Assembly: GCA_947627385.1 (NCBI GenBank)
Contig: CANQVV010000009.1
Span: forward strand, 1-32,818
Reading direction: 5' to 3'
Length of the DNA: 32,818 nucleotides
From: an uncultured Bacilli bacterium
Lineage (GTDB): Bacteria; Bacillota_I; Bacilli_A; RF39; UBA660
Every line of letters starts with the position of its first letter. Within the stretch, counting starts at the first letter, position 1. This document shows positions 1 to 32,818 of this stretch, piece after piece. The notes beneath the pieces are model-generated. The model had not been told where the DNA came from. It saw only the letters and a list, made by a program, of their open reading frames with translations, and ran no database searches. The position numbers were made by a program, and so were the translations under genes.

Positions 1-79
1 TCATGCTTTCTTTTTCTTATCTAACATTTGTTTGCTTGTTTTACCCGTTATTTCCATTGCATAACTTTCCTATTGTACA

Positions 80-105
80 AAAAAACAGAGACCCAAAAGG
101 GTCTC
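80..105 (-). terminator. Rho-independent terminator after the surface protein gene
   Basis: A perfect 7-bp stem (GAGACCC 88-94, GGGTCTC 99-105) closes an AAAA loop. Read on the minus strand it is followed by TGTTTTTT. It lies about 60 bases past the stop of the 164-1603 gene. GC-rich stems are rare in this DNA, which supports a real terminator. Confidence 0.85.
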
Positions 106-163
106 CTAAGGATTGTTTGCTCTATTTTAACGTCTTCGTTGACGAGTTTGTTTTATATAGATT

Positions 164-1603
164 TTAATTGTTAATCACTTTGTATGGACTACTTTTCGTC
201 CCATCTCCTAGGATTTTTGCTGTGGATGAAAGATAGAAGACAGGTCTCACTGAGAATATATAGCCCAAACCGTAGTCACTCCAACCATCATATTCACTAA
301 AGCGGTACGCACGGACAACCGTGCTGGTACCACCATACACACCACGGCGAGTCATTAACCATTCGTATGATGCTCTTGAGTTGAGTCCATCTTTGTTGAA
401 ATATAACCATGTGTTGTGCAATTTCCAAGACGACCCGGCATTTCCTCTTGTATTTTCATCTGCTCCATCATAATAACTATAATAATAATCATACCAATAC
501 ATTAATCCTATTTTGGCTGTTAATGTTGGGTTGTCTTTCCAATTGTATGTTTCACTTTTTATGTTTCCGCTTGTTCCGACATAGTGCGTCGTATCTATTG
601 CTCCACTTTCTATTGCATACATTGCATCTCCATTATATTTATTTAAAGCACCTGTATCATTGGTATCACCATATAACCATTGATGGTCACTTATTAAGTT
701 ATACCATGTACTTGCAGTTGTTTCTCCGTTTATTTCATCTCCGGATCGCAAGTAGTCGTATTTTTCACTATCGACAAATATATCTGTCCATTCTTTACCT
801 AGTGCGGAGCCTGAACCTGTTTGTGTTCCATTACTTGTTCCATTTATTCTCTTGAATAATTCACTATCTGGCCAATCTGGACATTTGCCAGCGGGACAAT
901 AATATGTATTTGATGGGTCTACATTATATCTATCATTCCACGCAAAATCAACTGTGCTCCCTTCTTTTATAAATGTTTCTTTTATGAGTTTCATTTCTCC
1001 ATCTGGGGTTATTCCAATTATTCGATACATATATTTATCTATTAAATCATTATTTGCCCCACAATTCTCGGTTGTTCCAAAGCATATCCAATTGGTCATT
1101 TGAGCTGCTTCATCGGCATCGGCTGGGGCTGCTTGATACCTATACATATCTCCTTGAATTGTTGGGCTTAAATCCTTGGGCTTACTTTCTAACAATTCTA
1201 ATGATGTCATTCCTTTTACTAAATCAAAATATAATGTACAATATATTGTTTTATCTGTCTTTATTGATACTATATCTCCATTTATTGATAATACATTTGT
1301 TAAGTCTTCTATTGGACTATTATTTCCATCATTACATTCACTTTGTTCTATATTTAATACATATCCGTTATTTATGGCATCAAATATACTTCCATCATAA
1401 TTTTCATAACTAGTTCCATCTTCATTTGGAACCATTATTCCAAATTCTTGTTTCCATATTTCATTCATAATTGGTATATTATTATCATTACTACTTTTAC
1501 TTTTTAAACTTATTAAATTTCTAACTATTAATGGCACCAATATTATTTCTATTATTACTCCTAGTACTATTAATTCTTTTCTATATTTGTTGATAACTTC
1601 CAT
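164..1603 (-). CDS. Single-pass surface protein with DUF6273-like C-terminal domain
   Basis: About 479 residues. One hydrophobic anchor (residues about 11-30) is followed by a long extracytoplasmic part rich in Tyr, Trp, Asn, Gly and Ser. The C-terminal half has the pattern of a large family of gut Firmicutes/Mollicutes surface proteins: MYRIIGITPDGEMKLIK, then KIGLMYWYDYYY, then SVRPVFYLSS and a final GDGTKSSPYKV. I recognise the family pattern (DUF6273-like, possibly C-type-lectin-like) but no function. The ATG at 1603 is preferred over the upstream TTG at 1612 because AGGAAGG (1614-1620) sits about 10 bases before the ATG but abuts the TTG. The gene is visibly richer in G+C than its neighbours. 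Its promoter spacer contains a G10 tract, so expression may be phase variable. It is monocistronic, with its own terminator. Confidence 0.8.
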   Translation of the reverse strand: MEVINKYRKELIVLGVIIEIILVPLIVRNLISLKSKSSNDNNIPIMNEIWKQEFGIMVPNEDGTSYENYDGSIFDAINNGYVLNIEQSECNDGNNSPIEDLTNVLSINGDIVSIKTDKTIYCTLYFDLVKGMTSLELLESKPKDLSPTIQGDMYRYQAAPADADEAAQMTNWICFGTTENCGANNDLIDKYMYRIIGITPDGEMKLIKETFIKEGSTVDFAWNDRYNVDPSNTYYCPAGKCPDWPDSELFKRINGTSNGTQTGSGSALGKEWTDIFVDSEKYDYLRSGDEINGETTASTWYNLISDHQWLYGDTNDTGALNKYNGDAMYAIESGAIDTTHYVGTSGNIKSETYNWKDNPTLTAKIGLMYWYDYYYSYYDGADENTRGNAGSSWKLHNTWLYFNKDGLNSRASYEWLMTRRGVYGGTSTVVRAYRFSEYDGWSDYGLGYIFSVRPVFYLSSTAKILGDGTKSSPYKVINN

Positions 1604-1634
1604 ATTATACAATCCTTCCTATTTTATATAGTAA

Positions 1635-1664
1635 ATTATATAATACCCCCCCCCCGAAAGTCAA
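1635..1664 (-). promoter_or_regulatory. Sigma-A-type promoter with G10 tract in the spacer
   Basis: On the minus strand TTGACT (1659-1664) is followed by an 18-base spacer and TATAAT (1635-1640). The spacer contains ten consecutive G (1646-1655 as C on the plus strand). Transcription would start near 1628, giving a leader of about 25 bases with the ribosome site AGGAAGG. Slippage in the G tract would change spacer length around the 17-base optimum and so promoter strength. Confidence 0.75.
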
Positions 1665-1702
1665 GATTTCATTTTTATTTGGAAAATTTGTGTAAAAGAC
1701 AC

Positions 1703-1729
1703 AAAAATGGAAATTAACTTTCCATTTTT
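1703..1729 (-). terminator. Terminator hairpin enclosing the exporter gene's stop codon
   Basis: A perfect 11-bp inverted repeat (1703-1713 with 1719-1729) has the loop GTTAA on the minus strand; the TAA in the loop is the stop codon of the 1714-3510 gene. The 3' arm ends in TTTTT. A second hairpin (1687-1693 with 1699-1705) follows at once, ending in TTTT. Confidence 0.65.
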
Positions 1730-3510
1730 TCAAATTGACTATTATATAAATCGGCATATTTGCCATTTAATTTTAGTAATTCTTCATGAGTTCCTTGTTC
1801 GATAATATTACCATTATCCATCATCAATATTAAATCGGCATTTTTTATTGTTGATAAACGATGGGCAATGATAAATGAAGTTCTACCTTCTGTTAATTTA
1901 TCCATTGCTTTTTGAACTAATTCTTCGGTTCTAGTATCAACACTACTAGTAGCTTCATCTAAGATTAAGAATGGCGCATTTTCTATCATACCACGAGCAA
2001 TAGTTAAAAGTTGTTTTTGTCCAGATGACAATGTATCATTATCAGATAGAATTGTATCATAGCCACGAGATAGAGATTTAATATAATGATCAAGACCAAC
2101 TACTTTACAAACTTTTTTGATATCTTCATCTGAAACATTACTTTTATTATAACGAATATTTTCTTTGATAGAACCTTCAAATACCCAAGTATCTTGTAAA
2201 ACCATAATGAATAAATCATGAATATTTTCCCTAGTTAACTCTTTGGTAGATACCCCATCAATTAAAATATCACCATCATTAATTTCATAAAATTTCATAA
2301 GAAGATTAACCATCGTTGTTTTACCAGCTCCGGTTGGACCTACTATGGCTATTTTTTCACCAGGTTTAACTGAAACATTAAAATCTTTGATAATAGTTTT
2401 ATCTTCATCATAACCAAATTTAACATGTTTAAATTCAATTGCACCCTTAACTTTATTTTTATCTAATACTTTTGTTAAATTCTTTTCATCATTCATTTCT
2501 TCTTCATCTAAAAATTCAAATACACGCTCGGAGGCTGCTGCACAAGATTGCAAAGATGAGAATGATTGGGCAATTTGTGATAGTGGTTGAGTAAATAATC
2601 TAACATATAACATAAATGCTACAATTACACCAAAATCAATAACATTATTCATGGTTAAAAGTGCTCCCACTATACAAACACATACATATCCAAAATTACC
2701 AATAAAGCCCATAAATGGATGCATTAAGCCAGATAAAAATTGACCTTTTCTAACACTGTCAAATAATTCATCATTAATTTCATCAAATTTTTGATTAGCT
2801 TCATCAACACCATTATAAACTCTAACAACATTATGATTTGAATACATTTCTTCAATATGACCATCAAGCACACCAATACCTTGTTGTAATCTATCAAAAT
2901 ATTTTTGAGAACGACTAATAACTAAAAACATAAAGATAAAACCAATAATACTTGAAGTAATGGCAGTAATAGCCATTATACCATTAGTTATGAACATCAT
3001 CACAATTGAACCAATTAAAAGCGTTATCGAACTAACTAATGTACCTAAACTTTGGTTCATCGTCATACTTAAAGTATCAACATCATTTGTTACTCTGGAT
3101 AAAATATCACCATAACTATTTTTATCGAAATATTTAAGAGGCATTCTATTAATCTTTTCTGTTATTTCTTTTCTTAATAATTTAGAAAATTTATTTGTAA
3201 CGATGGCCATTATAAATTGTTGTAAATAACCAAATATTGCACTTATTATATAAATAATAAGTAAAATTAAAGAGATATTTCTTACCCTTACCATATCAAT
3301 ACCAGCTATTAAACCTTCGGTAATTAAATTAGTAATATCTCGAAGTTTATCTGGACCAATAATAGACAGAATTGCACTTAACATAGCCAGTACTATGGCA
3401 ATAACAATAGGTACTAAGAAAGGACGACAATATTTAATTAAACTTTGCATTGATTTTTTAAAATTCTTTGGTTTTTCTACTTGTCTTGGGCCACGTCTAC
3501 CATGATTCAT
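1714..3510 (-). CDS. ABC exporter half-transporter, catalytically competent subunit
   Basis: 598 residues, membrane-fused ATPase of the multidrug exporter class (MdlB/BmrD/TM288-like). Six-helix membrane domain about 30-330, then a nucleotide-binding domain: Walker A GPTGAGKTT (391-399), signature LSSGQ (494-498), Walker B FLILDE with the catalytic Glu at about 519, and switch His at about 550 (AHRLST). The ATPase site is complete, while the signature deviates from LSGGQ, as expected for the subunit that lends its signature to the degenerate site of a heterodimer. Its ATG overlaps the stop of the upstream partner (ATGA, 3507-3510), so the two are translationally coupled. The substrate cannot be read from sequence; drugs, peptides or lipids are possible. 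Confidence 0.92.
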   Translation of the reverse strand: MNHGRRGPRQVEKPKNFKKSMQSLIKYCRPFLVPIVIAIVLAMLSAILSIIGPDKLRDITNLITEGLIAGIDMVRVRNISLILLIIYIISAIFGYLQQFIMAIVTNKFSKLLRKEITEKINRMPLKYFDKNSYGDILSRVTNDVDTLSMTMNQSLGTLVSSITLLIGSIVMMFITNGIMAITAITSSIIGFIFMFLVISRSQKYFDRLQQGIGVLDGHIEEMYSNHNVVRVYNGVDEANQKFDEINDELFDSVRKGQFLSGLMHPFMGFIGNFGYVCVCIVGALLTMNNVIDFGVIVAFMLYVRLFTQPLSQIAQSFSSLQSCAAASERVFEFLDEEEMNDEKNLTKVLDKNKVKGAIEFKHVKFGYDEDKTIIKDFNVSVKPGEKIAIVGPTGAGKTTMVNLLMKFYEINDGDILIDGVSTKELTRENIHDLFIMVLQDTWVFEGSIKENIRYNKSNVSDEDIKKVCKVVGLDHYIKSLSRGYDTILSDNDTLSSGQKQLLTIARGMIENAPFLILDEATSSVDTRTEELVQKAMDKLTEGRTSFIIAHRLSTIKNADLILMMDNGNIIEQGTHEELLKLNGKYADLYNSQFEKMES

Positions 3511-5279
3511 TTTAATCCCTCCATATCTTTTTCAAGTTCACTTTGGGAAAGTTGAGATAAAGCAATTTCTTTATAAACTTTACAACTTTTAAGTAATTCT
3601 TTATGAGTTCCCATACCAACTAATTTACCTTCATCTAACACTAATATTTTATCAGCATCTTTAATTGTCCCAATTCTTTGAGCAACGATTAAATTAGTAG
3701 CATCTTTTGTATATTTTTTTAATTCTTTTCTTAAAGTAAAATCAGTTTTATAATCAAGGGCACTAAAAGAATCATCAAAAATATATATTTCGGGATCTCT
3801 GGCAATTGCCCTAGCAATTGCTATTCTTTGCTTTTGACCACCAGAAATATTAGTACCACTTTGAGCTAAGTCAGCATTATATTTATCTGGCATATTTTCA
3901 ATAAAATCTTGGCCTTGGGCAACTGCAACAGCTTCTTTTATTTTAGCATTACTTGGTTTATTTTTACCGTTATCCCCATAGGCAACATTATCACTTACTG
4001 AGCCTCTAAAAATAACAGCTCTTTGGGATACATAGCCTAATTTATTATTAAGTGATGCTATTTTATAATCTTTAACATTAACACCATCTACTAATACTTC
4101 ACCATCTGTGGCATCATAAAATCTTGGTATTAAATTTATTAAAGTTGATTTACCACTACCAGTTGAACCAATAAAAGCAACCGTTTCACCCTTATTTGCT
4201 TTAAAAGAAATATTCTCTAAAATACATTCCTCGGCATCAGGATATTTAAAAGATACATTTTTAAATTCAACTGTACCAACTTCTTTGCCTTCTGTCACTG
4301 TACCATCTTTAATTTTTTCCTCGGTTTCTAATACTTCTAAAATTCTTTTTGCTGATACTGATGCTCTTGGATAAATAACAAAAATCATAATAAGCATCAT
4401 AAATGACATTAATACTTGCATTGCATAAGATGAGAATACTACCATATCACCAAACAAATTAATTTTATCTAACATATTAGCTTTTTCAATTAAAATTGCC
4501 CCAATAAAATAGATTGATAGAGAAAGACCTGATGATATTAAAGACATTACTGGTGACATTATTCCTAATGTCTTTTGATTAAATAATTGCACATTTTTTA
4601 ATTCTTCATTGGCACTTTCAAATTTCTTTTGTTGATAATCTTCGGCATTAAAGGCTCTAATTACTCTAATACCGGTTAAATTTTCACGTGTTATTCTATT
4701 TAAATTATCAGTTAACTTTTGAACTATTTTAAATTTAGGAAATACCAAAGACATAAGTATAGCTATCGTAATAAGTAAAATTACAACCCCAATACCGGTA
4801 GCCATTGTCCAAGAAAAATTTTTGCCTGCTATTTTAATAATTGCCCAAGTAGCCATAATTGGGGCTTTAATCATTGCTTGTAAACCCATACCAATAAGCA
4901 TTTGCACTTGGGTAACATCATTAGTAGTTCTCGTAATTAAAGAACTTGTAGAGAACTCTTTAATTTCTTCCATACTAAATTTTCCAACTTTTTCAAAAAT
5001 TGATTTACGGGTAATCTTACCAAAGTAGGCCGCTACTTGTGCTGCAAAATAACCAACAATAAAACTAGCAATTAAACTGCCAAAAGCACAAAGAAGCATA
5101 TAGCCACCTTCTTTTAATATTGCAGCCATAGTACTACCCTTAGTTTGAACGAGTACCGTAATTTGTGACATATAATCTGGAATTTTTAATTCTAAATAAA
5201 CATTAACAGAAATAAATATAACACAAATTAAAGCATATAAAAAATTTCTTTTGCCTAATTTTTTAAACAATTTAAACAT
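3507..5279 (-). CDS. ABC exporter half-transporter, degenerate-site subunit
   Basis: 590 residues, membrane domain then nucleotide-binding domain, the BmrC/TM287-type partner of the next gene. Walker A GSTGSGKST (371-379) and signature ISGGQ (478-482) are intact. The Walker B catalytic Glu is replaced by Asp (IFDDS, about 503) and the switch-loop His by Gln (AQRIGT, about 534). These two substitutions are the established hallmark of the degenerate site in heterodimeric exporters. Complementary degeneracy and the 4-base overlap make an obligate heterodimer very likely. AAGGAGG stands 7-8 bases before the ATG. It is first in the two-gene unit. Confidence 0.92.
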   Translation of the reverse strand: MFKLFKKLGKRNFLYALICVIFISVNVYLELKIPDYMSQITVLVQTKGSTMAAILKEGGYMLLCAFGSLIASFIVGYFAAQVAAYFGKITRKSIFEKVGKFSMEEIKEFSTSSLITRTTNDVTQVQMLIGMGLQAMIKAPIMATWAIIKIAGKNFSWTMATGIGVVILLITIAILMSLVFPKFKIVQKLTDNLNRITRENLTGIRVIRAFNAEDYQQKKFESANEELKNVQLFNQKTLGIMSPVMSLISSGLSLSIYFIGAILIEKANMLDKINLFGDMVVFSSYAMQVLMSFMMLIMIFVIYPRASVSAKRILEVLETEEKIKDGTVTEGKEVGTVEFKNVSFKYPDAEECILENISFKANKGETVAFIGSTGSGKSTLINLIPRFYDATDGEVLVDGVNVKDYKIASLNNKLGYVSQRAVIFRGSVSDNVAYGDNGKNKPSNAKIKEAVAVAQGQDFIENMPDKYNADLAQSGTNISGGQKQRIAIARAIARDPEIYIFDDSFSALDYKTDFTLRKELKKYTKDATNLIVAQRIGTIKDADKILVLDEGKLVGMGTHKELLKSCKVYKEIALSQLSQSELEKDMEGLK

Positions 5280-5328
5280 TATATTACCTCCTTAATATTT
5301 AATATTATTAAATTATTAAACATATTAT

Positions 5329-5357
5329 ATTTTAGTCTTTTTTTTAAAATAGTGCAA
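5329..5357 (-). promoter_or_regulatory. Possible promoter of the ABC exporter operon
   Basis: TTGCAC (5352-5357), a 17-base spacer and TAAAAT (5329-5334) on the minus strand. A better TATAAT lies at 5324-5329, but 22 bases from TTGCAC. In such AT-rich DNA this call is tentative. Confidence 0.35.
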
Positions 5358-5363
5358 CATTTA

Positions 5364-5384
5364 AAAAGAACTTAACGTTCTTTT
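5364..5384 (-). terminator. Terminator hairpin enclosing the nuclease stop codon
   Basis: 8-bp perfect stem (AAAAGAAC 5364-5371, GTTCTTTT 5377-5384) around the minus-strand loop GTTAA. The TAA in the loop is the stop of the 5372-6088 gene. The U-run lies mostly in the 3' arm. Same design as the hairpin at 1703-1729. Confidence 0.55.
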
Positions 5385-6088
5385 AATTTACTATCACCAT
5401 TACTATAATCAATTTCTATTCCATCTTGAACATTATATACATAAACATTAAATTTTATTCCTTGGCCATTATCTTCAACTGATAAAGCTTCCATTTGAAC
5501 CCCACTTGCTACTAAATTAGTTCCTTCATATATGGGAGTAACACGATATAAAACATGATTATTAGTTTTTTTAATATAAGTTGCTACTTCATTTTCAAAA
5601 TCTAACATTGCTCCTGTATTCATTTGCCTTGTACAAGTAATTAAATTTTTAGCATTAGCATTTTCACCAGTTAATTGATAGCCAATTAAATGACAACGAT
5701 TATAAAGATATTTACCATCTACTATGTCATATTTTACTGTATGCCATCCGGATGGTTTAATCATCCCTATACTACCTCGTTCTTCTTTGGGCATTAACTC
5801 TTGATCAATATTAGCAAAAGCTACCCCTGCTCTTTCTAAAATATCTAATTCACTATATTCTTCAAATGTTTTTCTTTTTAAATCTTCTTCACTAAAATTA
5901 GGATTATTATCATTAATATAAACATAAGCATTTTTATCATATTCTGGTATCTCACCTATATCATATGATTTTATTGCAAAACTAGCGATAAATTTTTTAA
6001 TTTCAGTTTCATAATTATGATATATAAATATTCCAATGGCTAATATTAAAACTAATATTACACTAAATATACTATTTTTCTTTTTCAT
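5372..6088 (-). CDS. Secreted or membrane-anchored DNA/RNA non-specific endonuclease
   Basis: 238 residues. An N-terminal hydrophobic segment (about 8-23) exports or anchors it. The rest is a beta-beta-alpha-metal nuclease of the EndA/NucA (DNA/RNA non-specific endonuclease) type. The core reads YNRCHLIGYQL, with His133 as expected general base, followed by KNLITCTRQMN (Asn148, Asn157) and a downstream FENE acidic position (about 165), which match the metal-binding pattern. The usual DRGH is NRCH here, a variant I recall from other Firmicutes homologues. It would cut extracellular nucleic acid for nutrition, DNA entry or biofilm turnover. It begins 16 bases after the glycerophosphodiesterase stop, so the two are probably co-transcribed, and both release phosphate-rich building blocks outside the cell. 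Confidence 0.88.
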   Translation of the reverse strand: MKKKNSIFSVILVLILAIGIFIYHNYETEIKKFIASFAIKSYDIGEIPEYDKNAYVYINDNNPNFSEEDLKRKTFEEYSELDILERAGVAFANIDQELMPKEERGSIGMIKPSGWHTVKYDIVDGKYLYNRCHLIGYQLTGENANAKNLITCTRQMNTGAMLDFENEVATYIKKTNNHVLYRVTPIYEGTNLVASGVQMEALSVEDNGQGIKFNVYVYNVQDGIEIDYSNGDSKLKER

Positions 6089-6104
6089 TATAATAACCCC
6101 TTTA

Positions 6105-7922
6105 TTAAATTAAAATATTCTCAATAAATTTTATATATTCTTGAATAATATTACTTGTTTTACTACTATAAATTAATTTTTTGGCCAAAGTAATATTATC
6201 AGTAATAATATTATCAACATTATATTCAATCATTTTATTAATACTTTCATTAGTATTAACTGTCCAAGCATATATTTCTTTACCATTATTATGAACTTTT
6301 TTAACCAATGTTCTATTTATACTAGCAGCTTCAATGCTAAAACTATCAGCACTTTTTAAATTAGTTATATCACCATAAGCAAAGCTCATAACATAAACTG
6401 TTTTAATATCTTTATCATATTTTTTTACATTTTCTAATACTTCATAAACTTGGGATGTAACGACACAATTATTTTGAAAATCATATTTTCTAATAACATC
6501 TATAACCGAAGATTCAAAATTTTCTTCATTACCAGTGGGCTTTAATTCAATATTTAATTTAAGATTATTTTCTTTGGCATATTTTATTACATCTTCTAGT
6601 AAAGGTATTTTTTCTCCTTTAAATTTAGAATCAAAAAAGCTACCAGCATCTAACTTTTCTATTTCAGCATAAGTCATCTCCCAAGTATTTTTATTTACTC
6701 CCGTAGTTCTTCTTAAATTAGTATCATGCAACACAATTAACTTTTTATCTTTTGTTTGTTGAACATCAAGTTCAATCCAATCTGCACCATATTCTTTGGC
6801 CCCAATAAAAGCCTTCATTGTATTTTCTGGAAAATCTACTGAGGCTCCACGATGAGCAGTTACTTCCATTGTTCTAATATACTCAATATTTAAATCATAT
6901 TTGCCATTTATTACAGAATAAGTAAATAAAGTAGCACAACCTATTAAAAGAACAAAAATACAATATTTAAAAATTTTAAATCTTTTGTTAATTTTTTGAT
7001 TATTAATTTCTTTTACTTTTACATGTTTAATATTTTCCTTAATTTTATCTTTATGCCGATAATATAAAATACTAATAATTGCATAACTAATTGGTGTTGC
7101 TAAAAGAATAACAATAATAAAAGAAATAGCAATTAGCAACCAAATAATTGTAATAGATATATTGCCAAAAATATTAATTTTACCTAACCATTTATATATT
7201 AAAGTAATTAAAATAATACCAACTAAAATAAATAAAACATAAATAATTCCAATAACAAATTGACTTAATGTTAATTTCAAAAAATCTTTTAATTTATTAT
7301 TTTTACTTAAATTAGTACTTTTAATTCTGGCTTCTTTAAAATTACAATCTTCTAAAACAAAATAATGTAATACATATAACCATCTAAATAAAATAATTGC
7401 TAAGATAAAAATTAATATATAATATAATATAGATAATAATTTATTACTTGTAATAAAATCTAATATAAATTCAGGAATTTTAATAGTAGAAATAAAACCT
7501 GAGGATATACCAATATTTAAAAAAGGAATTAAAAATAATACTAAAAATGGTAAGAAAAAATTTTTTCTTTTAAAAACATTTAATGATTTTTGACAAGCCA
7601 TAGTAAAAGCATTTTTAATAGTTATTTTCTTTTTTTGATAAGAACTATCTAATATAATTATTATAGTACTTATATCTATTAAAATGTAAAACGTTAATAA
7701 AATTATTAAAATTATTAAAAATAATAATGTTAAAGGATTAGTTATAAATTTTATTAAATTCTCTATTGTTAAATAATTATAACCCCCTATTTTTGTAATT
7801 AATTTAAATATTGTTAAAAATAAGGGAATAAAAATTATAGTAGATACTAATTTATATATTAATTCAAAACCAATTAAAGTTTTACTATTATAGCTAAGAA
7901 TATTTTTAATACTTTTTTTCAT
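6105..7922 (-). CDS. Membrane glycerophosphodiester phosphodiesterase
   Basis: 605 residues. The N-terminal half (about 1-340) has repeated hydrophobic helices matching the membrane domain found fused to GDPD enzymes in Gram-positive bacteria. The C-terminal half is a glycerophosphodiesterase TIM barrel: AHRGA (His357, Arg358), PENT (Glu366), ELD (Glu384, Asp386) and LHD (His399), then LNIELKP. It hydrolyses glycerophosphodiesters, or possibly lipoteichoic-acid-type polymers, to glycerol 3-phosphate and alcohol. GGAAG lies 8 bases before the ATG. The preceding helix at about 318-338 should place the catalytic domain outside the membrane (inference). Followed by the secreted nuclease gene. Confidence 0.92.
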   Translation of the reverse strand: MKKSIKNILSYNSKTLIGFELIYKLVSTIIFIPLFLTIFKLITKIGGYNYLTIENLIKFITNPLTLLFLIILIILLTFYILIDISTIIIILDSSYQKKKITIKNAFTMACQKSLNVFKRKNFFLPFLVLFLIPFLNIGISSGFISTIKIPEFILDFITSNKLLSILYYILIFILAIILFRWLYVLHYFVLEDCNFKEARIKSTNLSKNNKLKDFLKLTLSQFVIGIIYVLFILVGIILITLIYKWLGKINIFGNISITIIWLLIAISFIIVILLATPISYAIISILYYRHKDKIKENIKHVKVKEINNQKINKRFKIFKYCIFVLLIGCATLFTYSVINGKYDLNIEYIRTMEVTAHRGASVDFPENTMKAFIGAKEYGADWIELDVQQTKDKKLIVLHDTNLRRTTGVNKNTWEMTYAEIEKLDAGSFFDSKFKGEKIPLLEDVIKYAKENNLKLNIELKPTGNEENFESSVIDVIRKYDFQNNCVVTSQVYEVLENVKKYDKDIKTVYVMSFAYGDITNLKSADSFSIEAASINRTLVKKVHNNGKEIYAWTVNTNESINKMIEYNVDNIITDNITLAKKLIYSSKTSNIIQEYIKFIENILI

Positions 7923-7945
7923 TATATTACTTCCGTTCTCATTTT

Positions 7946-7954
7946 ATTATAACA
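7946..7954 (-). promoter_or_regulatory. Extended -10 promoter of the phosphodiesterase/nuclease unit
   Basis: TGTTATAAT on the minus strand (7946-7954), a TGnTATAAT extended -10 element placed 24 bases before the start codon. No convincing -35 is visible, as is common for extended -10 promoters. Confidence 0.5.
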
Positions 7955-7978
7955 TGTATTTTATATTTCTATATAGTA

Positions 7979-8611
7979 TTAAAACTCTTTTCTTTTATAT
8001 ATTCGTAATGATATTTTATAAGATAAATATAAAACAAATAATATAACTATTAAAGTAATTAAAAACCACCAATTACCTAAAAAACTTAAATTATTTATTA
8101 ATTTACCTAAATTGATAAAACTAGATAGAGCTCCAAATAGAAATGATATGCCAAAAATTAATAAAAAGATAGCAATTCTAGCTTTTTCAATACCAAATTT
8201 ATAAATAAAAGGATACATTATACTTTCTAAAAGTAAAGTTGCAAAACAAGTAGTTAAAGTAGTTATAATGATCATCATATAATTAAATGCTGAAAACATC
8301 AAATAATCAAATAATATTTCTAAGAGAATTACAAATATTGTAGTTATAACAATAATTATTATAGTTATTAAATATTTAGCTCGAACACTATTAATACGTC
8401 CATTAGGTAAAGTTGCAGCATAAGCATCCCACTTATTATAATTATCATAATTAAATGTTGACATTATTAACATAACACTAATAAAAGGAAGTATAAATGA
8501 AATATCCATTTGACCATATAATCCCAACAACAAATAAATAATTACTAAAAAGATTAAAGATTTAAAATTACTTTTAATCATTGCTAAATCTTTTTTAATA
8601 AATCCCAACAT
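7979..8611 (-). CDS. ABC-2 family membrane permease
   Basis: 210 residues, six predicted hydrophobic helices and no ATPase motif. Length and pattern (cytoplasmic start LGFIKKDLAMIKSN, then helices) fit the ABC-2 type permease family found beside YtrA-like regulators. Its ATG shares one base with the ATPase stop (TAATG, 8609-8613), so it is translationally coupled to the ATPase. It is last in the regulator-ATPase-permease operon. Such modules respond to cell-envelope stress or export antimicrobials in relatives; the substrate here is unknown. Confidence 0.85.
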   Translation of the reverse strand: MLGFIKKDLAMIKSNFKSLIFLVIIYLLLGLYGQMDISFILPFISVMLIMSTFNYDNYNKWDAYAATLPNGRINSVRAKYLITIIIIVITTIFVILLEILFDYLMFSAFNYMMIIITTLTTCFATLLLESIMYPFIYKFGIEKARIAIFLLIFGISFLFGALSSFINLGKLINNLSFLGNWWFLITLIVILFVLYLSYKISLRIYKRKEF

Positions 8612-9465
8612 TATTTTACCCCCTTAATCATTAATAACATTAAATTATCCAGTGTAATTTTATCAATAACATCTATTTTATATTTCTTTTTAAATTTTTT
8701 TATATCTGTAATTAAAACCTCATAATTATATTTATTTTTTTGATATTTTAAATAATCAGTTTTAGCAATAGAGTTAAATTCTTTTTCACTACATTTTACC
8801 AAACCATAATTATTTAAAACTGTATCCATAGTAGTCGAAAGTAATATTTCTCCATCATTAATAAAAGTTATATAATCTGCTATATGTTCTAAATCAGTGG
8901 TAATATGACTAGACAAAAGGATAGAACACTCTTCATTTTGGATAAAATTTTGAAAGATATCAATAACTTCATTTCTAGCAACTGGATCTAAACCCGAAGT
9001 TGGCTCATCTAATATTAAAAGTTTAGGATGATGAGACAATGCTGTGGCAATTTCTAATTTTTTTTGCATTCCTTTGGAAAAAGTTTTAATTTGTTTATTA
9101 GGTAATAAAGCAAATTCCACTAAATATTTTTTAAATAAATTATTATCCCAATTCTTGTAAATACCTGGCATTATTTTACTAATATCATTAGGTGTCAATA
9201 TCTCTGGAAAAAATGATTCATCTAAAACTGCTCCAACATCTTCATATACTTCTGAATATTTATGAATATCCTTTCCAAAAATTTTAATTATGCCTTGATA
9301 ACTTGTTATAACATCTAATATTGCTTTAATAGTCGTAGTTTTACCAGCACCATTTTCACCAATTAAGCCCATTATCATTCCCTTAGGCAAATTAAAATTA
9401 ATATTTTTTAATTCAAAATTATCATATTTTTTACATAAGTCTTTAATTTCTAAAATATTTTCCAT
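8611..9465 (-). CDS. ABC transporter ATPase, BcrA/YtrB-like
   Basis: 284 residues from the ATG at 9465. The frame opens further to 9480, but GAGGAGG falls just upstream of 9465 with a 6-base spacing, so the shorter start is right. Walker A GENGAGKTT (36-44), signature FSKGM followed by QKKLEIA, Walker B LLILDEPTSGLDP and a switch region SSHI. The C-terminal 80 residues are typical of the BcrA group. The upstream GntR gene stops one base before the start codon, and the permease follows with a 1-base overlap. Confidence 0.92.
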   Translation of the reverse strand: MENILEIKDLCKKYDNFELKNINFNLPKGMIMGLIGENGAGKTTTIKAILDVITSYQGIIKIFGKDIHKYSEVYEDVGAVLDESFFPEILTPNDISKIMPGIYKNWDNNLFKKYLVEFALLPNKQIKTFSKGMQKKLEIATALSHHPKLLILDEPTSGLDPVARNEVIDIFQNFIQNEECSILLSSHITTDLEHIADYITFINDGEILLSTTMDTVLNNYGLVKCSEKEFNSIAKTDYLKYQKNKYNYEVLITDIKKFKKKYKIDVIDKITLDNLMLLMIKGVK

Positions 9466-9466
9466 T

Positions 9467-9841
9467 TTATTCCTCCTCAAACAAAATATTTACAATATCT
9501 ATTACATCTTTTTTAGAAATATTATTCATTTTAGCAGTTAGAACAGCACTTTCTAATAAATCTTGAATTTTATTTAATTGTTCTTCCAAAGCTAAATTTT
9601 TATTGATTTGCGATACATAAAAGCCTTTACCAGGTTTAGTTTTAACATAACCTTCTTTTTCTAATTCTTCATAGGCATTTTTAGTAGTTATTACACTACA
9701 TCTTAAATCTTTGGCTAAGGCTCTAATTGATGGCAATAATTCCCCAGTAACAAGTTCACCAGTTATAATTTTTATTTTTATTTGCTCTTTTATCTGCTCA
9801 TATATTGGTACACCATTAGTATTACTAATAATTATTTCCAT
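9467..9841 (-). CDS. GntR-family (YtrA-like) transcriptional repressor
   Basis: 124 residues. The N-terminal winged helix-turn-helix (about 8-75) carries the GntR pattern: PIYEQIKEQIKIKI, then LLPSIRALAKDL, then GKGFYV. The short C-terminal tail of about 45 residues, without a large effector domain, matches the YtrA subfamily, whose members repress the ABC transporter operon they sit in. GAGGTGA precedes the ATG. The gene is first in its operon, and its own promoter contains repeated 8-bp half-sites, consistent with autorepression. The inducing signal is unknown. Confidence 0.9.
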   Translation of the reverse strand: MEIIISNTNGVPIYEQIKEQIKIKIITGELVTGELLPSIRALAKDLRCSVITTKNAYEELEKEGYVKTKPGKGFYVSQINKNLALEEQLNKIQDLLESAVLTAKMNNISKKDVIDIVNILFEEE

Positions 9842-9850
9842 GTTTCACCT

Positions 9851-9891
9851 CTGTATATGTATATTATATACAGTCTATATACAGATGTCAA
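9851..9891 (-). promoter_or_regulatory. Consensus promoter with three half-site operator for the GntR regulator
   Basis: Minus strand: TTGACA (9886-9891), a 17-base spacer and TATAAT (9863-9868), a perfect sigma-A promoter. Three copies of the half-site CTGTATAT overlap it: two direct copies 3 bases apart in the spacer (9877-9884 and 9866-9873) and one inverted copy near the start point (9851-9858). The last two form an inverted repeat with a 7-base gap. Binding would cover the whole core promoter. Confidence 0.8.
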
Positions 9892-9892
9892 T

Positions 9893-9921
9893 AAAAAAAG
9901 AGTTTTAAACTCTAATTTTTT
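9893..9921 (-). terminator. Bidirectional terminator overlapping the yjbR-like stop codon
   Basis: AGAGT (9899-9903) pairs with ACTCT (9909-9913). The stem is flanked by A-tract and T-tract on both sides, so it can work on either strand. The TAG stop of the 9912-10262 gene lies in the 5' arm as read on the minus strand. The stem is short. Confidence 0.5.
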
Positions 9922-10262
9922 ATAGTATCAAAACTTAAATCTATTAATTGTTGTACTTCTTCTTTTAAGACAGATCCATCTAACATAATACTTAACCAAT
10001 GTTCTTTATTCATATGATAAGCAGGTAAAATGCCTTTATTCATTCTTATATTGCCATTTATTTCCGGAGGACATTTAACATTTAAAATATCTATTTCTTC
10101 ATCTTCGTTAAAACCTAATTTTCTTTTAGAAACATTCATAATAATGCCATACCATTTTTTATTGTTTCTTAAAACTGCATATTGCGGATATTTAAGCCAC
10201 AAATATTCGGGATTAGTATGATACTTATTTTTTACATATTGTAGTACTTCTTCCCTATTCAT
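9912..10262 (-). CDS. MmcQ/YjbR family protein
   Basis: 116 residues with the YjbR/MmcQ (CyaY-like fold) pattern: N-terminal helix with YVKNKY, strand RNNKKWYGIIMNV, and the C-terminal signature GILPAYHMNKEHWLSIMLD followed by a helical end. Family members are small cytoplasmic DNA-binding-like or unknown-function proteins; a molecular role cannot be stated. Its ATG overlaps the nitroreductase stop (ATGA, 10259-10262), so the two are translationally coupled. Confidence 0.88.
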   Translation of the reverse strand: MNREEVLQYVKNKYHTNPEYLWLKYPQYAVLRNNKKWYGIIMNVSKRKLGFNEDEEIDILNVKCPPEINGNIRMNKGILPAYHMNKEHWLSIMLDGSVLKEEVQQLIDLSFDTIKN

Positions 10263-10765
10263 AGGTACTCAACAATTTCTTTTAAATCTTTTCTAGTATT
10301 ATGTAAATGAGATGGTTTACAATCACTAGTTTTATAACCTAGAAAAAGTAAACAAATCGGTTCAATATTATCGGGAATATTAAATTCTTTTTTTAAAGCT
10401 AATTTATCAAACATCATTACCCATATATTATCTATTCCTATATTAGTAGCTTCTAATAACATATGTGTTGCTACAATGGAAGCATCCATTTCCAAAGTAG
10501 TATAATTACCATTTGACCACGCAATATTTTTATCACTGGCAACAATAAGACAAACCGGTGCATTATATCTACATCTTGTAACTTTATCAATTTTTTGTAA
10601 TCCTTCCTTAGATTTAACAACATATATTTTTTGTGGTTGTAAATTTTTAGCAGTCGGAGCTACATTACCAGCTTCCAATATTTTAATAATTAATTTTTCA
10701 TCAATTTCAGTATCTTTAAAACTTCGAGCTGAAAATCTTTTTCTAATAACATCTTCAAATAGCAT
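10259..10765 (-). CDS. Nitroreductase family FMN-dependent oxidoreductase
   Basis: 168 residues. The start RKRFSARSFKD is the conserved FMN-phosphate-binding Arg cluster of nitroreductases. It is followed by LEAGNVAPTAKNLQPQKIYV and a C-terminal section with GYK. The short length fits the small NAD(P)H nitroreductase/dehydrogenase subgroup, usually homodimeric and cytoplasmic. The substrate cannot be deduced. AAGGAGA is 8 bases before the ATG. The 186 bases upstream carry a promoter and two tiny ORFs. It is first in a coupled pair with the YjbR-like gene. Confidence 0.9.
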   Translation of the reverse strand: MLFEDVIRKRFSARSFKDTEIDEKLIIKILEAGNVAPTAKNLQPQKIYVVKSKEGLQKIDKVTRCRYNAPVCLIVASDKNIAWSNGNYTTLEMDASIVATHMLLEATNIGIDNIWVMMFDKLALKKEFNIPDNIEPICLLFLGYKTSDCKPSHLHNTRKDLKEIVEYL

Positions 10766-10814
10766 ATTTATCTTCTCCTTTTTTATTTTATAGAATTAAT
10801 TTTAACAACTGTTT

Positions 10815-10844
10815 TTAAAATAGCAATAATACCTTTTTATCCAT
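10815..10844 (-). CDS. Nine-codon leader ORF before the nitroreductase gene
   Basis: ATG at 10844 reads MDKKVLLLF then TAA. AAAGGA (10851-10856) lies 6 bases before the ATG, an ideal ribosome site. It ends about 50 bases before the nitroreductase start. Either a leader peptide or the end of a vanished gene. Confidence 0.3.
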   Translation of the reverse strand: MDKKVLLLF

Positions 10845-10869
10845 ATAACATCCTTTCATATCCACTTTC

Positions 10870-10905
10870 TCAACTGTCACCATAAACGGTATAAACCACT
10901 AACAA
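10870..10905 (-). CDS. Eleven-codon leader ORF before the nitroreductase gene
   Basis: TTG at 10905 with AGGTGA (10913-10918) 7 bases upstream reads MLVVYTVYGDS then TGA. It follows the TATAAT at 10925-10930 directly. Weaker than the 9-codon ORF because of the TTG start. Confidence 0.2.
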   Translation of the reverse strand: MLVVYTVYGDS

Positions 10906-10924
10906 TTTTTTATCACCTATTAAA

Positions 10925-10933
10925 ATTATAACA
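10925..10933 (-). promoter_or_regulatory. Extended -10 promoter for the nitroreductase operon
   Basis: TGTTATAAT on the minus strand, directly between the histidine kinase stop and the mini-ORF leader. Transcription would give a leader of about 150 bases before the nitroreductase ATG. Confidence 0.5.
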
Positions 10934-10951
10934 TAATAAATTAGTATAATA

Positions 10952-12166
10952 TTATATATTAAAATATTTAATTATAAATTTAGTACTATTTTTGTTTGAT
11001 TCAACATTTACTACACCATTATCATTTTCAATAATAGCCTTAGATAAAGCTAACCCAATTCCAATACTATCCGAAGATGAATTTTTACCTTTATAAAATC
11101 TTTCAAATATATGTGGTAAATCTTGTTTAGAAATACATTCTCCATAATCTATAATACTAATTTTGGCATAAGCATTATTTTGTTCATATATAATATCTAT
11201 TGTACTATTTAAAGAAGAATACTCTAAGGAATTTTTTAAAATATTGGTAATAGCTTCAACTTGCCACATAAAATCTCCCAAGATAAATGCTGTATCATCA
11301 CCCTTTATATTTAATTTAATATTTTTTAAATCACATAAAGTAGATACATTTTTACTTGCTTCTTGAATACAATCTTTTAAATAAAATTTTTTTCTCATAA
11401 ATTTAATAGCATTAACATCAAATTTAGATAATTTTAAAATTGATTGAACTAAAAAACTAATATTATTAACATTTCTTTTAATATCTCTAATAAAATCTTC
11501 TCTAACATGTTTATCCATATCGGGATCATCAATTAAATTATCTAACATAACTAAAATACTTGTTAAAGGTGTTTTTATTTGATGAGAAATATCTTCCAAT
11601 GACTTTTTAAGATTCTTTTTATCTTTAATAGAAATATCTCTGGTTTCTTTTAACATTACTGTTGTTTTATATATTTCATTTTTTAAAATAGATAAATCAT
11701 CCTCAGTATTTGAATCAATTTTTAAACTATAATTCTTTTTATTTAATTCCTTTATATATTTAGTAATATCATTAATAGCTTTTTCTCTTTTTTGTAAATA
11801 TTTGATAAATAAATAAATTAAAAATAACAAACTTATTACAAATATTAAAGTATTAAATATTAGATATTTATTATATAACTTATCATTTTCCATAATGATT
11901 GATTTATTATTTAAACTAAGAGTGTATTTATCTAATATATTATTTTTAGTATTACTTTTACTATTTAAAATATCAATAATTTCTTTTTCATCTAATAAAG
12001 GATATTTACTTTCTATTATCTCTACTATATTACTTACTTTATTATTAAAATTTTCTGTATATTTTTGATATTGATAATTATTTATTAGTATAAACATAAG
12101 TAATATTAATAAAGATACCCAAGATATTTTAATAATAAATTTTTTTAATTCTATTTTATTCTTCAT
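10952..12166 (-). CDS. Sensor histidine kinase
   Basis: 404 residues. Two membrane helices (about 10-29 and 101-123) flank a 70-residue extracytoplasmic loop. Then a linker with coiled-coil character, the dimerisation H-box DISHQIKTPLTS (phospho-accepting His195), an N-box around NILKNSLEYSS, a D/G1-box IIDYGECIS, F-box FERFYKG and G2-box GIGIGLALS. It phosphorylates the response regulator encoded just upstream, which overlaps it by 11 bases (12156-12166). The sizeable sensory loop argues against the intramembrane-sensing BceS type. It is the last gene of the ABC transporter/two-component operon. Confidence 0.92.
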   Translation of the reverse strand: MKNKIELKKFIIKISWVSLLILLMFILINNYQYQKYTENFNNKVSNIVEIIESKYPLLDEKEIIDILNSKSNTKNNILDKYTLSLNNKSIIMENDKLYNKYLIFNTLIFVISLLFLIYLFIKYLQKREKAINDITKYIKELNKKNYSLKIDSNTEDDLSILKNEIYKTTVMLKETRDISIKDKKNLKKSLEDISHQIKTPLTSILVMLDNLIDDPDMDKHVREDFIRDIKRNVNNISFLVQSILKLSKFDVNAIKFMRKKFYLKDCIQEASKNVSTLCDLKNIKLNIKGDDTAFILGDFMWQVEAITNILKNSLEYSSLNSTIDIIYEQNNAYAKISIIDYGECISKQDLPHIFERFYKGKNSSSDSIGIGLALSKAIIENDNGVVNVESNKNSTKFIIKYFNI

Positions 12167-12812
12167 CTATTCTATAACCTATTCCTTTTACAGTTTTAAT
12201 AATATTAGTTCCTATTTTTTCTCTTATTCTTTGCAAATAAACTGTAATTGTATGGTCATCAACATAGTTACCAGTCCATTCCCATATTTTATCTAAAATT
12301 GTAACTCTACTAATAGTTTTACCTATATTATTAAATAGTAAACTAACTAATTTTAATTCTAATGGTGTTAATTCAATTTGAACATTATCTTTATATACTA
12401 TAACTTTATCCATATCAAAAACTATATTCTTAACTTTAATTAAACTTATCTTTTTAAATCTTAGTAATACTTTATTTATTCTAGCTAATAATTCCTTAGT
12501 ACTAAATGGTTTAGTTATATAATCTTCTGCTCCTATTTCTAAACCCTTTACAATATCATCTTCTTCATCTTTGGCCGTTAAGAAGATAGTTGGTATTTTT
12601 AATGCTTTAATAGTATTTTGATAAAAATCAAAACCATTTCCATCTGGTAAAGTTATATCTAAAATAATTAAATTTAAATTATTATTATTAATTAAATATT
12701 CTTTTGCTTCTTTAATATTCGTTTTATATATTAAATTAAGATTATTTTTTTTTAGTGAATAAATAAGTCCTTTGATAATTGATATATTATCTTCAATTAA
12801 TAAGATATTCAT
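12156..12812 (-). CDS. OmpR-family response regulator
   Basis: 218 residues from the ATG at 12812. The frame opens to 12830, but AAGGGGTGA lies between the two candidates and fits 12812. Receiver domain 1-118 with acidic pocket Glu7/Asp8, phospho-acceptor Asp52 (LIILDITLPDG) and Lys in ITKPF at about 103. The C-terminal winged helix (about 125-216) has LTPLELKLVSLL, DDHTITVYLQRIREKI and the final KGIGYR, the OmpR/PhoB DNA-binding pattern. PhoB-type proteins bind 11-bp-spaced direct repeats, and such repeats lie before this operon at 16204-16221. Confidence 0.94.
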   Translation of the reverse strand: MNILLIEDNISIIKGLIYSLKKNNLNLIYKTNIKEAKEYLINNNNLNLIILDITLPDGNGFDFYQNTIKALKIPTIFLTAKDEEDDIVKGLEIGAEDYITKPFSTKELLARINKVLLRFKKISLIKVKNIVFDMDKVIVYKDNVQIELTPLELKLVSLLFNNIGKTISRVTILDKIWEWTGNYVDDHTITVYLQRIREKIGTNIIKTVKGIGYRIDEE

Positions 12813-12847
12813 ATTAATCACCCCTTGCATTAATTATAACATATTAG

Positions 12848-12868
12848 AAAGAGGCTTAATGCCCCTTT
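12848..12868 (-). terminator. Intercistronic hairpin between permease and response regulator
   Basis: An 8-bp stem with one G-T pair (12848-12855 with 12861-12868) and a 5-base loop lies in the 59-base gap. No U-run follows on the minus strand, so it probably acts as an RNA stability or partial-termination element rather than a full terminator. Confidence 0.4.
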
Positions 12869-12871
12869 TAA

Positions 12872-15490
12872 TTAAATATTTTCATTTCTAATTGTTTCAA
12901 TGGTATTTTGTTTATTTATTTTATTCATTGAATATTTCATAATCATAGATATAAGAATAAATACTACTACTATTGAAATAATAATAGCTTTAATTGGAAT
13001 TTTATATGCCATTGTAGATGCTGCTAAAAAGTAATATATTAAATATGATAGTCCTATACCAATAGGAATACCAAAGAATAATGCTTTCATTCCCATAAAG
13101 AAAGTTTCTAATCTAATCATATGATTAAATTCTTTCATGGTCATACCAACAGATTTTAACATAGCAAATTCGCCTCGTCTTAATTCCATATTAGTTGTTA
13201 TTGTATTAAAAATATTTGTTATACCTATTAGAGAAATAACTATTATAAATCCATAAAGGAATATGCCTACTAATGTATATAAATTATTCATAATCTTAAC
13301 ATTTTCAGCCATGTTATCAACATAATAATTTTCATCTTTTAATATTTCATCAATATCATTTTGTAATTTGGAAGCATCATTAGTTTTTATAAGCATTTGT
13401 ATTGGTGTATTTGTAGCAATTTTATTATATAACTCTTCACTTATAATTAAATATGTATTTTGATAATCTTTAAGGCCAAAAGGTTTGATATCAGTAATAT
13501 GGCCAATTTCGATTTGAAATGGAATATTACCATCTAATGTACCAGATAATATTTCGTTTGTTTTAAAATCAGTATATCTTAAAGTTTTATAAATCATTTT
13601 TGGTTTTTCATTTTTATTTTCAGCTGCTTGATAACCAACTGTCAAATAATCCATTAATATTCCTTTATCTTTTACTTCATCATAATTTAATCCTAATTTT
13701 TTAATATATTTTTGATATTGACTTGTACCCAAAGTATAAATTTTAATATACTCATCATTATCTTCTTCATTTACATTTAAATGTAAAAACTTTATATATT
13801 CGGGGTTTAATTTTTTATTTTCATAGTTAAAACCAACTGGTCTTAATATTGTAAAATTTTCGATATTATCTAATTTAGAAATAGTAAGATATTTATTATA
13901 AATATCCGGATTATCAGGATAATTTGAAGATATAGCAACATTATATTCAGAAATTTTTAATTCATTTTCCACAGTAGCAAAAGCCATTTCCATAAAACTA
14001 GATAAGGCAATAAAAACAAATACTGATACTATTATAGAAATTACTGTTGTTCGATATTTTTTCTTATTTCTTTTGAAATTTTTATAAGAAATTTCTCCTC
14101 CCATTCCAAATAATTTTTTAATGAATTTGGGTGATTTAATTTTTTTAGAATTTATTTTTATATTAGCACTATTTCTAATAGAATCAATTGGGGATATTTT
14201 AGCTGCTCTTCTAGCACTTCTAAATGCTGAAAAATAAATAGTAATTATACCTAGAATAATAGCTATGATTATTGCTAAATATGAAAACGAAAATTTTAAA
14301 TTTAAACCAATGGCTATACTATCTTTTAAAAAGTAATTACTAATAATAATTAAGATATAAGATGCCAATAAACCAGATAATATTCCAAATGGTATACCAA
14401 TTATTCCTAAAATAGTTGCTTCATAAAAAACATTTCTTTTAATTTGTTTTTTAGTAGCTCCGATACTTTTTAACATACCATATTGTTTTATTTTTTCTGT
14501 AATAGAAATATCAAAACTATTTTTTATACAAAATACAGAAGTAAATATAATAATGCCTAATACAATTAAAACTACGATGCCAAGTTCTCCTACACCACTT
14601 ACCTCTAAGGGATTAGTTTCTAAATCAATTAAATAAGAATTAATATTAATTGAATATTTTTCTTTTGGTAATACTTTATTTAGATATTGTTCCAACTCAA
14701 AAGCTGTGGCTGTTCCTTTATAATATTTAGTAAATAAATTTTCATTTACACCTAAAATATTAGCAGTTATTGTATAAACATTTTTAATACCATCTTTACT
14801 ATATCTAGCATAAACATCAACTAGATTATTTAATTTTTGATCATCTGTCAAAGTAATAAAAGTATAGCCTGGGGCTGTATAACTTTCAATATTAGTAGCT
14901 GGTCTTTCAACAATACCCACAATTTTATAAGTTTTAGCGGTTGTACTTATTATATCTTCATTATTTTGAAAAGGATTGTTTTGTTCTAAAATAGTATTAT
15001 CATCTAAATTAATTCTTTGACCAATATCAAGAGTAATTTCACTACCAACTGTAAGTTCTAATCTTCCATTAGTTTTTAAATGTGTTGGAATAATTATTTC
15101 ATTGCTATTTTCTGGTAACCTTCCTTCAACTAATTTTATAGATAAATTAGCAAAAGAATTTTTTGTAAATGCTTTTATGTAAGCATAAGGTTTATCCGGA
15201 TTTTTAGAATTTATTTTTGCATAACCAATATTTTGAGTCAAATTTAAATTCTCTATTTCTCGGTTATTTTGAAAAATATATAAATCTTCTTTTGGCACAT
15301 TATAAAAAGCTACATGAAAGTTACCTTTTTCATAAGTTTCAAAATTAATTAAAGATTTTAAACCACTAGTATAAATAGATGCTACGGCCGTAATGAGGGC
15401 AACAGATAAAGTTATTCCTATAATTGTGACTATTGTTCTTTTTTTATTTAATTTTAAATTTTTAATAGTTAATTTATTAAGTAAATTCAT
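12872..15490 (-). CDS. FtsX-type ABC transporter permease with two FtsX domains
   Basis: 872 residues. One N-terminal helix (about 17-35), a large extracytoplasmic domain (to about 295), and a three-helix FtsX block (about 300-430, with ITEKIKQYGMLKSIGATKKQ). After a short linker comes another single helix (about 480-500), a second external domain (to about 745) and a second FtsX block (with RRGEFAMLKSVGMTMKEF). Two repeats of this layout define the long permeases that pair with LolD/MacB-type ATPases. They usually export or sense peptides and amphiphiles, or regulate cell-wall hydrolases. Its ATG overlaps the ATPase stop by 4 bases. Confidence 0.9.
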   Translation of the reverse strand: MNLLNKLTIKNLKLNKKRTIVTIIGITLSVALITAVASIYTSGLKSLINFETYEKGNFHVAFYNVPKEDLYIFQNNREIENLNLTQNIGYAKINSKNPDKPYAYIKAFTKNSFANLSIKLVEGRLPENSNEIIIPTHLKTNGRLELTVGSEITLDIGQRINLDDNTILEQNNPFQNNEDIISTTAKTYKIVGIVERPATNIESYTAPGYTFITLTDDQKLNNLVDVYARYSKDGIKNVYTITANILGVNENLFTKYYKGTATAFELEQYLNKVLPKEKYSININSYLIDLETNPLEVSGVGELGIVVLIVLGIIIFTSVFCIKNSFDISITEKIKQYGMLKSIGATKKQIKRNVFYEATILGIIGIPFGILSGLLASYILIIISNYFLKDSIAIGLNLKFSFSYLAIIIAIILGIITIYFSAFRSARRAAKISPIDSIRNSANIKINSKKIKSPKFIKKLFGMGGEISYKNFKRNKKKYRTTVISIIVSVFVFIALSSFMEMAFATVENELKISEYNVAISSNYPDNPDIYNKYLTISKLDNIENFTILRPVGFNYENKKLNPEYIKFLHLNVNEEDNDEYIKIYTLGTSQYQKYIKKLGLNYDEVKDKGILMDYLTVGYQAAENKNEKPKMIYKTLRYTDFKTNEILSGTLDGNIPFQIEIGHITDIKPFGLKDYQNTYLIISEELYNKIATNTPIQMLIKTNDASKLQNDIDEILKDENYYVDNMAENVKIMNNLYTLVGIFLYGFIIVISLIGITNIFNTITTNMELRRGEFAMLKSVGMTMKEFNHMIRLETFFMGMKALFFGIPIGIGLSYLIYYFLAASTMAYKIPIKAIIISIVVVFILISMIMKYSMNKINKQNTIETIRNENI

Positions 15491-16164
15491 GAATTTTCCC
15501 CCGATGCAATTTTGCCATCCTCTATTTTTATTATACGATCAGCATATTTAGCTATTTCCATATTATGGGTAATCATAATAATTGTTTGATTTAACTCTTT
15601 ATTGGACTTTCTAAGTAAAGATACTATCTCATCACTAGATTTTGAATCCAAATTTCCGGTTGGTTCATCAGCTAAAATTAAAGCTGGATTAGTAATCAAA
15701 GCTCGACCTATACTAGTTCTTTGTTGTTGACCACCAGAAAGTTCATTAGGTAAATGATTTTTTCTATCTTGTAAACCTAATAATTTTAACATATTATTTA
15801 CTTCGATATTATCTATTTTACGATTATCTAAGGCAAGGGGTAAAGTAATATTTTCTTCAACATTTAAAATCGGAATTAGATTATAAAATTGATATATTAA
15901 ACCAATTTGTCTCCTCCTAAAAATAGCAAGTTTATCATCATCAAAATCAAATATATTTTTGCCATCTATGTAAACTTTACCAGAAGTTGGGCGATCAACG
16001 CCACCAATTAAATGTAAAAGTGTCGATTTACCACTACCACTCGCACCAACAATGGCTATAAACTCACCTTTTTCCACACTAAAAGAAATATTATCTAACG
16101 CCACCACTTTTGTTGTACCTTTACCATAAATTTTTGTTAAATTTTCAACTCTTAAAATTTCCAT
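15487..16164 (-). CDS. ABC transporter ATPase, MacB/LolD-like
   Basis: 225 residues, a stand-alone ATPase: Walker A GASGSGKST (40-48), Q-loop FYNLIPILNVEEN, signature LSGGQQQR, Walker B LILADEPTGNLD and switch ITHN. The ALDNISFSVEKGEF and EPTGNLD pattern is that of the MacB/LolD group, which drives FtsX-type permeases without moving substrate through the membrane itself. AAAGGA precedes the ATG. It is first in an ATPase-permease-regulator-kinase operon. Confidence 0.94.
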   Translation of the reverse strand: MEILRVENLTKIYGKGTTKVVALDNISFSVEKGEFIAIVGASGSGKSTLLHLIGGVDRPTSGKVYIDGKNIFDFDDDKLAIFRRRQIGLIYQFYNLIPILNVEENITLPLALDNRKIDNIEVNNMLKLLGLQDRKNHLPNELSGGQQQRTSIGRALITNPALILADEPTGNLDSKSSDEIVSLLRKSNKELNQTIIMITHNMEIAKYADRIIKIEDGKIASGENS

Positions 16165-16188
16165 ATAAATTTCCTTTCTATATCTAAC

Positions 16189-16221
16189 ATTATATTACAT
16201 TCAAAGTTACAACTAAGTTAC
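16189..16221 (-). promoter_or_regulatory. Promoter with PhoB-box-like direct repeat for the ABC/two-component operon
   Basis: Minus strand: GTAACTT (16215-16221), 4 bases, GTAACTT (16204-16210), 9 bases, then TATAAT (16189-16194). The two 7-bp repeats have an 11-bp period and take the place of a -35 element. This is the arrangement used by PhoB-family activators, and an OmpR-family regulator is encoded in the same operon. Autoregulation is inferred. Confidence 0.55.
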
Positions 16222-16235
16222 TAAATTTAATTTTT

Positions 16236-16266
16236 AAAAAAAAGTAAACCAAATTTATGATTTACT
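16236..16266 (-). terminator. Terminator of the MATE gene, overlapping its stop
   Basis: Minus strand: AGTAAA (16261-16266) pairs with TTTACT (16243-16248), followed by a run of seven further T (16236-16242). The 5' arm contains the TAA stop of the MATE gene. Confidence 0.6.
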
Positions 16267-17644
16267 CTTTATTTTTTAATTCACTTTTTAATAAAAGATA
16301 TCCTAATATAAATGCTAAAATATCCGCAATAATTGCACTCCATAACATTGTTACAACACTATGACTTAAAGTGGCAATTATAATAATTGCTGGAACAAAA
16401 AAGATAACATCTCTGGCTAATGCCAATAAAGTTGATTTAACACTAGATCCCATTGATTGTAATATTATTGATAATGATTTAGTTATACAAGTTAATATAA
16501 TACCACCTAAGAAAATACGCAAACAATATTTAGCATATTCTATATATTCAAACGAATTACCATTACCAAAAATATTAATAATTAAAGTAGGGAAAATTTC
16601 AAATAATCCAAAAGCTATACACCCTATTATAAAATTAGTTATTAAAATATATTTTATTGTTTCTTTAACTCTTTTTATATTGCCTGCACCCATATTATAG
16701 CCAATAATAGGCATACCTCCTAAGGATACACCGATAACTATGGATACAACAATACCAAATACTTTCATACATATTCCAATAACGGCAAGAGGTGTTACAA
16801 CTCCATAAGCAATTTTTGAACTTGCAATTGTCATATATCCATACTTACCAACTAAATTATTGGCAACAGCAATTATAATTACAATTGCTAATTGTGTTAT
16901 TAAAGAAGGTAAACCTAATAATAATAATTGTTTACATACTTCTTTATCTAATTTAATTGATTGTTTATTAATCTTAAATGATTTAGATTTTTTAAAATAT
17001 AAAATACTTATTATAAAAGTAAAAATTTGACCAATAATAGTTGCAATAGCAGCACCTTTAACACTCATTTTTAATAAAAATATGAATATTGGATCTAAAA
17101 TAATATTAGAAATAGCTCCTACTATTGTTGCTATCATTGCATATTTAGGACTGCCATCACTTCTTATCGCAGCATTTAAACCTTGACCTATAATATAAAA
17201 AGGTAAGCCATAACAAATTATTATCAAATAATCTTTGGCATATCGATAACATTCTACTTCCTTAGGATTGCCACCAAAGATACTTAATATTTGTTTGTTA
17301 AAAGTAAGACCTAACATAGTAAGTATAATAGCAACAATTATTAAAATTATTAAACCATTACCAATCGATTTATTTGCTTTTTCAACATTTTTAGACCCTA
17401 TTGATAAATTAAATAATGCTGCTGATCCATCACCAACTAATAGAGCAAAAGCAAGAGCTATAACAGTAAAGGGATAAACAATATTTGTAGCAGCATTACC
17501 AAAAGCCCCGGCAGTACTCCATCCAATAAAAATTTGATCAACAATATTATACAGTGCTGCTACTATCATACTAATAACACATGGTATAGCAAATTTTTTA
17601 ATTAGCTTAGAAATCTTATCATTTCCTAAATCAAGTTTTTTCAC
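16262..17644 (-). CDS. MATE family efflux transporter
   Basis: 460 residues from a GTG at 17644. The frame opens to 17695, but GGAGGAA lies 6 bases before the GTG, so the longer start is wrong. Twelve hydrophobic helices in two halves; the first reads KFAIPCVISMIVAALYNIVDQIFIG, split here as KFAIPCVISM and a DQIFIG end, the classic MATE opening, with NRIA-like small-residue helices after it. It would export drugs or other organic cations using a Na+ or H+ gradient. The leader has a very stable hairpin, so expression is probably controlled after initiation. Its terminator overlaps the stop. Confidence 0.92.
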   Translation of the reverse strand: MKKLDLGNDKISKLIKKFAIPCVISMIVAALYNIVDQIFIGWSTAGAFGNAATNIVYPFTVIALAFALLVGDGSAALFNLSIGSKNVEKANKSIGNGLIILIIVAIILTMLGLTFNKQILSIFGGNPKEVECYRYAKDYLIIICYGLPFYIIGQGLNAAIRSDGSPKYAMIATIVGAISNIILDPIFIFLLKMSVKGAAIATIIGQIFTFIISILYFKKSKSFKINKQSIKLDKEVCKQLLLLGLPSLITQLAIVIIIAVANNLVGKYGYMTIASSKIAYGVVTPLAVIGICMKVFGIVVSIVIGVSLGGMPIIGYNMGAGNIKRVKETIKYILITNFIIGCIAFGLFEIFPTLIINIFGNGNSFEYIEYAKYCLRIFLGGIILTCITKSLSIILQSMGSSVKSTLLALARDVIFFVPAIIIIATLSHSVVTMLWSAIIADILAFILGYLLLKSELKNKE

Positions 17645-17755
17645 AAAAAATTCCTCCTCAATTTTAAGCATAAAAATACGTAAGTCCTTACTCAATTGGA
17701 CTTACGCATTTGGCTACTCATTGATAAATTGACTTAATTTTTTGCTTAACAGAAT
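17645..17755 (-). promoter_or_regulatory. Structured leader RNA (attenuator or riboswitch candidate) of the MATE gene
   Basis: About 110 bases of leader. The core hairpin pairs CGTAAGTCC (17698-17706 on the minus strand) with GGACTTACG (17679-17687). Outward A-T pairs and one G-T pair extend it to about 14 bp, followed by TTTTTAT. It resembles a terminator placed before the ribosome site. TTAAGC (17744-17749) can pair with GCTTAA (17664-17669) to close the whole domain. An ORF reading MSSQMRKSN stops inside the hairpin loop, but no ribosome site precedes it. I do not recognise a known riboswitch class. Confidence 0.5.
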
Positions 17756-17761
17756 TAATTA

Positions 17762-17770
17762 TAGCATATA
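17762..17770 (-). promoter_or_regulatory. Extended -10 promoter of the MATE leader
   Basis: TGCTATAAT on the minus strand upstream of the structured leader, a TGnTATAAT element. The exact ends may be off by a base or two. The -35 region is AT-only and not recognisable. Confidence 0.5.
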
Positions 17771-17825
17771 TTTTTATTTTTTGTAAGTTTATTTTATTTT
17801 ATAAATAATACCATCTTTTTTCAGA

Positions 17826-17842
17826 TTAGTATAAAATACTAA
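17826..17842 (-). terminator. Hairpin overlapping the stop of the 17839-19032 gene
   Basis: TTAGTAT (17826-17832) and ATACTAA (17836-17842) form a perfect 7-bp stem with a 3-base loop, and the TAG stop is in one arm. No T-run follows on the minus strand, so termination strength is doubtful. Confidence 0.3.
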
Positions 17843-19032
17843 TTACTTTTTTCTATTAAAATCTCAGGATATTCAGTAGCAACTTTTGCAGCTGTAATAT
17901 ATTTATTTTTCAAGGCATATTTAAGTGTCATAACTTGATTAGTTAATGAAAATTTAATTAATATTTCATTAGTATCATCACTTTTTAAATAATAATTATA
18001 TTTATTATTTTTAAATATTAATTGTAATTTTTGATCAAAACTATCTCTTAAATCAAGAATATCATAAAATACAAAATCAGTTGTCTTTTCAATAATTTTT
18101 CTTAAATCTGTATCACTATAATGTGAATAATAACAACCATTTATACTTTTAGGTAGCAATCTATAACCATCATGCCAAACATATATTGTATCAATTAATT
18201 TATTATTGTTATCATACATTTCAAATTCAAATGAATAATTATCTGCTAAACAAGCACTACCAGATCGTTTACTACTTGATATAATAGTTAATATTTCTTG
18301 AATTTGTTTATTATCCTTTATTGTTCCTAAGGTTTTATCACTATTTTTAATAATTATTTTTGTTGTTTCTTTTAAGTTATTAACAGTTTTTGTTGGTAAA
18401 GATTCTTCATTAGAATTACTAACTTTATGACATTTATTTAAAATATTTTTAAAATCAACATCATTATTTTGACTATGAATATAAATAGTAGGAGTTAAAG
18501 GACTTTCATATGTTTGATATATAGCAAATTTTTCATAAAAATATTTATCAAAATCTTTCATTACACTAAATTCATAAGTACCATTTTTAGGATATACTAA
18601 CACATACATATTATCTTGATTATTACTAGCTTGTACACCTTTGTAATAGGCAATTTTAAGAGTATCAGATTTTTTAATTTCACTTAAAGGTATTTCTTTT
18701 AAAGAATCATTTTCAGTAACTAAATAAGCTCCTAATTCATTTTCTATACATTCTACTAATTCTTTATCTATACCATCAGCTATTTCTTGACTATCTTGAA
18801 GAGGACAACTATATTTTACTTTTTTAAATAAAGTTTTTTCTTCCTTTTCACTACAATAATAATGATTTACAAATAATCCTTTATCAATATAATAGTTTTT
18901 TTCTTCATCATAATATTGTCTTATCTTCAACAAGGGACTATTATTAAATATTTTAGCTTGTAAAGTATCTAATAGTACTATGCCAATTAAAAAGCTTAGA
19001 ATAATTAAAGTTATTTTAATTCCTTTTTGCAT
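17839..19032 (-). CDS. Single-pass membrane protein of unknown function, paralogue of the 20975-21688 product
   Basis: About 397 residues from the ATG at 19032; AGGTGA fits this start, while the GTG at 19041 overlaps it. One N-terminal helix (about 5-24), then an extracytoplasmic chain. Residues about 22-75 are nearly the same as in the 20975-21688 product: TLQAKIF, NSPLLKIR, YIDKG, FVNHY and a Cys pair (YYC, YSCP). The middle part (about 230-330) has a YDNNNKLIDTIYVWHDGYRL section that looks like a small beta-rich domain. The C-terminal part is unrecognised. Its own promoter lies between it and the upstream HTH-membrane regulator gene (19086-20234), which may control it. Confidence 0.7.
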   Translation of the reverse strand: MQKGIKITLIILSFLIGIVLLDTLQAKIFNNSPLLKIRQYYDEEKNYYIDKGLFVNHYYCSEKEEKTLFKKVKYSCPLQDSQEIADGIDKELVECIENELGAYLVTENDSLKEIPLSEIKKSDTLKIAYYKGVQASNNQDNMYVLVYPKNGTYEFSVMKDFDKYFYEKFAIYQTYESPLTPTIYIHSQNNDVDFKNILNKCHKVSNSNEESLPTKTVNNLKETTKIIIKNSDKTLGTIKDNKQIQEILTIISSSKRSGSACLADNYSFEFEMYDNNNKLIDTIYVWHDGYRLLPKSINGCYYSHYSDTDLRKIIEKTTDFVFYDILDLRDSFDQKLQLIFKNNKYNYYLKSDDTNEILIKFSLTNQVMTLKYALKNKYITAAKVATEYPEILIEKSN

Positions 19033-19049
19033 TATATTCACCTAACATT

Positions 19050-19078
19050 AATATAGCATATTTATTAAAAAATGCCAA
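19050..19078 (-). promoter_or_regulatory. Promoter of the 17839-19032 gene
   Basis: TTGGCA (19073-19078), 17-base spacer ending in TGC, then TATATT (19050-19055), so -35, extended -10 and -10 are all present. It lies in the 50-base gap after the HTH regulator gene. Confidence 0.6.
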
Positions 19079-19085
19079 TTTATAT

Positions 19086-20234
19086 TTAGATAAATATTTT
19101 ATTAAAAGTATTTAAGACAAAAGTATTATCATTTATTTTATTTTCTACATATTTATTAAAATTATCTTTATTAATTTCTTGGTCAACTATTTTATCAAAA
19201 TTAGGATATAAATTTTCTACTTGACTACGACTAACAGTATAAGATTTACCACTAAAATTGTAATTAATTTCTAAAACATTATCTATTAAAGAAAATATAG
19301 AAATAGTATTATACAATAAACATTTTTCTAAATAAGCATTTTCATTTATATACCAATCTGTAATATGATAATTAATAGTAAGTTTTAAATTTTTTGAATC
19401 AATTTCAAAAACATATCCATATTCTGCCAGTGGTAAACTATCTATTAAATGACTATCATTACTATTATTACCAACATATTTATTTTTAAATTTACTAATA
19501 TTATCAATACCAGCTTTATCTCTATTAAATGGTGTTATAGGTATAGTATCTTCTGTATAAGATTTCTTAGTATCAACTATATAGTATTCATTTTTTGTAT
19601 TGCGATTTATTCGATAAACATTACATAGTGGGGCTTTATAAATAATCATTGACTCAGTTGTCTTTATTGAATATGAAAATCTTGGGGCTACTTTATTTAA
19701 AATGACATTAGAATAATCGATAACAACTAATAATATAAAACCTAACATAAAATAACTTATACCTAGAAATAATTTCTTTAAAATAGTTCTATCCTTTTTT
19801 ATGTTAATAAAACCAAAAGTAGAGATAAGTAAACCCATGGTGGAATGAATAGAACCCCAACTACTATCAGATGGATAAATAGTAAAGGCAATAAAAATTA
19901 AACCTAAACCAAAGAACATAATCATTTCATAGATTAATTTATTTTTTGCTAATACTTTTTTATTAGAATAATCGATTGTATCAATAATATTTTCTTCTAA
20001 TTTTTTTTGATATTTATCTTGATCAACTTTTTCACCACTTAATAAATCATTAACACTAATTTTTAATATTTGACACAAACTTATCATAATGGATGCATCA
20101 GGGAGTCCTTTACCACACTCCCATTTTGATACTGCCTTATAAGTTATTCCCAATTTTTCAGCTAATTCTTCTTGGGTTAAATTTTGTTTTCTTCTACATT
20201 CAGCAATATACTTACCTATTTTTACTTGATCCAT
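19086..20234 (-). CDS. Membrane-tethered HTH regulator with DUF4825-like external domain
   Basis: 382 residues. Residues 5-62 are an XRE-type helix-turn-helix (LTQEELAEKLGITYKAVSKW). Three membrane helices (about 101-119, 128-145 and 153-174) then put the C-terminal 200 residues outside. The external part contains KYVGNNSNDSHLIDSLPLAE (about 251-270) and LKLTINY, the pattern of DUF4825, a domain often found at the end of Firmicutes BlaR-like and HTH membrane proteins. This is a one-component membrane sensor: external ligand binding would be transmitted to DNA binding inside (inference). AAAGGAG precedes the ATG. The promoter spacer holds a palindrome that may be its own operator. Confidence 0.8.
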   Translation of the reverse strand: MDQVKIGKYIAECRRKQNLTQEELAEKLGITYKAVSKWECGKGLPDASIMISLCQILKISVNDLLSGEKVDQDKYQKKLEENIIDTIDYSNKKVLAKNKLIYEMIMFFGLGLIFIAFTIYPSDSSWGSIHSTMGLLISTFGFINIKKDRTILKKLFLGISYFMLGFILLVVIDYSNVILNKVAPRFSYSIKTTESMIIYKAPLCNVYRINRNTKNEYYIVDTKKSYTEDTIPITPFNRDKAGIDNISKFKNKYVGNNSNDSHLIDSLPLAEYGYVFEIDSKNLKLTINYHITDWYINENAYLEKCLLYNTISIFSLIDNVLEINYNFSGKSYTVSRSQVENLYPNFDKIVDQEINKDNFNKYVENKINDNTFVLNTFNKIFI

Positions 20235-20278
20235 AATATTTTGCTCCTTTCAAAGAAAACTATATAATATTATGTTAT

Positions 20279-20307
20279 ATTTTAACACCTACTAAAAGTA
20301 GAGTTAA
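20279..20307 (-). promoter_or_regulatory. Promoter with spacer palindrome before the HTH-DUF4825 gene
   Basis: Minus strand: TTAACT (20302-20307), 17-base spacer, TAAAAT (20279-20284). The spacer begins with the palindrome CTACT-TTT-AGTAG (20289-20301), adjacent to the -35. A candidate XRE operator for autoregulation. Confidence 0.5.
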
Positions 20308-20352
20308 TTATTTTTTAGTAAAAATATCAATAATATTTTAATTAATGCCTTT

Positions 20353-20907
20353 CTATTTTTTTAATTTAAAACCATCTTTAAAAGCTTCTCCAACTCTTTC
20401 AGTAATTTTATAATAACCATGTGTATATGGATCAAATGCAATTGCGGATATTTTAGAAATATCAATATTATCTCCATTCATTACATTTTCATCTACACTT
20501 ATATTTACTACATTGGCAAGTACACCAAAATCACCATATTCTATAAATTCACATTCCATACAAATGGGAAATTCATTTATAATTGGGGCATCTATATTTT
20601 CAGATTTTGTAGCAGTTAATCCACTATTTTCAAATTTATTAGGTGTATCATTACCTGATACTACTCCAAAATAATCAGCTTCTACTACATGATTACTATC
20701 TGCAATACTTATAGTAAATGCCTTTCTTGCTTTGATATTTTTCACTGTTTTATGTGTTTCAGTTAAATTTAAAATAACTTGATTCCTTGATGCCATAGTT
20801 CCCCAGGCAGCATTCATAACATTAACACTATCATCTTCATTATAGGTTGCTATTAATAGTACTGGCATAGGAAATATCCCTTCGGTAGTTTTAATATTTT
20901 TTCTCAT
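20353..20907 (-). CDS. Flavin reductase-like, FMN-binding split-barrel protein
   Basis: 184 residues from the ATG at 20907; TAGGAG is 8-10 bases before it but abuts the alternative GTG at 20916. The pattern PMPVLLIATYNEDDSVNVMN, AAWGT, LNLTETHKTVKNI and FTISIAD is that of the flavoredoxin/flavin-reductase-like family. These are small homodimeric cytoplasmic proteins that bind FMN and act as NAD(P)H:flavin or electron-transfer proteins. The partner is not evident. It lies between two membrane-protein/regulator pairs without overlap, so it is probably independent. Its promoter and ribosome-site region (20918-20944) is repeated exactly at 24728-24754. Confidence 0.87.
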   Translation of the reverse strand: MRKNIKTTEGIFPMPVLLIATYNEDDSVNVMNAAWGTMASRNQVILNLTETHKTVKNIKARKAFTISIADSNHVVEADYFGVVSGNDTPNKFENSGLTATKSENIDAPIINEFPICMECEFIEYGDFGVLANVVNISVDENVMNGDNIDISKISAIAFDPYTHGYYKITERVGEAFKDGFKLKK

Positions 20908-20917
20908 TTTATTCACT

Positions 20918-20944
20918 CTCCTATTAATAATTTTAACATAATTT
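20918..20944 (-). repeat. 27-base repeat, copy 1, promoter/ribosome-site region of the flavin reductase gene
   Basis: Identical over 27 bases to 24728-24754. On the minus strand it holds TGTTAAAAT (an extended -10) and ends in AGGAG, which serves as the ribosome site of the flavin reductase gene. Confidence 0.75.
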
Positions 20945-20974
20945 TTAGTTTTTTATACTTTTACAATATAATTA

Positions 20975-21688
20975 TTATATAAGTTCTATTTTAATAGCTC
21001 CTATTTGAGCAGGATTTGAATATAGTATATTACCATTAAATGTAATTCTAACTTTATTTCCAACCACATAGAAATCATTTGTTCCATCTGTTGGTCTTGT
21101 TATTTTCATAGTAACCTTATCATCTTTTTTTAAAGAATTGCTATCTTTTAAAACTTCTACTGTAATATAATCTTTTTCTGCAACAATAATTTTTGCTTCA
21201 AATACATCTTTTGATTCATTAAATTCAATTAAGTTATTATTTTTTATATAATGTATGTATTCTGATCCACAACAGCTAGAAAAAACTTTTTTAATAAATT
21301 CATCTTGATTATTTTCATTATTATCAACTAAACCAACGACAATTACTTGTTTTTCAGTATCAATGTAATTATAAGCATAATTGGTATTATCTTCTTCTTG
21401 ATTACTAACAAAATTTATTATTTTATCATTAATATCATTTAAAGAAATTTCTTTAACAGAACAAGAAAATTTTGTTCCTTTCCAAGTAGTAACTTTTTCA
21501 TTATTGGTACAATGATAATGATTTACAAATATACCTTTATCAATATAATCAAGAGTTTCTCCATCTAAATTATCTCTTATCTTCAATAGTGGACTATTAT
21601 CAAAGATTTTTGCTTGTAAAGTATCAAGTGTAATAATTCCTATTAAAACACCTATAACAATTAAAGCAATTTTTAGACCTTTTTTCAT
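20975..21688 (-). CDS. Single-pass membrane protein of unknown function, paralogue of the 17839-19032 product
   Basis: 237 residues. N-terminal helix (about 5-23), then TLQAKIFDNSPLLKIR and YIDKGIFVNHYHC ending in FSCS, closely matching the first 75 residues of the 17839-19032 product. The C-terminal half differs: Cys-Cys-Gly at about 139-141, and a final beta-rich part (KITRPTDGTNDFYVVGNKVR) resembling the short DUF3221-like or OB-like tails seen in small lipoproteins; that match is weak. GGAGAAA precedes the ATG. The shared N-terminal module with different C-terminal ends suggests duplication followed by domain exchange. Confidence 0.7.
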   Translation of the reverse strand: MKKGLKIALIVIGVLIGIITLDTLQAKIFDNSPLLKIRDNLDGETLDYIDKGIFVNHYHCTNNEKVTTWKGTKFSCSVKEISLNDINDKIINFVSNQEEDNTNYAYNYIDTEKQVIVVGLVDNNENNQDEFIKKVFSSCCGSEYIHYIKNNNLIEFNESKDVFEAKIIVAEKDYITVEVLKDSNSLKKDDKVTMKITRPTDGTNDFYVVGNKVRITFNGNILYSNPAQIGAIKIELI

Positions 21689-21781
21689 AATTTCTCCATT
21701 TCTACAAATTACATTTGTTTCAATTCTATTATACTAAAAAATCGATAATATTAAAATAATCTCTTATAATTCAAATGGCAT

Positions 21782-21812
21782 AAAAAAAGAGAAAATTATT
21801 AAACCTTTTCTC
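21782..21812 (-). terminator. Terminator of the 21885-22589 regulator gene
   Basis: Minus strand: GAGAAAA (21806-21812) pairs with TTTTCTC (21789-21795), followed by seven T (21782-21788). A strong intrinsic terminator about 75 bases after the stop. Confidence 0.75.
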
Positions 21813-21884
21813 ATATTTAGATTTCTCTATAAAAAATATTAACAAAATTCATTAATTTATCATAATATTTTTTAAATATTTTTA

Positions 21885-22589
21885 TTATCTATTATCACAT
21901 TTACCACCAATACTAATAATATAATCTTCCATATCTCTAAGTAAATCATAAGTATTCTCATAATCATCTAAATTAATATTCATATTTTCCATTAATTCTT
22001 TTTCTTGTTCTTTTGTATTATTATCTAAAATATTGTAGTTAGATGGTTTATTATCAAAATCTGATGTACATTTTGGAACTTCCAAAAATTTTCTATTTTC
22101 ACATAATGATTTACTAGAAATACAAAGTGGAGTTTCTAAAAATTTTTTATTTCCATTACATACATCATGAGCAAAAGCCATAATTTTTAATCTTTTACCA
22201 TCTAAATTACATTTATTAGTTATAGCACTTTCAGCATTATTTTCCATAAAATTAATTTGATATCGGTAACTATATTCTTTATAGATTATAGTCCCTACTA
22301 TTAAAATAACGATAACTATACTAAGAGCAATAATAATTCTTTTTAATACTTTATTATTTTTGGTTTTCTTTTTAATATCTTTTATCATTTCTTTATCACC
22401 TTTTAATAAAATGTCTAGGGAAACATTAAACTTATCACTGATTTTAATTAATGTTTCAATATCTGGATAATTATTGCCATTTTCCCAATTGGAAACTGTT
22501 TGCCTTGTTACATTTAAAATTTCAGCAAATTGTTCTTGTGACATTTTATTATCCTTTCTTATTTTTAAGATTTTATCACCAAGATTCAT
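21885..22589 (-). CDS. Membrane-tethered HTH regulator with Cys-rich external domain
   Basis: 234 residues. XRE-type helix-turn-helix at 5-62 (MSQEQFAEILNVTRQTVSNW), one membrane helix (about 83-103), then an external domain of 130 residues. It contains six Cys (127, 144, 156, 163, 174, 231). Two segments are near copies of each other: CNGNKKFLETPLC (144-156) and CENRKFLEVPKC (163-174). Disulfide formation outside the cell is likely. The external domain could sense redox state, metal or a peptide (inference). It is transcribed away from the sigma factor gene at 22812, and a 15-bp palindrome lies between the two. Confidence 0.75.
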   Translation of the reverse strand: MNLGDKILKIRKDNKMSQEQFAEILNVTRQTVSNWENGNNYPDIETLIKISDKFNVSLDILLKGDKEMIKDIKKKTKNNKVLKRIIIALSIVIVILIVGTIIYKEYSYRYQINFMENNAESAITNKCNLDGKRLKIMAFAHDVCNGNKKFLETPLCISSKSLCENRKFLEVPKCTSDFDNKPSNYNILDNNTKEQEKELMENMNINLDDYENTYDLLRDMEDYIISIGGKCDNR

Positions 22590-22663
22590 AACTTTCCTCC
22601 TTTCCTAAAAACATAATAAAAGATAAATTAAAATTATTATATCAAAATTATATGGCATTGCTA

Positions 22664-22678
22664 GCAAGAATTTCTTGC
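22664..22678. promoter_or_regulatory. Palindromic operator candidate between the HTH regulator and sigma genes
   Basis: GCAAGAA-T-TTCTTGC is a perfect palindrome upstream of the minus-strand TATAAT elements of the 21885-22589 gene. An operator for that XRE-type regulator is the simplest reading. The exact position may be off by a base or two. Confidence 0.5.
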
Positions 22679-22763
22679 ATATAAAAGTAAATAATATTAA
22701 AGAGTATTTTTATATATTACTTATATTAATAAGAATTTTTATTTTATAATACTATAATATTTT

Positions 22764-22792
22764 TGTAACAAATATCTTATTTGTATCGTTAT
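22764..22792 (+). promoter_or_regulatory. ECF-type promoter of the sigma factor gene
   Basis: TGTAAC (22764-22769), a 17-base spacer and CGTTAT (22787-22792). The AAC of the -35 and CGT of the -10 are the hallmark of ECF sigma promoters. The ATG is 20 bases beyond, leaving a very short leader holding GAAAGGAG. Sigma-A-like TATAAT elements lie at about 22744 and 22753. Confidence 0.5.
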
Positions 22793-22811
22793 TATTTATG
22801 AAAGGAGAAAA

Positions 22812-23291
22812 ATGCAAGATTGGTTTGAATATATATTTTCAAAATATATAGATGATATGTATAGATTAGCATATAGTTATACTCATAATAAATATGATAG
22901 TGAAGATATAATTCAAAGAGTATTTTTAAAATACTTTAATAAACAAAACACTATTAATAAAAATGATATTGTAGTTAAAAAATGGTTAATTGTAGCTACT
23001 ATTAATGAGTGTAAAGATTTATTTAAAAGTAATTGGAAAAAGAAAGTTAATTTTCTTGATAATGACTTTGATATTGCAAAAGAAGACAAATTGGAAAATT
23101 ACTTTAATAATTATATGAATAAACTTCCTAAAAAATATAGAATAATATTTCACTTATACTATTATTATGGTTATACTACCAAAGAAATTTCTACAATAAC
23201 AAAAATTAAAGAATCAACAGTTAGACAAAGACTAGCACGAGGTAGAAAAATTTTAAAATTAGAAAGGGATTATGAAAATGAAAAAATTTAA
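22812..23291 (+). CDS. ECF-type RNA polymerase sigma factor
   Basis: 159 residues. Region 2 (about 8-75) reads YIDDMYRLAYSYTHNKYDSE, then DIIQRVFLKYF, the core and -10 binding helices. Region 4 (about 105-152) reads LPKKYRIIFHLYYYYGYTTK, then EISTITKIKESTVRQRLARG, the -35 binding helix-turn-helix. There is no region 1 or 3. It directs transcription of an envelope or stress regulon, presumably under control of the next gene, which overlaps it by 20 bases. AAGGAG precedes the ATG. Its own promoter looks ECF-type, suggesting positive feedback. Confidence 0.92.
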   Translation: MQDWFEYIFSKYIDDMYRLAYSYTHNKYDSEDIIQRVFLKYFNKQNTINKNDIVVKKWLIVATINECKDLFKSNWKKKVNFLDNDFDIAKEDKLENYFNNYMNKLPKKYRIIFHLYYYYGYTTKEISTITKIKESTVRQRLARGRKILKLERDYENEKI

Positions 23292-24069
23292 AGACAATTA
23301 TCAAAAATATTATACTAAAATGAAATTAAGTGAACAAAAAAAAGAAAGAATATTTAACAATATTATTAATAATAATGAAACATACAAAAAAATATTTTGG
23401 CATAATAGACTTATAACAATTATTTATTCAATTTTAATTATTTTTTTAATAGGATCAAGCGTTGTATTTGCCAAAGATATTATAAAAAAATTATATAGTT
23501 TAGAACCAACAAATAATGGATCTAATAACTATAAATGCATTATTAAAGCTCCGATAATAAATAAATTTAATATGAGTCATCTATTAGAAGGTCAAAAAAT
23601 AAACTTAAATGAATTACAAAATGATTTAAACAAACATATATTACATAATGAAAGCATAATTGATAAATCATTTACCATTGTTAAAACAATAAAAAATAGC
23701 AATAAAATAATTTATGCTAAATTAAATAAAAATGGTATAGATGCTCCTAAAATTATACCAGAAGCATCTAGCAATACAACTATGGATATGAATTTATCAT
23801 TCTTAACTACCTATGCTACAAAAGATGATATCCAAAAAATAATAGAATTTGAAGTCGGAACATGCACAGATGATAATTTTGATATTACTCATATTGATTC
23901 ATTAGATATTGATGTTTATTTATATAAGGCACCGGTTATAACATATGCATATGATGATTTAGAATTTAATGTTAAAGCTTTCTTTGTATACGATAATATT
24001 CTATATAATATAAATGGTTCATTAATAACTAGAAATATGATAATTGATTTTATCTATGATTTAAAATAA
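23272..24069 (+). CDS. Probable membrane anti-sigma factor
   Basis: 265 residues from the ATG at 23272, or 263 from the ATG at 23278; the ribosome site AAAGGG fits either. A basic cytoplasmic part (1-45) could hold the sigma-binding surface, a single helix (about 47-67, LITIIYSILIIFLIGSSVVF) crosses the membrane, and about 195 residues lie outside. No zinc-binding anti-sigma motif (HxxxCxxC) is seen. The role is inferred from position: the start overlaps the sigma gene by 20 bases, as in many sigma/anti-sigma pairs. The external part is not a family I can name; it may be DUF4179-like in layout. A terminator follows at once. Confidence 0.65.
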   Translation: MKMKKFKDNYQKYYTKMKLSEQKKERIFNNIINNNETYKKIFWHNRLITIIYSILIIFLIGSSVVFAKDIIKKLYSLEPTNNGSNNYKCIIKAPIINKFNMSHLLEGQKINLNELQNDLNKHILHNESIIDKSFTIVKTIKNSNKIIYAKLNKNGIDAPKIIPEASSNTTMDMNLSFLTTYATKDDIQKIIEFEVGTCTDDNFDITHIDSLDIDVYLYKAPVITYAYDDLEFNVKAFFVYDNILYNINGSLITRNMIIDFIYDLK

Positions 24070-24070
24070 A

Positions 24071-24096
24071 AAGCCACCATTATTTGGTGGTTTTTT
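24071..24096 (+). terminator. Terminator of the sigma/anti-sigma operon
   Basis: CCACCA (24074-24079) pairs with TGGTGG (24085-24090), extended by a G-T and A-T pairs, and followed by TTTTTT (24091-24096). Confidence 0.88.
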
Positions 24097-24213
24097 AACA
24101 TTATTATTCTATACTAAGAATTTTCTTATACAAAAACAAGAGCTTTCTCTCTAAAATTAAATAAAATTTAACATTTGGATAGTTAAGATTTATTTTTTAA
24201 CTACCCATTATGT

Positions 24214-24341
24214 TTAAATTTTATAATACATTTGATTTTTACTCGTTGGTTTTATAGCTGGATCAAAATAAGTAGATCTTAATGTTTCTTTTGATTTAAT
24301 TCCTAATTTATTCATAATATCAACTATTATTTGTATTTAAA
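24214..24341 (-). pseudogene. Remnant C-terminal winged helix of a Fic/AlbA-type (RecG-like) protein
   Basis: About 40 codons on the minus strand read IVDIMNKLGIKSKETLRSTY then FDPAIKPTSKNQMYYKI and TAA. This resembles the C-terminal winged helix of Fic or ATP-binding AlbA-domain (RecG-related) proteins, where DPAI is normally followed by about 10 residues before a PxSKNQ-type tail; those residues appear deleted. No start, ribosome site or upstream part is present. I regard it as a gene fragment. The family match is from memory. Confidence 0.4.
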
Positions 24342-24388
24342 TTCAATATATCTTACTTAATTCTTGCTTAATTCTTGCTTAAATTTTT

Positions 24389-24427
24389 GTAAATTACCAC
24401 AATAACAATCGAATGTGGGTAATTTAC
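24389..24427. repeat. Imperfect inverted repeat in the degenerate intergenic region
   Basis: GTAAATTACC-ACA (24389-24401) pairs with TGTGGGTAATTTAC (24414-24427), 13 bp with one bulge and a 12-base loop. It is followed by TTTAAAA on the plus strand, so it is at best a weak terminator. Just before it lies a tandem 11-base repeat (TTCTTGCTTAA, about 24361-24382). The rest of 24342-24590 shows no gene. Confidence 0.45.
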
Positions 24428-24592
24428 TTTAAAATTGCCAAGATTTAATTATCAAAAATTAGAAATTTTTCTAAACTTAACATAAGCTTTTCTAAATATC
24501 AGTATATCTTTAATAACTATTATAAATTAAAAAATCATTATTAACTTTAAAAAATTATTATAAAAAGATCACCAATTTCTTGATAATTTTAC

Positions 24593-24749
24593 TCATACAA
24601 AATGTAAATTGTTATTTAATTCTTCTTTAATTTTTTATAAGTTCTTTTTTTCTTTCACTAACAGAAATATTATGAGAACGATCATATAAACTAATCATAT
24701 TAGCACATATACTAATACCATATAATGCTCCTATTAATAATTTTAACAT
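24593..24749 (-). pseudogene. Small membrane-protein ORF, probably frameshifted
   Basis: ATG at 24749 opens a 40-codon ORF (24627-24749) starting MLKLLIGALYGISICANMIS, with one hydrophobic helix and a basic end (SERKKELIKN). A one-base shift near the stop continues the reading as IKEELNNNLHFV to 24593, which fits the preceding amphipathic helix better, so a frameshift is suspected. No ribosome site precedes the ATG. Its first 22 bases lie in the 27-base repeat shared with the flavin reductase promoter. Could be a tiny real gene or a fragment. Confidence 0.35.
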
Positions 24750-24754
24750 AATTT
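24728..24754 (-). repeat. 27-base repeat, copy 2
   Basis: Exact copy of 20918-20944. Here the AGGAG end is followed by unrelated sequence, and the ATG within the repeat opens the small ORF at 24627-24749. Confidence 0.75.
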
Positions 24755-24797
24755 AAAAAAATGAGAAAACTATTGCCTTCTCATTTTCATTTTTTAA
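24754..24797. terminator. Bidirectional terminator downstream of the restriction operon
   Basis: ATGAGAA (24761-24767) pairs with TTCTCAT (24778-24784). An A-run on the left and T-run on the right let it act on both strands. On the minus strand it is the first good terminator after the McrC-like gene and the DUF1287 remnant. Confidence 0.65.
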
Positions 24798-25090
24798 CTT
24801 ATTCTTAACAAATGGCACTCCACTTTTATTTCTTTTATCTGAAATTATATCTATATTTTTTTAAATATAACTATATATCCAACTTGCCATTCTTTTATTT
24901 TTGAAATGTCAGTTGTTAATGTTATAGCATTATTATAAAAATAAATTTTTAAACTTTAATATCGTATTTATCAGATTATTTTTTATATTTTCATTAACTA
25001 AATTCATTAAATTCATATCCGGCATATTTTAAGCCAAGTGCTACAATATCATTATATACACCAAATTTATTATTTATTCCTACTTGATTT
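24795..25090 (-). pseudogene. Decayed DUF1287 family gene, truncated at the restriction operon
   Basis: On the minus strand three pieces in shifting frames read in order: NKFGVYNDIVALGLKYAGYE (ending near 25005), then ITLTTDISKIKEWQVGYIVI (about 24870-24930), then IDIISDKRNKSGVPFVKNK (about 24800-24860). These match the DUF1287 pattern of a catalytic-like Cys/Thr-Asp segment before VxxALKxAGYD, then a W(Q)xGDIVxF strand, then H(I)GIVSDKRN and GVP. Here the GDIV Asp is Tyr, the GVCTD core is GVYND, and at least two frameshifts and stops interrupt. The N-terminal part is missing; the reading runs straight into the 3' end of the McrC-like gene. Confidence 0.6.
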
Positions 25091-26338
25091 TTCTATTAAA
25101 TCTACTAAACATTCCATATCAAAACGATCTTTTAAATAATAACAATCTATCATATATTTCATATCAACTAATAATAAAGATATTTTTTCATAATTAAATA
25201 TTTCTTTTTTATCTCTCCATGCACTATTTGCATAACCCATATATTTAATATTATCATTCGTTACAAAAGGATCACTTTTCTTATTAAAAGGTAGAATAAA
25301 AGTATTATATATATTATTTTTTTCTATACCATATGTTTCATGATTATTTGCAATATGATCACCATATGTAATTTGCTTTTGAATAGAATCAGTATGTGGA
25401 AGATCAGATATATTTCCAGTTATTCCAAATTTATAATATTTTGCATCTAGAATATAGAATTTTTTATATTTTTTATTTATATATATAGAGTCTGGTCTCA
25501 ATCTTGATTTATCCTCTTCTGATTTTCTTCCCACTATATTCCAGTATGCATTTGGAAAATATTTACTTATATCAATTTTACTTCCCAATGTATCACTAAC
25601 CATTTTTTCCCAGGCATATTCATATCTTCTAGTTCCGTACGTAGGTTGGTTCTCAAAATTATTATCATAACTCATTTCAAGGATTCTTTTTATATGAATT
25701 AAAAGCATCTTTTTTCTATCATTAAATGATTTTGATAATTCTTTATTTAAGATACTGATGTAATATTTTATATTATTCTTAACAACAATTTCTTTTAAAT
25801 TACATTCTGGTAATACTATATTGCCAAATAGAAACCCGATATAATTTACGCTTTGATGCAAACAATAATTATTTAATTCTGTAATTAAATTGCTTCTTTG
25901 AATGTTAGATTCATAATATGGATTAATATAATTGACACGGTTATTTGAAAAATAATGTTCTGAATTTAAAGTCTTTTTCCAATTAATTTTGCCATGTCCT
26001 TTTTGGGAATATTTCTTCTCAATTTCTTGATATAAACCATTATTGAAATAATCACTAATCATCCATATAAAAGAATTAAATGGAATTTCAGAATTTTCTC
26101 CTATATCATCACCAAAAGCTGTTCTTTCATTATTTAAGCTTTTAACCAATGATATCGATTTTAATAATAATAATAAATCAACTTTTTGATTATTACTAAG
26201 ATTATCTTCTGTATTAAAAAGATTCTTATCATATCCTAGTGGTAAATAAATATTAATTTTATCTTTTTTATATTTTAAACCAACAAAATTATCTTCCTCA
26301 TATCCATTTTTAAATATTACTTTTTCGGAAAATATCAT
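25070..26338 (-). CDS. Restriction subunit R2, LlaJI/McrC-like PD-(D/E)xK nuclease
   Basis: 422 residues. The C-terminal half holds a PD-(D/E)xK nuclease core: RRYEYAWEKMV (Glu244), then RLRPDSIYI (Asp283), then YILDAKYYKFG (Asp298, Lys300). McrC and LlaJI R2 carry this DxK in the same position, after a helical N-terminal part that docks to the GTPase. It should cut DNA when driven by the McrB-like subunit. It starts one base after the stop of that gene. The C-terminal end (IEKSSRNK) overlaps the DUF1287 remnant and may have been created at the junction. The family is RE_LlaJI-like; specificity is unknown. Confidence 0.85.
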   Translation of the reverse strand: MIFSEKVIFKNGYEEDNFVGLKYKKDKINIYLPLGYDKNLFNTEDNLSNNQKVDLLLLLKSISLVKSLNNERTAFGDDIGENSEIPFNSFIWMISDYFNNGLYQEIEKKYSQKGHGKINWKKTLNSEHYFSNNRVNYINPYYESNIQRSNLITELNNYCLHQSVNYIGFLFGNIVLPECNLKEIVVKNNIKYYISILNKELSKSFNDRKKMLLIHIKRILEMSYDNNFENQPTYGTRRYEYAWEKMVSDTLGSKIDISKYFPNAYWNIVGRKSEEDKSRLRPDSIYINKKYKKFYILDAKYYKFGITGNISDLPHTDSIQKQITYGDHIANNHETYGIEKNNIYNTFILPFNKKSDPFVTNDNIKYMGYANSAWRDKKEIFNYEKISLLLVDMKYMIDCYYLKDRFDMECLVDLIEKSSRNK

Positions 26339-26339
26339 A

Positions 26340-28943
26340 TTATTCTCCTACAATTGTATACTCATTAGTTTCTTCTATATCATCTTCAAATAATGTATTA
26401 AACACATCTAGATAATTTTTATTATATGCTTCAATTAACTCATCATATGATGATATTGATCCAAACCAATATGAAGTATTAATTTTTGCAACGTCTTCCC
26501 ATAAATAAGATAATATTTTTTCAGCAAATTCTTTTTCATCAGCAATTTCTTCAATTGAAACAAAATACATACCTAATTGTTTATCTTCACCATTAATTCC
26601 TGAAACATCAGAAATTATATGTTTATTAATTTTATTAACAAATTTTCCCCAAGTAACATTTGGATATTTTGAACTTTCTCTTATAATTTTATTTTTTAGT
26701 GCTATTGATTCTTCATTGTCTGCAAAAACGTTTTTAATATATTCCATCTTCCATCTTCTTTTAAAAGCAGTATCTAATGTGAAAACATTTTGATCACTTG
26801 TATTCATTGTGGCAACAATCCATAAATTAGATGGAATATATACTTCTGGCAAATCAATGTAATGTGTTTTTAAATAGTCTATTATTGGCCCATTAAATAT
26901 TGAATATTTACTTTTGCCTTTTTTATCTCTATCTAATAATTGAAATATATCTCCAAAAATTGCTGAAGAATTTCCTCTATTTATTTCTTCAATAATTAGA
27001 CATACTTTCTTGCCTTTATTATTTAATGCATCTTCTAATGCTAACGTAAATGCTCCTGCATGGAATTTATATTCTACATTATTATCATTAATCATTGGTA
27101 TTATTTGACCTATAAAATCACTATTTGTGTATTCAGGATGGAAAGTAGTTCTATATATTTCATAATTATCACTATTAAATTCTTCATTAACTTTATAACT
27201 TTTGCCTGACCCAGGAACACCATAATAAATTTTATTATATCCACCTGTTACTCTATCGATATCATCAACTCTAATCATTTCAGTTTTAATAGGAGCTGAT
27301 TCTTGGAATCTTTCTTTGAATTCCCATAACAATGATGATATATACTCTGATGCTTCATCTTCTGCATTGGGAACATTTTCTCTAATATATTTATTTAATT
27401 CAAATGACAATTGATCAGCAGGAGTTGAATTATTATATTTTAGTTCAAATACATCATATATTTCTTGAAGCATTGCTTTTGTAACAAAATTCAAAAATTT
27501 ATTTGGATAATACATAAAGCATAATTTAGGTAATGTTTTAGACAGATTTTTTAACATTGGATAAGAATCCGAAAAATTAGGTCTTTCATTATTTAAATTT
27601 ATTAAATAATCATACAATTCATTTCTAAACCGATTCCAATACTCATCTGGCTTATCTAAAACATTATAATCATTGTCTAAGTAAGCTTGTTTTTCTTTAC
27701 TATAAAATATTCCCCAGTGAGCAGCTCCATTTGGATCACCACTACATTTTACTCCATAGCTTTTGTATTTTCCACCTTCAACTTTTCTACAAAAAGTTGA
27801 ATCATCATCTAATCCCATAGAATATTCTCTTAAATCTAATGTTTTAAATCTTTCAATGGGATATTCTGCTAAAAATTCTTTTCTCAATTCTATTGATGCT
27901 ATATTTTCTTTTTCTTTTACTACTGCTAAATTAGCATTATAAAACTTAATGAATTTTTCAATTATACTTTTTTCTTCGGGTGATTCTTCTATTCCATTTT
28001 TATTTCCCTTAATAGCATTAGATAACATTTGATATCTTTGATCAGATTGAATATCTAATAATGAACATACAAATTCAAGACTTTTTTCATTATACATAGC
28101 TTTATTTTCTTTGTTATTTATTTGATAATAATCCAAAACATCTTTTGCAAGGAATCCTCTTCTATCTGTTTTATTATAAAATTCGTTTTCAATAGCTTCC
28201 ATTGAAGAACCTTCAAAAAGATATTTTTTTAAAACAAAACTTATAAATTCCATACTATATGGCAATTTATTAATTATAATTTCATTTGATAATATTGGTA
28301 ACATTGATTTTAAATCGTCAGATAACATTATTTTTTCACCTTCCCTTTTCATAACGTTAAATTGATTACACCATCCAGCAACAACAGTTGTTACTTGAGC
28401 TATTTTTTCACATTCTATATCAACATTCTCACCACTTCTATACTTTAAGATAATATTAACTATTTTTTCATAATCATTATCACTATATGCCATAGACATT
28501 AAATTTTCAAATTCATCAATTGTAATATAACTATTCAATCTGAAATCACACATCAATTTAAATAGCATATTTATGGGATGAATTTGATAAATATCTGATG
28601 TTTCTACAGCCATGTTAGGATATTCAATATTATTTAAAACTGTAAAGAAAAATTCTGCTCGATATTTTTTATTATTTTTAATTTTTTCATATTCTTTTAG
28701 TAGTCTTTCTCCATTTGCTGTTAATTTAAACTCATTACCATCAAAATATGTCATATCATAAAATAATGTATAATTAATTGGATGATTATTTGCTTCATTT
28801 CTATTTGCACCGTTTGCATTTAATGCATTCATCAATAATCTTGCATGATTATTTTCAGTTACTATATTTTCACTAACTGTTTTAGTTAAATAATATAGCT
28901 TATCCAAACTTGTGATATTATTAACAAAAATCCATTTTTTCAT
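26340..28943 (-). CDS. Restriction subunit R1, McrB-like AAA+ GTPase with DNA-recognition N-terminus
   Basis: 867 residues. The C-terminal AAA+ domain (about 560-830) has Walker A GVPGSGKS (575-582), Walker B VCLIIEEINRG (Glu652, Glu653), the McrB-type MNTSDQ (713-718) and an arginine pair FKRRWKM (729-730). McrB proteins use GTP to assemble rings and activate the nuclease partner. The N-terminal 550 residues include a winged-helix-like segment (FKLTANGERLL near 73-83), like AlwI-type recognition domains, and a middle block with SMGLDDDSTFCRKVEGGKYK, also seen in McrB relatives. This matches LlaJI R1. It follows the second methyltransferase by one base, with AAGGAGG as ribosome site. Confidence 0.88.
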   Translation of the reverse strand: MKKWIFVNNITSLDKLYYLTKTVSENIVTENNHARLLMNALNANGANRNEANNHPINYTLFYDMTYFDGNEFKLTANGERLLKEYEKIKNNKKYRAEFFFTVLNNIEYPNMAVETSDIYQIHPINMLFKLMCDFRLNSYITIDEFENLMSMAYSDNDYEKIVNIILKYRSGENVDIECEKIAQVTTVVAGWCNQFNVMKREGEKIMLSDDLKSMLPILSNEIIINKLPYSMEFISFVLKKYLFEGSSMEAIENEFYNKTDRRGFLAKDVLDYYQINNKENKAMYNEKSLEFVCSLLDIQSDQRYQMLSNAIKGNKNGIEESPEEKSIIEKFIKFYNANLAVVKEKENIASIELRKEFLAEYPIERFKTLDLREYSMGLDDDSTFCRKVEGGKYKSYGVKCSGDPNGAAHWGIFYSKEKQAYLDNDYNVLDKPDEYWNRFRNELYDYLINLNNERPNFSDSYPMLKNLSKTLPKLCFMYYPNKFLNFVTKAMLQEIYDVFELKYNNSTPADQLSFELNKYIRENVPNAEDEASEYISSLLWEFKERFQESAPIKTEMIRVDDIDRVTGGYNKIYYGVPGSGKSYKVNEEFNSDNYEIYRTTFHPEYTNSDFIGQIIPMINDNNVEYKFHAGAFTLALEDALNNKGKKVCLIIEEINRGNSSAIFGDIFQLLDRDKKGKSKYSIFNGPIIDYLKTHYIDLPEVYIPSNLWIVATMNTSDQNVFTLDTAFKRRWKMEYIKNVFADNEESIALKNKIIRESSKYPNVTWGKFVNKINKHIISDVSGINGEDKQLGMYFVSIEEIADEKEFAEKILSYLWEDVAKINTSYWFGSISSYDELIEAYNKNYLDVFNTLFEDDIEETNEYTIVGE

Positions 28944-28944
28944 A

Positions 28945-30045
28945 TTACTCCTCCTTACATATTTCTTCCATTATTTTTTTTACCATTAATGGTGGAATTC
29001 CTTCACCAATAACATACCTTATTAAATTCTCACTTGCCCATTCAGGTGGATTCCAATCATCTGGTAATGACGATATTTTCATTAATTCATAAATTGTTAA
29101 AACTCTGGGATCACTATATGTTCCATCTTTTTGTTTTCTTCCTGGGTGAACATTCATTTGAGATCCCATTACACCATTATATCTTGTTACAGTTGGAGCT
29201 GGTTTATTCCAATACATACGATGATATGTTGTATCATACCCTTTTGATGGACTTCCATCGGACTTTTTAGGATAATATTCTTCATTTTCCCAAGCAGAAT
29301 GGCCAGTCGGAGTATGAATCATGCATTCAATATGTCTCCACGCATGAGTTGGTGGTTTATGCCAAGGATGAACATTATTTAGTTTAGTAACTTCAATTTT
29401 ATCTCTGAATTCTTTCTCTCTAATCAGTGGATTCATTGAAGGCAAATCTCCAATTGCTTCTTTTAAAGTTATAATATGTTTTTCTTTCTTTGGAAAATTC
29501 CATTTTTTATTTTGATCTTTTCTTGTTAATAAAAAAACTGCTCTTTTTCTATTTTGTGGTACCCCATAATCCATTGCATTTATTATTTTTTTATCATTTA
29601 TAAAATAATCATTTCCTAATCTTTTTGCAATATAATCAGGTATAGTCATTTTTTCATTATTATATTCTATTGGTGTTTTTAGTTGTTGGACTACATTTTC
29701 AAAGAAAATATATCTTGGTTTAATTATCAATGCATAATCAACAGCATATTTAATAAGAGTATTTCTTTCATCATACGGATTTCTACTACCGGCAACACTC
29801 ATTCCTTGACATGGTGGAGTGGCAATTAATAAATCAATTTTCATATTTTCTACACTTTTTACTATCTTATTAAATACTTTTTTATCCGTTATATCTCCTA
29901 CAATCATTTTAGTGGAAGGATATAAATGTTTATAAAATTTTGCTCTTTCTGCTAATAATTCATTAGCAACTACTACATCGATATTTATATCTTTAAAATA
30001 CGTTTCAGCAATACCAACATTAGCAAATAATGATACTGCTTTCAT
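28945..30045 (-). CDS. DNA (cytosine-5-)-methyltransferase, second of a tandem pair
   Basis: 366 residues. Motif I FANVGIAETY, motif IV PPCQGMS with catalytic Cys79, motif VI ENV (about 116-118), motif VIII PQNRKRA, the target-recognition region about 210-285, motif IX KPAPTVT and motif X GEGIPPLM. It transfers methyl from S-adenosylmethionine to C5 of cytosine in the host's sites. It is more than half identical to the first enzyme, with the difference concentrated in the target-recognition region. Two C5 enzymes for one site imply an asymmetric recognition sequence with one enzyme per strand. Its ATG abuts the TAA of the first enzyme. Confidence 0.93.
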   Translation of the reverse strand: MKAVSLFANVGIAETYFKDINIDVVVANELLAERAKFYKHLYPSTKMIVGDITDKKVFNKIVKSVENMKIDLLIATPPCQGMSVAGSRNPYDERNTLIKYAVDYALIIKPRYIFFENVVQQLKTPIEYNNEKMTIPDYIAKRLGNDYFINDKKIINAMDYGVPQNRKRAVFLLTRKDQNKKWNFPKKEKHIITLKEAIGDLPSMNPLIREKEFRDKIEVTKLNNVHPWHKPPTHAWRHIECMIHTPTGHSAWENEEYYPKKSDGSPSKGYDTTYHRMYWNKPAPTVTRYNGVMGSQMNVHPGRKQKDGTYSDPRVLTIYELMKISSLPDDWNPPEWASENLIRYVIGEGIPPLMVKKIMEEICKEE

Positions 30046-31164
30046 TTAGTCTTCCTCCTTCATAATTACGCTTACTATTTCTTTTATTAATAATGGTGGA
30101 ATAGCTTCACCTATAACTTGTCTAATCAAGTTTTCACTTGCCCATTCAGGTGGATTCCAATCTTTTGGTAATGATGTAACGATAAATAATTCATATAAAG
30201 ATAGAACTCTGGGATCACTATATGTTCCATCTTTTTGCTTTCTTCCTGGATGAACATTAGTAAATGAAGAAATTGAACCATTATACATAGTTACTGTTGG
30301 AGCTGGTTTATCCCAATTCATTCTCATATATGTAAAAGCTCCTCCTCTAATTTTTCTGCCATCAACATTTTTAGGATAATATATCTTATTTTGAAATGCA
30401 GATTTTCCGGTTTTAGTGTGAAGCATTGCTTCAACTTGTCTCCAAGGAGCCATTTTTGCATAATGATACTTACTTACTTTTAAACCTTCTTCTTTTTTTA
30501 TTTCATAATATGGCAATTTATATCTCATATTTTCTTCTTTTATTAGTGGATCTAGGGATGGCAAATCTCCAATTGCATCACGCAAAGTTACTATTTTTTT
30601 ATGTTTTTCCGGAAATTCCCATTTTCTTTTTGTATCTTTTCTAGAAAACAAAAATATTGCTCTTTGTCTGTTTTGAGGAACTCCATAATCCATTGAATTA
30701 ATAATTTTATTTGAATTTATATTATATTCTTTGCCTAATCTTTTTTCTATATATTCTGGAATTAAAATTGTCTTTCCTTCATATTCAATTGGTGTATTTA
30801 GTTGTTGAACTACATTTTCTAATAAAGCATATTTAGGCATTAAATCTAAAATTGCATCTATTGCATATTTAACCAATGAATTTCTAGGATCCAAAGGATT
30901 TTTTGGTCCAGCCAAACTCATTCCTTGACATGGTGGCGTTGCAATTATAAAATCGATTTTTTCTTTCTTAGCAGCTTCTATTATTTTATTATATATATTA
31001 TGATTAGCAATATCACCACAAATTACATTTGTTTTTGGATAACAATGTTTATAAAATTTACATCTATTTTCTAGCAATTCATTAGCAATAACAATATCAA
31101 TATTCAAATCAGCTAAATATGTTTCAGCAATACCAACATTAGCAAATAATGATAATCCTTTCAT
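30046..31164 (-). CDS. DNA (cytosine-5-)-methyltransferase, first of a tandem pair
   Basis: 372 residues from the ATG at 31164; the frame opens to 31182, but AAGGTGG lies 5-6 bases before 31164, and this start aligns with that of its neighbour (MKGLSLFANVGIAETY). Motif IV PPCQGMS with Cys79, ENV at 116-118, QNRQR at 164-168, a target-recognition region about 210-300 different from that of the second enzyme, motif IX KPAPTVT, motif X GEAIPPLL. First functional gene of the four-gene restriction-modification operon, so protection would be made before cutting. Confidence 0.93.
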   Translation of the reverse strand: MKGLSLFANVGIAETYLADLNIDIVIANELLENRCKFYKHCYPKTNVICGDIANHNIYNKIIEAAKKEKIDFIIATPPCQGMSLAGPKNPLDPRNSLVKYAIDAILDLMPKYALLENVVQQLNTPIEYEGKTILIPEYIEKRLGKEYNINSNKIINSMDYGVPQNRQRAIFLFSRKDTKRKWEFPEKHKKIVTLRDAIGDLPSLDPLIKEENMRYKLPYYEIKKEEGLKVSKYHYAKMAPWRQVEAMLHTKTGKSAFQNKIYYPKNVDGRKIRGGAFTYMRMNWDKPAPTVTMYNGSISSFTNVHPGRKQKDGTYSDPRVLSLYELFIVTSLPKDWNPPEWASENLIRQVIGEAIPPLLIKEIVSVIMKEED

Positions 31165-31187
31165 AATATCCACCTTACTCATTTTTC

Positions 31188-31578
31188 TTATCTTTCTTGC
31201 ATTAAGCTTTCATATTTAGTATCTATAAATCTTAATAATATAAAGATATTATCTATTAATTTTTTATATCATCTGGAACGTCTTCTAATGTATCAATATA
31301 CTTTGAAATATCATTCATATATTCTTTTATATCTGCTGTATTTCTACTCTTTTAGTCCACAATAAAAGCAGTATGCTCTATTTCCTTCCTATAATCCTTT
31401 ATGATTTCATTACCATAATTGATAGTATCATCAGAATATCCAACTAAATTACACATTTCTGCATAATTTAATCCCAGATATTTTTCAAATTTTTTTAGAG
31501 TAACAACATTCTGTTTTATTCTAATGCCCTTTAACTTTTTTAACAAATTCACCTAGAAAAACTTCATTTTTTCAACAT
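31188..31578 (-). pseudogene. Decayed small gene at the head of the restriction-modification operon
   Basis: A strong ribosome site (AAGGAGAG, 31587-31594) precedes an ATG at 31578 that stops after MLKK. A 66-codon frame (31352-31552, GTG or TTG start) reads KKLKGIRIKQNVVTLKKFEK and YLGLNYAEMCNLVGYSDDTI, with helix-turn-helix-like character. After its TAA the same frame continues KSRNTADIKEYMNDISKYID to 31256, and a shift in an A-run continues KLIDNIFILLRFIDTKYESL to 31188. A protein of about 130 residues broken by at least two lesions is the simplest explanation. It could have been the operon's controller protein; this is inference. Confidence 0.5.
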
Positions 31579-31602
31579 TATTCTTACTCTCCTTGTATTT
31601 CC

Positions 31603-31631
31603 ATTATATCAGATTATTTAAAACTTGTTAA
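31603..31631 (-). promoter_or_regulatory. Promoter of the restriction-modification operon
   Basis: Minus strand: TTAACA (31626-31631), 17-base spacer ending in TGA, then TATAAT (31603-31608), near-consensus with an extended -10. It lies 10 bases past the 3' end of the intron remnant and is the only strong promoter before the methyltransferases. Confidence 0.75.
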
Positions 31632-31641
31632 CATTTTTTAA

Positions 31642-31727
31642 ATCGAGTAGAGAAAATTTGCAACAATTTTTGTAAATTTGTCTCTCTCACACCACCGTAC
31701 GTACCGTTCAGTATACGGTAGTTCAAT
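31642..31727 (-). ncRNA. Group II intron domains V and VI (3' end)
   Basis: On the minus strand, domain V (31689-31722) reads CCGTATAC-loop-GTACGTACGG with the 2-base CG bulge, closely matching Ll.LtrB-like domain V. It is followed by GTGTGAGAGAC and a domain VI helix closed by GAGA/TCTC. The intron should end in CTACTCGAT, at about 31642. The catalytic 5' domains are missing from the window's intron copy. Confidence 0.75.
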
Positions 31728-32737
31728 TTATATTTCAGTATGTACTTTTAATTTTAATGTTTTATTTGTTATGAATATGCTTACATATAAAGAACTATTC
31801 CAATAACTTTTTCTACTATATGCTATTGCTTTGGCTTGTTCCTTATCACATCCCAATTTTATTAAACTCTCTATTCTTCTCCTAGATGTTTTCCATTGTT
31901 TCCATATTATGCATCTTATTCTTCTATTTAGATGCTTAGTTATATCATTCAAGCACATTTTCATATTTCCTATTTTGAAATAATTTATCCATCCTCTTAT
32001 TACATAATTTAGTTGTTTTAATCTTCTTTTAAATTTTTGGATAGATTTTAAATGCGGTTTTGGTTTTATTATACCTGTTTTTGTATAGTAGAACCCAAAG
32101 CCTAAGTATTTGATTTGATTTGGCCTTGCTACTTTACTCTTTTCTATGTTAACTTTTAGTCCTAGTTTCTTTTCAATATATTTTGTTATACTTTCCATAA
32201 CTCTATTTGCTGCTTTTTCACTTTGAACCAATATTATACAGTCATCTGCATAGCGGGTATCAAACCTCTTTTCTCAAGTTCCTTATCTAACTCATTTAAC
32301 ATGATATTTGATAATAAGGGTGATAAATTCCCTCCTTGTGGTGTTCCTATTTTTGTAGGACTAATTATACCATCTTCCATTACTCCACTTACTAAATATT
32401 TTCTTATTAATGACACTAATTCTCCATCGTGTATTGTTTTCATGATGATGGATATTAATTTATCGTGACATACTGTATCAAAGAACTTTTGTAAATCTAT
32501 ATCGACTATCCATGTATATCCATCATTAAAGTATTCTAATAATTTAATGATAGCCATTTCACATGAACGTCCTGGTCTGAACCCATAACTTGTTTCACTA
32601 AATTGTTGCTCATATATTGGACTTAATACTTGTACTATTGCTTGTTGTATTAATCTATCAACTACTGTTGGTATCCCAAGTCCTCGTTTATCCCCGTTTT
32701 CTTTTGGTATATAAACTCTTCTTACTGGTCTTAACAC
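31728..32737 (-). pseudogene. Group II intron reverse transcriptase/maturase, truncated and frameshifted
   Basis: Two frames form one protein. The first (32234-32737) has VRRVYIPKENGDKRGLGIPT, SYGFRPGRS, DIDLQKFFDTV and GTPQGGNLSPLLSN (RT motifs 1-4). It ends in a wrong frame after LEKRG. The second frame encodes RYADDCIILVQSEKAANRVM, the active-site YADD motif, then GWINYFKIGN and the maturase X domain, ending at 31728 without an endonuclease domain. A single base change, probably loss of a T near 32260-32265, separates the frames. The N-terminal RT-0 region is missing upstream of RPVRR. The enzyme cannot be functional. Confidence 0.85.
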
Positions 32738-32750
32738 ACAAAATAAATAT

Positions 32751-32774
32751 CCACCAGCATAGCTGGTGGTTTTT
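32751..32774 (+). terminator. Perfect 8-bp hairpin with T-run at the intron truncation point
   Basis: CCACCAGC (32751-32758) pairs with GCTGGTGG (32762-32769) around ATA and is followed by TTTTT. On the plus strand it would work as a terminator. It stands just where intron homology ends, so it could also be a subterminal hairpin of an IS200/IS605-like element. Confidence 0.5.
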
Positions 32775-32806
32775 CATTTTCTCCTAAAAGGCTTTATTAT
32801 TGGCCT

Positions 32807-32818
32807 CCACTAAAGTGG
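32807..32818. repeat. Inverted repeat at the window edge
   Basis: CCACT-AA-AGTGG, a perfect palindrome ending exactly at the window edge. With the hairpin at 32751 it may mark a mobile element end continuing outside the window. Confidence 0.3.

Follow-up and report, generated by a model that had tools for sequence, protein, structure and literature searches.

What is a run of ten G residues doing between the two boxes of a promoter, in DNA that otherwise contains almost no runs of G or C? The question arises from a 32,818-nucleotide stretch of an uncultured Bacilli bacterium, the whole of which is called the window here. On the minus strand, from 1664 to 1635, the promoter reads TTGACT-ttc-GGGGGGGGGG-tatta-TATAAT, and it is followed by AGGAAGG and an ATG at 1603. 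The features of the locus are as follows.

1659 to 1664, minus strand: -35 hexamer TTGACT, a position common to the 21 cassettes of the genome (TTGACA or TTGACT)
1646 to 1655, minus strand: G10 tract in the promoter spacer (C10 on the plus strand), the proposed slippage switch
1641 to 1658, minus strand: 18-bp spacer ttc-G10-tatta, with ten uninterrupted Gs
1635 to 1640, minus strand: -10 hexamer TATAAT, inside the conserved TATTATATAAT
1614 to 1620, minus strand: ribosome-binding site AGGAAGG, ten bases 5' of the ATG, within the leader that the cassettes have in common
164 to 1603, minus strand: surface-protein gene of 479 aa, belonging to a large paralogue family of the genome
1502 to 1600, minus strand: predicted N-terminal membrane helix at residues 2-34, from the DSSP assignment of the AlphaFold model and from hydropathy
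167 to 1213, minus strand: predicted outer domain, residues 131-479, with a fold like that of Thomasclavelia ramosa IgA peptidase residues 32-305 and, weakly, of C-type lectin domains
87 to 106, minus strand: terminator-like hairpin with a T run just 3' of the gene, at the gene end
1703 to 1729, minus strand: AAAAATGGAAA/TTTCCATTTTT hairpin that separates the promoter from the ABC-exporter genes upstream, possibly an insulating terminator

The window promoter and its gene

The promoter is the sole 11/12 match to the sigma-70 consensus, and the top-scoring promoter, in the first 6 kb scanned. Apart from its tract, the 32.8-kb window, with a GC content of 24.6%, contains no run of six or more Gs or Cs; the next-longest runs are five Cs and four Gs, and by our own arithmetic about 2e-4 runs of G or C of this length (≥6) would be expected from base composition. 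The initial annotation had described TTGACT, 18 bases and TATAAT with ten Gs in the spacer, which held exactly, and had called G or C runs otherwise almost absent, which held as well. It was silent on the strand, and it could not know that the genome has about 21 promoters of this kind and that they belong to a family-wide system. A homopolymer of G between recognizable -35 and -10 boxes satisfies one criterion for a contingency locus of the porA/opc type. An invertible promoter (inverton) was considered for this locus and rejected for want of suitable flanking repeats: the inverted repeats found around the promoter were only short AT-rich pairs, none of which frames it convincingly.

The gene itself is probably monocistronic, because a terminator-like hairpin with a T run follows it directly, and with hairpins at both ends (106-87 and 1703-1729) it looks like a stand-alone unit. 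Nearby, a DNA/RNA non-specific endonuclease gene (PF13930; 5372-6088, minus strand) adjoins the two ABC exporter genes (1714-5279).

The AlphaFold model of the protein is of good confidence (mean pLDDT 86) and predicts a membrane helix at residues 2-34, a disordered stalk at about residues 33-52 and a folded outer domain. No lipobox cysteine is present in the N-terminal helix. Residues 131-479 matched the N-terminal part of the T. ramosa IgA peptidase (9qa6) with a Foldseek E of 9.4e-7 and a VIA Z of 15.2 over 233 residues, at 4.3 A and 16% identity. Many C-type lectin domains matched the same region with Z 5-6 over about 105 residues; the only clear match was 9qa6. The likeness to the peptidase is structural only, as the remainder of that enzyme is unmatched and no activity is implied. 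Searches of Pfam and NCBIfam gave no family assignment for the protein and the PDB held no convincing sequence relative, while DUF6273 matched weakly in 6 of 31 relatives. The description of the product as a single-pass, surface-exposed protein is consistent with the helix and outer domain, from which exposure is predicted by the model and not measured. A binding role may be imagined, and this is a guess.

Poly-G promoters in the genome and among its relatives

The draft genome searched comprises 1.16 Mb in 66 contigs, is 71% complete and is represented by one consensus assembly. It contains 22 separate runs of G8 or longer, every one of them (22/22) inside a promoter-like spacer and with the Gs, never Cs, on the sense strand of the downstream gene. 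All but one (21/22) fit a shared cassette, TTGAC(A/T)-N2-3-G8-10-TATTATATAAT. The remaining run, on contig C16, has TATACT in place of TATAAT, and the same promoter occurs with TATAAT in a related genome (G154). A reversed control pattern had 0 matches in the genome.

The likeness between cassettes extends beyond the promoter, for most of the 21 have a common leader that continues for up to 180 bases, and in some the start codon of the surface gene is the ATG used in the window. In many others (L018, L014, L011 and similar loci), nothing but a very short ORF follows the shared ATG, and the surface gene has its own start codon about 180 bases downstream. For about half of the tracts the end of a contig is no more than 400 bases away, and ten lie well inside contigs; that many contigs end beside a cassette is probably due to the repetition of the cassette itself.

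In all, about 21 surface genes have a homopolymer promoter of their own, and some paralogues have interrupted tracts or none. Interrupted tracts were seen in the cassette promoters of two paralogues, L221 (C10:28802) and L226 (C8:19215), as ccaaggaggaa and GGGaGGGG. Judging from sequence alone, paralogues with interrupted G tracts are likely to be locked switches.

The genes behind the tracts are of one broad kind. Across 112 such genes, drawn from this genome and related Bacilli, 110 encode an N-terminal hydrophobic segment; among baseline ORFs the figure is 159 of 421 (38%; p=5e-36). Their domain families vary and include laminin-G/concanavalin-like, FGE-sulfatase-like and DUF6273-like types. 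By eye, a few tracts of relatives (L048, CANRDL010000017.1; the third tract of L075; L085) precede other genes, encoding a glycosyltransferase-like protein, an 866-aa P-type-ATPase-like protein and a small soluble protein.

The pattern is widespread among relatives. Within the genus, 25 of 38 species have it, the highest count being 39 copies. Within the family, where 145 genera were sampled with about one genome each, 24 have it and the highest count is 42; the reversed control gave 0 throughout. A few genomes of other families of the class contained one or two scattered copies, probably by chance or as isolated cases. These counts cover one class only, as the phylum sample contained no other. 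Most of the named records with the pattern are MAGs entitled "uncultured Bacilli bacterium" that come from rabbit ("Lapin") samples and goat caecum. Flanking bases differ between genera, and the tract may abut the -35 box, the -10 box or neither, always remaining between the two.

Isolated cassette-like promoters also occur under the labels of other taxa, namely L078 (JAIRMX010000184.1, Elusimicrobiota) and L064 (Clostridia), possibly as a result of binning error or transfer; L078 carries, in addition, a run of G14 at the end of its contig. A scan of IMG/VR returned 55 single matches, mostly of exactly G7, of assorted GC content and beside unrelated genes, and no relative of the window protein was found on viral contigs. 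A phage origin of the cassette was therefore rejected.

Tract length, spacing and the proposed switch

If the tracts slip, promoters alike in every other base should differ in the number of Gs. Promoters of 11 genomes were grouped by every base except the G run, and in 10 of the 11, flank-identical promoters with more than one tract length were found, the comparison being between paralogous copies and not between strains. Genome G153 has 12 promoters with G8 and 13 with G9 that are otherwise identical, and G158 has flank-identical promoters with G7, G8 and G9. In the genome of the window, the TTGACACC flank group includes G8, G9 and G10, and the window promoter has a flank-identical twin (TTGACTTTC) with G8 on contig C48 against its own G10. 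Lengths overall run from 7 to 12, with the consensus mostly at 8-9. Such differences in the tract alone, between identical flanks, match what slippage is expected to yield. Of course, not all of them are independent events, because paralogous cassettes are partly homogenized copies.

Corresponding loci in another species of the genus also differ in length. The G10 of L013 is G9 in L067, where 2.0 kb of upstream DNA aligns at 81% identity, and the G8 of L011 is G9 in L095 (1.9 kb upstream, 76% identity). At two further pairs, L118/L150 and L147/L050, the upstream 1.2-1.5 kb aligns (91% and 83%) and the type of poly-G cassette differs, which suggests that cassettes or whole antigen genes have been swapped in fixed slots.

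A change in tract length is also a change in spacing. The tract-free TTGAC...TATAAT sites of the genome, with spacers of 15-20 bp, have a sharp peak at 17 bp (21/40). The poly-G spacers are mostly shorter, with eight of 15 bp, eight of 16, three of 17, one of 18 (the window) and one of 20, so that 16 of 21 fall at 15-16 bp (Mann-Whitney p=1.8e-4). At the loci of related Bacilli, 95 of 134 poly-G spacers are likewise of 15-16 bp against a mode of 17; some other genera lie on the long side, at 18-20 bp, and one genus has a 16-bp spacer in 22 of its 27 listed promoters. Most consensus copies thus miss the common optimum by a base or two; by inference, this might reflect a population in which most of these promoters are weak at any given moment. 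It is also conceivable that the G tract itself moves the optimum. With G9, the window promoter would have the 17-bp spacer that is the mode of the tract-free promoters, in agreement with the earlier statement that 17 bases are optimal and one lost G reaches them. In N. meningitidis porA, steps of this size are known to matter: expression is high with 11G, 2-fold lower with 10G and 13-fold lower with 9G (PMC3639595).

The mechanism proposed is as follows. The G10 run would serve as a contingency tract between the boxes of a promoter for the vegetative sigma factor, and slipped-strand mispairing at replication would add or remove Gs. Each such change would bring the -35 and -10 boxes closer together or move them further apart, and so alter the rate at which the surface gene is transcribed; the window copy, at 18 bp, would stand one G from the 17-bp optimum. 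About 21 promoters, each with its own surface gene, would vary independently, and independent switches would give rise to a population with many combinations of surface proteins.

The genomes establish the anatomy of these promoters, the purity and repetition of their tracts, their restriction to surface genes, the differences in tract length alone and the persistence of the arrangement across species. Slipped-strand phase variation of the surface repertoire through promoter spacers is the likely explanation, with length change within a strain, its reversibility, its effect on expression and its benefit all inferred. It fits best because of the tract-only differences, the confinement of the tracts to spacers, their free position within them, their placement ahead of surface genes and the existence of interrupted relatives. 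The proposal of a phase-variation switch in the initial annotation is supported to that extent, as the best-fitting reading.

The loss of mismatch repair as a driver of such variation was rejected, as MutS1 is intact in this genome and in 33 of 38 of the genus. Its presence should lower slippage at mononucleotide tracts. Meningococci, of course, possess MutS yet still vary, and variation in their mismatch-repair mutants is 100-1000 times faster (PMC3639595).

Three other explanations need to be weighed. The G tract could be a fixed element, either an operator bound by a shared regulator or a stiff stretch of spacer, through which the surface genes are coordinated as a regulon, with length differences merely incidental. 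The strong conservation of the cassette within each genome, its position ahead of one functional class, the narrow range of lengths (8-9 in most copies) and the fact that in this genome the sense strand always has G and never C all speak for such an element, and the narrow range, together with the one genus in which 22 of 27 spacers are of 16 bp, could indeed mean a fixed preferred length. However, the tract lies directly against the -35 box in certain genera and against the -10 box in others, and its lengths of 7 to 12 alter the spacing of the boxes. Nor do tract and flank lengths compensate for one another, as flanks totalling 7 bp and flanks totalling 8 bp both carry G8-10. A fixed element is thus unlikely. 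Less likely still is that the tracts are young relics, without a switching role, of a cassette spread by duplication and gene conversion. Cassettes that are near-identical within a genome and different between genomes are a sign of concerted spread, as is a shared leader of up to 180 bases. Against this, tracts with unrelated flanks occur in 24 genera, so purity must have been kept or regained over long times; loci whose upstream DNA has diverged by 19-24% retain pure tracts of different length; and placement is nearly exclusive to surface genes.

Finally, the tracts could be artefacts of sequencing or assembly, with homopolymer lengths misread or contigs misjoined. Homopolymer lengths are error-prone, and contig ends, where repeats break short-read assemblies, are no more than 400 bases from about half of the tracts. 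This can be all but excluded, as the same architecture recurs in independent rabbit and goat caecum assemblies from different projects and dozens of species, and ten tracts of the genome are well inside contigs. An error of one base in length would leave the main conclusion standing, though it would weaken the comparison of spacings.

Paralogues beside putative repressor genes, known systems and meaning

In a protein search, the genome proved to encode about 25 paralogues of the window protein. Eight tract-free paralogues (L223, L225, L227, L228, L229, L231, L232 and L235) have a small HTH_3 (Xre-like) gene upstream. Seven of the HTH_3 genes are complete and divergent (contigs C20, C11, C4, C16, C60, C32 and C25); the one on C32 falls just under the Pfam cut-off, and the paralogue on C25 has an internal stop. 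At the eighth, on C5, the match to the surface gene is confined to its first 29 residues, at a contig end. A paralogue on C12 has neither a tract nor a detected HTH_3 gene. Some promoters of the HTH_3-linked paralogues overlap visible inverted repeats, such as ATACTCAT...ATGAGTAT on C11. The same surface family may therefore have a second mode of control, based on repressors; with few loci and repression only inferred, this is the least certain part of the analysis.

The tail of the long poly-G leader aligns with one such putative operator region (score 53, against 42 for the best of 500 shuffles), which suggests that the cassette was inserted ahead of genes formerly under repressor control. 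A bolder reading combines two statements, and the pair together could as readily prove wrong as right: that up to 42 scattered promoters with G in their spacers make up one of the largest transcriptional contingency systems known, and that one family joins members switched by chance to members with a private repressor, the cassette having captured genes that repressors once controlled.

The mechanism has precedents. In Neisseria meningitidis, porA, opc and fetA have poly-G or poly-C between -35 and -10 (PMC2791445), and the earlier claim that spacer homopolymers are a known ON/OFF mechanism, with porA and opc as examples, held on reading the literature (PMC2791445, PMC3639595). The likeness is close, a G/C homopolymer in the sigma-70 spacer of a surface gene, with its length setting the distance between the boxes (PMC2791445, PMC3639595). 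However, those are single unrelated genes of a proteobacterial pathogen, whereas in the gut Bacilli the same type of promoter stands before about 20 genes per genome, and up to 42, many of them forming one paralogous repertoire. For porA, length change in populations and its effect have been demonstrated, while in the gut Bacilli both are inferred.

A second precedent is provided by the Vlp lipoproteins of Mycoplasma hyorhinis, where every vlp promoter contains a homopolymeric A tract and the genes switch on and off independently (PMC10502178). In the gut bacterium, about 21 surface genes have a homopolymer promoter of their own, while some paralogues have an interrupted tract or none. M. hyorhinis has a small genome and is related to the Bacilli. 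In contrast, the vlp tracts are poly-A and serve a small set of lipoprotein genes in a pathogen; the gut Bacilli have G tracts, loci scattered over contigs and an intact MutS, and the window protein lacks a lipobox cysteine. Among gut bacteria, the invertons of Bacteroidales switch surface genes at random at the population level (Jiang et al. 2019, cited in PMC11868660), but there the promoter flips between inverted repeats, and here the variable element is a homopolymer.

No description of such a system in RF39-like or other gut Bacilli was found in the literature searched, which covered few subscription papers or preprints; the initial annotation, too, knew of none for such gut proteins. What is already known, then, is the mechanism (porA, fetA and opc, and the poly-A of vlp). 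What is new is that it occurs in this host group, that it reaches 20-42 promoters in a small genome, that it has spread in the manner of a cassette and that it coexists with putative private repressors.

The finding amounts to 20-40 putative promoter switches in about 1.2 Mb, in gut Bacilli known only from draft genomes. TTGAC-N-G8+-N-TATAAT offers a simple signature for finding such systems in other uncultivated genomes. Nothing that we found describes the carriers as pathogens, so surface variation may be a part of ordinary life in the gut, among antibody, phages and glycan niches. This idea is testable, since tract lengths can be counted in existing metagenome reads.
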